DNA of 64,000 nucleotides from Kineococcus sp. NBC_00420 (GTDB lineage Bacteria; Actinomycetota; Actinomycetes; Actinomycetales; Kineococcaceae): positions 1-64,000 of the forward strand of contig NZ_CP107930.1 of assembly GCF_036021035.1 (NCBI RefSeq). The letters run 5' to 3'. The position numbers were made by a program, and so were the translations under genes. Below, piece after piece: positions 1 to 64,000 of the stretch (within the stretch, counting starts at the first letter, position 1; the number at the start of each line of letters is the position of its first letter). The notes beneath the pieces are model-generated. The model saw only the letters and a list, made by a program, of their open reading frames with translations, ran no database searches and was not told the DNA's origin.

Positions 1-645
1 GGCGCTGGCGCGCCGCCTCGTGCCCTCGCGCTGGCGCGCGAGCAGCGCACCGCAGGGCCGCTGGCGCGGCCTAAAAGTTAGGAAGTGGTTGCGGTGCAGC
101 GGGTTTTGCTCCGCTGGCGCGGATCAAAACCCGCCAAGTACAAAAGTTTCAAGTTCCGCAGGGGAACTATCGTCGCGCTTCGCGCTCCCCACACACAAGT
201 TGCCGACGAGGCCTGACGGCCCCGAGTCAGAACGGCTACCTCACCGACAACAGAAACCAAGAAACTACGCCCCGACAACCATGGAATGGGCGACTAGGGA
301 ACCTCTACCAAAGGTGAACAGCTGTTTCCGATCGTGACGACCAGGCAAACTACGGAGCATGCCCGTCTACACCGACTCCTACCCGCCTCACCTATGGAAA
401 ACCCATCGATGGCGTTGCTACGTCTGCGGAGTTGATAGTCAAGACATCGAAACGCAGGACGAGGCTGAGCAGGGTCGTCTCGCTCACGACCAGGAGCACC
501 ACCCCGAGTGAGTCACGGACAACCTCTACTGACAAAGGCTCAATGCGCCCGACGGAAACCGTCTCATCCCCAGAACGGACCTACTGGAGATCGATGAGGC
601 CCAGGGTCTGGTACCCAACCAGTAACAGCTTGACCGCACCCCCAG
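1..645. other. Left-edge region without a convincing gene
   Basis: No frame here has a recognisable domain or a start with a good ribosome-binding site. The first 200 bases hold GGCGC-rich short repeats and a perfect hairpin (listed separately). Open frames at 20-337 and 432-662 look like composition artefacts. It may be the eroded edge of a mobile element or the far end of an upstream gene outside the window. Confidence 0.4.
99..134. repeat. Perfect 10-bp inverted repeat
   Basis: GCGGGTTTTG at 99-108 is repeated inverted as CAAAACCCGC at 125-134 with a 16-base loop. It could form a stable hairpin or be an element end. There is no T-run after it, so a Rho-independent terminator is not clearly supported. 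Confidence 0.55.
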
Positions 646-1062
646 TCAACGCAAAGCGGTGACCGCCACGACCCCCTCCACCGCCCGCGCCAACGCTTCA
701 TCGTCAGTCACCAAGACGAGACCGTGCACCAGCGCAGTCGCGGCGATCATCAAATCATTCATCCGCTTACGAGGATGCTGCCCCGCACCCAACGCCGCCT
801 GGCTCACCTGCCCAAACGCCAACGCCACCGCCATGTCCACCGGGATCGGACGCCACTGACTGGTCGCGAACAACCGCTGATTCTCCCGCAACACCAGATC
901 GCCACTCCCAGACCGGCGGGCGCTCTCCACCCCGAAGGTCAACTCCACGATCGTGACGATGCTCAACTGCGTACTCACCGTCGCTGGGACCCCAGCGAAG
1001 CTCTCCCCCGGCACCGCCTCCAACACGCTGATGACGGCATTGGTATCCAGCAGGTGAGTCAT
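646..1062 (-). CDS. vapC: VapC-like PIN-domain toxin
   Basis: 138 aa, the usual PIN toxin size. The acidic active-site residues are visible: D6 in LLDTNAVI, E40 in IVELTFG, D103 in NDLMIAATAL and D120/D121 in LVTDDEAL. PIN toxins are Mg-dependent ribonucleases, often cutting tRNA or rRNA. The ATG overlaps the stop of the upstream antitoxin (ATGA, 1059-1062), so translation is probably coupled. All catalytic residues are present, so the toxin looks active. The RNA target cannot be predicted. Confidence 0.88.
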   Translation of the reverse strand: MTHLLDTNAVISVLEAVPGESFAGVPATVSTQLSIVTIVELTFGVESARRSGSGDLVLRENQRLFATSQWRPIPVDMAVALAFGQVSQAALGAGQHPRKRMNDLMIAATALVHGLVLVTDDEALARAVEGVVAVTALR

Positions 1063-1451
1063 CGGCCAGCCCGACGCGACCGGCGGCGCGGCTCACCGCG
1101 CGACTCCCCGGGCGACTCCCCCGACGGCTTCTTACTTCTCGACTGCTCACTCGACGACCGCTCACTCGAGGGGAAGGGATCGCGAGCGTCGGTGTCCAGC
1201 GTCTCGTCCACCTCACGGCGCAACTCCATCGCCTTCCCCGGCCCCATGAAGTGCAGCGCCCCCACCACCTCACTCAACGGCACCGCATCCCGCGGACCAC
1301 CGCCACCCAGCCGGGCGCTGAACGCACCCACCGGGGCGATCTCCGCCACCGGACGACCCCGGTTGGTCACCGTGAAGGACTCCCCCGCCTCCACCTCCCG
1401 CAGCACCCGCGCGTAGTCGTTGCGCAAATCCCGGGCATTGATGCTCTGCAT
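1059..1451 (-). CDS. Phd/YefM-family antitoxin
   Basis: 130 aa when started at the ATG of MQSINARDLRN, the typical N-terminus of Phd/YefM antitoxins; MATLV at 1469 is the alternative. The N-terminal half is the DNA-binding fold (INARDLRN, GESFTVTNRGRPVAEIAP) and the C-terminal half should bind the toxin. The last 30 residues are an unusual Ser/Arg-rich tail, longer than in most family members. The gene is first in a two-gene operon with the PIN toxin and probably autorepresses through the palindrome at its start. Confidence 0.82.
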   Translation of the reverse strand: MQSINARDLRNDYARVLREVEAGESFTVTNRGRPVAEIAPVGAFSARLGGGGPRDAVPLSEVVGALHFMGPGKAMELRREVDETLDTDARDPFPSSERSSSEQSRSKKPSGESPGESRGEPRRRSRRAGR

Positions 1452-1469
1452 GGCTACAAGCGTAGCCAT
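1450..1469. promoter_or_regulatory. Probable antitoxin operator (palindrome)
   Basis: ATGGCTAC-AAGC-GTAGCCAT is a perfect inverted repeat with 8-bp arms and a 4-bp spacer, lying at or just before the antitoxin start. Phd/YefM dimers bind such palindromes to autoregulate. Its position favours the inner start at 1451 over the outer one at 1469. Confidence 0.6.
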
Positions 1470-1709
1470 CCAGTACACCACGCACCAGCCCGCGAGCGCC
1501 GGCAATGCCACCCACACCGGGAATCAAGACGCACCGACGTCCGGACATCAGTGTGAGGAGTTCTGCGTCAAGCCCGAGGTGGGTTGCCTCGCTCGTCGTT
1601 GGTGCCCTGCATAGCGTTACGGGGCTCGCGCCCAGCAGTGTGTGATCGGGTTGAAGCAACGACGGGCGGGGCTGCTCAAGATGTCCGACGAGGTCCAGGA
1701 TCGGCCTCA

Positions 1710-2060
1710 ATGACGAGAGGAGCTCAGCCCAGCGGTGTGGTGATCGTTCACTCCGACCGCGGGTCCCAATTTCGAGCACGAACCTTCCGGGCCGTCCTGG
1801 CCGCCGCCGGCCTGCAGGGCTCGATGGGTCGAGTGGCCTCCACTGGGGACAACGCGGCGATGGAGTCCTGGAACGCACTGCTGCAGAAGAACGTCCTGGA
1901 CCGCCGCCAATGACGCACTCGCGCCGAACTACACCAGGAGATCGTCTACCGGATCGAACACACCTACAACCGCCGCCGTCGTCAACGCGCCCTCGGCAAG
2001 CTCACCCCAGTCGAGTACGAGCTCGCCTTCACCACCCAGGACGCCGCAATCGCGGCATGA
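1710..2060 (+). pseudogene. IS3-family transposase remnant (C-terminal, frameshifted)
   Basis: The frame reads HSDRGSQF and STGDNAAMESW, the second and third catalytic blocks of an IS3-type DDE integrase core. A stop at 1911-1913 ends this frame. The tail (YRIEHTYNRRRRQRALGKLTP) then continues in another frame to a stop at 2058-2060. No N-terminal half or OrfA is present. It is a dead fragment marking past insertion. Confidence 0.82.
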
Positions 2061-2241
2061 TCACCCACAACCGCCGTCAACCGAACCGACAGCAGTCCCC
2101 ACACCGGGGACGGCTCGAGCGCCATGGCTCCCGAGAGCCAGCCTGTCCACCCAGGGCCCCGCCGGCCCCGCGCTGACCAATGGCCAAGGCCGCTCGCGCC
2201 GCGGGCCGCATCGCGGGGTTGGCAGGCGCTGAGGGCCGCCG

Positions 2242-2703
2242 TCAGCGGACGGTCACGTGCGCGGCCTCCCAGTCGGCCATGATCTGCAGCCGGCGCACGT
2301 GGCGGGGGTCCTCGCTGAAGGGCTCGGACAGGAAGACGTCGACGAGGCTGGTCGCCTCGTCCAGCGTGTGCATCCGGGCACCGATTCCCATCACCTGGGC
2401 GTCGTTGTGGGCGCGAGCGAGGCGGGCCGTCTCCACGCTCCAGACCAGTGCCGCCCGGATCCCAGGAACGCGGTGGGCGGCCATCTGCTCGCCGTTGCCC
2501 GAGCCGCCGAGCACGATCCCCCGGCTCCCGGGGTCGACCAGGACGGCCTGCGCGGCGGGGATGATGTGCACCGGGTAGTCGTCCTCGGGCTGGTAGGACG
2601 GTGGACCGTGGTCGACGACCTCGTTGCCGCCTTCGCGCAGGTGGACAACGAGGTGCTCCTTCAGGTCAAAGGCCGCGTGGTCGCTGGCGATGTGGATGCG
2701 CAC
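2242..2703 (-). CDS. rpiB: Ribose-5-phosphate isomerase B
   Basis: 153 aa, full family length. It interconverts ribose-5-phosphate and ribulose-5-phosphate in the non-oxidative pentose phosphate pathway. The N-terminal IASDHAAFDLKEHL and GIVLGGSGNGEQMAAHR motifs are typical of RpiB. A serine replaces the catalytic cysteine of the E. coli enzyme, as in mycobacterial RpiB. It is a stand-alone cytosolic gene next to decayed sequence. Confidence 0.93.
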   Translation of the reverse strand: MRIHIASDHAAFDLKEHLVVHLREGGNEVVDHGPPSYQPEDDYPVHIIPAAQAVLVDPGSRGIVLGGSGNGEQMAAHRVPGIRAALVWSVETARLARAHNDAQVMGIGARMHTLDEATSLVDVFLSEPFSEDPRHVRRLQIMADWEAAHVTVR

Positions 2704-2913
2704 ACGTCAGTCTCCCACCGCTTCGCGGCAGTCCACCGGCCCAGAGCTCTCACCGGCGCCCCGCGGGCAGGAACTGCACCCCGTCCCTCACGCGTAGAGC
2801 AGCGCGGCGTGCGCCAGCGCGACGTCCACCCGCTCCAGGGCCCGCGAGCGGGCCTGGGGATCGCGCTGAGGGGGGTGAGGGTTCGGCACGGCGAGGGCGG
2901 ACAGCGCCAGGCA

Positions 2914-2958
2914 GGGCGTGGTGGGCGTGGTGGGCGTGGTGGGCGTGGTGGGCGTGGA
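2914..2958. repeat. 9-bp tandem repeat, about 5 copies
   Basis: GGGCGTGGT repeats four times exactly, with a fifth copy ending GGA. It lies in the C-terminal part of the UDG-like pseudogene, where it would encode a Thr-Thr-Pro repeat on the minus strand. Confidence 0.9.
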
Positions 2959-3090
2959 GGCGAGCCCGTGCACGCTCAGCGCCGTGCTCCCGAAGGCGAC
3001 GAGCAGCCGCAGTGCGGCAGGCCAGGCGCTCCAGCACCTCGCGCAGGCAGGTGGCGGCCTCGGTCAGCTCAGCGGCCCGCGGCGCGCCCG

Positions 3091-3144
3091 CTGCTCCCGC
3101 TGCTCCCGCTGCTCCCGCTGCTCCCGCTGCTCCCGCTGCTCCCG
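3091..3144. repeat. 9-bp tandem repeat, 6 copies
   Basis: CTGCTCCCG repeats six times without change. On the minus strand it encodes Arg-Glu-Gln repeats joined directly to the UDG-like N-terminal piece, at the point where the central domain is missing. Confidence 0.92.
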
Positions 3145-3266
3145 GCGGACCAAGGCGTTGAGGGGCGCGACGTGCGGCTCGTTGAGCCGCTGCCGCCGCG
3201 CGGTCCAGTCCACGGCCGCTGCTGGTACCCGCGCAGCCGCTGTCGACGCCACCGGCACGACGGGCC

Positions 3267-4355
3267 TCAGCCGACCCGCAGGCGGGCGTGGGCCCAGGAG
3301 TTGTTGACGTACCCCTTCGGGTTCCATAGGTCGGCGGCGCGCTCGGGCTGCAGGGCGCCGGTGGAGTCCCACGCGCGCGCCACCACCTCGACCTCACCCG
3401 CGTCCAGGTCGACGGAGAGCCGCCAGTGCTGCCACGTCCACGGCCCGCCACCGGCATCGAGGTCCGCCTCGCGCCAGGTGGCGCCGGCGTCGACGGAGAC
3501 GTCCACGCGGACCACCCGGCGGTCCTCACCGGCATAGGCATACCCGGTGACCGTCGTCGGGCCCACCTCAACCCGCGCCCCCTCGGCCGGGAAGAGGACC
3601 TCGCAGTTGAGGGCGACCGGGCCCAGCTGGGGCCCGTCAGCGTCCGTGGCGGTGGCGGGGTCGGCGCCCGGAGGCAGCAGCCGGTAGGCGGTGGCTTGGA
3701 AGTGGCCCGGCGACGGTTCCACCGCGGCGGTGACGCGCGTGAGCCACTTGACGCTGCGGGCACCGATCCACCCGGGCACGACCACGCGCAGAGGCGCCCC
3801 GTGCAGCGGGGTGAGCGGCTCGCCGTTCATCCCCCAGGCCAGCAGCACCTCAGTGCTGGTGGCCTTGGCGACCGGGACCGAGACCGAGTAGGGCTGCGGG
3901 GGGGAGGGGATGTCGGAGACGTCGGGGGCCTCGAAGCACACGTGCGCGGCGTCGTCGGACAGCCCGGCAGCGGCCAGGACGTCGGCCAGGCGCACCCCCG
4001 TCCACGTGGCCGTGGAGGTGGCACCGCCGCGCCAGGGCGCCTCCCCGGGGATGTCGCGCTCGGCGATCAGGCCGGAACGGCGGTTGCCGGCGCACTGCAG
4101 CGTCGCGGGCAGGGTGTGCTCGGCGAACCGCTCGCGCAGGTCGCCCAGGGACAGCTCCAGCGACCGCTGCACCAGTCCGTCGACGACCAGCCGCCACGTC
4201 CGGGGGTCCAGGTCGGGGACGGGGCCGTGGTTGCGGCTGTAGAAGGTCGCGACGTCGGTGAGCGGCGCGCCGGCCAGGGCGCCCAGCGGCGGCTCGGCGT
4301 TGTAGGGCTCCTGCTGGTGCACGAGCATGTCCGCCCGCTTGTCCTGCGTCGTCAT
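3267..4355 (-). CDS. Sulfite-oxidase-like molybdopterin oxidoreductase
   Basis: 362 aa, starting at the ATG behind a strong AGGAGG; the longer open frame upstream belongs to a decayed phosphatase. An oxidoreductase Moco-binding domain comes first, with the conserved molybdenum-ligand cysteine in LQCAGNRRS (about residue 87) and WTGVRLADVL. The dimerisation domain follows (GYAYAGEDRRVVRVDVSVD, WQHWRLSVDL, ARAWDSTG). No Tat signal or haem domain is seen, so the enzyme is probably cytosolic or uses a separate electron acceptor. The substrate could be sulfite or another oxyanion and is not decided by sequence. Confidence 0.88.
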   Translation of the reverse strand: MTTQDKRADMLVHQQEPYNAEPPLGALAGAPLTDVATFYSRNHGPVPDLDPRTWRLVVDGLVQRSLELSLGDLRERFAEHTLPATLQCAGNRRSGLIAERDIPGEAPWRGGATSTATWTGVRLADVLAAAGLSDDAAHVCFEAPDVSDIPSPPQPYSVSVPVAKATSTEVLLAWGMNGEPLTPLHGAPLRVVVPGWIGARSVKWLTRVTAAVEPSPGHFQATAYRLLPPGADPATATDADGPQLGPVALNCEVLFPAEGARVEVGPTTVTGYAYAGEDRRVVRVDVSVDAGATWREADLDAGGGPWTWQHWRLSVDLDAGEVEVVARAWDSTGALQPERAADLWNPKGYVNNSWAHARLRVG

Positions 4356-4440
4356 CGGCGAGGTCCTCCTGGTGGTGCGGGCTCGGGCGGGGTCTCCCCT
4401 CGACACGAGGGTGTCACCGCGGGCGCCCGGCGGCGCGCGG

Positions 4441-4585
4441 GAGCGCTGCGAGGTCCCGGCGGCGCACGGGAGCGCTGCGAGGTCCCGGCGGCGCACGGGA
4501 GCGCTGCGAGGTCCCGGCGGCGCACGGGAGCGCTGCGGGGTCCCGGCGGCGCGCGGGAGCGCTGCGGGGTCGCGGCGGCTGACGG
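4441..4585. repeat. 29-bp tandem repeat, 5 copies
   Basis: Units starting GAGCGCTGCGAGGTCCCGGC begin at 4441, 4470, 4499, 4528 and 4557. The first three are essentially identical and the last two diverge. They fill the gap between the phosphatase pseudogene and the sulfite-oxidase-like gene. The period is not a multiple of three, so a protein repeat is not being selected. Confidence 0.93.
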
Positions 4586-5263
4586 GCGGCGGGGCGTTCC
4601 ACAGGGCGATCGTCGCCAGGTCGTGCTCGTTGCTGAGGACGCAGAGGTGACCGACCTGCACGGGGAAGGCCGACCCCTGCTGCAGCGGCAGGGCGAGCCA
4701 GTACGCGGCCAGCACCCGCAGCACGTGCGCGTGGGCGACGACGAGGACGGGCCCGCGCCCCAGTGCCTCGCGGACCCGGTCGCGGACCCGGTCCAGGAAG
4801 CGGTCGACCCGCACCCCGACGCCGGCGGCGTCCCCCGGCGTCACCCCGGCAGGCACGCCGTGGCGCCACAGGACCCACGGGGGTCAGCCGGTGGCAGCGC
4901 GCTCGGCCTGGATGTCGACCGTGCGCCGGCCCTCGTAGGCCCCGTAGTCCCCGTAGTCCCCGTAGTCCCACTCGACCAGGTCATCGCTGACCTGGCATCA
5001 CGGACGCCGGCGAGCTGCGCGGTGCGTCGAGCTCGCAGGCGCGGGCTCGACCAGGCGGCCGCGAAATCCCATCGGGCCAGCACGGGCGCCAGCGACCGCG
5101 CCTGGGCCTCCCCCTGCGGAGTGAGGGGGATGTCGGTGGTGCCGGTGTACTGGCCGCTCAAGTTCCACGCGGTCTGCCCGTGGCGCAGGAGCACTAGGTC
5201 GTGACCAACGGCGGCCGTCAGCGCGCTCACGGCAGTGGAGCCGGGTCGGGCGGAAGCTGTCAA
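4586..5263 (-). pseudogene. Histidine-phosphatase (phosphoglycerate-mutase-like) pseudogene
   Basis: The N-terminal frame begins well ([39 protein letters not shown]). Near 5005 the reading continues in another frame as [20 protein letters not shown]. That frame meets a TGA after ERAATG (about 4884) and then resumes in frame as [13 protein letters not shown] and VLVVAHAHVLRVLAAYW. There is therefore a frameshift, an in-frame stop and a 9-bp expansion inside the family motif EWDYGDYEG. The function is lost unless the sequence contains errors. Confidence 0.8.
4941..4967. repeat. 9-bp tandem repeat, 3 copies, inside phosphatase pseudogene
   Basis: CCCGTAGTC occurs three times head to tail. In the pseudogene's frame it triplicates Asp-Tyr-Gly in a conserved loop that normally reads DYGDYEG. 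Confidence 0.85.
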
Positions 5264-5299
5264 GCCCGGTGAGACACGGACTATCTACGCACTTTGAAT

Positions 5300-5770
5300 C
5301 TAGGCCTCTCGGCTGGGTTGGTTGATCCAGGCCGATGTCGGCAACGCCGGCGGGTGGGGCCGGCGGGATCCAAACCGTTCGGGGTGGGCGGCGTAGGCGC
5401 CGTCCAGGGTGACCTGGCGGGCCGCTCGGACCTGACCTGCGGTGCCGTGATGCACCGAGGCCGGGGTGTGCAGCCCGATCCCGCAGTGGCGGTGGACGTA
5501 GTTGTAGTGGTTGAAGAACACCGCGCAGAACTTCCGCGCGTCGTGCAGAGTGGCGAAGCGGGCTGGGAAGGCCGGGGCGTACTTCAACGCTTTGAACTGC
5601 GCCTCGCTGTACGGATTGTCGTCCGACACCCGCGGACGGGAGTGGGAACGGGTGACGAGGTCAACCAGCAGTTGAGCCACCGGTTTCGACGTCATCGAGG
5701 TGCCCCGGTCGGCGTGGACGACGTCTGTCTAGCAATGGATCGTAAGCCTCTGAAGTCCATGACCAGCACA
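5300..5770 (-). pseudogene. IS3-family transposase remnant (C-terminal)
   Basis: The minus strand reads VVHADRGTSMTSKPVAQLL, then DDNPYSEAQFKALKYAPAFP and FFNHYNYVHRHCGIGLHTP, the C-terminal half of an integrase-core transposase. Upstream, traces such as FFYVLVMDF are broken by stops. The sequence differs from the remnant at 1.7-2.1 kb, so the two are separate insertions. No intact ends were found. Confidence 0.75.
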
Positions 5771-5899
5771 TAGAAGAAACACTACGTGGGCGGGGAACAA
5801 GGCCGGTTTCTGCCTCGACCAATCAGTGGCCGAGGGGGCCGCCAAGGGTCGCGGTAGTCACGGGTGAAGTCGGTCGTCTTCTACGTCCACCAAAGGAGC

Positions 5900-6745
5900 T
5901 CAGTCTTGAGAGGGTCGTCTTAGGTCTGACCATCGCTGCGGGGTACGCCCGTCCTTGACGGGTGTGTAGATCACGATGTGGAGGTCCGGCTGGTCACTTG
6001 GCGTCAACTGGTGATGCTCAAGGAGCAGGTCACCGGTGCTGGGGTGGTGGAACAACCGCTCGCGTGAGCTGAAGCCTTGGATGTCGTGGTCGCTCCACCC
6101 CGCCGCGAAGGCAGGGCTGGTGTCGCGCAGCCGCTGAATGAGCGCGGCGATACCCGGCTCACCGAGTCGGGGACCGGCCTCGGCGCGGAACTCCGCCAGG
6201 AAACGCCGGCTGTCCTGCTGCCAATTGGGTAACAGTCGGCGCACGTAGGGATCGGTGAACACCAGCCACAGGAGGTTGCGGTCCTCAGGGGTGACGGTCT
6301 CGACGCCGGGGTAGAGCGTGGCGTAGGCGTCGTTCCAGCCCACGATCTGCCAGTCGTGGGCGATGGCGAAGCTGGGCAAGCCGACCTGGGCGTCCAAGAG
6401 CCGCTGCACGTGGGCGGGGACAGTTCGCGGCGTGTGCTCTTCTTCAGGCAAGGGAGCGGCGTAGCCGGCGAGGGAGAGCACGTAGGCGTGCTCCGTACCC
6501 GACAGATGCAGGGTGCGTGCCAGGGCATCGAGAACCTGCCGCGAGGGGTGGGTGTCTCGGCCTTGCTCCAGCCAGGTGTACCAGGTCACGGAGACACCGG
6601 AGAGCGCAGCGACCTCCTCCCGGCGCAGCCCGGCGCTACGCCGGCGTGCCCCCTCGGGCAGGCCGAGGTCTGAGGCGCTGAGCTGGCCGCGGCGGCTGCG
6701 CAGGAGATCCCCCAGCTCGCGTCGACGGCTCTCGCTGCTCACCAC
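5900..6745 (-). CDS. MmyB-type helix-turn-helix transcriptional regulator
   Basis: 281 aa. An XRE-type helix-turn-helix occupies about residues 10-80 (AGLRREEVAALSGVSVTWYT, LDALARTLHLSGTEHAYVLS). A C-terminal MmyB-like, PAS-related ligand-binding domain follows (AHDWQIVGWNDAYATLYPG, NLLWLVFTDP). Members are usually repressors of a neighbouring oxidoreductase gene and may bind fatty-acid-like ligands; the ligand here is unknown. It is divergent from ilvD with about 70 bp between, and operator-like palindromes lie just before its GTG start. Confidence 0.88.
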   Translation of the reverse strand: MVSSESRRRELGDLLRSRRGQLSASDLGLPEGARRRSAGLRREEVAALSGVSVTWYTWLEQGRDTHPSRQVLDALARTLHLSGTEHAYVLSLAGYAAPLPEEEHTPRTVPAHVQRLLDAQVGLPSFAIAHDWQIVGWNDAYATLYPGVETVTPEDRNLLWLVFTDPYVRRLLPNWQQDSRRFLAEFRAEAGPRLGEPGIAALIQRLRDTSPAFAAGWSDHDIQGFSSRERLFHHPSTGDLLLEHHQLTPSDQPDLHIVIYTPVKDGRTPQRWSDLRRPSQD

Positions 6746-6752
6746 AGCAGGA

Positions 6753-6773
6753 TAGTGGTGTCACTACTAGTAG
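6753..6773. promoter_or_regulatory. Operator-like palindromes in the regulator/ilvD gap
   Basis: TAGTG-GTGT-CACTA at 6753-6766 overlaps the perfect palindrome CTACTAGTAG at 6764-6773. It is a plausible binding site for the adjacent regulator, which would control itself and perhaps ilvD. This is inference from position and symmetry. Confidence 0.4.
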
Positions 6774-6818
6774 CAGCGGCGTCTTCCTCCTGGCTGCACG
6801 AGGCGGCACAGTGCGGCC

Positions 6819-8678
6819 ATGCCCCCTCTGAGATCCAGGACCGTCACCCACGGACGGAACATGGCCGGTGCTCGTGCGCTGCTGCGCGCGGCCGGCGTCG
6901 CCCGTGAGGACTTCGGCAAGCCGATCATCGCGGTGGCCAACAGCTTCACCGAGTTCGTCCCCGGCCACACCCACCTGCAGCCGGTGGGGCGCATCGTCTC
7001 CGAGGCGATCCACGCCGCAGGCGGTATCGCGCGGGAGTTCAACACCATCGCCGTCGACGACGGCATCGCCATGGGCCACGACGGGATGCTGTACTCCCTG
7101 CCCTCGCGCGACCTCATCGCCGACTCGGTGGAGTACATGGTCGAGGCACACTGCGCGGATGCGCTGATCTGCATCAGCAACTGCGACAAGATCACCCCCG
7201 GGATGCTGATGGCCGCGCTGCGGTTGAACATCCCCACCGTCTTCGTCTCCGGTGGCCCCATGGAGGGCGGCACAGCCGTCCTGGTCGATGGCACCGTCCG
7301 CACCCGCCTCAACCTGGTCTCCGCGATCGCCGACGCGGTCGCCACGGACGTCTCCGACGCCGACATCGCGCGTATCGAGGAGGCGGCCTGCCCCACCTGC
7401 GGCTCCTGCTCGGGGATGTTCACCGCGAACTCGATGAACTGCCTCACCGAGGCCCTCGGCCTGGCGCTGCCCGGCAACGGGTCGGTGCTGGCCACCCACA
7501 CCGCCCGCAAGGCGCTTTACCAGGACGCCGGCCGCACCGTCGTCGACATCACCCGGCGCTACTACGAGCAAGACGACGAGACCGTCCTGCCGCGCACCAT
7601 CGCCTCGCGCGCCGCCTTCGACAACGCCATGTCGCTGGACATCGCCATGGGCGGGTCGACCAACACGATCCTGCACCTGCTGGCCGCGGCCCAGGAGGCG
7701 GGCCTGGACTACACGCTGCACGACATCGAGCAGCGCTCACGTCAGGTCCCCTGCCTGACCAAGGTCGCCCCCAACGGGGTCTACCTGATGGAGGACGTCC
7801 ACCGCGCCGGCGGGATCCCCGCGATCCTCGGCGAGCTGGACCGCGGCGGCCTCATCGACCACCAGGTCCACACCGTGCACTCGGCCTCGGTGGCGGACTG
7901 GCTGAAGAACTGGGACGTGCGCAGCGGATCGCCCTCACCGGAGGCGGTGGAGATGTTCCACGCCGCCCCCGGCTGTGTCCGCTCGGCCACGGCGTTCTCG
8001 CAGTCGCAGCGATGGGAATCCCTCGACGTCGACGCCGCGGCTGGCTGCATCCGCGACGTCACCCACGCCCACTCCGCCGACGGCGGGCTGGCGGTGCTGC
8101 GCGGCAATCTGTCCCCAGACGGGGCCGTGGTGAAGACCGCGGGCGTGGACGAGTCCGTGTGGACCTTCTCCGGTCCGGCCGTCGTGGTGGAGTCCCAGGA
8201 GGACGCCGTCGAGGCGATCCTGTCCGGGCGCATCAGCCCCGGCGACGTCGTGGTCATCCGCTATGAGGGCCCACGAGGTGGGCCGGGTATGCAGGAGATG
8301 CTCTACCCGACCTCCTACCTCAAAGGCCGCGGCCTGGGAAAGACCTGCGCATTGATCACCGATGGGCGCTTCTCCGGAGGTACCTCGGGACTCTCGATCG
8401 GCCACGTCTCACCCGAGGCGGCTTCCGGCGGCACCATCGCCCTCGTCGAGGACGGCGACACCGTCGTCATCGACATCCCCACCCGCCGTCTGCACCTGGA
8501 CGTGCCCGAAGAGACTCTCCAGCAGCGACGGGCTGCGCTGGAGGCCAGCGGCGGCTACCGCCCCCGCCACGTGCGCCCCCGGAAGGTGTCCAGTGCCCTG
8601 CGGGCCTACGCAGCCCTCGCCCTCTCAGCCGACAAGGGGGCCGTGCGCGACGTTGCCCGGCTCGACCAGCTGCGCTGA
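6819..8678 (+). CDS. ilvD: Dihydroxy-acid dehydratase
   Basis: 619 aa, the length of the E. coli-type enzyme. It dehydrates 2,3-dihydroxy acids to 2-oxo acids in valine, isoleucine and pantothenate synthesis and needs an iron-sulfur cluster. Cluster cysteines lie in [11 protein letters not shown] (about residue 122) and [18 protein letters not shown] (about 191-209). [19 protein letters not shown] marks the C-terminal domain. No other branched-chain gene is nearby, so this may be a second or displaced copy. The ribosome-binding site is weak. Confidence 0.95.
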
Positions 8679-8725
8679 TGCCCGAGCACTCCCACCTCAC
8701 TCGAGCACTTCTTCCTCCTTCAGGT

Positions 8726-8777
8726 ACTCCCACCTCGACCGAGAACTCCTACCTCGACCGAGAACTCCTACCTCGAG
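8726..8777. repeat. 19-bp tandem repeat between ilvD and eno
   Basis: About two and a half copies of ACTCCTACCTCGACCGAGA lie between the convergent ends of ilvD and eno, running into the last codons of eno. Further degenerate ACTCC(C)ACCTC units lie just to the left. Confidence 0.75.
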
Positions 8778-10105
8778 GATGAAGGATCGACGGGAAGCCC
8801 GTAGGCCCACTGCGGGTAGTCGGCGCTGAGCTCGCTCAGTCGGTTGTACTTGGCGAGGCGCTCCCCACGAGCGGGGGCGCCCGCCTTGATCTGCCCCGTG
8901 GCGCCGCCCACGGCGAGGTCGGCGACGAACGTGTCCAGGGTCTCTCCCGAACGGTGGGAGACCATTGTGGTGAAACCGACGTCACGGGCGGCGGCCAAGG
9001 CATCCAAGGTGCGTGAGACGGTGCCGATCTGGTTCGGCTTGATGAGGGCGGACGTCGCCAAGTTCTCACGTGCGGCGGCTCGGATGCGGCCGGGATCGGT
9101 GACCAGCAGGTCATCGCCGACGATCTGGATCCGCTCCCCCAGCCGCCGGGTCATCTCTTGCCAACCGTCGAGGTCATCCTCTGCGCAACCGTCCTCGATG
9201 CTGCGGATCGGGTAGCGATCCAGCAGTTCCTCGTAGAGGTCGATGAGCCCGCTGGCGTTCACGCGTTTGTCCGAGGTCAGGTGGTAGGAACCGTCGCGAT
9301 GGAAGCTGTTGGCGGCCGGATCCAACGCGATAGCCACCTGATCACGCTCTGCGGTGTAGCCGGCGGCCTCGATCGCTTCGACCAGCAGGTCGAGGACTTC
9401 TTCGGGGCAGGTCAGACGCGGAGCGAACCCACCCTCATCACCCAGGCCGGTGTCGTGCCCAGCTTGCTGCAACAAGACCTTCAAGCGGTGATGGATCTCG
9501 GCGCCGCACTGCAACGCCGAGACGGTGTCCGGTGCACCGACCGGGGCGATCATGAACTCCTGGAAAGCGAGACCGTTGGCGGCGTGAGCGCCGCCGTTGA
9601 TGACGTTGAAGTGAGGAACCGGCATACGGGGAACTTGCCCGCTCTGCCTGGCGATCCACTGCGCCACAGTGAGACCAGCGGCCGCGGCAAACGCACGAGC
9701 GGTGGCCATCGACACCGCGATGACGGTGTTGGCGCCCAGTCGCGACAGGTTCGGTGTCCCGTCGAGGGCGTGCAGCGCGTCGTCGACCTCGCGTTGATCG
9801 CTCCAGTCGCGACCAGAGCACAGCAGGTCGGCGACGGGACCTGTAGCCGCAGTCAGAGCAAGATTCACCCCTCGCCCATCGAAACCTCCGACTCGTTGCC
9901 ACGGATCAGACTCCCGTCCGCTGGGTGGCGGCCCGTCTGTACCTGAGCCGTCCCGTAGTTCCACCACTTCGTGTGCACCGGTTGAGGCACCGGAGGGGGT
10001 ACTGGCGATCATGCTCGACCCGTCGGGCAGATGCAGGCGGACCTCCAGGGTCGGGTAACCCCGGGAGTCCAGAATCTGACGGGCATCCAGACGGTCGAAC
10101 TTCAC
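8768..10105 (-). CDS. eno: Enolase (probable fluoride-locus copy)
   Basis: 445 aa from the GTG of VKFDRLDARQILDSRG, placed about 6 bases after GGAG. A longer frame starts at TTG 10177 but only adds residues encoded by a 12-bp repeat. It converts 2-phosphoglycerate to phosphoenolpyruvate. Active-site blocks are all present: FQEFMIAPVGA, LGDEGGFAPR, ALDPAANSF, SIEDGCAEDDLDGW, VGDDLLVTD, ALIKPNQIGT, SHRSGETLD and IKAGAPARGERLAKYNRL. Enolase is the classic fluoride-inhibited enzyme. Here it follows gpm behind a fluoride riboswitch, so it is probably an induced spare or less sensitive copy. Resistance itself is not visible in the sequence. Confidence 0.93.
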   Translation of the reverse strand: MKFDRLDARQILDSRGYPTLEVRLHLPDGSSMIASTPSGASTGAHEVVELRDGSGTDGPPPSGRESDPWQRVGGFDGRGVNLALTAATGPVADLLCSGRDWSDQREVDDALHALDGTPNLSRLGANTVIAVSMATARAFAAAAGLTVAQWIARQSGQVPRMPVPHFNVINGGAHAANGLAFQEFMIAPVGAPDTVSALQCGAEIHHRLKVLLQQAGHDTGLGDEGGFAPRLTCPEEVLDLLVEAIEAAGYTAERDQVAIALDPAANSFHRDGSYHLTSDKRVNASGLIDLYEELLDRYPIRSIEDGCAEDDLDGWQEMTRRLGERIQIVGDDLLVTDPGRIRAAARENLATSALIKPNQIGTVSRTLDALAAARDVGFTTMVSHRSGETLDTFVADLAVGGATGQIKAGAPARGERLAKYNRLSELSADYPQWAYGLPVDPSSSR

Positions 10106-10117
10106 GATGGGCTCCAG

Positions 10118-10190
10118 GGTCTCGGGCAAGGTCTCGGGCAAGGTGTCAGGCAAGGTCTCTGGCAAGGTGTCAGGCAAGGTCTCGGTGTCG
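10118..10190. repeat. 12-bp tandem repeat between gpm and eno
   Basis: About five or six copies of GGCAAGGTCTCx / GGCAAGGTGTCA lie in the gpm-eno gap. If read in the eno frame they encode LPETLPDT repeats. Enolases start near the downstream GTG, so the repeat is more likely untranslated spacer. Confidence 0.85.
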
Positions 10191-10216
10191 TGCAGGTCGC
10201 GAGCAGGTGAGGACGC

Positions 10217-10999
10217 TCAGGTGCCCCCCTCCTCCGCCACGGCCCGGGCAGCAACTGCAGCAGCCTTCGGGTCCAGGTAGCGCCCGCTGCCCGGCACCAC
10301 CCCGCGCCCGCCGACGTCATAGACCAGCGGCTGGCCCGTTGGGACATTGAGTTCGATGACCTGTTCCTCAGAAAGGTGGTCCAGACGCATGAGGAGCGCA
10401 CGCAATGAGTTTCCGTGAGCCACGGTCAGCACCCGCATCCGCAGGGCGAGGGCGGGGTAGAGAGCCTCGTCGAGCCAGCAATCGATACGGGCAAGCACGT
10501 CGGTCAAGGACTCACTGATCTCCGAGGCTGCGGCGGGCGGGCCTTGACCGGGCGCACCGTCCCAGTCGACTGCAGGACCAGTGCGTTGCAGCTCGCTGGG
10601 AGTAGGTGGGCGCACCGAAAGTGACCTCCGCCAGATGTGGGCCAGGTCCGCACCGAACTCCGCTCGAACCCGACTCTTGCGCATCCCCGTGAGGACGCCG
10701 TACCCACGTTCGATCAGCTCCGCGTCAACATGGATCTCAGGTCGAGCACCGGTGGGATACAGCACGTCGAGCACGAGGTCAGCGGTGCGGGTGGCTCGCT
10801 GCAGAGGAGAAGAGAAGACGATGCCCGGCCGCCACCCACTGTGGTGCAGCAACTCCGCGGCTACAGCCGCTTGACGGACCCCATCGGGAGAAAGTGAGAC
10901 ATCCCAGTGCCCGGTGAAGCGACCGGCAGCGTTGGCTGAACTCTCACCGTGACGCAGCAGGACCAATCCCGCCACGCCATCCGCAGCATACTCGCGCAC
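10217..10999 (-). CDS. gpm: 2,3-bisphosphoglycerate-dependent phosphoglycerate mutase
   Basis: 260 aa, a histidine phosphatase. The phospho-acceptor histidine is in LVLLRHGESSANA, the partner histidine in VLTVAHGNSLRALL, and the family block GRFTGHWDVSLSPDG is intact. It interconverts 3- and 2-phosphoglycerate, the step before enolase. It is the first gene after a fluoride riboswitch, starts at GTG after CAGG, and is followed by eno about 110 bp later. It is probably expressed with eno under fluoride stress. Confidence 0.9.
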   Translation of the reverse strand: MREYAADGVAGLVLLRHGESSANAAGRFTGHWDVSLSPDGVRQAAVAAELLHHSGWRPGIVFSSPLQRATRTADLVLDVLYPTGARPEIHVDAELIERGYGVLTGMRKSRVRAEFGADLAHIWRRSLSVRPPTPSELQRTGPAVDWDGAPGQGPPAAASEISESLTDVLARIDCWLDEALYPALALRMRVLTVAHGNSLRALLMRLDHLSEEQVIELNVPTGQPLVYDVGGRGVVPGSGRYLDPKAAAVAARAVAEEGGT

Positions 11000-11005
11000 A
11001 ACAGA

Positions 11006-11096
11006 CCTGCCCCTCTGACTCGATCAGGGACAGGAACCATCAGCCGACTCGGCGGTTCGAGCGGTTGTACGCTCAGGCGGGATCCATCACCACGCC
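11006..11096 (-). ncRNA. Fluoride riboswitch (crcB motif) with Shine-Dalgarno-sequestering stem
   Basis: The minus strand reads GGTGATGGATCCCGCC, then AACCGCTCG and AACCGCC, then GGCTGATGGTTCCT. This order of conserved blocks matches the crcB/fluoride aptamer. Downstream, CCTGTCCC (11027-11034) can pair with GGGGCAGG (11006-11013), with one U-G pair. That stem would hide the CAGG ribosome-binding site of gpm. The 5' half of the stem overlaps the aptamer's 3' end, as expected of a translational switch. Confidence 0.8.
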
Positions 11097-11185
11097 AGAG
11101 ATTACTCTCGTTCGGGGTCGGCCACCACTCCCGCTACCAGCCCTGTTGCTGCCGCCCCCGCCTTCATGCCGGAAGGTTCCACCTC

Positions 11186-11713
11186 GTGTCTGCCAACACC
11201 CAGCCTGCGGGCGGCGCTCCTGCACCACGCGCTAGGCCTCGTCCCGTGCATCTGTCGGCCCCGATAATCGCCATCGTGGCCGGCGGGGCACTGCTGGGGA
11301 CCGCCGCGCGCTACGGTCTCGCGCTGCACTGGCCCGTGCGCACCGCAGCCTGGCCGTGGGCGACGTTCACCGTGAACCTGATCGGCGCTTTCGCCTTGGG
11401 CTTCCTGCTGGAGGCGTTGGCGCGCCGGGGTGAGGACGCCGGCCGTCGACGGCTCGTGCGACTCGGGGTCGGTACCGGCTTCCTGGGGGCGTTCACCACC
11501 TACAGTTCGCTGGCCGTCGAGACCGACATGCTGGTGCACGCTGCCCGACCCGCCCTGGCTGTGGCCTACTCCCTCGCCAGTGTCGCCGCGGGGCTGATCG
11601 TCGCACTGGCCGGGATAGCGCTGGCCGCAGGTCACCACCGGTGGCGTTTGAGCCGCTTGCCGCAGGACCCGGACGCGGTCGACACCAGCCCCGCAGCAGG
11701 AGGGAAGCGATGA
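11186..11713 (+). CDS. crcB: Fluoride channel subunit CrcB/Fluc 1
   Basis: 175 aa from GTG, 9 bases after GGAAGG. Four membrane segments are readable. Fluc motifs include GGALLGTAARYGL, TFTVNLIGAFALGF with the conserved Asn, and GTGFLGAFTTYSS with the Phe/Thr-Ser lining. Fluc dimers export fluoride from the cytosol. It overlaps the next crcB by ATGA, so the pair probably forms a heterodimer. The N-terminus has about 28 extra residues before the first membrane segment. It is divergent from the riboswitch-controlled gpm-eno genes. Confidence 0.92.
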   Translation: MSANTQPAGGAPAPRARPRPVHLSAPIIAIVAGGALLGTAARYGLALHWPVRTAAWPWATFTVNLIGAFALGFLLEALARRGEDAGRRRLVRLGVGTGFLGAFTTYSSLAVETDMLVHAARPALAVAYSLASVAAGLIVALAGIALAAGHHRWRLSRLPQDPDAVDTSPAAGGKR

Positions 11714-12087
11714 CCATCTGGGTCTTCGCGGCCGCGTGCCTGGCCGGCTCGCTGGGAGCGGTGAGCCGCTTCGTCGTCGACGGGGAGATCCGCCGACGCC
11801 GGCCGTCGTCGTTCCCGTGGGCGACGCTCGTCATCAACGTCACCGGCTCGCTGCTGCTGGGGATCGTCACCGGTGTCGTCGTGGCGCACGGGGAGCCGAC
11901 GGTGTGGAAGACGGTCGTCGGTACGGGATTCTGCGGTGGCTACACCACCTTCAGCACAGCCATGGTCGAGACGTTGCGGTTGGCACAGGGCAAGGCCACC
12001 ATCGCGAGCATGACGTACGCCCTGGGCACCCTGGTGGCCGCGACGGCCGCAGGCGGCACGGGTCTAGGCCTCGGGTGGTGGCTGTGA
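11710..12087 (+). CDS. crcB: Fluoride channel subunit CrcB/Fluc 2
   Basis: 125 aa, four membrane segments. GSLGAVSRFVVDG, WATLVINVTGSLLLG and GTGFCGGYTTFSTAMVET are the family motifs. Its ATG overlaps the stop of the first subunit and AGGAGG lies just upstream. Adjacent crcB pairs in Gram-positive bacteria usually encode the two halves of one dual-topology channel. The last codons overlap the start of the universal stress protein gene (GTGA). Confidence 0.93.
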   Translation: MTIWVFAAACLAGSLGAVSRFVVDGEIRRRRPSSFPWATLVINVTGSLLLGIVTGVVVAHGEPTVWKTVVGTGFCGGYTTFSTAMVETLRLAQGKATIASMTYALGTLVAATAAGGTGLGLGWWL

Positions 12088-12581
12088 GCCCGCCGAGACG
12101 CCCGGTCGTCGTCGGTTTCACCCCCACGGCTTCCCCGCGGATCCTCCTAGAAGCTGCCAGCCTGGCCCGGGCTTACGACGTGCCGTTGATCGTGGTCTTC
12201 AGCGACCCTTCCCGCTTCGTCGAAGGGCGCCGCGCGGATGGGAGTCCCATCGTCGTGCCCGTCGATTCCGACACCAGCGAGATCATCGACGACGCTCCCG
12301 CACCGCAGGTCGCCGAGGTCGGGGCACGGGTCGAAGGCATCATGACCGACAGTGGTGTCGAGGACGTGGCCATCGAAGTGCGAGGGCTCCTGGGAGAACC
12401 CGCGACGACCCTGGCTCAGCTGGCCCTCGAGGTCGATGCGCGGTTCGTCGTGGTCGGGGCTCGGGCCCACGGTTGGCGGGCTTCGCTGCACGAGCTGGTA
12501 GAGGGCTCGGTGGCAGTGCACCTGAGTTCGCGCCAGCCCGCGACGGTGGTCGTGGTCCCGGCCGCGCCCGACACGCCATGA
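12084..12581 (+). CDS. Universal stress protein (UspA family)
   Basis: 165 aa from GTG overlapping the crcB stop. The N-terminal strand PVVVGFTPT and the C-terminal nucleotide-binding motif VVGARAHG plus ELVEGSVAVHLSSRQPATVVVVP are typical of Usp proteins that bind ATP. As the third gene of the crcB operon it is probably a fluoride-stress accessory, but its exact role is unknown. Its last codons run into an 18-bp repeat. Confidence 0.88.
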   Translation: MSPPRRPVVVGFTPTASPRILLEAASLARAYDVPLIVVFSDPSRFVEGRRADGSPIVVPVDSDTSEIIDDAPAPQVAEVGARVEGIMTDSGVEDVAIEVRGLLGEPATTLAQLALEVDARFVVVGARAHGWRASLHELVEGSVAVHLSSRQPATVVVVPAAPDTP

Positions 12582-12618
12582 TCGCCCGACACGCCATGAT
12601 CGCCCGACACGCCATGAT
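12565..12618. repeat. 18-bp tandem repeat, 3 perfect copies
   Basis: CGCCCGACACGCCATGAT is repeated three times without change (12565, 12583, 12601). The first copy contains the stop of the Usp gene. It sits in the gap before the convergent YeiH-type gene. Confidence 0.95.
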
Positions 12619-12693
12619 CAAGGATCAAGGCAGCAGCGACGGGGCGGGCCGGTCCAGCGGGCCCCAGGCAGCCGGGCTAGCGCCGGACCTGGT

Positions 12694-13806
12694 TCAGCGG
12701 TCGAGGAGGGTCACCCCGGCGTAGGCGACAGCGGCGACGAGGATCCAGGAGGCCAGCCCGAGGAGCAGGGCGCGCCCACCCGTGCGGCGCAGCGCCGGCA
12801 GGTGGATGCCGGTGCCGAGCCCGACCAGGGCGGCGACGAGCAGGACCTGCTGGACGACCTTGACGTCGGCCAGGGCCGCCGCCGGCAGCACACCGGTGCT
12901 GCTCACGACGATGGCGGCCAGGAAGCCCGCGACGAAGAGCGGCAGGACGGGCGGCCGCCGCGCCTGGGCGCCGGGTGCGCCCTCGCGTGAGGGCTGCTCA
13001 GCAGCGGCGCGGCGCAGGCGCCGGGTCCGTACGAGCGCCACGCCGGTGACCAGGGGGGCGAGCAGGACCACGCGGCTGAGCTTGACCACCACCGCTGCGG
13101 TGAGGGCTCCGGGGACGCGGCTGGCCGTGGCGACGGTCTGTCCCACGTCGTGCACGCTGGCGCCGACCCAGCTGCCGAACGCGGTCGGGTCCAGGTGCAG
13201 CGGCCCCCGCAGCACCGGCAGGAGGAAGATCGCGAGGCTGCCGCAGAGCGTGACCAGCGCGATGGCGACACTGGTGTCCTCCTCGTCTCCGTCGGCGACG
13301 GGTTCCATCGCCGCGACCGCCGAGGCCCCGCAGATGGAGAAGCCGGTGGCGATCAGCAGCGACCGGGCCCGCCCCACGCCCAGCGCACGCCCGAGCAGCT
13401 GGGTTCCGGTGAAGGTGACCGCGACCGTGACCACGACGACGGCCAACCCGCCCAGGCCCAGGGAGGCCAGCTGCGCCAGGGACAGCTGCAGACCGAGCAG
13501 GACGACGGCGATGCGCAACAGGCGCTTGGACGCGATCCGCGTGCCCGGGCGCAGAACGGGGCGGTGCAAGCCGCAGTTGACCAGCAGCACACCGAGCACG
13601 ACCCCGGCCGTGGTGGCGTTGACGGCAGGCACGAGCCAGGCGATGCCGTAGGCCGCGGCGGTGGCCGCAGCCACGACGAGCAGCCCGGGCCACGGGGACG
13701 CACGCTCGGGGCGCGGGGCGGGACCCGTCGAGGCCGATGGAGAAGACGGCGTCGCGGCGGTGCGGGGTGTGCCGGTCGAGGGGATCGAGACGTTCTCTTC
13801 GCTCAC
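12694..13806 (-). CDS. YeiH/UPF0324-family putative sulfate exporter
   Basis: 370 aa with about ten hydrophobic segments. Family blocks are present: GVVLGVLLVNCGLH, LLRIAVVLLGLQLSL, FSICGASAVAAMEPV and WVGASVHDVGQTVATAS. The N-terminal 35 residues are Ser/Pro/Thr-rich and probably cytosolic. YeiH proteins are predicted anion exporters and are often controlled by an adjacent divergent LysR gene, as here. The substrate is unproven. Confidence 0.9.
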   Translation of the reverse strand: MSEENVSIPSTGTPRTAATPSSPSASTGPAPRPERASPWPGLLVVAAATAAAYGIAWLVPAVNATTAGVVLGVLLVNCGLHRPVLRPGTRIASKRLLRIAVVLLGLQLSLAQLASLGLGGLAVVVVTVAVTFTGTQLLGRALGVGRARSLLIATGFSICGASAVAAMEPVADGDEEDTSVAIALVTLCGSLAIFLLPVLRGPLHLDPTAFGSWVGASVHDVGQTVATASRVPGALTAAVVVKLSRVVLLAPLVTGVALVRTRRLRRAAAEQPSREGAPGAQARRPPVLPLFVAGFLAAIVVSSTGVLPAAALADVKVVQQVLLVAALVGLGTGIHLPALRRTGGRALLLGLASWILVAAVAYAGVTLLDR

Positions 13807-13859
13807 GCCACCACTGTGGGCCGGTACCGCCGCGACCGGTAGCGGTGTCCTGATGATGT

Positions 13860-13882
13860 AGTCATCGAAGGTCTCGATGACT
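13860..13882. promoter_or_regulatory. LysR-type operator in the divergent gap
   Basis: AGTCATCGA-AGGTC-TCGATGACT is a perfect 9-bp inverted repeat with a 5-bp spacer, centred 28 bp before the LysR GTG and about 65 bp before the transporter start. LysR regulators bind interrupted palindromes of this kind. Confidence 0.68.
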
Positions 13883-13898
13883 GCCGTAGCGTGGGGGG

Positions 13899-14861
13899 GT
13901 GGACGTCGACCTGCGTCGGGTACCGGACCTGGATTCTCTGCAGCTGCTGGTGCGGGTGGCCGAGCTGGGCAGCCTCAGCCGTGCCGGGCGTGCGCACGGC
14001 ATCGGTCAGCCCGCCGCCAGTGCCCGTGTGCTCGGCATGGAGCGCCGGATGGGGACCGCCCTGGTGCAGCGCTCGGCCCGCGGCTCGATCCTGACCCCGG
14101 CCGGGGCGCTGGTCGTCGGCTGGGCCCGCGATGTCCTCGCGGCCGCCGCCGGACTGGGGGCGGGCATCGCGTCCCTGAACGCCGAGAGCGCCAGCCGGCT
14201 GCGGGTCGCGGCGAGCATGACGGTCGCCGAGCACCTGCTGCCGAGCTGGTTGGTGCGCCTGGCCGCGGCCAGCCCGGGTACCGCCGTCAGCTTGCAGGCG
14301 ATGAACTCCACCGAGGTCGCCGCCGCGGTCCTGGCGGGCGACGCCGACATCGGATTCGTCGAGGGCCCGGACGTCCCTGCCGGGCTGGAGACCAGGAGCA
14401 TCGGCAGCGACCGCCTGGTCGTCGTCGTCGCTCCCGGCCACCCGTGGACCCGGCGCCGGCGGGGCATCGACGCCGCCGAGCTGGCCGGAACCCGTCTGGT
14501 GGCCCGCGAGGCGACGTCGGGCACCCGCGCCGCGGCCGAGGCGGCGCTGCGGGCCGCCCTGCGGAGCAAGCAGCCCGGCGGCGGGTGGCACGAGGTGGCA
14601 CCGGCCCGGCCGGTGCTGGAACTCTCGACCACCACCGCGGTGCGCGCAGCCGTCGCCGAGGGCGCCGGCCCGGCGGTGCTCAGCCACCTCGCCGTCGAAC
14701 AGGACGTCGCCGCGGGACGTCTGGTGCTCGTGCAGGTCGAGGGGGTGGATCTGCGGCGCACGCTGCGCGCGGTGTGGCCGAGTGGCCAGCGCCCCCGGGG
14801 CCCCGCCCAGGACCTGCTCGCCATCGTCAACACGACCCCCCGGCGGGCACGAGCTCGGTGA
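13899..14861 (+). CDS. LysR-family transcriptional regulator
   Basis: 320 aa from GTG. The winged helix-turn-helix is at about residues 8-65 (LDSLQLLVRVAELGSLSRAG, QPAASARVLGMERRMGTALV). A two-lobe effector domain follows (LRVAASMTVAEHLLPSWL, VLAGDADIGFVEGP, TRLVAREATSGTRAAAE). It is transcribed away from the YeiH-type transporter and is probably its activator and its own repressor. The inducer is unknown; sulfur compounds or a related oxyanion are possible. Confidence 0.92.
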   Translation: MDVDLRRVPDLDSLQLLVRVAELGSLSRAGRAHGIGQPAASARVLGMERRMGTALVQRSARGSILTPAGALVVGWARDVLAAAAGLGAGIASLNAESASRLRVAASMTVAEHLLPSWLVRLAAASPGTAVSLQAMNSTEVAAAVLAGDADIGFVEGPDVPAGLETRSIGSDRLVVVVAPGHPWTRRRRGIDAAELAGTRLVAREATSGTRAAAEAALRAALRSKQPGGGWHEVAPARPVLELSTTTAVRAAVAEGAGPAVLSHLAVEQDVAAGRLVLVQVEGVDLRRTLRAVWPSGQRPRGPAQDLLAIVNTTPRRARAR

Positions 14862-15127
14862 CCGCATTCTGATCTGCGGCCACCGGGCTACCCGCCGAAG
14901 GCGCAGTCACCGCCGGTGGTGCGAGGCCCTTGATGTCCCGGGGCGCTGACCTCACCGACCTCCTGCACCGCATCCGCGGAAAGCCGATCACGAAGAGGTC
15001 GCCGACTCGCGGTCGTCGAAGACGTCACGGGCACCTGGAGAACTCACGAGATCGACTGTGCGGTGATCAGCCCGATCGGTTCATCCCACTGGCGACCGCT
15101 CACCGGGCCCTTCCCGCACCGCCGAGC
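14862..15127. other. Intergenic, no gene recognised
   Basis: This gap lies between the converging LysR and lipoprotein genes. The plus-strand frame from 14930 has no recognisable domain and continues as the antisense of the lipoprotein. No hairpin-plus-T terminator was found. Confidence 0.5.
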
Positions 15128-15664
15128 TCAGCTGGCCGTGATCTTCTCCCCGGTCGGCGAGAGGACCCACCACTTGCCCATGACGCCCTGACCCATGACG
15201 TCACCAGGAGCAGTGTCCTTGGCGAAGGTGTAGACAGGCAGACCATCCACGGTCACCTGAGGCTCACCACTGACCCCGGTGATGCTCGCGAGGTCGGCGT
15301 CCACACCATCACCGGTAGGGGTCGCAGCAGTCGCGACCACCGCCGGCCACGTCGTGGCGCACTGGTCCGTGCAGGCGCTGGCGGTCGCGCCCATGGCGTC
15401 CTTGTCGAAGACGTACACCGTCTTTCCCTGGCCATCGACGAGCACCTCACCCAGAGAGGTCTGCGCGACCGCGAGGTCAGCCGTGGACGTCCCTGCCGGA
15501 CTGCTCGAGGAGGAGGAAGCAGAGGGGGTATCAGATGAGGACGCCGCAGAAGAGGACGCCGCGGAGGAGCTGGGCGCTGCTGCGGTCGTATCGGAGGAGC
15601 CACATCCGGCGAGGGCGAGGAGGGAGGCGGCGCTGACGGCGGGGAGGATGTACCGAATCTTCAT
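15128..15664 (-). CDS. COG4315-type secreted repeat lipoprotein
   Basis: 178 aa from the ATG of MKIRYILPAV, preceded by AGGACCC. The lipobox is LALAGC. A Ser/Ala linker follows, then two copies of the secreted repeat of unknown function: VYVFDKDAMGATASACTDQC with TTWPAV, and LPVYTFAKDTAPGDVMGQGV ending KWWVLSPTG. It is anchored outside the cell. It is divergent from an ECF sigma/anti-sigma pair, a recurring actinobacterial arrangement, so it may be a member of that regulon. Confidence 0.88.
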   Translation of the reverse strand: MKIRYILPAVSAASLLALAGCGSSDTTAAAPSSSAASSSAASSSDTPSASSSSSSPAGTSTADLAVAQTSLGEVLVDGQGKTVYVFDKDAMGATASACTDQCATTWPAVVATAATPTGDGVDADLASITGVSGEPQVTVDGLPVYTFAKDTAPGDVMGQGVMGKWWVLSPTGEKITAS

Positions 15665-15876
15665 GGGTCCTGCTTCCTGGGTCGGCCGGGATCCATCCGC
15701 ACCGGTGCGCGGTGGACCCAACGCTCTCTACGACGGACCGCCTCCGTGAAGGGTTCACCTGGCGACCCGCGGCGCCGGTCGCTTCGGCGGGCAGCCCGTC
15801 TTGCGGCCAGGCAGATCCGGTGCGAGTCCGCTGAACGCTTCGGGTCACCGCACCGTCGTTAGGGCAGGAGGTGTTG

Positions 15877-16383
15877 ATGACCAGCGAGCACGCCGACCGC
15901 CTCGCGTTGTTGCACGACAACCACGCACCGGCGCTTGAGCGCTTCGCGCTGCGCTTGTGCGGGGACCCGGTGACGGCGCAGGACATCACCCAGGAGGCTC
16001 TCCTGCGTGCCTGGCGCTCTCCCGCGATCTTGGACGTGGACGACGAAGCGGCCCGGCGGTGGTTGTTCACCGTCGTCAGGCACCTCGCCATCGACGAACA
16101 CCGTCGCGCCCGGTACAGGCGTGAGCTGATGACGGCGGATCCGCCGGACACCGCGGTCGACGACGCGACGGACGTGCTCCTGCAGCGCTGGCTGGTCACC
16201 GACGCGCTGTCGTCGCTGTCCTTGGAGCACCGTCGGGCAGTGGTGAGCTGCTACTACCTCCGGCGCACCGTCGTTGAGATCGCGGCCAGTGAGGGGGTTC
16301 CTGCGGGCACCATCAAGTCCCGGCTGCACTACGGCCTCAAGGCCCTCAAATTGGCCCTGCAAGAGCGAGGAGCAGTCCGGTGA
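15877..16383 (+). CDS. ECF RNA polymerase sigma factor (SigK-like)
   Basis: 168 aa from ATG, 5 bases after a perfect AGGAGG; this makes the in-frame GTG at 15871 unlikely. Region 2 reads PVTAQDITQEALLRAWRSP and region 4 reads VVEIAASEGVPAGTIKSRLH. Its stop overlaps the anti-sigma start (GTGA), the usual coupling for regulator and antagonist. The divergent lipoprotein is a likely target. Confidence 0.93.
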   Translation: MTSEHADRLALLHDNHAPALERFALRLCGDPVTAQDITQEALLRAWRSPAILDVDDEAARRWLFTVVRHLAIDEHRRARYRRELMTADPPDTAVDDATDVLLQRWLVTDALSSLSLEHRRAVVSCYYLRRTVVEIAASEGVPAGTIKSRLHYGLKALKLALQERGAVR

Positions 16384-17084
16384 GCGATGCGCCGCGGGAG
16401 ATGCACGAGTGGGACGCCGCCTACGTGCTGGGAGGACTGACCAGCCGGGAGCGAGCCACCTACGAGCGCCACCTCGAGAGCTGCGCAGCCTGTACCGCAT
16501 CGGTCGCCGAGCTCGCCGGCGTGCCCGGCCTCCTGGCATCGGTACCGATCGACGAAGCGGTCGAGCTCTTGGACGAGGCCCCCCACGAGACCGCGCCACG
16601 GCAGGTAGCCGTCAGGAGACCGTTGCTGGGACGGCACTGGGCCAGCATCCGACGTCCACGACGCGTGCTGGTGGCGTTGGGTACCGCCGCCGTGGTCGTC
16701 GTCGGTGCAGGCGGATACGCGATCGGCGCTGCAGGCGATCCTGCAGCCCCCGCGCCATCTGCCGCGCTGTCTGCCAGCTCGGCGAAAGCGATGACGCCCA
16801 CGCAGGGGTCCGCGATCAGCGCCGAACTGGCCGTCAGCGCCAAGAGCTGGGGAACACGGTTCGACTGGACCTTTCGAGATGACAGGGGCACCGCATCGTC
16901 ACGGGTGTACGACCTCGTGGCCATCGCCAACGACGGCACCCGCACCGTCGTCGCGACGTGGAGCGCCGTGGACGGCACCGCAGGCGGTCTTGTGGCCGCG
17001 TCCAGCCTGCCGACGGAGTCCCTCGTCGCGGTCGAGATCGTCGTCGCCGCGAGGTCGACCGTCGTGGCCACCGTCGATGTCTAG
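16380..17084 (+). CDS. Zinc-finger anti-sigma factor (RskA-like)
   Basis: 234 aa. The cytosolic N-terminus carries a zf-HC2-type site ending HLESCAAC (about residues 36-43). One membrane segment follows at about 98-118 (VLVALGTAAVVVVGAGGYA), then an extracytoplasmic domain that ends in a Val/Ala-rich beta region. It should hold the upstream sigma factor inactive until regulated proteolysis. The start overlaps the sigma stop. Confidence 0.9.
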   Translation: MSDAPREMHEWDAAYVLGGLTSRERATYERHLESCAACTASVAELAGVPGLLASVPIDEAVELLDEAPHETAPRQVAVRRPLLGRHWASIRRPRRVLVALGTAAVVVVGAGGYAIGAAGDPAAPAPSAALSASSAKAMTPTQGSAISAELAVSAKSWGTRFDWTFRDDRGTASSRVYDLVAIANDGTRTVVATWSAVDGTAGGLVAASSLPTESLVAVEIVVAARSTVVATVDV

Positions 17085-17274
17085 CCTCGATCTTTCGCGG
17101 AGCGACGGTTGAGGCCAGATCATCGGGGCAACTCAGAGATTGATATACGTCGTCGGGTTATGGACGCTGCGACCGCACGCTCATACCGCGCTGCGGTCAC
17201 CCAAAGAACCGCACCCAGTCGAGGGACATCACCGCGCTATATCAGTCTGAAGCGTCACGGCTTCTCCGCCGTCT

Positions 17275-18279
17275 TCACATGGGGCACAACTCCTGGATGG
17301 AGTCGCTGAGGTCAGCGTAGTGGGCGGCCTCAGCCTCAGCAGGTGGACGGTAATCCAACCGGGAGTGCAGCCGGGAGTTGTTCCACCACTCCACCCAGGT
17401 AGCCGTGGCGTACTCCACATCGGAGAGAGTCTTCAACGGCCCGGCGTGAAAGGGACCGGTGCGGATGCACTCGGTCTTGTAGAGGCCGATCACCGTCTCC
17501 ATCAGGGCGTTGTCGTAGGCGTCACCGACCGAACCGATCGACGCCGCGAAACCCTCGATGAACAGATGCTCGGTCAGCCTCAAACTCTTGTACTGCGACC
17601 CGGCATCCGAGTGCACGATCAACCCCGGCGCCACAGGTGTCCCCGCATGCTCCCGTCCCCAGGTCGCCATCCGCAGACAGGTCAGGACCAGCTCGGTGCG
17701 CTTGCTGGTCCTCGCGTGCCAGCCCACGATCCGCTGAGCAAACACGTCGACGATGAAAGCGACCGCAAGGGTGGGGTAGACGAACCCCGCCCACGTCCAG
17801 ACATACGTGAAGTCCGCCACCCAGACAACGTTCGGCGCCGGGGCGCTGAACTTCCGGTTCAGCAGGTCCCCGGCCCGCACCCCGTCCTTGCCGGGGACGG
17901 TGGTGCGGATCTTCTTCGCCCGCCGGGCCCCGTTCATGCCTTCTGCGCGCATCAATCGGTCCACGGTGCAGTGCGCCACCGCCAGGCCCGCCCGGCGCAG
18001 ATGGGCAACCATCTTCCGCCGCCCGTACAGCGACTCCGGTTGCCCAACAGTGCTGCGCAGGGCGTTGACGACATGCGCGTCGGACACGGTTCTCATCGAC
18101 GGGACCGGGCCCTGCTCCCAGGCCCGGTAGGTTCTCGCGGCGACCTGGTAACCCTGCTCGGTGAGCACGGCGCAGATCGACTCGACCGCGAAACCCCTGA
18201 CCCTCATCTCGTCGACGAAGGCGATGATCAACGCTGGCGCGGTGGGGGCACCTCCCGCTTGCGGGGGACGAGCTCCCAC
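17275..18279 (-). CDS. IS3-family transposase OrfB
   Basis: The integrase-core half of the transposase. The DDE residues lie in WVADFTYVWTWAGFVY, IVHSDAGSQYKSLRL and GDAYDNALMETVIGLYKTE, and HTH_21-like sequence precedes them. It overlaps orfA by 52 bases in another phase and is probably made mainly as an OrfAB fusion by frameshifting; the GTG at 18279 may not be used. The frame looks intact. Confidence 0.92.
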   Translation of the reverse strand: MGARPPQAGGAPTAPALIIAFVDEMRVRGFAVESICAVLTEQGYQVAARTYRAWEQGPVPSMRTVSDAHVVNALRSTVGQPESLYGRRKMVAHLRRAGLAVAHCTVDRLMRAEGMNGARRAKKIRTTVPGKDGVRAGDLLNRKFSAPAPNVVWVADFTYVWTWAGFVYPTLAVAFIVDVFAQRIVGWHARTSKRTELVLTCLRMATWGREHAGTPVAPGLIVHSDAGSQYKSLRLTEHLFIEGFAASIGSVGDAYDNALMETVIGLYKTECIRTGPFHAGPLKTLSDVEYATATWVEWWNNSRLHSRLDYRPPAEAEAAHYADLSDSIQELCPM

Positions 18280-18572
18280 GAGAAGAAAATCGAGGCGGAA
18301 CGGAGTATCTCGTTGGCCTCACGCAGGCGCTTGTTCTCCGCCTTCAGCGCCTTGATCTCCTCCACCTCGGCGCTGCTGAGACCGGGCTTGGCGCCGGCAT
18401 CGACCTGAGCCTGGTCGACCCAGCGCTGCAGGCTGGCGCGGGAGACGCCGAGGCGTTCGCTGATGGCTACGCACGCTGCGCGCAGGGAGGGGTAGTCGCC
18501 TTGGTGGTCCAGGACCATCCGCACTGCTCGGTCTTTGATCTCGGCGGGGTACTGCTTGGGCATGATCGTCAT
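18228..18572 (-). CDS. IS3-family transposase OrfA
   Basis: 114 aa. A helix-turn-helix that binds the element ends is seen in AEIKDRAVRMVLDHQGDYPS and SRASLQRWVDQAQ. A leucine-zipper-like helix follows (VEEIKALKAENKRLREANEI). The region ILRSASIFFSWE contains a TTTTCTTC run, a possible slippage site for fusion to OrfB. Confidence 0.92.
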   Translation of the reverse strand: MTIMPKQYPAEIKDRAVRMVLDHQGDYPSLRAACVAISERLGVSRASLQRWVDQAQVDAGAKPGLSSAEVEEIKALKAENKRLREANEILRSASIFFSWELVPRKREVPPPRQR

Positions 18573-18717
18573 CCTGACCCATCAGGAAGCGGCATCAAAG
18601 CCGTGACGCTTCAAGGTGATCCTCGCTTGCATCATGCTGCGCCTTCGATGAACCGCGCCACGACGTGAGTCGAACCACCACGAAATCGCGACGGAACTAC
18701 GGCGGACTCGAGAAGGG

Positions 18718-19191
18718 TTACGTCCAACCGGTGCGCGTGTCAGGGATCTGCAGTCCCGGCCACCGCAAGTCGATGCTCACCAGCTTCCCCGCCGGCAGCG
18801 GCTGCAGCCGGAGAGTCCGTTCTGCGGTTCGCATCGGGTCGTCGTCGCTCATGTACGAGCCGCCTTCACCGCCGGCCAGCAGGGGCAAGTCGCCGGCCGA
18901 TGGTGAGAAGTGTTCGCTACTACCGCTGGTGGGGGCTTGCCGCTGTAGTGAGGACACGTTGTCCACCGACTGCCCGTCAGAGAAGTTCAACGTCAGTCGT
19001 AGCCTCGCTGGCCCGCCTGGATCCTCGCCGAAAGCGCCAGCTTCATCGAACAGGTCAGAGGTGACGTCATGCGTCACGGGGCTGGTGTGACGAACGTTCA
19101 GCGTGAACGTGGCCTGCGCCGCTTCAACGGAGATCAGGTTCAGGTCGACGGTCGCCACCGGCGACGACCCGATGGTTAAGGACTTGAACAC
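18718..19191 (-). CDS. Hypothetical actinobacterial protein
   Basis: 157 aa from a GTG about 4 bases after GGAGG; the frame stays open to 19272, but the upstream residues look non-coding. There is no signal or membrane segment. It ends LRLQPLPAGKLVSIDLRWPG followed by LQIPDTRTGW, and contains LRLTLNFSDGQSVDN and LLAGGEGGSY. I recall similar beta-rich proteins of unknown function in actinobacteria. It is next to the IS3 element with no operon partner. Confidence 0.65.
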   Translation of the reverse strand: MFKSLTIGSSPVATVDLNLISVEAAQATFTLNVRHTSPVTHDVTSDLFDEAGAFGEDPGGPARLRLTLNFSDGQSVDNVSSLQRQAPTSGSSEHFSPSAGDLPLLAGGEGGSYMSDDDPMRTAERTLRLQPLPAGKLVSIDLRWPGLQIPDTRTGWT

Positions 19192-19427
19192 ATGACCTCC
19201 ACCCGTAGACGCACATCGAGGAGTGCTGACGAAACTATTACTTCGCCAGCGCCTCCCGAACGACACACTCATGATCGCACAAGTGTTCGAAGGTGTCAGT
19301 GGTTGTTCTCCACCTCATGCAAGCACGATCACGCCGACTCGATGTCAGCCGTCTTCTTGATCGGCAGGACACGCGCTAGTCAGAGCCCAAGGCTGGATGA
19401 GACAAGAGGAGGTGTTCGAGCTTGCCG

Positions 19428-19724
19428 TCAGGAGCGAACGAGCCGAGCGATGGCGGCTGAGGCTTCTTTGATCTTGGCGTCTGCCTCATCGCCGCCCTGA
19501 GCGATGGCGTCGCGCACGCAGTGGGCCAGGTGCTCCTCCAGCAGGCCGAGCGCGACCGCTTCTAGAGCCTTGGTGGCGGCTGAGACCTGGGTGAGGACAT
19601 CGATGCAGTAGGAGTCCTCCTCGACCATGCGCTGCAGCCCGCGGACCTGACCTTCGATGCGGCGCAGCCGCTTCAGATGCGCGGTCTTGGTCTCGGCGTA
19701 GCCGGGGAGTGTCGTGGCGGTCAT
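19428..19724 (-). CDS. csoR: CsoR-type copper-sensing repressor
   Basis: 98 aa from the ATG after GGAGGAGAAG. All-helical DUF156 protein with the Cu(I) ligands Cys-His-Cys visible in EDSYCIDVLTQ and LLEEHLAHCVRDA. The tetramer represses copper genes until Cu(I) binds. It lies downstream of copA, separated by a 14-bp repeat array. CsoR-type boxes precede copA and the DUF6153-like gene. Confidence 0.92.
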   Translation of the reverse strand: MTATTLPGYAETKTAHLKRLRRIEGQVRGLQRMVEEDSYCIDVLTQVSAATKALEAVALGLLEEHLAHCVRDAIAQGGDEADAKIKEASAAIARLVRS

Positions 19725-19860
19725 GGTCTTCTCCTCCTGCTGCATCTTGGGGTCACCATCATCACTGAGCTGCGGTAGCGCCAGCTCAGTGCTCCACCAC
19801 GCGCCCGCGGACGGGAAGTGGTCATCGGTCGTGGTGCAAGCTGATGACGACGAAAGATCG

Positions 19861-20098
19861 GCGACGTGCAGACGGCGACGTGCGGCCGGCGACGTGCAGA
19901 CGGCGACGTGCGGCCGGCGACGTGCAGACGGCGACGTGCAGACGGCGACGTGCAGACGGCGACGTGCAGACGGCGACGTGCAGACGGCGACGTGCGGCCG
20001 GCGACGTGCGGCCGGCGACGTGCGGCCGGCGACGTGCAGACGGCGACGTGCGGCCGGCGACGTGCGGCCGGCGACGTGCGGCCGGCGACGTGCAGACG
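19861..20098. repeat. 14-bp minisatellite, 17 copies of two variants
   Basis: The units are GCGACGTGCAGACG (A) and GCGACGTGCGGCCG (B), in the order A B A B A A A A A B B B A B B B A. It fills nearly the whole gap between copA and csoR. The open frames crossing it are by-products of the repeat. There are no unique spacers, so it is not a CRISPR array. Confidence 0.95.
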
Positions 20099-20120
20099 GT
20101 GGGGCGCAGACGGTGGGGCG

Positions 20121-22661
20121 CTATACGTGCTGGGTGCGCAACCGCAGCGCGTTGGTGATGACGCTGACCGAGGACAGGGCCATCGCCGCCGCAGCGATGA
20201 TCGGGGAGAGCAGGATCCCGAAGAACGGGTACAGGACGCCGGCGGCGATGGGGATGCCCGCGGCGTTGTAGATGAACGCGAAGACGAGGTTCTGGCGGAT
20301 GTTGCGCATCGTCAGCTGCGAGATCCGCCGAGCTCGAACGATCGCGGTCAGGTCGCCGGTGAGCAGGGTCACCCCGGCGCTCTCCATCGCCACGTCGGTG
20401 CCGGAGCCCATGGCGATGCCCACGTCGGCGGCGGCTAGGGCGGGGGCATCGTTCACGCCGTCCCCGGCCATGGCCACGACCCGCCCTTCGGCGCGCAAGG
20501 CCTTCACGACGTCGCTCTTGTGGTCGGGTAGCACCTCGGCCTCGACGCGATCGATGCCCAGACCGGCCGCGACGGCCTGCGCGGTGACCCGGTTGTCGCC
20601 GGTGAGCATCACGATCTCCAGCCCCGCCTCGCGCAGCTGGCTCAACGCGGTCGCGGTGCTCTCCTTGACCTGGTCGGCGATGGCCAGCACGGCCACCACC
20701 TGCTCATCGAGGGCGACCAGGACCGCGATAGCGCCGGTGGAGCGCACCGCGTCCGCCTGCTCCTGCACCGCACTGGCGTCGATGCCGAGAGAGGACAGCA
20801 GTCCAGCGCTGCCGATGGCCACCCGCCGGCCCTCCACGACACCGCTAACCCCACGCCCAGCGGGGGCGGCGAAGTCCTGCACCGCCGGCAGGCGCAGACC
20901 CCGCTCTTCTGCGGCGCGTACGACGGCCTCCCCCAGGGGGTGTTCGGAGGCGCGTTCGACGGCCGCGGCCAGGCGGAGCACCTCGGCCTCGGCGTCTGCA
21001 TCAGCCTGGGATCCATCAGCCGTGGTGCCGGCGCCGGCGGTGGCGGTGGCGGTGGCGGTGGAGGACACCAGGATGATCCTGTCCAGGGAGGGGCGGCCCT
21101 CGGTGAGGGTTCCGGTCTTGTCCACCACCAGGGTGTCGACCTTCTCCAGGCGCTCGAGTGCTTCGGCGTTCTTGATGAGCACTCCGGAGCGGGCGCCGCG
21201 ACCGACGCCGACCATGATCGACATCGGGGTGGCCAGCCCGAGCGCGCACGGGCAGGCGATGATCAGGACCGCGACGGCCACAATGAGCGCGTGGGCCAGG
21301 CGAGGGTCGGGACCGAAGACGGCCCAGATGATGAACGCTACGACGGCGACGCTGATCACAGCGGGGACGAAGATGGCCGCGACCCGGTCAGCGGTGCGCT
21401 GGATCGGGGCCCGGGAACGCTGCGCGTCGGCGACCATCGCCACGATGCGCGAGAGCATCGTGTCCCGGCCCACCGCGTCCGCGGTGATGACCAGGGAGCC
21501 GGAGGAGCTGATGGTGCCCCCCAGCACCCGATCTCCCGTGGTCTTGGTGACCGGCAACGACTCACCCGTCACCAGGGACTCATCGACGGAGGAGCGGCCC
21601 TCGGTCACGGTGCCGTCGACGGGGACCTTCTCCCCCGGACGCACCCGCAACCGGTCGCCCAGCTGGACCTCCTCGAGGGAGACCTCACGCTCCTGGCCGT
21701 CTTCGTCGAGGCGACGTGCGGTCTTGGGGGTCAGGTCCAGCAGGGCGCGGATGGCGCCGGAGGTCTGCTCACGGGCCCGCAGTTCCAGCACCTGACCCAG
21801 CAGCACCAGCACGGTGATGACGGCTGCAGCCTCGAAGTAGACGTCGACGGTGCCGCTCTCGTCGCGGAAGGCGTCGGGGAAGATGCCCGGTGCGAAGGTG
21901 GCCACGGTGCTGAACACCCACGCCACCCCGGTGCCCATCGCGATGAGGGTGAACATGTTCAGGTTACGGGTGCGCAGCGAGGCCCAGCCGCGGACGAAGA
22001 ACGGCCACCCGGCCCACAACACCACCGGGGTCGCCAACGCGAACTGGATCCACGTCGAAACCTCAGCCGGGACCGCGTCGTGCACGGCCATGAACAGGTG
22101 CCGGCCCATCTCCAGCAGCAGAACCGGCAGCGCTAGGACCAGCCCGATCCAGAAGCGGCGACGCATGTCCACCAGTTCATGGCTGGGCCCGGCGTCGGCC
22201 GTCACGACGACCGGCTCCAACCCCATCCCGCAGATCGGGCAGCTGCCCGGACCCTCCTGACGCACCTCCGGGTGCATCGGGCAGGTGTACTCCACGGCCT
22301 CACCGGGACCGGCGTGCACATCGGCGCCCGCACCATAACCGGCGTGGTCGTCGTGGTGGTGGTGGTGCTCGTGCTGGCTGTGCCCGTGCTGGCTGTGCCC
22401 GTGGGACGCACCGTGATTGTGGGACGAATCGTGATCGTGAGCGCTGCCGTGGACGGCGGTTCCTTCACCGGCGCTCGACGCGCCGGCATAGCGCTCAGGG
22501 TCGTCGAGGAAGGCGGCCCGGCAGCCATCGGAGCAGAAGTGGTGGGTTCGCCCGTCGTGCTCTGCGGCGACCGTCGTCGCGGGGTCCACCGTCATGCCGC
22601 ACACCGGGTCCACTGCCGACGGTCGTGTTGCCTGCCGCAGGCCGTCGTTGCGAGTCGTCAT
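20121..22661 (-). CDS. copA: Copper-translocating P1B-type ATPase
   Basis: 846 aa. In order: a YHS-like domain ([33 protein letters not shown], residues 17-60), a His-rich stretch, a heavy-metal-binding domain ([19 protein letters not shown], about 123-150), eight membrane segments with the ion site [11 protein letters not shown], the phosphorylation site DKTGTLTEG and the hinge [20 protein letters not shown]. It exports Cu(I) at the cost of ATP. The YHS-His-HMBD head replaces the usual HMA domains. A CsoR-type operator lies 10 bp before the ATG. Confidence 0.95.
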
Positions 22662-22670
22662 GCCTCAACC

Positions 22671-22687
22671 ATACCCCCGGGGGGTAC
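22671..22687. promoter_or_regulatory. CsoR-type operator of copA
   Basis: ATACCCCCGGGGGGTAC is a G/C-tract palindrome flanked by A/T, the usual form of CsoR sites. It ends close enough to the copA ATG to overlap the promoter, so binding should block transcription. Confidence 0.72.
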
Positions 22688-22837
22688 ATGCGTAAGAGGT
22701 GACGCCACCGGGAAAGGTCGTCACACGGATACGCAACCGCCGGGTGCAGCCGCAGTGCGAAGGCTGCTGGTGCCACTGATGGACGGTGGCCTCGCGCCGC
22801 CCACCAGTCGCACCTCGTCAGCTCCTGACCGCGTGGG

Positions 22838-23614
22838 TCAGCCCATGGCGGTCAGCATCTGGTTCATCTGGTCGATCTCGGCGGTCTGGCTCGTCACGAT
22901 GGAGTCGGCCAGTTCCATGGCCTGGGGGTTCTGCCCCTGCTGCTGCTCGGTCTGAGCCATCGTCACCGCACCCTCGTGGTGCTCGGTCATCATCTGCAGG
23001 AACATTCGGTCGAAGTCAGCGCCGGTAGCGTTCTGCAGCTGAGTCATCTGCTCCTCGCTCATCATTCCGGGCATCGAGGAACCACCCATGCCCGAGCCGG
23101 TCATGCTCGAGCCGGTCATCGTTGAGCTGGTCATCGCGGGGTCGCTGGAGTGGTCCATGTTCCCCATCGAGGAGTCAGCCGTGACGGGCTCATCCCAGGC
23201 GGTGAGCCAGGACGTCATCTCTTCGATCTCGGGCGCCTGGGCCGACTCGATGCTCGCGGCCAGGGTTTTGACCTCCTGACTGGAGGCCTGGGTGGTGGCC
23301 ATTTGGGCCATCTCCACGGCGCCCTGGTGATGCACGATCATCTGCTGGGCGAACATCACGTCCTGGTCGTTGTGTTCGGCATCAACGGATGCGCCGGCCG
23401 CGGGAGCCGAAGACGAGGACATTGTCGAGGACGACATCGAGGAGTGGTCCATCGAGCCGCTGTCGCTGCCGCCACAAGCGGTCAGGATCAAGGACAGGGC
23501 ACCAGCGGCCCCGAGGGCACTGAGGCGGGTGGAAGTGCGGGTGGAAGTGCGGGTGGAAGTGCGGGTGGAAGTGCGGGTGGAAGTGCGGGTGGAAGTGCGG
23601 GTGGAAGTGCGCAT
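22838..23614 (-). CDS. DUF305 lipoprotein
   Basis: 258 aa from the ATG 8 bases after AGGAGC. The lipobox is LILTACGG. The DUF305 ferritin-like fold shows QDVMFAQQMIVHHQGAVEMA and FDRMFLQMMTEHHEGAVTMA. A Met/Ser/His-rich linker between the halves (GSSMTGSGMGGSSMPGMM) could bind Cu(I). DUF305 proteins recur in copper loci. The n-region of the signal peptide is abnormal: seven Thr-Arg-Thr-Ser repeats encoded by a 12-bp tandem repeat. Confidence 0.9.
   Translation of the reverse strand: MRTSTRTSTRTSTRTSTRTSTRTSTRTSTRLSALGAAGALSLILTACGGSDSGSMDHSSMSSSTMSSSSAPAAGASVDAEHNDQDVMFAQQMIVHHQGAVEMAQMATTQASSQEVKTLAASIESAQAPEIEEMTSWLTAWDEPVTADSSMGNMDHSSDPAMTSSTMTGSSMTGSGMGGSSMPGMMSEEQMTQLQNATGADFDRMFLQMMTEHHEGAVTMAQTEQQQGQNPQAMELADSIVTSQTAEIDQMNQMLTAMG
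23526..23612. repeat. 12-bp tandem repeat inside the DUF305 signal peptide
   Basis: Seven copies of GTGCGGGTGGAA in the coding sequence give a (Thr-Arg-Thr-Ser)n n-region with about eight arginines before the hydrophobic core. Repeat number can change in frame. Confidence 0.93.
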
Positions 23615-23840
23615 GAGAGGTACAGCTCCTTGATGAGTCACGGGTGAGTAGGCACGACGAAGCCGCGCGTGGACGGCGGTGGTCCACGACGCACGGAGGG
23701 TCGGCTTAAACCCGGATCACGCAGAGGGAGATGCGTGGCCAATGCCACGGTGGCGGCCCGCGCCACGGGGTGCTGGTGGTGGCCCTCTTCAGCCACGGAT
23801 CGGCCGGCCGGTAGGAGGGTCGCAACGCGCGGGCCGCGGC

Positions 23841-24176
23841 CTAGGCGATCAAGACCACCAGCACGGCGATGCCGGCGCTGAGGAAAAGCACGCAGTCGAC
23901 CGCCGAGTGATGTTCATGATCGCTGGTCTGGGTGGCCGATGTCGGTGACGCTGCGTCTGGTGCAGGAGGCGCGAGGGTGTGCCCGTGGCCACCGGACATG
24001 CCGCTCATGGCTGAGCTGGACAGGGTGGCGGGTGACGTCACGTGGGTTTGAGCGTGTTGCTGCCCGACCACACCTGCCAGGACGTGCATCGCCGATAGTC
24101 CTACCGCCAGCGCCACGACGAGCAGGAGACGCAGCACGACGGACCGCCCGATCAGTAGGCCGGCGTTCCGTCGCAT
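23841..24176 (-). CDS. DUF6153-like small membrane protein
   Basis: 111 aa. One N-terminal membrane segment (VVLRLLLVVALAVGLSAMHV) is followed by a Met/His/Ser region (SAMSGMSGGHGHT, DHEHHSAVDC) and a second C-terminal segment (LFLSAGIAVLVVLIA). The His and Met residues between the segments suggest periplasmic-side copper binding. A CsoR-type box directly upstream ties it to the copper regulon. Biochemical function is unknown. Confidence 0.78.
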   Translation of the reverse strand: MRRNAGLLIGRSVVLRLLLVVALAVGLSAMHVLAGVVGQQHAQTHVTSPATLSSSAMSGMSGGHGHTLAPPAPDAASPTSATQTSDHEHHSAVDCVLFLSAGIAVLVVLIA

Positions 24177-24186
24177 GCACTCAGGC

Positions 24187-24204
24187 TAACCCCTAGGGGG
24201 TATA
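24187..24204. promoter_or_regulatory. CsoR-type operator of the DUF6153-like gene
   Basis: TAACCCCTAGGGGGTATA resembles the copA operator: a C4/G5 palindrome with A/T flanks. It sits 10 bp upstream of the ATG. Confidence 0.68.
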
Positions 24205-24753
24205 TCGCCAGTACGCGCAGCGCTGGGTGCACGACGGAACCAGGCAACCCGGTCTCGGGTGCCAGTCGGCAGTTGTTTGCCCGCGCACACCTTCATCCGG
24301 CGGTGAGGAAGCGGACGGGGTGCCCGCGAGTACGCAACGGCGGGAGGATCACCGGACGCGTTTCGTTCGGCAAGGCAAGGAATCGATGGTGATACCGGCC
24401 TGGGGACCGAGCGGTGCAGCGGATACACCGCGTGACCGTCCAGATGATCGCCGCGTGATCGCCACGTGACCTGCCTCAGGATTCGGTGCGTGGTCATTAC
24501 GCGTGACGCCCAATGAACCGTGAGTCAGCGGCTACAGTGCGCCACCAGGACGGTCGACAACACGGCAGGTCCCGCTTCACGTCAGCTCCGCATGATGCGC
24601 GCTCAGGGCAAGGAAGACCTGGCGTGAGACCCAGGAACGGTGCACCACTAAAAGATCGACGGTTAGAAGGTCGACGACGACAAGGTCGACGATGACGCAG
24701 AACGAGGCACCGGTCAGCAGTCACTGGGCATCAAGCCCCCGATCGCACGGGAC
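24205..24753. other. 550-bp gap before the VanY-like gene
   Basis: No gene is supported. The last 100 bases hold three imperfect copies of AAGGTCGACGA(C/T)GAC. A long leader is plausible because the downstream gene is a wall peptidase, but the conserved blocks of the ydaO/c-di-AMP riboswitch were not found. Confidence 0.5.
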
Positions 24754-26211
24754 GTGAGTGTGTTGACCTCCTCATCTCAGCGACGCCGCCGGTCTGCGCG
24801 CCGCCTATCCCCAGCAGCAGTGCTGGCTCCCGTGGTCCTGACGTTAGGCCTGATCAACGGTATGGGTGCTGGTGCCGGAGTGGCCGCCGCGGCCACACCT
24901 GTCGCCGCACCTGTCGCCACACCTGTCGCCGCACCCGCCTCGATGAGGGGAACGGCGGCAAGGCCCGTGAGCGTCGGTGCAGTTGCGCCCCTCAGCGCGG
25001 CCGCCGCCGTAGTCCAGCCCCCCACTCCCGAAGAGGTCGAGCAGGCGCGCCGCGCCGCGCAGGCCTCGGCCGCGGCGGCCGCGGCGGCTCAGCAGCGTTT
25101 GGAGGCTGCGCAAGCCCAGTTGGACGTAGTGGCCTCTGAGGCCAATGAGGCGCTGGAGCGCTACCAGCAGGCGGTCGAGGCTCACCAGGCCGCTCAGCAG
25201 CGTGAGGTCGAGGAGCAGACGCGACTGGACGCGGCTGAAACTGCCTTGAGCCGGGGTCAGGACGATCTCGGCCGCTGGGCTTCGCAGGCCTATCGCAGCG
25301 CTGAGGTGATGCCGCAGTACACCGGCATGGTGCGACTGCTGCAACGTAGTGCCACCGATGAGACCGCTCAGGCGATGGCCATCGCCCAACGTTTGGGCGC
25401 CAGCCGCAACAACGCCGTCACCGACTACGAGATGGCTCAGCGGAGGCAAGCTGAAGCCGCCGAGCGTGCCGTTGAGGCTCGTCAGGCCAGTCAGGCCCGC
25501 GCTGAGCAGGCCAGCAAGGCCAAGGAAGCGGTCGATGCCTTGGTCGCTCAGCAGAGTGCGCAGGTGAAGGATCTGACCGCGTTGCAGACCGCTGCGACCG
25601 GGGTGGCCCGTAATGACGCGACCCGCGCGGACAACCTGGCCACGGCCCGAGCCGTCGCTGACGCTGAAGCTGCCGCCGCGGCAGCGCGGGCCGCAGCTGA
25701 GGCTCAAGCGACCGCTGCAGCCCAAGCGAGGTCTACGGCGAGCAGCGCCCTAGACGCCACCAGTGCTGGCGCTGGCCCGAGCACAGGGGGTGATTGTGCG
25801 GGAAGCAGCACCGCCGGCTACCCCAACGGCCTCATCCCACGCAGCGCGCTGTGCCCGTTGTGGGGAGCCTCCGGCCACGTGCTGCGCGTCGACGCCGCCG
25901 AGGCCTTCAACCGCCTCAGCCAGGCCTACGCGCAGGAGTTCAGTCGGCCGATGTGCGTGACTGACTCTTACCGCACCCTGACTGAGCAGATCGACGTGAA
26001 GCGACGCAAACCCGATCTGGCCGCCACACCGGGCACCAGTCGCCACGGTTTGGGCATCGCCGTCGACCTCGGGTGCGGGGTGCAGAATTTTGGTTCTCCA
26101 CAGTTCATCTGGCTCAAGCGCAACGCGGCCCTGTTCGGCTGGCTGCATCCGGCCTGGGCAGAGCGTGCGAACGGTCCTTTCGAGCCCTGGCACTGGGAGT
26201 ACACCGGGTAA
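24754..26211 (+). CDS. Secreted VanY-like D,D-carboxypeptidase with coiled coil
   Basis: 485 aa from GTG. An Arg-rich N-terminus and hydrophobic segment suggest export, followed by a repeat of Ala-Pro-Val-Ala type. A long Ala/Gln/Glu coiled coil spans about 90-330. The C-terminal peptidase M15B domain carries its zinc ligands in TSRHGLGIAVDLGCG and FEPWHWEY. It should trim peptidoglycan stem peptides; the coiled coil is like those of wall-hydrolase regulators. The start is uncertain because the ribosome-binding site is weak. Confidence 0.9.
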   Translation: MSVLTSSSQRRRRSARRLSPAAVLAPVVLTLGLINGMGAGAGVAAAATPVAAPVATPVAAPASMRGTAARPVSVGAVAPLSAAAAVVQPPTPEEVEQARRAAQASAAAAAAAQQRLEAAQAQLDVVASEANEALERYQQAVEAHQAAQQREVEEQTRLDAAETALSRGQDDLGRWASQAYRSAEVMPQYTGMVRLLQRSATDETAQAMAIAQRLGASRNNAVTDYEMAQRRQAEAAERAVEARQASQARAEQASKAKEAVDALVAQQSAQVKDLTALQTAATGVARNDATRADNLATARAVADAEAAAAAARAAAEAQATAAAQARSTASSALDATSAGAGPSTGGDCAGSSTAGYPNGLIPRSALCPLWGASGHVLRVDAAEAFNRLSQAYAQEFSRPMCVTDSYRTLTEQIDVKRRKPDLAATPGTSRHGLGIAVDLGCGVQNFGSPQFIWLKRNAALFGWLHPAWAERANGPFEPWHWEYTG

Positions 26212-26502
26212 TACCCCAGCAATCTCAGCCGGTTGCCGGCCGTTGCTCCCGTGGCCCCAACACGGTGCCGCAGCAGACCGCTGGACACCTCAGCTCTGAC
26301 TGCAACTTGTTGCACACGAAGCGGCCTGCGGAAACAGCCAATGACCGTGGATAACCGACCACCTCATCCTCTACATCCGCCTCACCGACCGCCAAGCACC
26401 TGCCGCCTGAGGTGCGGACGCGAGGGATCACCGCATCAGCTGACGCTGCGTAGCCACCCGTTCTACGATGAGGACCAGCTCAGTCGACCCTCTGGAGTGC
26501 CG
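26212..26502. other. Leader region before the TerD-HNH gene
   Basis: The TerD-HNH frame stays open here, but the residues are Pro/Arg/Cys-rich and unlike TerD. The region is taken as untranslated. No clear promoter motif was identified. Confidence 0.45.
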
Positions 26503-28134
26503 GTGCTCACCTTGCTCAGCGGCGCTCGCACCCCCCTCACCGGTCAACGGCTGACGGTCGCCACCCACCTCGAAGATCGACTGGACCTGCTGGCCCTGCT
26601 CGTCGACGAACGCCGCCAGGCCGCCTCCGATGCAGACCTGATCTTCTGGAACGCCCCCGACGACCGCCACGGCGTCCGCCTCCTCAGCTCCGGGCGCCTG
26701 CAACTGATCTTGAACCGGGTCCCGGCCTCGATCGAGCGCATCATCCTCGCCGCCTCCCGCGACGGTGCCCCCTTCGCCGACCTGGGATCCCTGCGCACCA
26801 CCCTCGGCAGCGACGACGGCTCCCAGGTGCTCCTGCAGGCCGACCACCTCAGCGTCGAGACCGTCGTGATCCTGGGCGAGGTCTACCGCCACCAAGGCGC
26901 GTGGCGGGTCAGTTCCGTTGGCGCCGGCTACGCCAACGGCCTCGTCGGACTCCTACGCGATCACGGGATCACCGTTGATGACGACGGGACCGAGAACGCA
27001 GCCCCGACCCACGACCCGACCGTGCCCCGAACTGCAGCTCCGCCACCACCGCCACCAGCCGCGACCCCACCGGCCGGGTCCCGCTCCGCACGGCCAGCCT
27101 CAAGCGGTCCCTCGAGCACCCCACCCAGGCCTACACCTGCACCTCACGGTGGTCCTCCCCCGCCGGCACCGCTTCGCCCCGACCCCGCCCGACAGGGCCA
27201 GCGCGGCTACTGCCCCCACTGCAGCACCAAACTGCCCCGCAAGCTGCTGTCCTTCAGCCCCTGCCCCACCTGCACGCCGCTGCGTCAGGCGTGGCTGCGC
27301 GACCTCGAGCGCATCCTGGCCACCTCACCACCTGCCGGCCTGGACCAGCACTGGCGGCGCCTGCACGAGCTGGGCCTGACCTACCCCCGGATGCGCCCGG
27401 ACATCGAGCCGATCGCGCTGACGCACCTGCAGACCGTCGTCCACGTCGCCTTCGCCGACTCCATCATCGAACAGCACGAGATCGACGACTTCGACGCCTG
27501 GGTCGCTGCCCTCTCCCTGCAAGACCACCACCAGGTCGCGGTGCTGAGGAGCCAGCTGCTGCGCGGGCAACAACTCAGCCTCATCCGCTCCGGAGTCCTG
27601 CCCCGGGTGAACGTCTACGGCCTGCACCTGCAAGCCGATGAAACCCCCCACTTGCAAGCCCCGGCCACCTACGTCAAGCGCAACGCCTCCAGCGAGCGCC
27701 TGCACTCTGGTCAGCTGCTCATCACCAGCCGTGGCCTGGCCTTCAGCGGAGTCAGCGGGCACCAGTACACCTACAAGCAGGTGCTGCGGGTCGACGCCTT
27801 CGGCCCCGACGTCCACATCCAAACCACCCGCGCCGGTGGGGAGTACGTCTACCGCGTCGTGGACGCCGACATCGTCGCCGCCACCACTGAAGGGGCACTG
27901 CGCATCGCCAAACGCCTGGTCATCGCCCCCGGCCAGCGTGACTCCCGCCGCATCCCGCACGCGGTGAAAGTCGCGGTCTTCCAGCGCGATGGCGGCAAGT
28001 GCGTGCAGTGCGGACGCAGTGAGTACCTGGAGTACGACCACGACATCCCCTGGAGCCTGGGCGGGGCCACCAGCGAGGACAACCTGCGACTGCTGTGCCG
28101 GCGCTGCAACCAGGAGAAGGGCGCGCGCATCTGA
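26503..28134 (+). CDS. TerD-zinc ribbon-TerB-like-PH-like-HNH nuclease fusion
   Basis: 543 aa from GTG about 5 bases after GGAG. Residues 1-135 are a TerD-type domain (VATHLEDRLDLLALLVDE, SDADLIFWNAPDD, VVILGEVYRHQGAWRVSSVG). After a Pro-rich linker come a zinc ribbon at about 236-260 (CPHC...CPTC), a TerB-like helical segment at about 306-352 (FADSIIEQHEIDDFDAWVAA), a PH/GRAM-like strand region at about 396-472 (SGQLLITSRGLAFSG) and a C-terminal HNH nuclease at about 485-543 (CVQCGRSEYLEYDHDIPWSL, LCRRCNQEKG). Ter-domain nucleases are predicted stress or anti-phage effectors. No membrane segment is seen. The middle assignments are the least sure. Confidence 0.82.
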   Translation: MLTLLSGARTPLTGQRLTVATHLEDRLDLLALLVDERRQAASDADLIFWNAPDDRHGVRLLSSGRLQLILNRVPASIERIILAASRDGAPFADLGSLRTTLGSDDGSQVLLQADHLSVETVVILGEVYRHQGAWRVSSVGAGYANGLVGLLRDHGITVDDDGTENAAPTHDPTVPRTAAPPPPPPAATPPAGSRSARPASSGPSSTPPRPTPAPHGGPPPPAPLRPDPARQGQRGYCPHCSTKLPRKLLSFSPCPTCTPLRQAWLRDLERILATSPPAGLDQHWRRLHELGLTYPRMRPDIEPIALTHLQTVVHVAFADSIIEQHEIDDFDAWVAALSLQDHHQVAVLRSQLLRGQQLSLIRSGVLPRVNVYGLHLQADETPHLQAPATYVKRNASSERLHSGQLLITSRGLAFSGVSGHQYTYKQVLRVDAFGPDVHIQTTRAGGEYVYRVVDADIVAATTEGALRIAKRLVIAPGQRDSRRIPHAVKVAVFQRDGGKCVQCGRSEYLEYDHDIPWSLGGATSEDNLRLLCRRCNQEKGARI

Positions 28135-28249
28135 GGCAGATCCGATGCAGATGCGCCCGTCTCGACGTCCCGCAGACATCCCCTGGGCTGGCTCGACCGC
28201 CCGGGTGGTCTGCTTCAAGACCCGACCACCACAAGCCGAAACGACGATC

Positions 28250-28699
28250 ATGCCGTTCGCGGACACACACCACGACCTCCCCGCGACAAGCAGCGACCTC
28301 CGACCGGGCGCACTGGACAGCAGGGCTCTCCCGGCGGCACCAGCAGCACCGGAGGAGACACCGCTCGGACACGTGCGACTGCTACCCACCGACCCCCGCG
28401 ACATGGTCCCCTCCGCCGTGCGCTGGGCTTGCACGCTTCACGCCAGCATCCGCACCATCCCCCGCACGCAGTTGCCCTCCCCTTCACGCACCTCGCTGCA
28501 AGCGGTGGTGTGGGTTCTCGCCGCGGCCGCCGACTACGACAACCGCATCCCGCCTGATCACACCGCCGCCGTACTCGCCCGCGAAGCCAGTGTCGGGGAC
28601 CGGGTCTGGCAGAAACGCACCGCGTGGCTGCGCGAGCGGGGCTGGCTCGTACACGGCCCCGGTGGGCCCAGCGACGGCTGGCAGCTGAGCACGCCTTGA
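28250..28699 (+). CDS. Hypothetical winged-helix-like protein
   Basis: 149 aa from ATG. The N-terminal third looks disordered. The C-terminal part resembles a small winged helix (SLQAVVWVLAAAADYDNRIP, VWQKRTAWLRERGWLVHGPG). It lies 115 bp after the TerD-HNH gene on the same strand and overlaps the next gene by TTGA. It is probably a regulator or replication-type DNA-binding protein; the family is not recognised. Confidence 0.62.
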   Translation: MPFADTHHDLPATSSDLRPGALDSRALPAAPAAPEETPLGHVRLLPTDPRDMVPSAVRWACTLHASIRTIPRTQLPSPSRTSLQAVVWVLAAAADYDNRIPPDHTAAVLAREASVGDRVWQKRTAWLRERGWLVHGPGGPSDGWQLSTP

Positions 28700-29058
28700 T
28701 CCCACCCCATGAGGAGCTGCGGTCTCAGTCGCAGCCCCAGTCACCGGGCCAGGGTCACCGGCCGCACCGCTCGCAGGCGCAGCGTCACGCCGACACCGCC
28801 GCGGTCGCGACCCGACGCACCGCGCCGTGGAGCCCAGCCGAGGACGATGAACTGGCCGCGTGCGTCAACGCTGACGAACTCGAAGCGTTCGCAATGCGCT
28901 GGTCGCGGACCTTCCGGGCAGTAGAGCAACGCCAGCGACGCTCTCGCCCAACCCCTCACGCCGGGATCCCAACCGGTACCGGTTGGATCCAGAGCAACTT
29001 CCGGCCTAGGCGACCGAATCCTGGTCTTCTTCCTCCTTTCAGCGGGCGGCGAAAATGA
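28696..29058 (+). CDS. Small Myb/SANT-like protein
   Basis: 120 aa from a TTG that overlaps the upstream stop. The segment APWSPAEDDELAACVNADEL followed by WSRTFRAVEQRQRRSR resembles the SANT/Myb-like helices seen in small DNA-binding proteins. The flanks are Gln/Arg/Pro-rich. Start and function are uncertain; it could be co-translated with the gene before it. Confidence 0.5.
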   Translation: MIPPHEELRSQSQPQSPGQGHRPHRSQAQRHADTAAVATRRTAPWSPAEDDELAACVNADELEAFAMRWSRTFRAVEQRQRRSRPTPHAGIPTGTGWIQSNFRPRRPNPGLLPPFSGRRK

Positions 29059-29094
29059 TTGACGCGGCGTCATCCCGTAGTCCGAGGTGTCGAG

Positions 29095-30918
29095 ATGAGC
29101 CCACAACGACAAGATCGTCAGGTGGCTGACAACAAGGACCGCCTCATAGGCAGGCCTATCCATGAGGGACTCCCCCGCCGTGCCTGGACGACGATCGCAG
29201 CAGTGTTTCTTGGCGCCCTTGGGCTCGCCAGCATCCTGTGGTGGTTCGCACCGATGTGGGCAGTCAACGACGCCGACCACACGCGAATCACCGCCGCCGG
29301 ACAAGAGGTACCGGACCGCGAGAAGATCGCCGAAGCAGAAGGAGCGGCTCGCACGCCACTCGGTGTCGCCGGCGCTGCCCTGCTGGCTGGAGCTGCCGCA
29401 GTCGCGGGGGCGATCGTCAGCAGCCACAACGCTCGGCTGACACGAGAGTCACTGGAGCAGACTCGGGAGTCCAATCGTCTCGCCGCACTGCGCGACAGCG
29501 ATACGAAGGAGCACAGCTCCCGAGTCCTCACCCATGAGCAAGCCCGCGCTGACGACGACCGGTTCACCAAGGCCATCGACCAGCTCGGGAACACCAGCGC
29601 CTCGGTACGCCTGGGGGCACTGCACTCCCTGCATCGCCTGGCTACCCAGCGCACAGAGCGCACCGAAGTCGTCCTTGATGTCTTCTGCGCCTACCTGCGT
29701 CAGCCCTTTCATCACCCAGATCACGACCACGAGCCGTCCGAACCACCAAGCACGGAGGACCCCACTGGCGACGCATGGTGGCCCCACGACCACAAGGAAC
29801 GCGATGAGCGAGCCGCCGAAGGCGAAGTACGCCGTACCGCGCTCCGCCTGATCCGCGAGCTACTGCCGCCAGCCCTACCCAGTGACCAGCGGCCAGACTC
29901 AGCCCTCAACGACGTCATCCCTCTGACGCCGGGCAAACAGCGCTTCAACCTCAACCTCAGCGGCGCGGCGCTCGACCACCTTGACCTCCGTGAACGTCAG
30001 GTTGGTGTCCTCGCCCTGGAAGGCGCCTACGTTGCCGGAAGGGTGGTGCTGACACAGGCGCAGGTGGATGGCGCACTGCTTCTGGGTGAGGGAACACACA
30101 TCCGCAAGGACCTGGTCATCGGCTTGGGGGCTCGTGTACTGCAGGTCTACATGGGTCAGGGAACGCGGGTAGACGGAACGTTGAGGATCAGTGGCGGTTC
30201 CCGCATCGAAAGAGGGGTGGACCTCGGACCCGATTGCTACGTCGGAGCCATAGAGATCGCAGGGGCGGCGGAGGTTGACCGCCTCGATCTCGGCGCGGGT
30301 GTGCGCGTGGCCGGAAACATCACCATCAAGGACGAGGCCCAGGTGCAAAGGGTCTTGAGGGTTGGGCGCGGCACTCGCATCGGCGGGAAGATTGGTCTGT
30401 CTCACGGCCGCCTGCATGGCAATCTCTCTGTCGAGCAGGACGTTCACATCGCACAGGGCATCGAGATTGGCTGGGATTCACTTGTGCACGGGGCCGTACA
30501 GATCGGACAAGACTCACATCTGCTGGCCCTAGACGTCGACGCAGGAGCCATCATCGATGGCGGCATTATTCTTGACGGGGCTCACATCGAGAACATGATT
30601 ACGCTCGACGACGGGGCTCAAGTTCATCGCGGAGTGCGCCTATACAGGCGGGCGATCGTAGGCGGCCACCTAGCCCTACGCTCCGGGGCCCGCATCACCG
30701 GGATGGTGTACCTCAACACCTCGGTCTTGCGCGGCCTCACCCTGGACGAAGGTGCCCACCTGGAGCTGCTACGAGTGGATGAACAGGGGAGGTTAGAGCT
30801 GCTGGATGTGGCCTCACCGACGCAAATCGGTCGGGTCGAGATGCATCGAGAGTCAGATACCCCGATCGACCTGCTGACCGCGAAGGGGCTTGATGTCGAC
30901 CTATGGCCAGAAACCTAA
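29095..30918 (+). CDS. Two-TM membrane protein with large beta-helix domain
   Basis: 607 aa from the ATG behind GAGGTG. Two membrane segments (about 31-53 and 85-108) are followed by a helix and DDRFTKAIDQLGNTSASVRLG with LHSLHRLA, a block shared with membrane pentapeptide-repeat proteins. Instead of pentapeptides, residues about 280-600 form roughly 18-residue G-x-h repeats (LVIGLGARVLQVYMGQGTRV, GALLLGEGTHI) like a bactofilin-type beta-helix. Base composition falls slightly here. It starts 36 bp after the preceding gene and could be in one transcription unit with the TerD-HNH gene. Confidence 0.75.
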   Translation: MSPQRQDRQVADNKDRLIGRPIHEGLPRRAWTTIAAVFLGALGLASILWWFAPMWAVNDADHTRITAAGQEVPDREKIAEAEGAARTPLGVAGAALLAGAAAVAGAIVSSHNARLTRESLEQTRESNRLAALRDSDTKEHSSRVLTHEQARADDDRFTKAIDQLGNTSASVRLGALHSLHRLATQRTERTEVVLDVFCAYLRQPFHHPDHDHEPSEPPSTEDPTGDAWWPHDHKERDERAAEGEVRRTALRLIRELLPPALPSDQRPDSALNDVIPLTPGKQRFNLNLSGAALDHLDLRERQVGVLALEGAYVAGRVVLTQAQVDGALLLGEGTHIRKDLVIGLGARVLQVYMGQGTRVDGTLRISGGSRIERGVDLGPDCYVGAIEIAGAAEVDRLDLGAGVRVAGNITIKDEAQVQRVLRVGRGTRIGGKIGLSHGRLHGNLSVEQDVHIAQGIEIGWDSLVHGAVQIGQDSHLLALDVDAGAIIDGGIILDGAHIENMITLDDGAQVHRGVRLYRRAIVGGHLALRSGARITGMVYLNTSVLRGLTLDEGAHLELLRVDEQGRLELLDVASPTQIGRVEMHRESDTPIDLLTAKGLDVDLWPET

Positions 30919-31661
30919 GGCTCGGAGTGCAGGTAGTCGGCGCAAAGTGACGGGTCTTCGTAGATCACCTAACGCTGGTGTCGGCCATGCGGAAGGAAGG
31001 TTGCGCACCGTACCCCGAAACTCCCAGCCCGCTGCTGCTACTGCGTCACCCTGGGGATCAGCCAACCCCTGTGGAGGAGTTCCCTGGAAAAATCAAGATC
31101 GCCCTAACCGCAGCCACTCTGCTCCTGCCGAGGGTGCCGCTGGCCTCCGCAGTCTTGGAGCTTAGGACGCTCGGCCGGCCCCGACCGTCACCGTCACCGA
31201 GGCCCCCGACGCCCAGCCCGAAGCAGCCACCGGTGAACCGGCCGCCGCGTCGACCTCGAGTGCACCCGCCGCCGCGGCCAGGTACAGCGAGCGTCTCCGG
31301 AGGCCGAGCGCACCGACCCCATCGCCGCCACCCCGTCAGCAGTCCCGTCAGCAGTCGCGTCAGCCGCAGCCGCGGAGGTCTCCCCCGCACGGACCTGCAC
31401 GGCCTGACTCGCGGCCGGCGACAGAGGCAGCTGATTCGGTATGGAGGGTCACCTTCACGGGAGCGGTCAGGACATGACGCCCCTCCTCCTCAGGTCCGCA
31501 GAGCTCCACGGTGAGCGTCGCAAGCGTGGTGAGGGCCACAGCCCGGTGAGGTGTGGCGCGGGCATGCGCGCGGTCTCGACGTGGTTGAGTACGGCGCCCT
31601 CGTACCCAGACAAACCGTCAGGGCACCGGGCAGACAACGCACCACACAGGGAGAAGAACTC
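30919..31661. other. 740-bp gap with a possible decayed secreted-protein remnant
   Basis: One frame from about 31163 to 31476 reads APTVTVTEAPDAQPEAATGE, then Ala/Ser-rich sequence, like the tail of a secreted protein, but it has a stop just upstream and no start. The competing 178-codon frame is Pro/Arg-rich and looks like a shadow. No intact gene is supported. Confidence 0.45.
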
Positions 31662-31970
31662 ATGGCAACCGACTACGACGCACCACGCAAGACCGACGAC
31701 GACGACACCGACTCCATCGAGGAGCTAAAGACCCACCGCACCGACAAGACCTCGTCCTCCCGCGTCGATGAGGACGAGACCGACGCCGCCGAGGGCTTCG
31801 AGCTGCCCGGTGCCGACCTCTCCGGCGAGGAACTGTCGGTGCAAGTCCTGCCGCGTCAGCAGGACGAGTTCACCTGCACCAACTGCTTCCTGGTCAAGCA
31901 CCGCAGCCAACTGCACACCGCCCAGAGCAGGGGCGACGGTCAGCTGATCTGCAACGACTGCGCCGACTGA
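31662..31970 (+). CDS. DUF4193 family protein
   Basis: 102 aa from ATG after GGGAGAAG. Acidic N-terminus (MATDYDAPRKTDDDDTDS), the family core, and a C-terminal zinc-knuckle-like pair CTNCFLVKHRSQL / LICNDCAD. DUF4193 is confined to actinobacteria and is usually a single essential-looking small protein of unknown role, perhaps RNA- or polymerase-binding. Confidence 0.9.
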   Translation: MATDYDAPRKTDDDDTDSIEELKTHRTDKTSSSRVDEDETDAAEGFELPGADLSGEELSVQVLPRQQDEFTCTNCFLVKHRSQLHTAQSRGDGQLICNDCAD

Positions 31971-32239
31971 CGCGTCGTCGGCGCAGGCTCGCCCCGGGCT
32001 CGCGTCGATCGTCATCGGGTCATGCGACGGCGGCGCGGCTGCGGCGATGAGCGGGGCCCCGGTCCGCTCGAGCCCTCCTGCTCGAAGGGTGCGTGGAGCG
32101 CACTGCCGCAGGGCCGCACGGCCGCACGGCCGCACGGTGAGTTTCCCCAAGCGAGACGAACGGGGTTCTCCTGTCGGTGGCGGTTGTAGCGTCGTGAGTT
32201 GTCGATCTTCCGGGCAGGGTCCGGTGAGAAGGAGCGCGG

Positions 32240-32488
32240 GTGGCGATCACCGATTTCATCTTCACTCCCGTCCTCACGTCTGAAGTGGAGTACGACGTCG
32301 TGGGTGAGCGCGGCGGCCGGTGGACGTTGTTCCAGCGCGGGTGCACGTACGAGGACGCTGTGGTTGCGCTGGAGGAGGCCCGCTCGGGTGGCCCGTCCGC
32401 CACCTGGCACCTGGTGCGCCGTACGACCGCGGTGACGGAGGAACTCATGCCCAGCGGCGCGGTTGAGGAACCTGCCTCGGGACGCTAG
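32240..32488 (+). CDS. Small hypothetical protein
   Basis: 82 aa from GTG 5 bases after AAGGAG. It reads as a compact soluble domain (VEYDVVGERGGRWTLFQRGC, EEARSGGPSATWHLVRRTT). No family is recognised. The good ribosome-binding site and plausible composition support a real gene. Confidence 0.6.
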   Translation: MAITDFIFTPVLTSEVEYDVVGERGGRWTLFQRGCTYEDAVVALEEARSGGPSATWHLVRRTTAVTEELMPSGAVEEPASGR

Positions 32489-32540
32489 GTGGTGGAGAAG
32501 CGCGTACTTCGTAGGTCGTGCAGCGGGAATCGAGGGAGAG

Positions 32541-33098
32541 GTGAGGACGTTGGACGCAGCACTGCCGGTCTGGCTCTTGGACGTCGACGGCGTGCTCAAC
32601 GCCTCCCGCCCTGGTTGGGGTGGACCGCCTCGAACCCGCAACGCCGTCTCCAATGGGGTGGGGTACCGCATCCGCTGGTCCCCGGCGCTACTGGACCGGG
32701 TCCGGGCTCTGCACCTCTCGGGCCGGGTGGAGATCCGCTGGTGCACGACGTGGTGTCCAGACGCGGACCAGTTGGAGGCACTCTTCGGGCTTCCCTCCCT
32801 GCCGCGCGCGTGGTCGATGCCGTTGTTCGATCAGGAGGCCGCCGCGGCGAAGTTGGCGGCGGCGCGGGAGGTGCTGGCCTCTGGGCGGGCGCTGGTGTGG
32901 ACTGACGACACCGAAGTTCCCTTGGACGGTCCGGTGCGCGAGGAGCTGTTGCGCGCGGGACCGGCGTTGCTGCTCCGTCCGACGCCTGCTCGAGGTCTGC
33001 AGCCGGGTGACCTAGACGCCATCGACGTCTTCCTCGACTCTGTTGCCGCAGCCGTTGCCACCGACCACCGCGATCACGCGCCGGAGAACCGTCGCTGA
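32541..33098 (+). CDS. HAD-like hydrolase-fold protein
   Basis: 185 aa from GTG (TTG at 32550 is an alternative). The nucleophile motif is PVWLLDVDGVLNASRPGWG. RVEIRWCTTWCPDADQLEAL and ALVWTDDTEVP match motifs II and the acidic motif of HAD-like proteins of unknown substrate in actinobacteria. It is probably a cytosolic phosphatase. It stands alone, convergent with dnaE2. Confidence 0.75.
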   Translation: MRTLDAALPVWLLDVDGVLNASRPGWGGPPRTRNAVSNGVGYRIRWSPALLDRVRALHLSGRVEIRWCTTWCPDADQLEALFGLPSLPRAWSMPLFDQEAAAAKLAAAREVLASGRALVWTDDTEVPLDGPVREELLRAGPALLLRPTPARGLQPGDLDAIDVFLDSVAAAVATDHRDHAPENRR

Positions 33099-33136
33099 TG
33101 CAGCCATCGCAGATGGGTCTGCGCCGGTCGGGTGCG

Positions 33137-36100
33137 TCAGGTCAACGCGTGCAGCTGTACCGCGAGGACGCTGACCCCTCGGGGGCCGGTGCGGCGCACG
33201 CGGCCGGTGACCAGCAGCAGCGAGGCCCGGTACAGCAGGTGGTGACTGGTGCTCGCCTGCACGTCGGCGAAGACGGTGACATCGACGCAGCCGGTACCGT
33301 CCTCCAGGGTCAGGAACACGACCCGGCGTCCTGAGCGCACCGGCGGGGTCTGGGTCGCCACGCGCACGCCGGCGACCAGGACGTCGACGTCGGTGCGCAC
33401 CTCCAGCAGTCGCTGCGCCGGGGTGAAGCCTCGCCGGCGCAGTTCAGGCAGGTGTGGGGTGAGGACGTGCTGCTGCAGGTCCATCCCCGTGCTGGCCAGC
33501 TCGGTGCTCACCTGCTGCTCCGGGGTCGGCGCCAGATGCCCGGCGGCGGCGCTGGCCAGGTCGAGATCACCCAGCGGCAACGCAAGCTGGCCGGAGTGCC
33601 AGCCGGCGAACCGACCCGCTGAACGGCCCACTCCCCTGCCCGCTGACTGTCCCGCCGGCTGCACGGCTGACCGTTCTCCTGGCTGGACCGCCGCGGGCGG
33701 CACCGCCGAGGACAACCCCGCCGCGGTGCGTGCAGCGGGCGACGCAGTGCGTTGCGGTCTCGCAGTGCCGGTCTCGGTGCGGGTCTCGACGTCGGCGAGG
33801 TCGCTGACGAGAGTTTCCGCAGAAGTAGCTGCAGAGATGACTGCAGTATTGGCGGCGAGGGGCGGTGAGGTCGCTGCGGAGCTTCGTGGTTGCGGCACCA
33901 CCCTTTCCCCGGACCTACCCCTGGATTCAGGCCCGGGCGGGCGTCCTGCTCTGGAGCGGGTACTGATCTGTTGCAGGTGGGCCAGCAGGTCCCCACGGGT
34001 CAAGACCCGCCTCAGAGCCCGCTCGCTTCCCTCTCCCCCGTCCGGACTGGTGCTGTGGCTTGCGCGGTAGGTGGTTCCTGGCCGAAGGGATGCACCCACC
34101 ACCGGGTCCAGGCCGGCGAGGTCGTCCAGGGCTCCAAGGCGGGCCAGGCGCAGGAGGGTGGGGCGGCGGGGTCGGGCCCGGTCACGGAAGTCGCCGACGT
34201 CGAGGAAGGGCTGCGCGGCGACGATGCGTTCCACCTCGACGGCGTGCAGGTCCTTGACCACGGTCAACGGGGGACGGATCCCCCACCGCTGCTCCCCATC
34301 AACCGATGGACCAGCGGGAGTCGGAGGCTCGCTGCGCCAGACGTCGGTGGAGGCCTGGACGTCGACGGGCAGGATCGCGATGCCCAGACGTCGAGCCTCA
34401 GCCACGAGGAGGCGGCGGGGGTACATGCCGGGGTCGTGTTCGATGAGACCGGTGAGGAACTGCACCGGGTAGTGCGCCTTCAACCAGGCACTCTGGTAGG
34501 TGATGGCGGCGAACGCGGCGGCGTGGGCGCGCGCGAAACCGAACCCGCCGTGGGCGGCGATGAGTTTCCACACCGCGTCGACGACGTCGCGGGGGTAGCC
34601 GCGGGCGGTGGCTGCGGCGCGGAAGTCGGCTTCCACCTCGAGGCGGGCGTCGGGGTCGGAGAGGTGGCGGCGCCACACGTCGGCGCGGGCCAGGCCGCAG
34701 CCGGTGAAGACGTCGAGGATGCGCATGACCTGCTCGTGGAAGATGACCACGCCGTGGGTCTCGGACAGGATCGGGGTGAGGTCGGGGTGTGGGAGGCGGC
34801 GGGGTCCGCCGGTGGCGACCCAGCCGTGATGGCCCTCCAGGAACGGGGAGATCATGTCCCCGGCCATCGGTCCGGGCCGGAAGAGGGCAACGTCGATGAC
34901 GAGGTCGGAGAACGCCCGAGGCTGGAACTTCCCCAGCAGCTCACGTTGGCCGGGGGACTCGATCTGGAACACCCCGAGGGTATGGGTGGAGCGGATCAGC
35001 TCGAACGTGGCGGGGTCATCCAGGGGGATGGTGTCCAGGTTTGGCGCGAGGCCAGGAGTGGAGCCACCGACGAGGACCTGTGCCCCGGTAGACGTTTCCC
35101 TGGTTGGCGCGACAGGGGCGGGTTCGCCGACCGGGGACTGCGAACCCGCCGCGCCCACGGCGCGGTAGCCGGGAACGAGGTGGGCCAGTTCGGGAACTCC
35201 GACCGCGGCGGAACGTGGCGCTGGTTGCGTGTTCTCCGGCGCCGCTGCGGTGCGTTCGATCTCGGTGAGGGTGTAGGCGATGGCCGACTGCATCCGCACA
35301 CCGAGGACGTCGAGTTTGAGCCAGCCCATCGGGTCGATGTCGTCCTTGTCGAACTGGCTCATGGCCATGCCCTCGATCCCGCACGCCTGCACCGGGGTCC
35401 GGGCGAGTAGGGACGCGTCGGAGAGGATCACCCCGCACGGGTGCATCGAGAGGTGCCGGGGCAGGCGGTCGAGGGTGGCGGTGACGTCGACGAGCAGGTC
35501 CAGCTGCCGGTGACCGCGCACCAGCTCCGCGAGCTCACGCAGTTCGGGGAGTTCCGCCATCGCTTGCCGGACGCGGGAGGCGGACACCCCGCGCAGGCTG
35601 GCCGCGACTTCGTCGACGACTTCGGGTTCCACCCCCAGGGCGAGGCCGGCGGCGCGGACCGCGCCGCGGGCGCGATAGGCCTGGGTGGTGGCCATCAGGG
35701 TTACGCGTTCGGGCCCGAAGCGGTCGCGGATGGCGCGGTAGATGTCGTGGCGGCGGGCGGACTCCACGTCGAGGTCGATGTCGGGAAGGGTCTCGCGTCG
35801 ATCTGAAATGAAGCGCTCAAAAAGGAGGCCATGGTCCAGGGGGTCCACGTTGCTTACCCCGAGCAGCCACAGCAGGACGCTGCCCACGCCGGACCCGCGG
35901 GCGGTGGCGCGCACGCCGAGGCCGTGGATGAGGCGGACGGATTCGTCGACGGCGAGGAAGTAGGTGGCGTAGTTGAGGCGGTCGACGACGGCGAGTTCAG
36001 CGTGCACCCGCTCCTGCACCGCCCGCACCCTGGCAGGGTTCGCGCCGGGGTAGCGACGGCCGATACCGGCATTAGCGCGGGCGCGCAGCATCCCGAGTGC

Positions 36101-37222
36101 GGCGGCGTAGCCGTTCGGGTCGTCGGCGAAGGTGGCCGCGGCGTCGATCCCGAGGACCGCCGGTTCCGGCACCCGCGCTCTGCCCCACCCCAGGTCGGTT
36201 TCCGGGTCCAGGCGGCACCGCTCGGCCAGGGCGGCGGTGCGTTCCAGCAGTCCGCCGGCGTGGTCGCGGCCGCGGTGCTCCACCCCGGCGGCGGTGGCGA
36301 TCTCACGGGCCAGGTCCTCCATCAGCTGCGGGGGTTTCAGCCAGGCCTGGGCGTTGGGCAACAGGGCATGTGCGGCGTGTAGCTCCTCCAGGCCGCGCAA
36401 CGCGGCGACGGCGTCGCCGACGTCGGCGGTGGGGACGTCACCCGGGTGCAGGAGCCGGACGGCGTTGGTCAGCACGGTGGGGATGCCGACGGCAGCCGCA
36501 GCCCGCAGCACACGCGCGGCCGTGCCGACCGAGGCGGGGTGCCCGTCGCGGGTGAGGTGGCACACGACCTCCACCGCGAGCGCCGTGGCGGGTAGGAGGC
36601 GGGTCCAGGTTTCCCAGGCGTCGATGACGTCGCGGAGGCGTCCGGTGGCGAGGGCTTGGCCCAGGTCGGTGCCGGGGCCGAGGAGGACGGTGGCGGCGTG
36701 TTCGTTGCCGGTGGCGGGGGCCAGGGCGGTGGCCAGGGCGTGAGGGGTGAGGGCGGCTGTTGCGGCGCTGGGGCTGGCACCAGAACTGGTGGTGTTGGCG
36801 CGGTGAGCGGTGGTGGTGGCGCGGCACAGCGCGGCCCACCCGGCCCCGTGGGTGCGGCCGTGGGCGAGGACCACGATGCGCCCAGCTCCCGGTCCGGGAC
36901 CGGCACCTACCGCGGCACCGCCTGCGGCACCAACTGCGGCACCGCCCGGCGCCGGCGGGTGGGTGAAGGTCTGCGTGGCCCCAGGACGCCTGCTCGACTG
37001 ACCCGGGCGCAGAGCGAGGTCGACACCGGCGATGGGATCGATACCGACGGACCGGCAGGCACTGACGTGCTGGATCAACCCAGCCATCTGACCGCGGTCG
37101 GTCAGGGCCAACGCGGGAGATCCGGCGCTCGCGGCGGCCGCGGCCAAGGTGGCGGGGTCAGTGGTGCCGTGATGGTGGGAGTGCCCGCTGGCGACGTGCA
37201 GGTGGGTGAACGGGGTGCTCAC
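33137..37222 (-). CDS. dnaE2: Error-prone DNA polymerase III alpha subunit DnaE2 (ImuC)
   Basis: 1361 aa from GTG; DnaE2 is usually about 1050-1150 aa. The PHP domain starts FTHLHVASGHSHHHG. The polymerase core carries catalytic acids in LPDIDLDVESARRHD (about residue 484) and the DnaE2 signature MGWLKLDVLGVRMQSAIAY. The C-terminal OB fold reads VVFLTLEDGTGCVDVTVFAD. The extra length is low-complexity inserts at about 60-75, 660-720 and 1090-1200, outside the catalytic motifs. It performs SOS translesion synthesis, normally with ImuA' and ImuB, which are absent from this window. It lies 6 bp after the DUF6504 gene. Confidence 0.95.
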   Translation of the reverse strand: MSTPFTHLHVASGHSHHHGTTDPATLAAAAASAGSPALALTDRGQMAGLIQHVSACRSVGIDPIAGVDLALRPGQSSRRPGATQTFTHPPAPGGAAVGAAGGAAVGAGPGPGAGRIVVLAHGRTHGAGWAALCRATTTAHRANTTSSGASPSAATAALTPHALATALAPATGNEHAATVLLGPGTDLGQALATGRLRDVIDAWETWTRLLPATALAVEVVCHLTRDGHPASVGTAARVLRAAAAVGIPTVLTNAVRLLHPGDVPTADVGDAVAALRGLEELHAAHALLPNAQAWLKPPQLMEDLAREIATAAGVEHRGRDHAGGLLERTAALAERCRLDPETDLGWGRARVPEPAVLGIDAAATFADDPNGYAAALGMLRARANAGIGRRYPGANPARVRAVQERVHAELAVVDRLNYATYFLAVDESVRLIHGLGVRATARGSGVGSVLLWLLGVSNVDPLDHGLLFERFISDRRETLPDIDLDVESARRHDIYRAIRDRFGPERVTLMATTQAYRARGAVRAAGLALGVEPEVVDEVAASLRGVSASRVRQAMAELPELRELAELVRGHRQLDLLVDVTATLDRLPRHLSMHPCGVILSDASLLARTPVQACGIEGMAMSQFDKDDIDPMGWLKLDVLGVRMQSAIAYTLTEIERTAAAPENTQPAPRSAAVGVPELAHLVPGYRAVGAAGSQSPVGEPAPVAPTRETSTGAQVLVGGSTPGLAPNLDTIPLDDPATFELIRSTHTLGVFQIESPGQRELLGKFQPRAFSDLVIDVALFRPGPMAGDMISPFLEGHHGWVATGGPRRLPHPDLTPILSETHGVVIFHEQVMRILDVFTGCGLARADVWRRHLSDPDARLEVEADFRAAATARGYPRDVVDAVWKLIAAHGGFGFARAHAAAFAAITYQSAWLKAHYPVQFLTGLIEHDPGMYPRRLLVAEARRLGIAILPVDVQASTDVWRSEPPTPAGPSVDGEQRWGIRPPLTVVKDLHAVEVERIVAAQPFLDVGDFRDRARPRRPTLLRLARLGALDDLAGLDPVVGASLRPGTTYRASHSTSPDGGEGSERALRRVLTRGDLLAHLQQISTRSRAGRPPGPESRGRSGERVVPQPRSSAATSPPLAANTAVISAATSAETLVSDLADVETRTETGTARPQRTASPAARTAAGLSSAVPPAAVQPGERSAVQPAGQSAGRGVGRSAGRFAGWHSGQLALPLGDLDLASAAAGHLAPTPEQQVSTELASTGMDLQQHVLTPHLPELRRRGFTPAQRLLEVRTDVDVLVAGVRVATQTPPVRSGRRVVFLTLEDGTGCVDVTVFADVQASTSHHLLYRASLLLVTGRVRRTGPRGVSVLAVQLHALT

Positions 37223-37228
37223 GACGGT

Positions 37229-37816
37229 TCACGGTTCCTCGACGCGCAGGACGTGCCAGTCGTCGCCGGCGCGCAGGACCTCGACGCTGATGGTGACCGG
37301 CTCGGACCGAGGCTGTTCCCCCGCGAGGTCCTGGAGGTCTTGGGATCCCTCGTCGAAGTCATCGCTGTAGTCGTCGCTGTAGTCGTCGTTGTAGTCGCCT
37401 TCGTCGCCGCAGCCGAAGTCGTCCGCGAAACCCTCCTCGCCGTCAGCCCCGAATCCGTCGTGTCGGTCCGCGCTGCGCGAGAGATCCCCTCCCTGACGCG
37501 AGTACGTGGGGACGGCGCGCAAGGTGGGCGCCGGCGGCGGGACCTCTGCCTGCAGCCGCCAGCGTTCCTGGTCGACCAGGGCTAGGGCCTGGTCGAGATC
37601 GAGGCGACGCTGCGAGCGCCACCAAGGGATGACGGGCCGCTCGTGCCAGCGCACTGCGTGGGTGATCGGCAGCAGCATGCCGCGCCAGCGCACGGCAGTG
37701 GGACGGCCAGCGTCAACCACCACGACCACGTCTTCAGCGGCGCTCGCGGAGAGTTGGTCGAGACGTTCTCCCCCGGTGTCGCCGTCGGGGGCGTACTCGC
37801 CGATGGTGGCGGCCAT
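37229..37816 (-). CDS. DUF6504 family protein
   Basis: 195 aa. VRWRGMLLPITHAVRWHERP followed by IPWWRSQRR is the DUF6504 core seen in actinobacterial imuB-dnaE2 operons. ISVEVLRAGDDWHVLRVEE closes it. Between them is an acidic repeat-like insert (DDYSDDYSDDF) of about 45 residues. Its role in mutasome function is unknown. It is first in the dnaE2 operon, under a LexA box. Confidence 0.85.
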   Translation of the reverse strand: MAATIGEYAPDGDTGGERLDQLSASAAEDVVVVVDAGRPTAVRWRGMLLPITHAVRWHERPVIPWWRSQRRLDLDQALALVDQERWRLQAEVPPPAPTLRAVPTYSRQGGDLSRSADRHDGFGADGEEGFADDFGCGDEGDYNDDYSDDYSDDFDEGSQDLQDLAGEQPRSEPVTISVEVLRAGDDWHVLRVEEP

Positions 37817-37836
37817 GAGCCTCCCTTCGGCCGAGG

Positions 37837-37852
37837 TCGAACACTTGTTCGA
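37837..37852. promoter_or_regulatory. LexA (SOS) box
   Basis: TCGAACACTTGTTCGA fits the actinobacterial LexA consensus TCGAAC-N4-GTTCGA exactly. It is centred about 28 bp upstream of the DUF6504 ATG, so the DUF6504-dnaE2 operon should be DNA-damage inducible. Confidence 0.92.
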
Positions 37853-37949
37853 TCAGCACTGTAGGGGGTAGACCGTGATCTGCGTCGAACCGGCGTGGCT
37901 CAGGCGGCCTAACGCCCCGCAGCCGCGACGTGGCCGAGCGCTGAGCCGC

Positions 37950-39105
37950 TAGTGTCGTGTCTCACTGTTTCGCGGCATTAACGGCGGTGAGGTAGCCAGC
38001 GAGTCGGTCCAGGATCTCGTCTGCTGTTCTGACCCAGACGTAGGGTTTCGGGTCGTCATTCCAGTTGGTGGTCCATGTGCGGATGTCGGAGGCAAGATCA
38101 GCGACGCTACGGTGGATACCGCGGCGCAGGACGCGGGCGTCGACTTCGCCGAACCAGCGTTCGACCAAGTTCAGCCAGGAGGAGCTGGTGGGGATGAAGT
38201 GCATGTGGAAGCGGGGGTGGCGAAGCAGCCAGCGTTTGACTGCGGGGGTCTTGTGGGTGGCGTAGTTGTCCAGGACCAGGTGCACTGCCAGGTCGTCGGG
38301 GACCTCACGGTTGATCTGGTTCAAGAACTTCACGAATTCGCTGCTGCGGTGCCGGGAGTGCAGGGTGTGGTGGACATGTCCGGTGGCCAGGTCCAGTGCA
38401 GCGAAGAGGCTTTGCACGCCGTGGCGGACGTAGTCGTGGGTTCGGCGGGCGGGGGTGGTGGGCAGCATCGGCAGGCAGGGCTGGGTGCGGTCCAGGGCCT
38501 GGATCTGGGATTTCTCGTCTACGCACAAGACAACCGCCTGCTCGGGTGGGTTCAGGTACAGGCCGACGACGTCGTGGACCTTTTCGATGAACAGGGGGTC
38601 TTGGGAGATCTTGAAGGTTTCTTGCCGGTGGGGTTGAAGGCCGTAGGCCTGCCAGATGCGGGCGACGCTGGCGGCGGAGACGCCGCTGTGCTTGGCCATC
38701 AGTCGGGTGGTCCAGTGAGTCCCGCCGTCGATGGGTTGCATCGACTGGGTGGCGTTGATGATGTCTGCGACCTGCTCATCAGTGATTGATCGGGCGTGAC
38801 CGGGGCGTGGTTCGTCGTACAGGCCCTCGATGCGGTCGCGGACGAACCGCTGGCGCCACTTCCCGACGGTGCTGGGCGTGGTGTGGCAGTGGCTGGCGAC
38901 GTCGTTGTTGCTCATGCCTTGTCCTGCGGCGAGGATGATGTTGGCTCGCAGGGCCATCGCCTGGGAGGTGGAGTGTCGGCGAACCAGTTTCGTGAGCTCG
39001 TCGCGTTCGGCGTCACCAAGGACGAGTTCAGCTTTGGGGCGTCCGGTACGGGCCATGGTGAATTGTACCCGACTTACCTTGCGAAACAGTGAGACACGAC
39101 ACTAG
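37950..39105 (-). mobile_element. Complete IS630-family insertion sequence
   Basis: 24-bp perfect terminal inverted repeats start TAGTGTCGTGTCTCACTGTT at 37950 and its complement ends at 39105. The terminal TA at each end is the expected IS630 target duplication. The transposase frame is intact. The perfect ends suggest recent, possibly active, insertion, immediately left of the repeat-bounded gene array. Confidence 0.95.
37962..39056 (-). CDS. IS630-family transposase
   Basis: 364 aa. Helix-turn-helix domains (MALRANIILAAGQGMSNNDV, STVGKWRQRFVRDRIEGL) precede the DDE domain: VVLCVDEKSQIQALDRTQP, VHLVLDNYATHKTP and SSWLNLVERWFGEVD. The length and all three acidic blocks are complete. Confidence 0.95.
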   Translation of the reverse strand: MARTGRPKAELVLGDAERDELTKLVRRHSTSQAMALRANIILAAGQGMSNNDVASHCHTTPSTVGKWRQRFVRDRIEGLYDEPRPGHARSITDEQVADIINATQSMQPIDGGTHWTTRLMAKHSGVSAASVARIWQAYGLQPHRQETFKISQDPLFIEKVHDVVGLYLNPPEQAVVLCVDEKSQIQALDRTQPCLPMLPTTPARRTHDYVRHGVQSLFAALDLATGHVHHTLHSRHRSSEFVKFLNQINREVPDDLAVHLVLDNYATHKTPAVKRWLLRHPRFHMHFIPTSSSWLNLVERWFGEVDARVLRRGIHRSVADLASDIRTWTTNWNDDPKPYVWVRTADEILDRLAGYLTAVNAAKQ

Positions 39106-39180
39106 GAGTCCAGCCCGGTGTGATGTCTCAGGACTTCGGTGACAGCCGCAGGTCTGAGCAGGTGTCGACCGCCCACAACA

Positions 39181-39205
39181 GCGCACACAACGCGGGATGA
39201 CCGTG
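39181..39205 (+). repeat. Intergenic repeat locus 1
   Basis: First copy, 75 bp right of the IS630 element. ACAACGCGGG variant of the core. Confidence 0.8.
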
Positions 39206-39240
39206 CGGTGCGGTGCGTAGGCCCCACCGCACGGTGGCGT

Positions 39241-39774
39241 TCACGACGGTGCGGAGCTGGGTGACGGGTCTACCGCCACGACCGTCGGCAGCTCGGAGGG
39301 CGGGGTCGCGCCCCAGACGCCGACGGAGTACCGGGTGTCGTCATCGACCATCACGTACAGACGTGTCGGTACCCCTACCTGAGCGGTCTTGTAGGTGCCG
39401 AGGTTGGCGCCGGAGCCTCCGCAGCCGGAGTTGACCTGGGTGGCCCACACGGTGTGCTCGTCGCCGAAGCCGGCGTTCCAGGGGCGGCCTTCGTAGGCGT
39501 CGCCGCAGGAGACGCCCACGGTCACCTCGGCGAAGGAGCTGGTGTCGGGCAGGACGAAGGTGTGGGAGCCGGTGTGCTCCTCGTCCAGGAGCACGGTGCT
39601 GGTCTGCAGGAAGGTCGGGGCCAGTTCGGGGTGCTCGGTCCAGTAGCTCACGATGGTGGTGTCCGGCTGCTGGGTCGGGATGTCGTCGCCTTCCCCGGTG
39701 CTCGAGCACGCTGCGGTCAGGAGCACCAGGGCCGCTGCTGTGGCCAACAGGTCAGTGCGGTGTCCACGCTTCAC
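39241..39774 (-). CDS. Putative lipoprotein
   Basis: 177 aa. Signal peptide with lipobox LLTAACSS. The mature part is beta-rich with four cysteines (EVTVGVSCGDAYEG, QVNSGCGGSGANLG) and a VPTRLYVMVDDDTRYSVGVW segment. No family is recognised; it should be anchored on the outer face of the membrane. It fills one repeat-bounded unit. Confidence 0.78.
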   Translation of the reverse strand: MKRGHRTDLLATAAALVLLTAACSSTGEGDDIPTQQPDTTIVSYWTEHPELAPTFLQTSTVLLDEEHTGSHTFVLPDTSSFAEVTVGVSCGDAYEGRPWNAGFGDEHTVWATQVNSGCGGSGANLGTYKTAQVGVPTRLYVMVDDDTRYSVGVWGATPPSELPTVVAVDPSPSSAPS

Positions 39775-39900
39775 ATCGGCTCTCCTTCAAGGTCAGGGGC
39801 TCGACCGTAGATGACGACGGGGGGCCAGGTAGGGAGGTTGATCACATCCGCCGTGACCGTGGGGGTTCTGACGGCTGCGCCAACCACCCACATATCAAGC

Positions 39901-39960
39901 ATGACCGCGACGTCGCGGGCCGCGGGCGACAGCGCGCACAACGCGGGATGACCGTGAAGT
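39901..39960 (+). repeat. Intergenic repeat locus 2
   Basis: Good full unit: left half ATGACCGCGACGTCGCGG and right core ACAACGCGGGATGACCGTG followed by AAGTCG. Confidence 0.85.
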
Positions 39961-40123
39961 CGTGGCGGCGTCTTTGTGCACGGTGGACGTGCTGCTCACC
40001 CTGGGACGCGAGGTGAGTCGAGGTGCTGATTGAGCATGGCGGTCAGCTCTTGGTGCTGAGGGAACCGTGAAGGACGGAAAGTCATCTCACCTTTGACGTC
40101 GCAGGAACGAGGCAGGAGAGATC

Positions 40124-40744
40124 ATGCGCAAGCGGTCAGCACGTCTGTGGCGGGTCGTCGCCCTGATGAGCGTCCTGCTGATCCCGGCCATCACCGGCTG
40201 CTCGGGCAAGACGACGTCTCAGCCTGAGCCGATGACCTCGACCGGGTGCTCGAAGCCGGCGGTGGGTCAGGTCAGTACTCGCGTGACGGCTCAGCCCGAC
40301 GACGGGTCACCCACGCCGGCGCTGACGGGGTCGATGACCTACTCAGAAGGTTCACCTGATGGTGCCGCCGGTGGCCCGTTGACCGAGGTCACCCCGTGCG
40401 TCGTCGCAGTCCTGAGCCTGCTCCGGGACATCGGTGGGGACCTGGATAGAGGTCTTGGGCTGGAGTCCAGGATGGATCATCAGAGCGTTGATTCTGGGGG
40501 TGGCCAGGGGCAGGTGCTCATCACCGATCAGGCGGTCAACGATGTGGACTCCCAGGGTGGGGGGTCGTTCGGGAGTTTCACGGGCTGGTACATCGACTTC
40601 TCCAAGGCGGGGCCTGGTTCGTATCAGTGGACGGCTCCGGCGCACTGGAGCGGAGCGGGCGGTACGTCGGTGAAGGGGGTGGTCCAAGTGGACCTCGACA
40701 TCGCGGCGGAAGCATCGCCAACTGCGACGCTTGCTTCGTTCTGA
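40124..40744 (+). CDS. Putative lipoprotein
   Basis: 206 aa from ATG after AGGCAGGAGAG. The lipobox is AITGCSG. The C-terminal beta region FTGWYIDFSKAGPGSYQWTA resembles DGWWVNVTAAEAGTYTWTRD in the lipoprotein at 62.5-63.1 kb, so the two are probably distant relatives. Function is unknown. Confidence 0.75.
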   Translation: MRKRSARLWRVVALMSVLLIPAITGCSGKTTSQPEPMTSTGCSKPAVGQVSTRVTAQPDDGSPTPALTGSMTYSEGSPDGAAGGPLTEVTPCVVAVLSLLRDIGGDLDRGLGLESRMDHQSVDSGGGQGQVLITDQAVNDVDSQGGGSFGSFTGWYIDFSKAGPGSYQWTAPAHWSGAGGTSVKGVVQVDLDIAAEASPTATLASF

Positions 40745-40800
40745 GCTGCGCTGCGATTAGCTGCTCCTTGTCACAAGCGGACGTCGCTGGCCCGGGTCGA

Positions 40801-40833
40801 CCGCGCAACGCGGGATGACCGTGCGCTCCGCAC
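40801..40833 (+). repeat. Intergenic repeat locus 3
   Basis: Lies between convergent genes. Core CGCAACGCGGGATGACCGTG followed by the GCGCTCCGCAC extension; a GGACGTCGC half is 30 bp to the left. Confidence 0.8.
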
Positions 40834-40867
40834 TCTTCCTGGAGCGAGGAACCTACGTTCGGCAGGG

Positions 40868-41488
40868 TCACAGGTAGTGGAGAGGTTCCTCGGCGGGGAC
40901 GATGTCCAGGCCGGGGTGGTTCAGCAGGGCCGTGATCGCCACGCTCGAGGCGGCGATGGTGGCGTAGTGCGGGTCGACGTCCTTGGTCAGGCACCAGGTG
41001 CGATCTGCTGGCCACACGAACGCGGGGTCGGGTCCAGACGGCCACGCCCCGGCCGGTCCTGACAGCACCCGATTCCACTGCGCGCCGTCGCCGAGGTCGG
41101 CAACGGCGCCATCGAAGAGGAAGTAGTTCCGGTTGGGCAGCTGCAGGCGGGCGGTGGTCTTGTCGGTGGGGAGCAGACCCCAGCCGTCCCAGATGGCGAA
41201 GTAGCACCGCTCGGTGGTGGTGTGCGTGGTGTGCGTGGTGAGCAGCGTGAGGGCGGAGCGCATCTGGTCGTTCTCGCTGGGGGCGTCGGGGCCCGGGTCG
41301 AAGTCGACGTCCCCTTCGCTTTGGCCGGGGTGGGTGGGGTCGGGGATGAAGCGCAGGCGGGCGTAGGCGTCGTAGCCGGCGGGTCCGAGGGTGACCAGCT
41401 GGTTCCAGGGCCGGTCACTGGTCTGGAGCCAGTTAGCGGCGGAGAGGTCATGGCACGGGAGCACGCTCACCAAGGCACTGTGACGCAT
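40868..41488 (-). CDS. Hypothetical cytosolic protein
   Basis: 206 aa, without signal or membrane segment. Motifs such as PWNQLVTLGPAGYDAYARLR, TERCYFAIWDGWGLLPTDKT and FVWPADRTWCLTKDVDPHYA look like a conserved actinobacterial family of unknown role that I recall but cannot name. It is a complete soluble protein filling its unit alone. Confidence 0.75.
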   Translation of the reverse strand: MRHSALVSVLPCHDLSAANWLQTSDRPWNQLVTLGPAGYDAYARLRFIPDPTHPGQSEGDVDFDPGPDAPSENDQMRSALTLLTTHTTHTTTERCYFAIWDGWGLLPTDKTTARLQLPNRNYFLFDGAVADLGDGAQWNRVLSGPAGAWPSGPDPAFVWPADRTWCLTKDVDPHYATIAASSVAITALLNHPGLDIVPAEEPLHYL

Positions 41489-41536
41489 GAGCTGCCGGAG
41501 TAGGTGTCGGCCGGGGTGCGCGGGTCCGCGGGCCGC

Positions 41537-41566
41537 GCGTTCTGCGGGATGACCGCGAGGTCGCTG
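41537..41566 (+). repeat. Intergenic repeat locus 4
   Basis: Variant TTCTGCGGGATGACCGCGAG followed by GTCG. It ends 12 bp from the stop of the gene at its right. Confidence 0.75.
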
Positions 41567-41577
41567 TCACTTCTTCG

Positions 41578-42039
41578 TCAGGCGTCCGCGACGTCCTGAA
41601 GGACGACGACGTCGCTGGTGTCTGCTCCGCAGAGACGCCCGAAGCTGCCGATCTTGCTGTTCTTGTCGGATCCCTGCGGCAGGTCGTTTAGGGCCAAGAT
41701 CATGCCGCTAGCGCTGATGCGTGAGTCCTCGGTGAGCTCCACGTCGCCCGGAAGGTTCACGGTCTTGTCGTCCTGCGCGGCGTCATCGGGCCACACGATC
41801 CACAGACCGTCCGCGGCCTGGTCGATGGGAGCCAGCACGTCGAGGGTGAAGCAGCCCTGGTCGGTGACGTGGAGGACTCCCTGCAGCGCAGAGGTAGTGA
41901 TGTCGAGTCCGGTGACGTCTTGCAGCTGCGGAAGTCCGAACCCGGTGGAGGTGTCGACGGAGCTGCACGCCGTCACGGTGAAGGTGACGGCGGCGGCGAC
42001 AACTGCCGCAAGGAGGGGCGGTGTGCGTGTGGTCCTCAT
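41578..42039 (-). CDS. Putative lipoprotein
   Basis: 153 aa from the ATG of MRTTRTPPLLAAVV; the frame is open further upstream but the signal peptide fixes this start. Lipobox TVTACSS. The mature domain holds two cysteines (DQGCFTLDVLAPIDQ, SFGRLCGADTSD) and an ADGLWIVWPDDA segment. It resembles small secreted actinobacterial proteins of unknown role. Confidence 0.78.
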   Translation of the reverse strand: MRTTRTPPLLAAVVAAAVTFTVTACSSVDTSTGFGLPQLQDVTGLDITTSALQGVLHVTDQGCFTLDVLAPIDQAADGLWIVWPDDAAQDDKTVNLPGDVELTEDSRISASGMILALNDLPQGSDKNSKIGSFGRLCGADTSDVVVLQDVADA

Positions 42040-42210
42040 CGACCTGCCTTCCTGACGGGAAGTCCAGGATGCCTTTGAGGAGGGACGCGCGTAGCCAGTA
42101 CGACCTAGCGTGATCATGCTGTGATTTCGGCTTTGGAGGGGGCGGGTAGCGCGTTTGGAGGTTGCCTCTCGGCTCTCCGCTCATCGCTAGAGCGCGACGT
42201 CGCCGGCCAC

Positions 42211-42357
42211 CGCGCACACCGCGGGATGACCGTGCGCTTCGCGCTCACCGCGGGATGACCGTGCGCTTCGCGCTCACCGCGGGATGACCGTGCGCTTCGC
42301 GCTCACCGCGGGATGACCGTGCGCTTCGCGCTCACCGCGGGATGACCGTGAGGTCGT
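42211..42357 (+). repeat. Intergenic repeat locus 5: five cores at exact 29-bp spacing
   Basis: GCGGGATGACC starts at 42221, 42250, 42279, 42308 and 42337, joined by GTGCGCTTCGCGCTCACC. The units are identical, with no variable spacer. A GCGACGTCGCC half precedes the array and GAGGTCG closes it. It lies in a divergent gap before the aspS leader. Confidence 0.95.
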
Positions 42358-42436
42358 TCCCTGCGGTGGGGATGCGCCGCGGACGCGGCGCCGAAGTTGG
42401 TCTCGACGAGAACACTGCCCGGTCCCTACAGTGGTG

Positions 42437-42594
42437 GTGCGGCGTTGACGGGCGTGACGACCCCCGAGCCGCGACGGGTGGTCCCCGACATCGGACCGAC
42501 GAGGCCGGTCCAGTACGGACCGGTGAAGGTGTGGTGGCACCGCGAGCAACCCGATCGCCCACACCTCCGGGGTAGGAACCACCTGGAGGTGATC
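42437..42594 (+). ncRNA. T-box leader of aspS (translational type)
   Basis: A possible -10 TACAGT at 42427 precedes a short stem I (GCGGC 42439-43 with GCCGC 42468-72). A perfect hairpin CCGGTCC-AGTAC-GGACCGG is at 42505-42523. The T-box GTGGTGGCACCGCG (42531-42544) matches the consensus AGGGTGGNACCGCG at 12 of 14. Its stem GGTGTGG (42528-34) pairs with CCACACC (42559-65). The alternative pairs CACCTCC (42562-68) with GGAGGTG (42585-91) and hides the Shine-Dalgarno. The variable T-box base is C, which fits the G73 of tRNA-Asp and tRNA-Asn. Confidence 0.78.
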
Positions 42595-43878
42595 ATGAAA
42601 CGCACGCTCAACACCACCCTCGCCGCGCACATCGACGAACCCGTCCGCCTTGAAGGCTGGATTCACCGACGTCGGCGACTGGCCGCGGTGACCTTCCTCG
42701 TCCTGCGCGACCGCAGCGGCCTGGCCCAGATCGTGGTGAGCGACGAAGCGACGCGGACAGCACTCGACGGCTTGCCCGAGGAGACCGTCGTCCGCGTCAC
42801 TGGGACAGCTACCGCTAACGCCAAGGCGCCCGGCGGGGTGGAGGTCACCAATCCCACCATCACTGCTCTCAGCGCACCCGCCGCGACCTCGCCGGTCGAG
42901 CTGTGGCGACCGCACCTGGACGCGGCGCTGCCGACCCTGCTGGACCACGCGCCCCTCACCTGGCGCCATCGGGAACGTCGAGCGGTGTGGGAGGTGGCGG
43001 CGGCCTCCTTGCGTGGCTTCCGCACCACGCTGGATGCGGGCGGGTTCACTGAGGTCGCTACCCCGAAGTTCACCGCCACCGCCACCGAGTCCGGCGCGAA
43101 CGTGTTCGCCGTGGACTATTTCGGCCGCCCCGCCTACCTGGCCCAGTCCCCGCAGTTCTACAAGCAGATGCTGGTCGGGGTCTTCGAGCGGGTCTATGAG
43201 ACGGGCCCGGTGTTTCGCGCTGAACCGCACGACACCGTCCGCCACCTGGCTCAGTACACCTCCCTGGACGTCGAGCTGGGCTTCATCACCGACCACCGTG
43301 ACGTCCTGGCGGTGCTGCGTGAGGTCCTGGCCGGGATGGTCACCGCCGTGTCAGAGCAGGAGGACGTCTGCCGGTTAGCTGGGGTGCAGGTGCCGGTGGT
43401 GCCGGAACAGATCCCGCTCATTCACTTCCGCGACGCGTTGCGCCTGGTCGGCGCTGACCCGGAGGAGCCGGACCTGGCTCCGGAGCACGAGCGGGAACTG
43501 AGCCGGTGGGCGCTGCGTGAGCACGACAGCGACTTCCTCGCCGTAGAGGGCTACCCCGCGGCCAAGCGGCCGTTCTACACCCATCCTCAGCCTGATGACC
43601 CCCGGTGGACGAACTCCTTCGACCTGCTCTTCCGCGGCCTGGAGCTGGTGACCGGAGGGCAGCGTTTGCACGAGCACGCCGACTACGTTGCCGCGCTCAC
43701 CGCCCGCGGGCAGAACCTGGACGACTACCGCACCTACCTGGACACCTTCGCCCACGGCATGCCCCCGCACGGCGGGTTCGCGCTGGGCCTGGAGCGGTGG
43801 GTCGCCCGACTGGCTGGTCTGGATAACGTCCGGCGCAGCACGCTGTTTCCGCGTGACCTACACCGGCTGACCCCGTGA
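42595..43878 (+). CDS. aspS: Aspartate--tRNA ligase, archaeal/non-discriminating type
   Basis: 427 aa from the ATG just after GGAGGTGATC. The OB-fold anticodon domain comes first (VRLEGWIHRRRRLAAVTFLV). The class II catalytic core follows: motif 2 area YETGPVFRAEPHDTVRHLAQ and motif 3 GGFALGLERWVARL. The length and lack of the bacterial insertion domain match the archaeal type, which often charges tRNA-Asp and tRNA-Asn. It may be an extra copy beside a chromosomal aspS. Expression is probably controlled by uncharged tRNA through the leader. Confidence 0.9.
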   Translation: MKRTLNTTLAAHIDEPVRLEGWIHRRRRLAAVTFLVLRDRSGLAQIVVSDEATRTALDGLPEETVVRVTGTATANAKAPGGVEVTNPTITALSAPAATSPVELWRPHLDAALPTLLDHAPLTWRHRERRAVWEVAAASLRGFRTTLDAGGFTEVATPKFTATATESGANVFAVDYFGRPAYLAQSPQFYKQMLVGVFERVYETGPVFRAEPHDTVRHLAQYTSLDVELGFITDHRDVLAVLREVLAGMVTAVSEQEDVCRLAGVQVPVVPEQIPLIHFRDALRLVGADPEEPDLAPEHERELSRWALREHDSDFLAVEGYPAAKRPFYTHPQPDDPRWTNSFDLLFRGLELVTGGQRLHEHADYVAALTARGQNLDDYRTYLDTFAHGMPPHGGFALGLERWVARLAGLDNVRRSTLFPRDLHRLTP

Positions 43879-43940
43879 GCGGAACCTCGGGCTGAGAACA
43901 TGGGGCGGAGCGGACTGTCGGAGGGCGGTCCGCTCCGTGC

Positions 43941-43966
43941 CGCACGCACCGCGGGATGCCGAGTGG
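43941..43966 (+). repeat. Intergenic repeat locus 6 (degenerate)
   Basis: CGCACGCACCGCGGGATGCC; the core is intact up to GGGATG and then diverges. Confidence 0.65.
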
Positions 43967-43990
43967 TCCCTGTACTCCTCCGTCGCACCG

Positions 43991-44494
43991 CTACGGCTGG
44001 TCCGCTCGGCGGACCCAGCGAACCGCGCGAATGCCGTCCTGGGTCTGGCTGCGTCCATCGGGAGCGAAGCCGTGCTTGCGCATGAAGGCATGAGTACGGG
44101 GGTTGCGTTCCGCGACCCACCACACAGCTGACTGCCGCGGGTCCAGGACAGCGTTGAGCAGTGCTGGTCCTGCGCCAGAACCGTGGTGTAGCGCCTCGAC
44201 GTAGATCAGGTACAGCTGGCGGTCCTCGACTGCTTCGGGGTCCTCAGGCGGGCCGGACATGGCGACGCCGATGATGTGACCGTTCGCTTCCGCGACGGCA
44301 GCGTGGTTGTTGCTCCAGCGCTCGTCGGTCAGGGCCGCGGTCCAGAAGCCTTCTCGGGCCGCGGGGAGAGCGGGATCATCCAGTACCGAGTCAGGCATCG
44401 AACCGCGGTAGGTCTCCTGCCAGGAGGTGACATGGACTCGTGCCATCTGAGGCGCGTCGCTGGCCCGTGCGCGGCGAACGGTGACCCGAGACAT
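43991..44494 (-). CDS. GNAT-family N-acetyltransferase
   Basis: 167 aa, single GNAT domain. VTVRRARASDAPQMARVHVT is the typical N-terminus. The acetyl-CoA site is in YLIYVEALHHGSGAGPALLN (Q/R-x-x-G-x-G/A type), and AERNPRTHAFMRKHGF is the C-terminal helix-strand. The substrate is unknown; small-molecule detoxification is likely given the cassette-like setting. Confidence 0.88.
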   Translation of the reverse strand: MSRVTVRRARASDAPQMARVHVTSWQETYRGSMPDSVLDDPALPAAREGFWTAALTDERWSNNHAAVAEANGHIIGVAMSGPPEDPEAVEDRQLYLIYVEALHHGSGAGPALLNAVLDPRQSAVWWVAERNPRTHAFMRKHGFAPDGRSQTQDGIRAVRWVRRADQP

Positions 44495-44528
44495 CTCGTC
44501 ACTCTAGGAGCTCGACCATCGCCAGAAG

Positions 44529-44550
44529 CGCGCACAAGGCGGGATGACCG
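44529..44550 (+). repeat. Intergenic repeat locus 7
   Basis: CGCGCACAAGGCGGGATGACCG. The ATG in the repeat opens the longest frame of the next gene but is unlikely to be its start. Confidence 0.75.
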
Positions 44551-44585
44551 CGAACACGGCTCAAGCGATAGCTAGGGTCGAGCGG

Positions 44586-45110
44586 GTGCTGATCCGACCC
44601 GCTGTCCCCGACGATGCCGAGGCCATCGCAGAGGTGAACGCAGCAGCGTGGAAGGCGGCGTTCGCCGGGGTGGTCAGCGAGGAGTACCTCTCCAGTTACG
44701 ACGGCGCACCGCAGCGACGTCGGGAGGACCTGCTGACGATGTCCTCCGAAGCGGTCCAGTTCGTCGCCGAGGACGGGAATCGTGTCGTGGGGTGGCTGCT
44801 GGGGCACCCCAGCGAGGACGAGGACTGCCATCGGGGCAGCGTCTACGAGGTGCGGGCCTGCTACGTGGCCCCGACGCACTGGCGTGCCGGCGCGGGTCGC
44901 CGTCTGATGCAGCACCTGCTGACCGGCTTGGACCGCAGTCGGTGGCGGGAGGTGGTGCTCTGGACTCCTCGCGATACGGCACCGACGCGAGCGTTCTACG
45001 CCTCGCTCGGCTTTGAGTCGGATGGCAAGACCGCGGTCATGGACCGGCTGGGGCCGGTCCCCATCGTGCGACTGCGACGGACCCTCACCGAGGACGTAGC
45101 TGCCCTCTGA
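44586..45110 (+). CDS. GNAT-family N-acetyltransferase
   Basis: 174 aa from the GTG of VLIRPAVPDDAEAI; the earlier ATG lies inside the intergenic repeat. The core reads VRACYVAPTHWRAGAGRRLM, with the acetyl-CoA loop RAGAGRRL, and TRAFYASLGFESDG near the end. Distinct from its neighbour at 44.0-44.5 kb. The substrate is unknown. Confidence 0.88.
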   Translation: MLIRPAVPDDAEAIAEVNAAAWKAAFAGVVSEEYLSSYDGAPQRRREDLLTMSSEAVQFVAEDGNRVVGWLLGHPSEDEDCHRGSVYEVRACYVAPTHWRAGAGRRLMQHLLTGLDRSRWREVVLWTPRDTAPTRAFYASLGFESDGKTAVMDRLGPVPIVRLRRTLTEDVAAL

Positions 45111-45129
45111 CGAGCCGGGGGCCGCCCGG

Positions 45130-45154
45130 ATCGCGGGATGACCGGAAGATCGCC
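45130..45154 (+). repeat. Intergenic repeat locus 8 (short)
   Basis: ATCGCGGGATGACCGGAAGA followed by TCG. It lacks the CGCAC part of the core. Confidence 0.65.
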
Positions 45155-45216
45155 AGCAGGCGGTACGCGCAGGTGCGCAGAGCTGGCGGTCGTCCCGATG
45201 CGGGACGATGCCCTCC

Positions 45217-45618
45217 ATGGCGACGTTGACCCTGAGCGCGATCGAAGCCGCCGTGCGTGCGTCGTGGGGACCTGACACCCTCTTCGCTTCAGCTGACTAC
45301 ATGGCCCGCGGCAGCGGGCAGCCTTCGCGAGGTCAGTGCGGAACGACGGCCCTGCTCCTGCAGGCGCTGCTGGGCGGCGACCTGATGGTGGCCGACGTCG
45401 AGTACGAGGGCCGGGTGGAGGGCGTGCACTACTGGAACGTGACCGCTGGCGGGGTCGAGCTCGACCTGACACGAGACCAGTTCACTGACACTGAGTCGTT
45501 GATCAACGTGCGCCGGGTCACGACACGACGGAACCCTGACGGGCTTGGCGAGCGACCGTTCCAGCTGCTCCAGGAAAGAGTCACCGCCGCACTCCAGTCC
45601 AAGGCGTCATCGTCTTGA
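45217..45618 (+). CDS. YunG-like protein
   Basis: 133 aa from ATG (MATLTLSAIEAAVRASW); an ATG three codons earlier is also possible. RGQCGTTALLLQALLGGDLM, VEGVHYWNVTAGGVELDLTR and DQFTD match the YunG family, whose Cys and His suggest a papain-like fold. Its function is unknown even in Bacillus. It is the only gene in its unit. Confidence 0.8.
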   Translation: MATLTLSAIEAAVRASWGPDTLFASADYMARGSGQPSRGQCGTTALLLQALLGGDLMVADVEYEGRVEGVHYWNVTAGGVELDLTRDQFTDTESLINVRRVTTRRNPDGLGERPFQLLQERVTAALQSKASSS

Positions 45619-45660
45619 CCCCCGAGTGGACCAGCAGACCGAGAAGTCCGCAGCCACGTG

Positions 45661-45690
45661 CAGATCGCGGGATGACCGTGAAGTCTGCTG
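45661..45690 (+). repeat. Intergenic repeat locus 9
   Basis: CAGATCGCGGGATGACCGTG followed by AAGTC. Confidence 0.7.
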
Positions 45691-45752
45691 GTCAACCAGC
45701 GATGCCGTCGCCAGCACAAAGCCGTCGCCCTCCGGTGACGGCGTCCGCCACG

Positions 45753-46505
45753 ATGACGGACGTGGAACAGGTGGAGGTCGTCGTCGCCCATCAGGAGCGG
45801 GCGACCCTACGCGTCGGTGACATCTTCCTCAAGATCGATGCAGATCGAGCGCGCACCGACGTCGAGATGGCCGCGATGGCGCTGGCGCCGGTCCCCACAC
45901 CACAGGTCCTCTGGCGCAACCCTCCCGTCCTCGCCCTGGCCGCCATGCCGGGAGTAGCGCTGGGGCGCCTGGGACAACCCTCGACCGCATCGCCAGGCGC
46001 CTGGGCCGCGGCCGGTGCCGCCATCCGGCGACTGCACGATGCACCACTGCCTCCATGGCCCGGCCCGGACCTGGAGGAGATCGAGGCGGACCTCGACCGG
46101 CAGTGCCAGTGGCTCATCAGCAACGACGTGCTGCCCACCGACCTGGTCATGCGCAACCGGCGGGTTGCTGACTTCGCGCTGCGGGAGTGGATCCCGGTCT
46201 TCACCCACGGAGACCTGCAGCTCACCCACGTGTTCGTCGACGGGGATGAGGTCACGGGGGTGATCGACTGGTCCGAGGCGGCGCGAGGGGATGGGTTGTC
46301 CGACTTGGCCACCCTGACCCTTGGGCACGAGGAGCACCTACGGGACGTCGTCGCGGGCTACGGCTCGGCCGTGGACCTGGACCTGGACGTGGTCCGGGGC
46401 TGGTGGTCGGTGCGCAGCTTGTCGGCCATCCGGTGGCTGCTCGAGCACGGGTTCGACCCGTTCGCGCCAGGTTGTGAGGTCGATGTGCTCAAGGCGCAGA
46501 TGTGA
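45753..46505 (+). CDS. APH-type phosphotransferase
   Basis: 250 aa from ATG (MTDVEQVEVVVAHQ). The kinase fold shows the lysine strand GDIFLKIDAD, the Brenner-like catalytic motif VFTHGDLQLTHVFVD and the metal motif GVIDWSEAARGDGLSDLATL. Relatives phosphorylate aminoglycosides, homoserine-like alcohols or other small molecules; the substrate cannot be told from sequence. It could be a resistance-type cassette gene. Confidence 0.87.
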   Translation: MTDVEQVEVVVAHQERATLRVGDIFLKIDADRARTDVEMAAMALAPVPTPQVLWRNPPVLALAAMPGVALGRLGQPSTASPGAWAAAGAAIRRLHDAPLPPWPGPDLEEIEADLDRQCQWLISNDVLPTDLVMRNRRVADFALREWIPVFTHGDLQLTHVFVDGDEVTGVIDWSEAARGDGLSDLATLTLGHEEHLRDVVAGYGSAVDLDLDVVRGWWSVRSLSAIRWLLEHGFDPFAPGCEVDVLKAQM

Positions 46506-46599
46506 CTTCCTCCACGTCAGGCAGCAGCCCGCTCGTGACGGCGATCCTCGTTCAGCTGTTGGTCCGATGCCCCAACCGTCAAGAACAAGACGTCCTGGC

Positions 46600-46642
46600 C
46601 AGCGGGATGACTGTGCGCTCCGCACACGAGACGAGATGATCG
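46600..46642 (+). repeat. Intergenic repeat locus 10 (degenerate)
   Basis: CAGCGGGATGACTGTGCGCT, then CCGCACACGAGACGAGATGA, which looks like a second mutated copy. Confidence 0.7.
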
Positions 46643-46733
46643 ACCGTCAGCCTGTCCGAGAATTCGCTCGAGACGTGCCAGGCGCAGTCGACACTGTCGT
46701 AAGTGGACTGGTCTCTTGGTGGAGGGGTGGCGT

Positions 46734-47129
46734 GTGGACGACTCAGTAGCGCCAGGTAGGACGCGGTGGGACGGGACTCAGTGGGACCGACCAGTCGATG
46801 ACTCCCTGATCTTTCGGCCCGCCCCGATCACCGACATGCTGACCGGCGAGCCGATGGGACCCCCTTGGAAGGGCACCATGCAGGTCGTCGAACTAGCCAC
46901 CGGGCGTTACTGGGCAGCGTGGACCGATGCTGGCGACCGCATCGAGAAGGAAAACAAAGCCTTCGCGGTGCAGGTCTTCGTGCAGGTGAACACGGCAGCG
47001 GAGTACCTGCCTGTTCGTATGTTCGACGGAACCTTCATTGAGATCCGCCAATGGATCCGTGACGTCCGTACCCAGGAGCAGTTGCATCGGCCGAGTGTGC
47101 CTACGCGAGTGAGCAGGCGACCCCGGTGA
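46734..47129 (+). CDS. Hypothetical protein
   Basis: 131 aa from GTG, 6 bases after GGAGGGG. A soluble protein; central sequence MQVVELATGRYWAAWTDAGD and KAFAVQVFVQVNTAAEYLPV. No family is recognised. The strong ribosome-binding site and sensible composition support it being real. Confidence 0.68.
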   Translation: MDDSVAPGRTRWDGTQWDRPVDDSLIFRPAPITDMLTGEPMGPPWKGTMQVVELATGRYWAAWTDAGDRIEKENKAFAVQVFVQVNTAAEYLPVRMFDGTFIEIRQWIRDVRTQEQLHRPSVPTRVSRRPR

Positions 47130-47165
47130 TCTTGTGTTGTCGTCGCCGTCATCTAGCCCGACGAC

Positions 47166-47200
47166 TGCGCGCACACCGCGGGATGACCGTGAATTCGTCG
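47166..47200 (+). repeat. Intergenic repeat locus 11
   Basis: CGCGCACACCGCGGGATGAC then CGTGAATTCGTCG. Confidence 0.8.
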
Positions 47201-47278
47201 CCTCGGTGGGACGCTGCTGTCGGATCCACCGGGCACACTCCTGGGCATGATCTTCGGTGGGCTCGTAGGGGGTGCTTC

Positions 47279-48133
47279 GTGGTGATCGACCTTCGGGATG
47301 TGGCCGCCCCACCGTGGGAAGAGGACCTGTTGGTCACTGCCCGCCCCAAGGGAGTCGTGGACGTGTGGTCACTGGTGCGCGGTGCGCGCTGCGCCACGTT
47401 CGAGACGGTCTAGGGATCCGGCGGCGGCTGGCGGGGAGCACTCGTGCCCGGGGAGCGCCCTGTGGTGGTGGCTGGTGCGTGGGAGCGCCACGGCGTGTGC
47501 GGGTACGACCTGATGGGAAAGCGGCTGTGGCAGGACCGCAGCCGCACGAACGTGCAAGCCGTGACGGCCGTGGCTGACGGTCGGGTGGTCGTGACACACC
47601 TCCGCAGAGCCACGCGCGTGCTGGATGCAGCCTCAGGGGAGGAGGTGCGTTCACTGCGTGGGGCGTTGCAGGTGTTCGCAGTGCGCGCAGACATGACGCT
47701 GGTGGTAGGCAGCGACTGGTGCCGTCTGCTGAACGGGTCGCTGGATCCACTGGGGTCCCGGGTTGGGACGTCCGGGGGTGGGCTCGTGTCTGCGGCCACC
47801 GACGGTGAGCATCTGGCGGTCGCCGAGGTTGGGGGGCCGTTGCGGATCGTTGACCCTGACGGACGGGAACGAGCGAGGGTGGCCGACCACTTCCGTCATG
47901 TCCTGCACGACCCGGTGACGAAGACCTGGGTCGCAGTCCACGAGACCATCGAGGGGAAGAACTCGCTGCTTCGGTTCAGCCACGACGGGGAGGTCCTGGA
48001 GCGACGTCCTTGGGACCGCGTCGGCGGCACCGCGACGATGCGCGGAGGCCGAACGTTGGTCTTGATCACGACTGAAGGCGTGCAGGTCGTGAACTGCGCG
48101 GACTGGGGTGTGCGAGGGCTTGAGGCGACGTGA
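47279..48133 (+). pseudogene. Beta-propeller-like gene with in-frame stop
   Basis: The frame starts at GTG after AGGGGG (VVIDLRDVAAPPWEEDLLVT, VVDVWSLVRGARCATFETV), meets TAG at 47411-47413, and continues in the same frame as GERPVVVAGAWERHGVCGYD through WD40/PQQ-like repeats to 48133. Similar proteins read straight through this point, so an amber mutation or a sequencing error is likely. Alternatively the second part is expressed alone from the GTG at 47444. Confidence 0.7.
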
Positions 48134-48235
48134 GCCTGGGTGCCGTGCAGCCCGTGGCATCGCCACAGGCTGACGGCTGCGCCTGCTATCACCATCGGCC
48201 AGCTCGCCACCTCAGCGCATCGCTCTCTCTTCGAC

Positions 48236-48294
48236 ATGATCGCGACGTCGCGACCGCTGACGACAGCGCTCACAAGGCGGGATGACCGTGCGCT
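48236..48294 (+). repeat. Intergenic repeat locus 12
   Basis: Left half ATGATCGCGACGTCGCGACC, right core CACAAGGCGGGATGACCGTG. Confidence 0.82.
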
Positions 48295-48393
48295 TGCCCA
48301 CCCGACGACGGCGTCAACTCACCACCGGCTTCGATACCGGAGATGCAACCTCAAGAGATGGCTGCGGCGTATCAGCATGTGAGGGGGTGAGTA

Positions 48394-48966
48394 GTGAGCG
48401 CAGACAGCGAGACGTCCTTCGACGACTTCGCCGTGACGGCGATGCCGCGGCTACGGCGGGTCGCCTACGCCTGGTGCCACGACTGGCACCACAGCGAAGA
48501 CGTCGTGCAGGACACCATGGAACGCGTCTATGCCGCCTGGCCTCGAGTACGTCGTGGCGGGCAGGAGTACGCCTACGCCCGTACCACCTTGGTACGCCGA
48601 CTGATCTCGGAGAACCGCCGCGCCTGGCGACGCCACGAGAGCAGCGCGGTGGACGAGGAGACGTTCAACGCCGCCGCCGACGTCCATCCGATACCGGACA
48701 CTGCCGCGGACAGTGCCGCGCGTTTGGACACCACCGACCTGCTCGCCCGCCTGCCGCTGCGCCAACGTGCTGTGGCGGTGCTGCGTTTCGTGGAGGAGCT
48801 GCCGGTGGCGCAAGTGGCCGAGCTGCTGGGGTGCTCACAAGGGACGGTGAAAAGCCAGGCCCACCACGCCCGCACCGCCTTACGCGCAGCGGGCCTGGTC
48901 CAGGCCGCCCCGGTGAGCACCGCCGTTGAGGAGCAGCCACCACCGAGCACGCATCGAGGAGGGTGA
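48394..48966 (+). CDS. SigE-family ECF sigma factor
   Basis: 190 aa from GTG after GAGGGGGTGAG. Region 2 reads DWHHSEDVVQDTMERVYAAW and region 4 reads RQRAVAVLRFVEELPVAQVA with LLGCSQGTVKSQAHHARTAL. The RQRAVxVLRY-like block is typical of the SigE-type group of actinobacterial ECF factors. Its stop overlaps the next gene (GTGA), whose membrane protein is probably its regulator. This is one of only a few two-gene units in the array. Confidence 0.92.
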   Translation: MSADSETSFDDFAVTAMPRLRRVAYAWCHDWHHSEDVVQDTMERVYAAWPRVRRGGQEYAYARTTLVRRLISENRRAWRRHESSAVDEETFNAAADVHPIPDTAADSAARLDTTDLLARLPLRQRAVAVLRFVEELPVAQVAELLGCSQGTVKSQAHHARTALRAAGLVQAAPVSTAVEEQPPPSTHRGG

Positions 48967-49628
48967 GCATGATCGAGCAGTTCGAGGAGTCGCCAGGTGA
49001 TGCAGGGGTGGAGGCGCAACTGCGCCGGGACCTGCAGGCCCGTCCCGCACCGACCTACACCCCTGACCTGCAGGCGGTGAAGCGCAGGGGTAAGCGCCGG
49101 CGCCGCCGTGCGCAGGTCCTGCCTGCCGTCGTGGTGCTAGCTGTCGTGGGCCTTGGGACCGCCGCGGTCAGCTCAGGAGCGTTGACGGGGCGAGAGGGGG
49201 CCGTCAGAGTCGTCTCGGCTCACGGCGCGGGAAGTGACTCTGCGGGCAGAGACCTCCCGGCGTGGTGTCAGGGCGGCAGCATCACCTACGACTCCGATGG
49301 CAGCGGCTACTCCAGCCCGGAACTGGCGGTGCAGTACCTCATCGATGTCTCCGACTCCCAGGAAGAGCACCTCAAGGCCCAGCCGAGGTCGGCTGAGATC
49401 GACAATGCCCTCGTCCAGAACTCCGCCGTCTTGGGGGTGTTGCACGCGGTGCAGGAGGAGGCTTCGAGGCTGGGTGTCGACCGGGTGCGCCGAGACGGTG
49501 CTGTCGTGGTTCGCGATGAGGACGGTAAGACCGTCGCGCAGGCCCGGTTTGTTGAGGTTCAGCCCAGCCAGTGGAACGTTGCGACGCTCAGCTTCTCGGC
49601 CCCGGTTGTGTCTGAGTGCAGTCAGTAG
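48963..49628 (+). CDS. Single-TM protein, probable anti-sigma partner
   Basis: 221 aa from GTG, or 219 from the ATG at 48969, which has GGAGGG in front. An acidic cytosolic N-terminus of about 55 residues ends in KRRGKRRRRRAQ. One membrane segment follows (VLPAVVVLAVVGLGTAAVSS), then an outside domain with two cysteines (PAWCQGG, VVSECSQ). No zinc finger is seen. The overlap with the SigE-type gene suggests control of that factor. Confidence 0.8.
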   Translation: MSMIEQFEESPGDAGVEAQLRRDLQARPAPTYTPDLQAVKRRGKRRRRRAQVLPAVVVLAVVGLGTAAVSSGALTGREGAVRVVSAHGAGSDSAGRDLPAWCQGGSITYDSDGSGYSSPELAVQYLIDVSDSQEEHLKAQPRSAEIDNALVQNSAVLGVLHAVQEEASRLGVDRVRRDGAVVVRDEDGKTVAQARFVEVQPSQWNVATLSFSAPVVSECSQ

Positions 49629-49789
49629 CGTGGTCTACGACACGCCATCCGAGGGGCGTGGCTCGTGGCCATCCTGGCGGCCACTTTCGTACCCCTGGGT
49701 GCGGCGTCCCTCGTGAGGAGGAGCCGTCGAGGCAGGTAGGTGGTCGTCCGACAGCGATCACTCGCTCTTCGCCACGAGCGAGAAGTTGC

Positions 49790-49832
49790 CCGCCGCCGGC
49801 GACGGCGCATACAACGCGGGATGGCCGTACGG
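49790..49832 (+). repeat. Intergenic repeat locus 13
   Basis: GGCGCATACAACGCGGGATG then GCCGTACGGTCC; one base of the core is changed. Confidence 0.75.
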
Positions 49833-49858
49833 TCCCTGCGTCTTGAGAGGGTGGCCTC

Positions 49859-50068
49859 GTGAACGAGATCAAAGCTTGGCTCCCCGCGATAGTTGGCGCC
49901 ATCGCGGCCGTTCTGGGAGCTGTTCTGGGACTCGTGGTGGCGCTCATCGTCCCGTCGGCACCCGGTTGGCTCCTCCCGGTCCTCATAGCCGCTTTCGGCA
50001 TCGGGCTCGGTGCTCTGGCTGGCGTGACTACTCGCCGCAGGCTCCAGTCAGGTCGCAGCAGGACTTAG
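49859..50068 (+). CDS. Small two-TM membrane protein
   Basis: 69 aa from GTG after GAGAGGGTGG. Two hydrophobic segments (IVGAIAAVLGAVLGLVVALI and WLLPVLIAAFGIGLGALAGV) and a basic C-terminal tail. No family is assigned; it is too small for more. Confidence 0.62.
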   Translation: MNEIKAWLPAIVGAIAAVLGAVLGLVVALIVPSAPGWLLPVLIAAFGIGLGALAGVTTRRRLQSGRSRT

Positions 50069-50100
50069 CCGGGGTGCTGTGGACTCCGCCGACGAGATTC

Positions 50101-50134
50101 GAGCGCGCACCGCGGGATGACCGTGCGCTCCGCG
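50101..50134 (+). repeat. Intergenic repeat locus 14
   Basis: Consensus core followed by CGCTCCGCG, between convergent genes. Confidence 0.82.
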
Positions 50135-50165
50135 ACGCTGTACTGGAACCTTGTCGAGTGTCGGC

Positions 50166-50834
50166 TCAGCGCAGCAGGACGGGATGGGCCAGGTTGTTGT
50201 TGTCCAGGACGTGGGTGGCCTGTTGCTGCGGTGTGGCGTCGCGGATGTACAACATCTGGCCCTCGACGTAGCGGCGGTTCGAGGCAGCAGCGGGATCGGG
50301 TGAACCGGAGCCGTCGCGTTCTGCGCAGCGCCGCAAGGTGGTGGCCCGGTCGACCTGCAGCCACAGTGACCACGTCCAACGCCCGCGCAGCTCGTGGCGG
50401 TGCAGGAAGATCCCGTCGACGACCAAGATGGTGCCGGGCGTGGCTTGCTGCTGCTTGGCGAGGTGGACGGTGTCAGTGCGGGCGTCGAAGACGTGGGTGC
50501 GATGCCGGCCGTGACCGCCAGCGGCGAAGGGGTCGAGCAGTTGCTCCTGGAGGGCGGCCAGGTCGTAGGAGTCGCGGTAGAAGCCTTCGGGGTCGCTCGG
50601 CCCGCGGGTGTGGCGGTGGGCGCGAGGATGGTGGAAGCCGTCGATGGAGGCGTGAACCACCGTGCGGCCCCGCCGGCGCAGGACGGCGGTGAGCTCACCG
50701 GCGAGAACGCTCTTGCCGGCTCCGTCGACGCCGTCGATGCCGAGGCGGACGTAGGGATCGGTGGGTAGGGCCTCGACCTCGGTGGCCAGCTGTTCGAGTA
50801 GGGCTTGACGGGATGGGCTGGCCGGTGGCTGCAC
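50166..50834 (-). CDS. Uridine-kinase-like P-loop NTPase
   Basis: 222 aa. Walker A GIDGVDGAGKSVLAGEL, the base-binding strand VVHASIDGFHHPRAHRHTRG, and Walker B-like TILVVDGIFLHRHELRGRW are typical of the uridine kinase/phosphoribulokinase group common in actinobacteria. It probably phosphorylates a nucleoside or related small molecule. Single gene in its unit. Confidence 0.88.
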   Translation of the reverse strand: MQPPASPSRQALLEQLATEVEALPTDPYVRLGIDGVDGAGKSVLAGELTAVLRRRGRTVVHASIDGFHHPRAHRHTRGPSDPEGFYRDSYDLAALQEQLLDPFAAGGHGRHRTHVFDARTDTVHLAKQQQATPGTILVVDGIFLHRHELRGRWTWSLWLQVDRATTLRRCAERDGSGSPDPAAASNRRYVEGQMLYIRDATPQQQATHVLDNNNLAHPVLLR

Positions 50835-50854
50835 GTTGGTGAGTTTGCCTGGTG

Positions 50855-50876
50855 GCGTCGCCGCGGGATGACTCGG
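50855..50876 (+). repeat. Intergenic repeat locus 15 (degenerate)
   Basis: CGTCGCCGCGGGATGACTCG; the right end of the core is changed. Confidence 0.62.
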
Positions 50877-50924
50877 AACTGCGGGAACGGCCCTTCGGAC
50901 AGTGTGCCCTGCGAGGCTTCACTC

Positions 50925-51017
50925 GTGAAAGACGTTCGAGTCTGGGGGGCTCTCATCGTGGTTGGGCTCATCCTCGTTCTGGTGTGGGTGGGGCGGCACG
51001 GTGGCTCCGCCACGTAG
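50925..51017 (+). CDS. 30-aa single-TM microprotein
   Basis: GTG start 9 bases after GAGG. The whole product is VKDVRVWGALIVVG, a hydrophobic run, then VWVGRHGGSAT: one membrane helix with short tails. It alone occupies the unit between repeat loci 15 and 16, which argues that it is a real cargo gene. Confidence 0.5.
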   Translation: MKDVRVWGALIVVGLILVLVWVGRHGGSAT

Positions 51018-51030
51018 AGGCGATCTACCG

Positions 51031-51060
51031 CCTGACCGCGGGATGACCGTGAAGTCGTCA
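51031..51060 (+). repeat. Intergenic repeat locus 16
   Basis: CCTGACCGCGGGATGACCGT then GAAGTCGTC. Confidence 0.78.
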
Positions 51061-51077
51061 CCGACCAGACTCAGCTC

Positions 51078-51863
51078 ATGACGTGGCACCAGCAACTGCT
51101 CGACATAGCGCGGCAAGCGGCCCTCGACGACGAGCAGGTGATCGAACTTCGCGTGCACGGCTCGGCCGCTGACCCGGCCGCCGAACTGCTGGACGTTTGG
51201 AGTGACGTCGACCTTGCGGTCCTGCTCGATCCGGCCGCTGACGCCACCTTTGCCGCTGCCTGGCCGACACTTTTCGGTGAGCCCTGGGCTCTGACCCGCC
51301 ACCAGGACGGGGAGCTGCACGTGCAGCGCGTGGTCTACGACGACGGCCGGCGTCTAGACCTGGTCTCGTCGTCCGAACCGACGGTTCTACCGATTGGTCG
51401 GCTGCTGCACCAACGGTCCTCGACCCTTCCACAGCAGGTGCCGTTCGCGAAGCCTGGTGACTCCGGCCCCAACGTCACGCGCGTCAGTGCGGTGGCGGAT
51501 GAGGTGATGGACGTCCGGTTCACCGCGGCGTTGGCGGTGGTGAAGCTGGCTCGCGCGGACCTGCTCATCGGTTTCCACCTGGGTCTGGAGCTGGTGCGGT
51601 GCTGCCTGGTGCAGGCGATGGTGCTGCGAGATCGGGACACAGGGACGAGCAGCCACCGTTTCGGCGGTCCGCGCAACGAGGCTGTCGCTCAGCTGGAGGC
51701 GGTGCGTCGGCATCCATGGACTGCGGCCGGTGGCATCGCCCTGGTCTTGGAAGCGGCTCAGGTCTACGACGACTTGGCGGTGCAGTTGGAGCCCGGCTAC
51801 GTCTCGGACTGGTCAGGTCTGCACGCGCTGGCGCAGCAGGCGTACACCCACCTCAACGCTTGA
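51078..51863 (+). CDS. Nucleotidyltransferase-domain protein
   Basis: 261 aa from ATG. The NTase motif hG[S/G]-x(n)-DxD is seen in ELRVHGSAADPAAELLDVWS followed by DVDLAVLL. The C-terminal helical half (VKLARADLLIGFHLGLELVR) resembles lincosamide and aminoglycoside nucleotidyltransferases. It may adenylylate a small molecule; resistance is possible but not shown. Confidence 0.85.
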   Translation: MTWHQQLLDIARQAALDDEQVIELRVHGSAADPAAELLDVWSDVDLAVLLDPAADATFAAAWPTLFGEPWALTRHQDGELHVQRVVYDDGRRLDLVSSSEPTVLPIGRLLHQRSSTLPQQVPFAKPGDSGPNVTRVSAVADEVMDVRFTAALAVVKLARADLLIGFHLGLELVRCCLVQAMVLRDRDTGTSSHRFGGPRNEAVAQLEAVRRHPWTAAGGIALVLEAAQVYDDLAVQLEPGYVSDWSGLHALAQQAYTHLNA

Positions 51864-51870
51864 CCGTCAA

Positions 51871-51893
51871 CGACCACAACGCGGGATGAGCAG
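51871..51893 (+). repeat. Intergenic repeat locus 17 (degenerate)
   Basis: CGACCACAACGCGGGATGAG; the sequence after GATGA diverges. Confidence 0.65.
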
Positions 51894-51951
51894 TACATCG
51901 GGCGGGTGACGACTGCCCTGGTTACTTCCGGAATCTGGCACGGTCAGGGTC

Positions 51952-52398
51952 GTGGACTCGCGATCTCGGTCAAGGCCCAAGGTGACGCCCGCCTGGCAGG
52001 TGGTTGCTCGCGCCTTCCTCGGCCTCTTCGCCCTGCTCAGCGCAGCCGAGAGACTCACCGATCACGAGGGTGCAGGCGACTACTTCTTCGGTGTGCTCGG
52101 AGTGGTCGTCGGCGTCTACTTCATCGCGCAGGTCGTCGTGGACGTGCGCCGCCGATTCCGCCGTGATCCTGCTTCAACTCAGGACGAGGCTGATGAGCGT
52201 CGACACTCCCTGGACGCCGTACGGTCGATGACCCCGGAGCGCATCCAGGGCCTGGTCCAAGAGCACCGGGTTGACGTGAGCGGGCCGGGGGGTCGCATCG
52301 TGGTGATCAAGTTGGTGCGTCGTGTTGATCCGCGGTTGAGCTTGGTCGAGGCCAAGACGGCGGTGGATGACTGGTTCGCGGGAACGAGCAGCGACTGA
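51952..52398 (+). CDS. Membrane protein with L7/L12-C-terminal-like domain
   Basis: 148 aa from GTG. Two hydrophobic segments (VVARAFLGLFALLSA, DYFFGVLGVVVGVYFIAQVV) and a cytosolic tail. The end, IVVIKLVRRVDPRLSLVEAK followed by TAVDDW, resembles the ribosomal L7/L12 C-terminal fold, a module found alone in several actinobacterial membrane proteins. The role is unknown. The start is uncertain (weak ribosome-binding site). Confidence 0.7.
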   Translation: MDSRSRSRPKVTPAWQVVARAFLGLFALLSAAERLTDHEGAGDYFFGVLGVVVGVYFIAQVVVDVRRRFRRDPASTQDEADERRHSLDAVRSMTPERIQGLVQEHRVDVSGPGGRIVVIKLVRRVDPRLSLVEAKTAVDDWFAGTSSD

Positions 52399-52438
52399 GC
52401 GCAGCACCTCCGACAGGCTTGGGCGCCCGTGCTCGATG

Positions 52439-52462
52439 TCGTGACCGCGACGTCGCGCGGCG
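52439..52462 (+). repeat. Intergenic repeat locus 18 (left half only)
   Basis: GTGACCGCGACGTCGCGCGG without a following GGGATGACCG core, in the shortest gap of the array (70 bp). Confidence 0.6.
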
Positions 52463-52468
52463 AGAAAC

Positions 52469-52846
52469 TCAGCGGTGCTCGACGATGCCTTCCGCGCTCA
52501 TCGCGGCGAGGAGCTCGTCGAACCGCGCTCGACAGGCCTCGCGCCCCCGGGGCGTCTGCAGCAGGTACCAGCCCTCGTTGTTGGTCAGGGTGAAGTGCAC
52601 CGAGGTTCCGTGTTCGTGCGGTTCCAGGTGGAACACCGCGCTGAGTGGGAAGTGCTGACCGCCCGCCCACTTGCCCAGCATCCGGTACCTCAGCCTGGAC
52701 CCGCTGGAGATGCGCAGCGTCGTGTCCGTCGGCTGGTCCCAGCGCACGGATGGCCCCCAGGACAGCTGACGCAACCGGGTCAGGACCTCGTCAACAGAGG
52801 CGGTGCTGTCCAGAGTCGTCGACAACGTGATCGGTGGTGCGGCCAT
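52469..52846 (-). CDS. Hypothetical SRPBCC-like protein
   Basis: 125 aa from the ATG of MAAPPITLSTTLDSTASVDE; upstream codons in the same frame come from the repeat. The alternating strands and RISSGSRLRYRMLGKW with EPHEHGTSVHFTLTNNEGWY suggest a START/SRPBCC-type beta-barrel with a C-terminal helix (CRARFDELLAAMSAEG). The family is inferred from pattern only. Confidence 0.65.
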   Translation of the reverse strand: MAAPPITLSTTLDSTASVDEVLTRLRQLSWGPSVRWDQPTDTTLRISSGSRLRYRMLGKWAGGQHFPLSAVFHLEPHEHGTSVHFTLTNNEGWYLLQTPRGREACRARFDELLAAMSAEGIVEHR

Positions 52847-52879
52847 GTCTTGATGTTGGCAGCGCCGCGCCGTGCCCTC

Positions 52880-52910
52880 CGCGCGCACCGCGGGATGACC
52901 GTGACGTCGC
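52880..52910 (+). repeat. Intergenic repeat locus 19
   Basis: Consensus core followed by ACGTCGCG. Confidence 0.85.
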
Positions 52911-53054
52911 GGCAGCCTCCCCACCGCAGGAATGTCGGCGGCATGAGCGGGCCACACAAGCTGGTTCCCCGAACAACGCACGCATCGATTCCCGATATGC
53001 CATGCTTCGGAGGTCGTCGCCACCCTGGGCGGCACGAGCCATCCCGGGAGCCCC

Positions 53055-53765
53055 ATGCCGTCGTCCAGGTCGCTGTCCACCTCGACACCGACGCCGCCGC
53101 CCGCGCCGAGGACCTACGTCCGCCCCCGCACCATCCGCCTCATCGGTTGGGCTGTGCACTTCGTCGGGGTCTACCTCCTGATCACCGGCCTTGCCTACGC
53201 GATCGGCGCGGCCACGCAGGCCCCGGCGACGGTTCGGGTGCCGGTGGCCGTCACCACGGCGACCCCCAGCGTCGAGGATGGCGGATTCGCCCTCACCGAC
53301 CACCACCAACGCCTGAACGACGTCGTGCCCGGCGAGGGGAACTGGGTCACTGCCCGTGACGAGGCGGCCACCTTCACGTTGTCGTCGTGGGGTTCCACCC
53401 GCTGGGAGCAGTTCCTCTCCCGCGGGGACCGCGCCGTCCTGGGTCTGGCGGCGGCGATCATTTCTTTCCTGCTGCAACCGGTGCTCACCTCGCTGGCCGG
53501 TCCGCGACCATTCGCCCGGCGCAACGCCCGCCGCTTCGCCGCCCTGGCCGTCACGGTGCTGCTCGCCGCGGTCCTGCACCCGTTGCTGCCGACCATCGCC
53601 AGCGGGATGGTGCTGGAGCGTCTGCACCATCCGTTAGGGCTGGCGGTGCCGGGCCTGCAGTGGCACTCACTGCCCGTGGGGGCGGTGGTGGTGACCCTGC
53701 TGCTGCTGGCGGAGGCGTTTCGCCACGCCGAGCGCTTGGACCGGGACGTGGACGGGCTGGTGTGA
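53055..53765 (+). CDS. DUF2975-type membrane protein
   Basis: 236 aa. Four hydrophobic segments (IGWAVHFVGVYLLITGLAYA, VLGLAAAIISFLLQPVLTSL, FAALAVTVLLAAVLHPLLPT, VGAVVVTLLLLAEAFRHAER) with a large loop after the first. DUF2975 proteins are encoded next to a YozG-like XRE regulator, as here (GTGA overlap). The pair is of unknown function, possibly sensing membrane stress. Confidence 0.78.
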   Translation: MPSSRSLSTSTPTPPPAPRTYVRPRTIRLIGWAVHFVGVYLLITGLAYAIGAATQAPATVRVPVAVTTATPSVEDGGFALTDHHQRLNDVVPGEGNWVTARDEAATFTLSSWGSTRWEQFLSRGDRAVLGLAAAIISFLLQPVLTSLAGPRPFARRNARRFAALAVTVLLAAVLHPLLPTIASGMVLERLHHPLGLAVPGLQWHSLPVGAVVVTLLLLAEAFRHAERLDRDVDGLV

Positions 53766-54073
53766 GCCCACGCAAGACGCCGAAAAGAGACGGGGCGGAC
53801 CCGACGGGCCCGGCGCACCCGACCGGTCACGACGGTGGGGCCGCTGGAGTGGTCGAGGACGCGCACCGGATCGTCTGCCACCTGGACGAGCTGTTGCGGG
53901 AACGGGAGATGACCCTGGTCGAGCTGGCGGAGCGGGCTGGGGTCACGGTGGTGAACCTGTCGGTGCTGAAGAACAACCGGGCCCGCGCGGTGCGTTTCAC
54001 CACCCTGACCGCGGTGTGCGATGTCCTGCAGTGCCAGCCAGGTGACGTGCTGAGTCTGCAACCGCGGAGCTGA
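53762..54073 (+). CDS. YozG-like XRE-family regulator
   Basis: 103 aa from GTG overlapping the upstream stop. After a disordered N-terminus comes a Cro/CI helix-turn-helix (LVELAERAGVTVVNLSVLKN, AVRFTTLTAVCDVLQCQPGD). It is the expected partner of the DUF2975-type protein. Confidence 0.85.
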   Translation: MSPRKTPKRDGADPTGPAHPTGHDGGAAGVVEDAHRIVCHLDELLREREMTLVELAERAGVTVVNLSVLKNNRARAVRFTTLTAVCDVLQCQPGDVLSLQPRS

Positions 54074-54147
54074 ACGTCCGACCGATGAGGAACGCGGGTC
54101 GGGTCACCGCCCTTCGTCAAGAGCGGGGCCATCGGCCGCTGGCGACG

Positions 54148-54178
54148 ACGCGCACCGCGGGATGACCGCGACATCGCG
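54148..54178 (+). repeat. Intergenic repeat locus 20
   Basis: Core CGCACCGCGGGATGACCGCG followed by ACATCGCG. Confidence 0.82.
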
Positions 54179-54206
54179 GCTGCCGGAGATGGCCGGTGTG
54201 TGCGGC

Positions 54207-54851
54207 TTAGGCGGTGATGTCGATGCTGCGCTGCGGAGTGATCCACTCGCTTTGGCCAGCCCAGCAGCGCGTCCGTACCTCGTCCAGGGTGCTGGGCATC
54301 TGGGCCATCAGCTTGGCGGCGCAGACGAGGGCGTCCTTGCGCTGGGCCTTGGTGGCGGCTGCGTCGGTGCTGACGTTGACACCCTTGAGGTAGATGGGGG
54401 CGGAGCCGTCGCCCTTGTCGATCTCCACGGCGTACTGGACGGTGGTGCTCACCCCGGAGATGGACCAGATGACGCTGGACTGGCCGTCGGGGGGCAGGCA
54501 GCCGGTGACCTTGCCGCCGGCCTTGACGATGGCGCTGAAGTCGGGCACGCCCGCCGCGGTGAAGGTGATACCGAGACCAGTAAGTCCAGCGCGGGTGGCG
54601 CGCTGAGCGTTCGAGCCGGTGGACAGCGTCGCGGTGTCCAGCGTGTACGTGCTCGAGGCAGAGGTGCTCGGGATGGAGGCGCCGTCGATGAACGCGGCCA
54701 CGTCGTCGGCGGAGACGCCGAAGGCATGGGCCAGCGAGGCGGTGCTGACGACTTCCGTCGAGGTGTTGGCCGCAGCCGCGGGACTGGTGCTCGCGCCGTC
54801 TGCCGTGGTGGGGGCGTTCATGCTCGGGCGTGACGACGCGCGCCACATCGA
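54207..54851 (-). CDS. Hypothetical protein
   Basis: 214 aa from the ATG of MWRASSRPSMNAPTTADGAS, the likeliest of several starts. The first 30 residues are Ala/Ser/Thr-rich. ASLAHAFGVSADDVAAFIDG may be a small helical domain; VQYAVEIDKGDGSAPIYLKG is beta-like; DALVCAAKLMAQMPSTLDEV ends it. No signal peptide is convincing. No family is recognised. Confidence 0.6.
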   Translation of the reverse strand, partial: SMWRASSRPSMNAPTTADGASTSPAAAANTSTEVVSTASLAHAFGVSADDVAAFIDGASIPSTSASSTYTLDTATLSTGSNAQRATRAGLTGLGITFTAAGVPDFSAIVKAGGKVTGCLPPDGQSSVIWSISGVSTTVQYAVEIDKGDGSAPIYLKGVNVSTDAAATKAQRKDALVCAAKLMAQMPSTLDEVRTRCWAGQSEWITPQRSIDITA

Positions 54852-54978
54852 GGTGTTGGGACGCTCCACGGCTCCACTGTTCACAGGCAACCCATCGGCG
54901 CAGGGGCGTCTCGTCTGAGCAGGCGGGCACCCAGCGGCTGGCCTTCCGGGCGTTAGTGATCTTGCGGTCATCGTCAAG

Positions 54979-55065
54979 ACCGCGACGTCGCCGGCAGCTC
55001 AGCAGCGCGCACAACGCGGGATGACCGTGCGCTTCGCGCGCACCGCGGGATGACCGTGACGTCGT
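54979..55065 (+). repeat. Intergenic repeat locus 21 (left half plus two cores)
   Basis: GACCGCGACGTCGCCGGCAG, then two cores 29 bp apart joined by CGCTTCGCG, closed by ACGTCGTC. The clearest example of the complete unit. Confidence 0.9.
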
Positions 55066-55083
55066 CTGATTGAGCGTGAGCGC

Positions 55084-55623
55084 TCAGTTCGTCCAGAGCA
55101 GCTCGCCGTCGACTACACGGTCAGTGAGGTGCAGACCCAGTCGGCGGGCGACTGCAGCCGAGGCGTGGTGGTCGGGGTGGATGTGGGCGCTGAATCGCTG
55201 CGCACCTCGTGCTGCGAGCCAGGCGACGACGGCCGAGGCCGCCTCGGTGGCGTAGCCGTTGCCCTGGTGGTCGTGGCCGATGACCCAGGCCAGCTCCACC
55301 TCCATCGTCTTGACGCCCCCTACCGTCTGGTCCTCGATCCGGGTGAGGCTGGCTTGGACGGTACCCAGGAGCGGGCCGCCGTCTCGGTGGCGCAGCATCC
55401 AGTTCAGCCAGCCGTGCTGACCGTCGGGTGAGCAGCCGAGGACTTGGCGGGCGAAGCGGGCGGTCAGTTCGTCGAAGGTGTCAGGCGCACCGCCGGTGAA
55501 GGCGTGCAGACGGACGTCATCGAGTAGGGGGAACGCTTCATCGACGTGGTCGCCTCGCAGCGGCTCGAGCAGGAGGCGGTCGCTGTGCAGTTGCTCGGGG
55601 GTGGGCCACTGGAGGTCAGTCAC
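55084..55623 (-). CDS. GNAT-family N-acetyltransferase (RimJ/RimL-like)
   Basis: 179 aa. The N-terminus HSDRLLLEPLRGDHVDEAFP is typical of RimJ/RimL-like enzymes. ELAWVIGHDHQGNGYATEAA holds the acetyl-CoA loop (QGNGYA) and HHASAAVARRLGLHLT closes the domain. The substrate is unknown. Confidence 0.9.
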   Translation of the reverse strand: MTDLQWPTPEQLHSDRLLLEPLRGDHVDEAFPLLDDVRLHAFTGGAPDTFDELTARFARQVLGCSPDGQHGWLNWMLRHRDGGPLLGTVQASLTRIEDQTVGGVKTMEVELAWVIGHDHQGNGYATEAASAVVAWLAARGAQRFSAHIHPDHHASAAVARRLGLHLTDRVVDGELLWTN

Positions 55624-55663
55624 CGGTAGATCATGCGGGGTCGTTCGTACCAGCTCGCGTCAC

Positions 55664-55690
55664 GCGCACGGCGGGATGACCGTACGCTGC
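55664..55690 (+). repeat. Intergenic repeat locus 22
   Basis: CGCGCACGGCGGGATGACCG then TACGCTGCGG; two substitutions from consensus. Confidence 0.75.
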
Positions 55691-55779
55691 GGTCCGTTAC
55701 GCGATCCGCGTTGCGCCGGAGGGGTACCGATACCGTCGATGCCCGCGTTGCTCCTTCGCGGCTAGGGCAAGGTGCTCGA

Positions 55780-56196
55780 GTGCAACCCCTTACGAAGTAC
55801 CCGGGTGGCAGCTCCTCTGAGCCTCCCGCTCGGCGCAGGCCGATCGCGGTTCAGATCGGGTGCTGGGTGGTCGCAGCCGTGGTCGGCGTCGTGTCCGGGT
55901 ACCTGTTCGTGACCGCGCCGGGCTGGGCTGGTCCACAGATCCCCGGGCGGATGGTTGCTGCCCTCGCCGTTGTCCTTGCCGTGGCGTGCCTCATGGGGCA
56001 TCTCGGCATTCACAGCTGGTGGGGACCTGCGGTGGTGTTGGTGGGATTCATGGTGGGTGCGGTGCCGCCGCTGTCTACCGAGGATGCGTTGTGGGCGGTG
56101 GCGGCGATCATGCTCGGCGGTCTGGTGGCCGGGTACTTGGCATTCATCAACGCCTTGATTCTGGGTGTGCGGGGTCTAGTGCGACGCCGGTCGTAG
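55780..56196 (+). CDS. Four-TM hypothetical membrane protein
   Basis: 138 aa from GTG (VQPLTKYPGG) 7 bases after AAGG. Four hydrophobic segments (CWVVAAVVGVVSGYLFVTA, MVAALAVVLAVACLMGHLGI, GPAVVLVGFMVGAVPPLS, AVAAIMLGGLVAGYLAFINA). Charged residues are only at the ends. Function unknown. Confidence 0.68.
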   Translation: MQPLTKYPGGSSSEPPARRRPIAVQIGCWVVAAVVGVVSGYLFVTAPGWAGPQIPGRMVAALAVVLAVACLMGHLGIHSWWGPAVVLVGFMVGAVPPLSTEDALWAVAAIMLGGLVAGYLAFINALILGVRGLVRRRS

Positions 56197-56242
56197 GTAG
56201 GCCCGCTCTTGCGGTGGTTGTGACGCTGTCGGCTGCTCAGGA

Positions 56243-56332
56243 CCGCGCGCACCGCGGGATGACCGTGCGCTTCGCGCGCACCGCGGGATGACCGTGCGCT
56301 CCGCGCACCGCGGGATGACCGTGACGTTCGGA
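56243..56332 (+). repeat. Intergenic repeat locus 23: three cores
   Basis: Spacing of 29 then 25 bp, joined by CGCTTCGCG and CGCTCCG. Closed by ACGTTCG. Confidence 0.9.
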
Positions 56333-56355
56333 GGAGCCGGACACTCCGTCGTGTC

Positions 56356-56667
56356 CTAGCTCTGGTAGCCGTCGATCACATCGAAGTCCGGCCCCAACTC
56401 GGTGCGCAGCCGAGCGACCAAGTCCCTGCCCGCTGCCACCCACGCGGCCAGATCCGCAGGGGTTCCTCGGATGGGCCCGGGCGGGTCCTGCAGCTCGTCG
56501 TGGTGCCGTGCCCAGGCCCGCACGTCAGTCTTGAGGTTGTCAGACAGGGGCAGCTGGCCGAGCTTGACCATGCCGTTCTGACGTCCTGCGACGCGCCGCC
56601 AGAGCGGGTCGGCGCCGAAGTCGGCCTTGAAGATCAGGGTTACTGGCGCCTGCATGTCCTCTGCCAT
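56356..56667 (-). CDS. Small hypothetical protein
   Basis: 103 aa. APVTLIFKADFGADPLWRRV and TDVRAWARHHDELQDPPGPI look like an alpha/beta soluble protein; the end TELGPDFDVIDGYQS is short. No family is recognised. Confidence 0.6.
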   Translation of the reverse strand: MAEDMQAPVTLIFKADFGADPLWRRVAGRQNGMVKLGQLPLSDNLKTDVRAWARHHDELQDPPGPIRGTPADLAAWVAAGRDLVARLRTELGPDFDVIDGYQS

Positions 56668-56728
56668 CGCTGCACGGTATCCAGCGGGACGTGGTCGTCT
56701 GCTGGCGCTAAGACCGTTGGATGTCCCG

Positions 56729-56757
56729 CGCGCACCGCGGGATGACCGTGACGTCGC
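56729..56757 (+). repeat. Intergenic repeat locus 24
   Basis: Consensus core followed by ACGTCGCG. Confidence 0.85.
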
Positions 56758-56861
56758 GCACCGCGACTTGACCGCTGGATCACCGGCTTCGGTTCACGCT
56801 ACGACCGTGTGCTCTCTCGGGCTGACCAGGCCACAAAAGGAAGGCAGGGACCTCCTCCGGT

Positions 56862-57410
56862 GTGCAACCGTGCCGCGTGATCCGCCGAGCTGAGCCCCGC
56901 GACCTGCAACGACTCCAGGACATCGAGCGCGCCGCAGGTGCGGCCTTCCGCGACCTCGACATGGGGAGCATCGCTGACGACGACCCGCCCGCGCTGGTAG
57001 ATCTTGAGATGTACCAGGCTCGAGGACGCGCGTGGGTGGCCACTGTCGACGCCGGTGACGACGTCGCGGTCGCTTACCTCCTCATCGACGTCATCGATGA
57101 GGCAGCCCACATCGAACAGGTGTCAGTGGACCCGGCCTTCGCACGCAGAGGGCTGGGCCGACAGCTGATCGACACCGCGGCCAGCTGGGCGGTCCAGCAG
57201 GGGCTCGGCACCATGACGCTGACGACATTCGCGGAGGTGCCATGGAACGCGCCCTACTACGCCCGACTCGGCTTCTCGGTGGTTCCAGAGGGTGACCTGG
57301 GTCCGGGACTGCTAGCGGTCAGACGTCACGAGCGTGAGCTCGGGCTGGATGCGTGGCCGCGGGTCAGCATGGCGTGGCGACTGCCCGGGGACGACGCCGC
57401 CGACACCTAG
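56862..57410 (+). CDS. GNAT-family N-acetyltransferase
   Basis: 182 aa from GTG; VIRRAEPRDLQRL at 56877 is an alternative start. The acetyl-CoA site is in QVSVDPAFARRGLGRQLIDT (RRGLGR) and the C-terminal block is VPWNAPYYARLGFSVVPEGD. One of four GNATs in the array. The substrate is unknown. Confidence 0.9.
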   Translation: MQPCRVIRRAEPRDLQRLQDIERAAGAAFRDLDMGSIADDDPPALVDLEMYQARGRAWVATVDAGDDVAVAYLLIDVIDEAAHIEQVSVDPAFARRGLGRQLIDTAASWAVQQGLGTMTLTTFAEVPWNAPYYARLGFSVVPEGDLGPGLLAVRRHERELGLDAWPRVSMAWRLPGDDAADT

Positions 57411-57452
57411 ACCGACAGCGTGGTCTCCGACACGTGCGGACGCCGACGACGT

Positions 57453-57478
57453 CCGCACCGCGATATGGCCGCGACATG
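57453..57478 (+). repeat. Intergenic repeat locus 25 (degenerate)
   Basis: CCGCACCGCGATATGGCCGC; recognisable by position and the CGCACCGCG start. Confidence 0.6.
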
Positions 57479-57505
57479 CCTGCAGCCGTTGTGCTGTCCG
57501 AGGGC

Positions 57506-58288
57506 TCAGTCAGTGCGTCGCCCGTCACGGGGTCCGAAGGTGGTCACGGCTTCGACGTCGCTGGCCTCGGAACGTACGTAGTCCTCAGCCCATGCCTGGG
57601 CACCCGGGAAGTCCGAGCCTGCGACGACGGCCGCGACCATCTCGTCCAGATCCACCGGGGTGTGGCGCAAGGTCACGTTGCCGCCCACCAGCAGCGCCCA
57701 GCTCCCGCCCGCGCGTCCGTAGGGCATCCCGATGCTGCCGGGGTTAACGACCAGCCGTCGGTCCACCAGTCGCACGAAGGGCATGTGGGTGTGCCCGCAC
57801 ACGATGGTGCGCACCTCCTCGGGGACGTCGGCGAAGACCTCAGCCCACCGGGCCAGGCGGGTGTCGACGAGCACCACCTCATCGTCGTCGCGGGGGCTGC
57901 CGTGGCAGAACAGGACCGGTCCGAAGCCGTCGACGTCCACGGTCACCGGGTGCGGCAGGCTTGCGAGCAGGTCCAAGTGCTGCTGGCTCAGCTGCTGCGC
58001 CGCCCACGCATCGACGGGCTCCGGAACGTCTGGGTTGGAGCAGCGCCGGAGATCGACGAGCTCGCGGTCGGCGTTGCCGCGCACGAGCAGGACCTGCTCG
58101 CCCAGGCTGGTGAGCCGGTCCAGCACGGCGGTGGGTTGCGGGCCGGCGGCGTGGTCGCCGGTCACCACGACGAGGTCTGCGGTCTGGACGTCGGGCTCAG
58201 CGAGGACGGCGTCGAGGACGGGCAGGACGCCGTGCACGTCGGACAGGACCGCCACTGTTGCCACCATGACCGGAGTCTGGTCTGCCAC
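57506..58288 (-). CDS. Metallophosphoesterase (YfcE-like)
   Basis: 260 aa. Metal-binding motifs are complete: VAVLSDVHGVLPVLDAVL (D-x-H), VVTGDHAAGP (GD), LLVRGNADRELV (GNxD), VLFCHGSPRDDDE, and TIVCGHTHMPF (GHTH). A calcineurin-like phosphodiesterase for an unknown small phosphoester. Single gene in its unit. Confidence 0.92.
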   Translation of the reverse strand: MADQTPVMVATVAVLSDVHGVLPVLDAVLAEPDVQTADLVVVTGDHAAGPQPTAVLDRLTSLGEQVLLVRGNADRELVDLRRCSNPDVPEPVDAWAAQQLSQQHLDLLASLPHPVTVDVDGFGPVLFCHGSPRDDDEVVLVDTRLARWAEVFADVPEEVRTIVCGHTHMPFVRLVDRRLVVNPGSIGMPYGRAGGSWALLVGGNVTLRHTPVDLDEMVAAVVAGSDFPGAQAWAEDYVRSEASDVEAVTTFGPRDGRRTD

Positions 58289-58337
58289 GACGTCGCCAGC
58301 AAGATCACTATCAAGACCACGAACGCTTGGTCATCGT

Positions 58338-58400
58338 CATGACCGCGACGCCGCTGGCAGCTCAGGACCGCGCACAACGCGGGATGACCGCGAGGTTGTC
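58338..58400 (+). repeat. Intergenic repeat locus 26
   Basis: Left half CATGACCGCGACGCCGCTGG, right core CGCACAACGCGGGATGACCG; near-identical in layout to locus 21. It ends 7 bp from the thyX stop. Confidence 0.88.
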
Positions 58401-58406
58401 GACCGG

Positions 58407-59177
58407 TCAGGGGGCGACGCGTCCGTGCTTGACGAAGGCTGCGTGGGTCAGAGGCATCAGCTCAGTCCACTGCTGCTCCATCGCCTCGGCGACCATCTCG
58501 ATCTCCCGTTGGGGGTAAGAGGGGTAAGCCGAGTCGGGTGCAGTGGTGCGCAGGGACAGGAAGTTCATCAACGAGCGTGCGTTGAGGGTGACGTACATCG
58601 AGGAGTACAGGTTCAACGGCAGCACAATGCGAGCGACTTCCCGAGCGATGCCAGCGTCCAACATCTCCCGGTAGGCGCCGTAGGCGCTTTCGGACTGGCG
58701 ACGGACCAGCCCGGTGACCAGCTCGTACTGGGCCGTCTCACCTTCGATGAAGGTGTAGTGCCCAGCCTTGCCGACCTGGACGAGTTTGCGGTCGGGGGCG
58801 GGGGTGTAGAAGACCGCTTCCAGCTCGCGGTAGCGCCCGGACTCCTCGTTGTAGGAGGCGATGCGGTGGCGCTGGAACTCGCGGAAGACGAACAGCGGTG
58901 CCCGGACGTGGAAGGTCATGGAGTTGTGCTCGAAGGGGGTGCCGTGCCGGGAGCGCATCAGGTAGCTGATGAGGCCGGTGGAGCCGCTCGCGTCGGCCTC
59001 CACCGTGCTCAGGCTGGCCTCGCCTTGGGTGGAGACGCGGGCGGCGAAGACGACGTCGGCGTCGCGCGCGGCGCTGCGGATGAGGTCGACGTCCATGTCG
59101 CTGCGCAGCTGCACCCGCGAGCTTTCAGCCGCTTCGGTGGGCGGGAGGGGTGCCGCGTCGTCGGCCTGCATGGTCAT
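58407..59177 (-). CDS. thyX: Flavin-dependent thymidylate synthase
   Basis: 256 aa from the ATG 5 bases after GGAG; a GTG two codons earlier abuts the ribosome-binding site. The ThyX signature is in VFREFQRHRIASYNEESGRY (RHR...S motif). It makes dTMP from dUMP with FAD and methylene-tetrahydrofolate. Many actinobacteria carry thyX beside or instead of thyA; here it is cargo in a repeat-bounded unit, not in a dapB-type operon. Confidence 0.95.
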   Translation of the reverse strand: MTMQADDAAPLPPTEAAESSRVQLRSDMDVDLIRSAARDADVVFAARVSTQGEASLSTVEADASGSTGLISYLMRSRHGTPFEHNSMTFHVRAPLFVFREFQRHRIASYNEESGRYRELEAVFYTPAPDRKLVQVGKAGHYTFIEGETAQYELVTGLVRRQSESAYGAYREMLDAGIAREVARIVLPLNLYSSMYVTLNARSLMNFLSLRTTAPDSAYPSYPQREIEMVAEAMEQQWTELMPLTHAAFVKHGRVAP

Positions 59178-59300
59178 GATCACTCCAGTGTGGTGGGCAA
59201 CGCCGTGACGCTACTGGCTGGTCTTGCTCAGCGACGGCGGACACTCCTTCCCACCATGTCCCGGTCATCGGCGTGAAAGGTCGTCGCGGCCTCGAGCGAC

Positions 59301-59360
59301 CGCGCGCACCGCGGGATGACCGTGCGGTCGGCGACGCTTGATGTCAGGCGGGATGACCAA
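59301..59360 (+). repeat. Intergenic repeat locus 27 (core plus degenerate copy)
   Basis: Consensus core at 59306-59325, then TCAGGCGGGATGACCAAG at 59344-59361. Confidence 0.8.
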
Positions 59361-59413
59361 GTTCTTCTCGGTCTTGCTCCGCCGGTGCCTAGGCGAGCCC
59401 TACTGTCCGATCC

Positions 59414-60097
59414 ATGCGTAGGTACATCACGGTGCTGGCCGCGGCAGTGACTTTCGGTGCCGTGCTGGCGGTGTGCAAGGACCCCGCGGGGACGAGCACC
59501 GGCGTCTTGCACGATGTCCGCGCCACGGTCGGCAACCTCAGCACCCCATGGCTGTTGTTGCCGCTGCTGGCGGGCAGCGTGGGACGGTCACGGACGGCGG
59601 GTGCGCTGTGGGGTCTACTGACCACGTTCATCGGTCTGGGTGCGTTCTACGTCGTGGTGGGGCTGAGCATCGGGCTGGACGGACAACGAGGGTTCGCCGC
59701 GGTGCCCGGGTGGGCGCTGGCGAACGCGGTGTACTTCGAGGCGGGTGTGGTGACTGGGCCGCTCTTCGGTGCTCTCGGGGCGTGGTGGCAGCTGCGGGGA
59801 CGGCGAGCGGGTCGAGCGTCCGCGACGCGGGTGACCCGGTTCGGGTGGTGGCGGGTCACGGCAGTGCTCCTGGTCGGGGAGCCGCTGGTGTTGTTCCTCT
59901 TGGGCTACGCCGCTCCGTTGTCGGAGTCGTGGCGTGGGCAGCTGCCGGCGTTGTTGTCGCTGCCGTTGATGTGGGGTCGCACGGTGGACCGCTCCGTGGC
60001 GACTTGGGTCTATGCGATCGAGCTTGGTCTTGGTGTGGTGCTTCTGCTGACTGCTTGGAGGCGCCCAGGCATCGCCTTCCACGCGAGAAGTTCCTGA
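59414..60097 (+). CDS. DUF6518-type membrane protein
   Basis: 227 aa from ATG. Six or seven hydrophobic segments (YITVLAAAVTFGAVLAVC, PWLLLPLLAGSVGRS, GLLTTFIGLGAFYVVVGLSI, VTAVLLVGEPLVLFLLGYAA, WVYAIELGLGVVLLLTAW). The pattern fits the DUF6518 group of actinobacterial membrane proteins, of unknown function. Confidence 0.72.
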   Translation: MRRYITVLAAAVTFGAVLAVCKDPAGTSTGVLHDVRATVGNLSTPWLLLPLLAGSVGRSRTAGALWGLLTTFIGLGAFYVVVGLSIGLDGQRGFAAVPGWALANAVYFEAGVVTGPLFGALGAWWQLRGRRAGRASATRVTRFGWWRVTAVLLVGEPLVLFLLGYAAPLSESWRGQLPALLSLPLMWGRTVDRSVATWVYAIELGLGVVLLLTAWRRPGIAFHARSS

Positions 60098-60100
60098 CAT

Positions 60101-60158
60101 CGCGCACCGCGGGATGACCGTGCGCTGCGCGCGCACCGCGGGATGACCGTGACGTCGC
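60101..60158 (+). repeat. Intergenic repeat locus 28: two cores
   Basis: Two consensus cores 29 bp apart, joined by CGCTGCGCG, closed by ACGTCGCCC. Confidence 0.9.
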
Positions 60159-60224
60159 CCGAGTGATCAGCACCGGTTGCCGAAACCGCCCACATGACAC
60201 TGCGCTGATCGGCAGACTCATCCG

Positions 60225-62372
60225 GTGACGAGCTTCCCGCTTGCCCGCGGCGCCAACCGCGAGCTACCCGCCCACATCTGCCGAGGCGGACACCTGGACG
60301 TCATCGCATCCTGGCCAGCCCCTGCAGGAGAGGACGCTGTTGACGTCGCCGTGGTCGCGGTAACCGCCGACGGCAAGGTGCGATCGGATGCCGACTTCGT
60401 CTTCTACAACCAGCCCGCAGGTGTCGCCGGAGCCGTGCAACACCTCGGCCAGGTTGCTCAAGCAGACCGTGCCTTCGACGGGGTCCGTCTGCGACTGGAC
60501 GCCATCTCCTCCGACATCACCGCCCTGCACGTGACGTTGAGCGCTGACGGTGGGCTCATCGGACGGGTCCCGGGACTCACCGTCACCCTGCACGACGACG
60601 AACATCAGGTTGTCGCGCAGTTGGACCTGACCGGTGCCAGCAGCGAGCCGGCGCTGATCGCCGTCGAGGTCTACCGCCGAGGCGATGGCTGGAAGGCCCG
60701 CTGCGTGGGCCAGGGCTGGGACGAGGGGCTGGCCGCCCTGGCCCGGCACTTCGGCATCAGCGTCGAGGATGAGGACACCAGTCCTGACGTCGACAGCAGC
60801 CCGAGGACGAATGTCTCGCCATCGCCCGCGCTGCCTCCCGCGACGGTTGCGCCAAGTCCTACGCCGACACAGACGTCGGATGGTCAGCATGCACCGGCCG
60901 CTCACCCTCGGGAACAGTCTTCAACTACCTCGTCGGCTGACTCACGGCCGATCGAGTCCGCGACACGGTCTCGCTGGCTGGGCCGTCGCCAACGGGCACG
61001 TGAGGAAGACAACGCCGCCCTGCGGGCTCAGCTAGCCAACCTCGGCGGCATTGATGCCGTCCGACTCAGCGAGGAGGTCCGTCGCCTGCGCGCGGCGTTG
61101 TCGACGGCCGAGGCCGACAACGCGTTCCTGGGCGAGCAGGTCCAGCGGCTGGGGGCGCTCGATGCGGTACAGCTGGCCACAGAAACCGCGACCCGGCGTC
61201 TGACGCTGGCACAGCAGCAAGTTCACGCCGACCGGCGACTGCACACCGCCCGCCAAGAGCTGGAGGTGGTCAACCGCGACATCGCCGCTGCTCAAGCCGA
61301 TCTGGCCCTGCTGCGAGAGACGTTGATCGTCACCGACGAGGAGGCGGTGCTGCAGGAGGCCGGGATCTACCGCTACTCCCACCCCCTCGACGACGCGGTG
61401 GCCTACAAGGCCCGCCTAGCGAACATCAAAGACAACATCAAAGCCATGGTCCGAGACGGTGGGGCGGTGCTGGCAACCACGAACTGGCAGGTCAACGGGT
61501 CTAGCCGCGACGGCGCCAAGATGGTCAAGGAAACCTCGAAGCTGATGCTTCGAGCGTTCAACGCTGAAGCCGACAACTGCGTACGCAGCGTCCGACCGCA
61601 CACCGTGCACACCGCGACACAGCGGTTGGAAAAGGCTGCGGAGACGATCGCCCGGCTGGGGACGATGATGTCGATCCGCGTCGGCGAGCGGTATTTGCGT
61701 ACCCGTCTTCAGGAGATCCGCCTGACCGCTGACCACCTGGCCAAGGTCGAGGAGGAACGGGAACGGCTGCGGGAGGCCCGTGAGCAGGCTCGCGAAGAAG
61801 CCAAGGCCCTGGCCGACTTCGAACGGGAACGGGCCAAGCTGCGCAGGGAGGAGGACCACTACCTCGCCGCTCTCCGAGTAGCCAGCACTGGTGTGGCGTC
61901 CTCGGCGGCGGTGGCTGACTTGCAGGCCAAGCTGCAAGACGTGCAGGAGGAGATGGTCAAGGTCGACGCCCGGCAGGCGAACTTGCGCGCCGGGTTCGTG
62001 TACGTCATCTCCAACCTCGGCGCCTTCGGTGAGCGCATGGTCAAGATCGGTATGACCCGTCGCCGGAACCCCATGGACCGTGTGAAGGAACTCGGTGACG
62101 CTTCGGTGCCCTTCCGTTTCGATGTGCACGCTTTGATCGAGAGCGAGGATGCCGTCGGGCTGGAGGGAAAGCTGCACGCCGCGTTCGCCGGACAGCGAGT
62201 CAACCGAATCAATCGGCACCGGGAGTTCTTCTACGCCACACCAGCCGAGGTGCGCGAAGCGCTAGCCAAGATTCGCGGGTCACACTTGCTGACGTACAAG
62301 GATTTCGCGGAGGCGTTGGAGTGGCGTCAGAGCGGTGAGCACTTGACCCTGACGACCCCCCGGGCTCGATGA
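60225..62372 (+). CDS. TerD-coiled coil-DUF4041-GIY-YIG nuclease fusion
   Basis: 715 aa from GTG. Residues 1-185 are a TerD-like domain (PLARGANRELPA, VRSDADFVFYNQPAGVAGAV, ALIAVEVYRRGDGWKARCVG). After a Pro/Ser linker, a coiled coil (about 265-375) leads into a DUF4041 region (about 375-510: EEAVLQEAGIYRYSHPLDDA, YKARLANIKDNIKAMVRDGG), a second charged coiled coil (REAREQAREEAKALADFERE), and a GIY-YIG/T5orf172 nuclease at about 590-700 (AGFVYVISNLGAFGERMVKI, GMTRRRNPMDRVKELGD, EGKLHAAFAGQRVNRINRHR). No membrane segment is seen. DUF4041-GIY-YIG proteins include, as I recall, the anti-phage nuclease SNIPE; here TerD takes the place of a membrane anchor. Confidence 0.88.
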   Translation: MTSFPLARGANRELPAHICRGGHLDVIASWPAPAGEDAVDVAVVAVTADGKVRSDADFVFYNQPAGVAGAVQHLGQVAQADRAFDGVRLRLDAISSDITALHVTLSADGGLIGRVPGLTVTLHDDEHQVVAQLDLTGASSEPALIAVEVYRRGDGWKARCVGQGWDEGLAALARHFGISVEDEDTSPDVDSSPRTNVSPSPALPPATVAPSPTPTQTSDGQHAPAAHPREQSSTTSSADSRPIESATRSRWLGRRQRAREEDNAALRAQLANLGGIDAVRLSEEVRRLRAALSTAEADNAFLGEQVQRLGALDAVQLATETATRRLTLAQQQVHADRRLHTARQELEVVNRDIAAAQADLALLRETLIVTDEEAVLQEAGIYRYSHPLDDAVAYKARLANIKDNIKAMVRDGGAVLATTNWQVNGSSRDGAKMVKETSKLMLRAFNAEADNCVRSVRPHTVHTATQRLEKAAETIARLGTMMSIRVGERYLRTRLQEIRLTADHLAKVEEERERLREAREQAREEAKALADFERERAKLRREEDHYLAALRVASTGVASSAAVADLQAKLQDVQEEMVKVDARQANLRAGFVYVISNLGAFGERMVKIGMTRRRNPMDRVKELGDASVPFRFDVHALIESEDAVGLEGKLHAAFAGQRVNRINRHREFFYATPAEVREALAKIRGSHLLTYKDFAEALEWRQSGEHLTLTTPRAR

Positions 62373-62421
62373 GGGGGCGGTTGGCTTTGGCCTGCGCCTC
62401 GCGACGTGGTGACTCAGCGCA

Positions 62422-62453
62422 AGCGCGACCAGCGGGATGACCGTGACGTCGCC
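62422..62453 (+). repeat. Intergenic repeat locus 29
   Basis: GCGACCAGCGGGATGACCGT followed by GACGTCGCC; a GCGACGTGGTGAC half lies 20 bp left. Confidence 0.8.
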
Positions 62454-62471
62454 AAGTGCCTGTCGTCCTGT

Positions 62472-63110
62472 TCAGGGGGCAAGGGTCGCGGTCACGGTGG
62501 CCTCTCCAGAGCGCTCGATCGGAGGAGGGGCGGTCGTGGAGTTGGTGGCCTGTCGGGGGTAGCGGGTCCAGGTGATGTCGCGGGTCCACGTGTACGTCCC
62601 GGCCTCAGCGGCGGTGACGTTGACCCACCATCCGTCGAAGCCGGCCTCTTGGCCGCCGCCGAGGTCCTTCGCGCACCAGCTGGTGCGCTCGACGAGGCGC
62701 AGAGCGCACTCGCCACTTTCTGAAGTCACGCGGTCCCCGGTGCAGGGGGTGCGGGGCAGCGTCGCGCTGACGGGGGTACCGGACGGCTGGTCGGGCTGAG
62801 TCAGTACGAGGTTGAGCATCGTGTAGCCAGCGCAGCGCCACACCCGCGGCGCGGCGGGGTCGTCTCCGGAGTGGTACGGGTAGGGCACGGAGGCGATGGC
62901 TTGCACCGTGGGCACCGCCTCCGGTGAGGCGGTGCTGTCCGGGGTGAGGGTGGCGCTGACTTGCCAGGGGGCCCAGGACGCCGGAGTGGTGGCGGTCTGG
63001 CTGTCGCAGGTGGCTGGCGGGGTTGTGGGGGTGTCGCTGCATCCGCTAGACGTCAGCAGTAGTGCCAGCACCGCCAGCAGCGGTGGCGTGACGTCGTGCA
63101 CCCGTCTCAT
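62472..63110 (-). CDS. Putative lipoprotein
   Basis: 212 aa from the ATG of MRRVHDVTPPLLAV; longer frames add residues that do not fit a signal peptide. Lipobox LTSSGCSD. The mature protein has five further cysteines and two beta blocks, one of which (DGWWVNVTAAEAGTYTWTRD) resembles the C-terminus of the lipoprotein at 40.1-40.7 kb. Function unknown. Confidence 0.75.
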   Translation of the reverse strand: MRRVHDVTPPLLAVLALLLTSSGCSDTPTTPPATCDSQTATTPASWAPWQVSATLTPDSTASPEAVPTVQAIASVPYPYHSGDDPAAPRVWRCAGYTMLNLVLTQPDQPSGTPVSATLPRTPCTGDRVTSESGECALRLVERTSWCAKDLGGGQEAGFDGWWVNVTAAEAGTYTWTRDITWTRYPRQATNSTTAPPPIERSGEATVTATLAP

Positions 63111-63237
63111 GTGCGGTGTGACGTGGCGTCTGCATGCGCCGTTCCCAGTCGTCCTCGAGGAGTGGGCCAGGTGGTGCACGGCCGCTCGATGACCACCCGC
63201 AATTCGTCATGTGCGGGCGGTCGATGACGTGCTGGTC

Positions 63238-63343
63238 AGCGGGATGACCGTGCGCTCCGCGCGCACCGCGGGATGACCGTGCGCTGCGCGCACCGCGGGA
63301 TGACCGTGCGCTGCGCACACCGCGGGATGACCGTGAGGTCGCC
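63238..63343 (+). repeat. Intergenic repeat locus 30: four cores
   Basis: Cores at about 63239, 63268, 63295 and 63322, spaced 27-29 bp and joined by CGCTCCGCG or CGCTGCGC. Closed by AGGTCGCC. It is the last copy found in the window. Confidence 0.92.
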
Positions 63344-63405
63344 CGGTCGGCTCATCGTCGTTAGATGGCGCTGGCATTCGCGTGAGAGTCCAGGATCATG
63401 ACGGT

Positions 63406-63699
63406 GTGATCTGGATGCTGTGGCTGGTGCCGGCGGCTTTCTTCTCGGCCCTCTCCGCCTGGATGCACGCTCGCCCTGCTCCAGAGCGAGCCTCGTGGGA
63501 AAGGGACCCACGTCAGCACGGCTGGCCCAGAGTCTTCGACGTTGCGGCTCTGGCCTTCATCACGATGGCCGGCGTCGCATCGGCTGATTCGACGCTGCCC
63601 TTCTGGGCTCGGCTGGCGATCATCTTGGTGGTCGCGGTCGTGCCGTACCAGGTGGTCACCGCTGTGGTGAGGCGTAGCGGTGGCAGGTCGGTCAGCTAG
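63406..63699 (+). CDS. Small membrane protein
   Basis: 97 aa from the GTG of VIWMLWLVPAAFFSAL, 8 bases after AGGA; the frame also has a GTG at 63382. Three hydrophobic segments (WLVPAAFFSALSAWM, VFDVAALAFITMAGVASA, LAIILVVAVVPYQVVTAVV). Its stop and that of the converging gene share CTAG. Function unknown. Confidence 0.65.
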   Translation: MIWMLWLVPAAFFSALSAWMHARPAPERASWERDPRQHGWPRVFDVAALAFITMAGVASADSTLPFWARLAIILVVAVVPYQVVTAVVRRSGGRSVS

Positions 63700-63995
63700 G
63701 CATCCGCGCCGATCTTGATTCGGGGTGCCACCACCAGCGTCAGGCCCAGCAGTCCATAGCCGATTGCGCCGCCAGCGAGGGCGTCGCGGTCCCAGGTGGC
63801 AGCCGTGGTGGTGACGAAGCTGCCATCACGCAGGAACCAGTCGCAGCGCACCCCCATGGGGAACCACTCCCAGTGCTGACGGACGTCGACGCCGCGCTCG
63901 AGAATCCGCTGTTCAAGGGGGACGCGCGGGCTGACGCCCTTGTAGATGCAGAAGTCGCTCTCGATGCCGAAGAGGTCGGCCTGAAAGAACAGCAA
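63696..63995 (-). CDS. Hypothetical membrane protein, probably incomplete at the window edge
   Basis: 99 codons are visible. QHWEWFPMGVRCDWFLRDGS is followed by a C-terminal membrane segment (LAGGAIGYGLLGLTLVVAPR). The frame begins at a TTG only 5 bases from the window end, so the true start is probably outside. No family is recognised. Confidence 0.55.
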   Translation of the reverse strand: MLFFQADLFGIESDFCIYKGVSPRVPLEQRILERGVDVRQHWEWFPMGVRCDWFLRDGSFVTTTAATWDRDALAGGAIGYGLLGLTLVVAPRIKIGADA

Positions 63996-64000
63996 CGGCA

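Follow-up and report, generated by a model that had tools for sequence, protein, structure and literature searches.

A probable fluoride riboswitch ahead of a second gpm-eno pair in Kineococcus, and a recurring candidate pairing of its aptamer with the ribosome-site region

Enolase is the classical fluoride-inhibited enzyme of glycolysis, and the crcB motif was reportedly identified as a fluoride riboswitch by Baker in 2012. Terminators are described as overlapping many crcB motifs (Weinberg 2010, PMC2864571), and the account of the fluoride riboswitch in PMC11077080 includes a linchpin pair, A40-U48. About 15% of Fluc genes are reported to be under riboswitches, and enolase is reported to occur often in riboswitch operons (PMC11139923). 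Enterobacter cloacae FRM has a fluoride-induced six-gene operon, ppaC-uspA-eno-gpmA-crcB-orf5249, under a fluoride riboswitch, and knock-out and complementation are reported to show that this operon confers resistance (PMC5533749). Control of eno and gpmA by a fluoride riboswitch is therefore already on record, and the locus described here adds another case. Its most interesting part is a pairing in the expression platform that recurs among related loci.

We analyzed a stretch of 64,000 nucleotides from Kineococcus sp. NBC_00420 (positions 1 to 64,000 of contig NZ_CP107930.1; hereafter the window). An earlier note, made from the letters of this DNA, had read the crcB aptamer blocks in order on the minus strand and proposed an Rfam covariance search as a check. 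That search (cmscan) bore the reading out: RF01734 is the single match at E up to 10 in 10900-11400 (501 bases, both strands), it covers the model completely (1-64), and all core blocks are present in order, namely GGUG-AUGGAUCC-CGCC, a 15-base insertion, AACCGCC..GGC, UGAUGG and UUCCUG. When cmscan was run at the Rfam gathering threshold the window came back empty, since the aptamer scores 33.1 bits against a cut-off of 34, 0.9 bit short. The gathering cut-off is a curation threshold and no biological feature; the shortfall lowers certainty and does not by itself exclude membership. Genome-wide, RF01734 matches once, at this aptamer (E 4.9e-7), and the model found no second aptamer either in 10900-11400 on both strands or in the rest of the genome. 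RF01734 is present in 1 of 12 genomes of the family.

As read from the sequence, the pseudoknot strands GGAUCC and GGUUCC can form five of six pairs, with one U-U mismatch. U11032 is presumed to be the linchpin base, for which we take the numbering of the published A40-U48 pair to transfer to this RNA. The aptamer is placed in the 5' leader of gpm-eno, with the crcB pair adjoining and a -10-like hexamer upstream (Table 1). The locus is a sound, fairly ordinary example of the known fluoride switch, and its aptamer should bind fluoride. Our main reading, to which we assign a probability of about 0.65, is that this riboswitch turns the gpm-eno operon on when fluoride enters, most likely at translation; both the direction of control (ON with fluoride) and translation as the controlled step are what we infer for it.

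Table 1. Coordinates of the features of the locus (positions in the window).
Feature	Position	Strand	Basis
ilvD, dihydroxy-acid dehydratase, second copy; possible cluster member, outside the switch	6819..8678	+	profile matches; Clavibacter parallel
eno, island-lineage enolase, second copy; true start uncertain	8768..10177	-	Pfam; TIGR01060 458.7 bits, cut-off 300
gpm, 2,3-bisphosphoglycerate-dependent phosphoglycerate mutase, second copy	10217..10999	-	PF00300 (histidine phosphatase); TIGR01258 171.7 bits, cut-off 81.7
GGGGCAGG, candidate sequestered ribosome-binding region	11006..11013	-	duplex; overlaps script-chosen best SD match
Fluoride riboswitch aptamer (RF01734)	11024..11100	-	covariance match 33.1 bits, E 1.9e-7
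CCUGUCCC, candidate anti-SD strand, first three bases in aptamer core	11027..11034	-	pairing in sequence, duplex test
UGAUGG, pseudoknot 3' strand GGUUCC (11038-11033) and U11032	11032..11042	-	cmscan alignment
Stem P3, GCCG/CGGC	11043..11053	-	sequence and cmscan alignment
Extra hairpin GAGCG-UACAAC-CGCUC, absent from Rfam model	11059..11074	-	15-base cmscan insertion; stem read from sequence
Stem P1, GGUG/CGCC, loop AUGGAUCC	11076..11091	-	sequence and cmscan alignment
Pseudoknot 5' strand GGAUCC, in P1 loop	11085-11080	-	sequence and cmscan alignment
Likely -10 hexamer TAATCT, 7 nt before P1	11099..11104	-	TANNNT spacing across loci
crcB1, Fluc-type channel subunit, divergent	11186..11713	+	PF02537; start script-chosen
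crcB2, second channel subunit (limits are those of the ORF; actual start probably further in)	11641..12087	+	PF02537
ORF with universal stress protein domain at residues 122-275	11736..12581	+	PF00582

The earlier note had also stated that the switch faces gpm-eno and that the channel genes diverge from the same gap without the motif. Both statements hold: gpm and eno lie downstream on the minus strand and Pfam confirms their families, the crcB pair lies on the plus strand, and the RF01734 search found no aptamer in its leader. A crcB pair without a switch is no surprise, because only about 15% of Fluc genes are reported to be riboswitch-controlled (PMC11139923). The genes gpm and eno are 39 bases apart on the same strand and would be co-transcribed. 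The nearest other full-length gpm match (C1:1757205) is 43% identical and also carries PF00300, and the genome's other eno is at C1:1443638. Two other gpm-related loci were found; at the gathering threshold both lack a riboswitch, and both are probably housekeeping. The eno ORF opens with a short tandem repeat (LPETLPDT...) ahead of the conserved part, at about 10100-10180 (minus strand).

Two further crcB matches lie at C1:3111654-3112357; among 11 other genomes of the family, nine have exactly two crcB matches, one has four and one has none, and a second eno is found in 1 of 12 family genomes. The crcB pair, gpm, eno and the universal stress protein gene (usp) apparently form a fluoride-resistance island that is patchily distributed and acquired. 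Because ilvD adjoins eno in the window and follows eno on Clavibacter plasmids, we list it as a possible cluster member, and dihydroxy-acid dehydratase may be a regular component of such clusters; the window's copy is 42.7% identical to the Clavibacter plasmid copies and 40.7% to the genome's other copy. A YeiH-family gene and a LysR regulator occupy 12694-14861, and this LysR shares 45-46% identity with LysR proteins encoded close to the Micrococcus and pCM2 clusters described below. No pyrophosphatase was found among the neighboring window ORFs scanned. Beside the cluster, a short ORF with an integrase core (rve_3; 5300-5695, minus strand) is a possible remnant of a mobile element.

A strict sigma-70 scan gave no hit ahead of the aptamer. 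With the Rfam match as anchor, 23 of 33 loci (one per genus, the window counted) have a TANNNT hexamer whose first base lies 11-16 nt ahead of P1, compared with a mean of 1.19 and a maximum of 6 in 2000 mononucleotide shuffles. An earlier, motif-anchored count gave 16 of 32 and left the window out, its anchor being 3 nt off. Given this spacing, transcription probably begins close to the aptamer's first stem.

In the mechanism we propose, the transcript would start near that first stem. With fluoride absent, CCUGUCCC at the 3' end of the aptamer would pair with GGGGCAGG and hide the gpm ribosome-binding site. Fluoride and Mg2+ would lock the pseudoknot and the linchpin pair and keep CCU within the aptamer, and with CCU held there the weakened hairpin would give the ribosome access. 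The outcome would be extra phosphoglycerate mutase and enolase, with the divergent CrcB channels made independently.

The pairing on which this mechanism turns was put forward in the earlier note, and we confirmed it in the sequence: CCUGUCCC (11034-11027) and GGGGCAGG (11013-11006) can form 8 bp, including one G-U, 6 nt 5' of the GTG at 10999, and CCUGUCCC overlaps the final pseudoknot bases and the presumed linchpin U. The duplex between the aptamer's last 14 bases and the next 70 has an energy of -17.5 kcal/mol. An energy this low is reached in 49 of 2000 dinucleotide shuffles, and in one case when the downstream region is exchanged in turn for those of 32 other genera. Taken alone, the pairing is only moderately unlikely to be due to chance.

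We therefore turn to related loci, pairing the last 14 bases of each aptamer with the 70 bases that follow it or with the corresponding stretch from another locus. The class set lists 39 RF01734 places, of which 36 were extracted and 33 entered the duplex test (G185, G126 and G218 were dropped, their matches falling short of the model end). The order set also has 39 places: 27 new loci, 26 of them used (L122, a partial match, was dropped), three loci and G059 shared with the class set, and eight left out. Combined, the sets give 59 rows from 33 genera, with a start codon placed in 32 of the 33. When each genus contributes one locus (n=33), the duplex energies add up to -487.9 kcal/mol for own partners and -403.3 +/- 13.9 kcal/mol for permuted ones, the own-partner sum being reached in 0 of 1000 permutations in a comparison that leaves the tree of the loci unmodelled. 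Taken separately, and again with one locus per genus, the class set (19) gave 1 of 1000 and the order set (14, Rfam-based anchors) 0 of 1000. When the downstream regions were dinucleotide-shuffled, 0 of 100 sets reached the real sum, whether for all 33 loci, the class or the order. An earlier hydrogen-bond score on 32 of the 36 class loci (G383, G368, G218 and G185 dropped as weak or partial, as in the first -10 count) was 577 for own partners versus 493 +/- 15 permuted (0 of 500). Thinning the order loci to 15 genera under a cruder motif anchor, which misplaced at least two rows (L104 and L121), left an own-partner excess that was not significant (110 of 1000); all 27 rows under this anchor gave 0 of 1000.

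In 16 of 32 loci, one of them the window, the paired segment shares 2 nt or more with the SD that the script chose; random placement gives a mean of 7.0 and reaches 16 in 2 of 5000 trials. The remaining 16 loci show no such overlap. The frequency of T downstream of this segment is barely raised (0.172 versus 0.155, 32 loci). Both results speak against a reading in which the riboswitch and its targets are the same and the hairpin acts on transcription, by intrinsic or Rho-assisted attenuation, like the Bacillus cereus switch. We judge such attenuation unlikely here, while granting that the fluoride riboswitches analyzed in PMC11077080 are transcriptional, that many crcB motifs are overlapped by terminators (PMC2864571), and that the window's own hairpin has 8-9 GC-rich pairs and an 11-nt loop and is followed by TCTGTTGT, with five T in eight. 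A terminator scan also gave no match, though its loop limit of 8 would miss that 11-nt loop. Because of this SD overlap and the near-absence of T enrichment, some half of the loci, including the window, are best read as switches that mask the ribosome site. By eye, the order mates L097, L098, L099, L101, L102, L106 and L107 have CCUGYCC-like, GGGCAGG-like and CUGCCC-like strands in the interval from aptamer to SD; they may have a platform of another kind, built from several strands, in which a third strand possibly competes.

The fold of the whole leader is not unusual (z -1.38; 19 of 200 shuffles equally good). Locking the aptamer in a constrained fold takes GGGGCAGG from a mean accessibility of 0.06 to one of 0.29, with A11008 and G11007 as the only bases freed; the GUCCCU/AGGGGC pairing persists, and the hairpin goes from -15.1 to -9.3 kcal/mol, a weakening that would admit the ribosome. 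Accessibility of the GUG start in the model is 0.05/0.07/0.81 before locking and 0.14/0.11/0.03 after, leaving the start closed. So little release of the ribosome site is a point for attenuation, and because the model frees two bases only and the start codon stays closed, our confidence in the switch mechanism is slightly lowered. Of the translational switch claimed in the earlier note, what stands is a pairing that is locus-specific across 33 genera and an SD overlap in 16 of 32 loci; for this locus the switch is unproven, given this fold model and an ambiguous start codon.

That start is either 10999 or 10975, and the SD-pairing reading assumes 10999. The alternative GTG at 10975, 24 nt further in, would bring gpm nearer its usual length and place the start farther from the hairpin. 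The TIGR01258 match starts at residue 12, which is model position 3, and a start at residue 9 gives the usual N-terminus. Our start-choosing script prefers 10999, and the SD match at 10975 is poor by eye. Were 10975 the true start, GGGGCAGG would be one strand of a multi-strand switch as suggested by several order mates, and masking would be indirect. L097, L098, L099 and L101 indeed have a GGGCAGG upstream of the SD that is able to pair with a CUGCCC-/CUGCC-like strand (by eye), but in the window the interval from GGGGCAGG to 10975 holds no third strand resembling CUGCCC (also by eye), and we consider this arrangement improbable.

The 15-base insertion in the aptamer recurs among relatives. 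Stems of at least 3 pairs stand at this place in 29 of 59 rows, with 17 distinct stems in 17 other genera, under a lax criterion and with the window row read by eye. For the 18 insertions that were parsed, one per genus, the summed folding energy is -103.8 versus -55.7 +/- 7.5 for shuffled letters; the insertion was found in these 18 of 33 rows, with 10 rows unparsed and 5 without insertion, and within the set the window row was cut short and gave no fold, L103 and L121 were unfolded, and G368 did worse than its own shuffles. Relatives with a similar insertion reach scores above the RF01734 cut-off, and the insertion is probably no defect of the aptamer. These relatives, together with the genome-wide E of 4.9e-7, the kept core blocks and -10 spacing, and the adjoining crcB and eno, make it highly improbable that the element is a chance or decayed look-alike whose RNA no longer binds fluoride, for which its score below the gathering cut-off and the one mismatch in the pseudoknot might be cited.

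A tree of 37 enolases separates 14 island-type sequences, the window's included, from 23 housekeeping ones with support 100/100; the island label here denotes similarity to the window, and the housekeeping set consists of the best-scoring rows together with the genome's own enolase. The window sits on a long branch, and two of the plasmid rows are almost identical copies. In the stretch seen, 10 of the 14 island-type enolases have crcB or an RF01734 match, counting G034, whose match is weak (24.3 bits) and on the opposite strand. Two more have only a DUF190 neighbor (annotated in L127, by Pfam in L094), and G140 and G085 have no crcB, RF01734 or DUF190 in the stretch seen. Eight class genomes, the window's own included, have an island-type enolase, and RF01734 matches in 7 of them versus 25 of 394 overall; G085 has no RF01734 match anywhere in its genome despite its island-type enolase. 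A by-eye comparison with two solved enolases for signs of a fluoride-tolerant active site found no obvious loss of conserved motifs.

More broadly, and as a proposal that we consider less likely than not, Actinomycetes may have a largely translational subclass of fluoride riboswitches in which the pseudoknot/linchpin strand is the anti-SD, so that locking and ribosome-site release are one event, often with a P2-like extra hairpin; in the window it would drive an island-enolase lineage that is maybe less fluoride-sensitive than the housekeeping enzyme. The titles and abstract openings of the open-licence papers searched name neither translational fluoride riboswitches in Actinobacteria, whose absence is not thereby shown, nor the recurring pairing of aptamer and ribosome-site region. 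The arrangement in the window suggests a cell that meets fluoride by restoring the step of glycolysis that fluoride poisons and that keeps its channel genes under separate control. If our reading of the recurring pairing is right, many high-GC bacteria run their fluoride switches by direct masking of the ribosome site, and the island enolases are an obvious group in which to seek fluoride tolerance.

The locus resembles the RF01734 riboswitch in its aptamer blocks and their order, its place in the leader of fluoride-related genes and its presumed action as an ON switch. It departs from the RF01734 model in the extra hairpin between P1 and the AACCGCC block, and its platform pairs with the ribosome-site region where the crcB motifs described in 2010 have overlapping terminators (PMC2864571). 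Like the window, actinobacterial plasmid clusters from Clavibacter (pCT1 and pCM2), Micrococcus luteus (pSGAir0127), Rhodococcus qingshengii and Streptomyces (pFRL5) have two crcB and an island-type eno in 5 of 5 cases and, within the stretches seen, gpm or a histidine phosphatase in 4 of 5 and usp in 3 of 5 (the pCM2 stretch is cut at the record start). The Clavibacter plasmids share ilvD with the window, and Micrococcus and pCM2 share a related LysR. Gene order and directions differ from those of the window, and so does the riboswitch site, which is before glnA on pCT1 and pCM2, before crcB in Rhodococcus and further upstream on pFRL5; the Micrococcus luteus cluster has no RF01734 match at E up to 0.5. 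On the Clavibacter plasmids (L124, 9650-9723, and L126, 6344-6417, both minus strand) the riboswitch before glnA (glutamine synthetase) scores 35.7 bits, near crcB-crcB-ppa-eno-ilvD.

Genome G174 of the same class (L046) has riboswitch-ppa-gpm-eno on one strand and is like the window in a riboswitch followed by gpm and eno, and unlike it in that pyrophosphatase comes first and three more riboswitches lie in the cluster. The four matches of L046 fall within about 6 kb (5234-11537), in both directions. In E. cloacae FRM the channel and the enzymes are co-transcribed, in the order eno-gpmA and with ppaC, whereas in the window only gpm-eno lies behind the switch, the crcB pair points the other way, gpm comes before eno and the scanned neighbors include no pyrophosphatase. 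What the window shares with that operon (PMC5533749) is a fluoride riboswitch in front of additional eno and gpmA copies, in an island that also carries crcB and usp.
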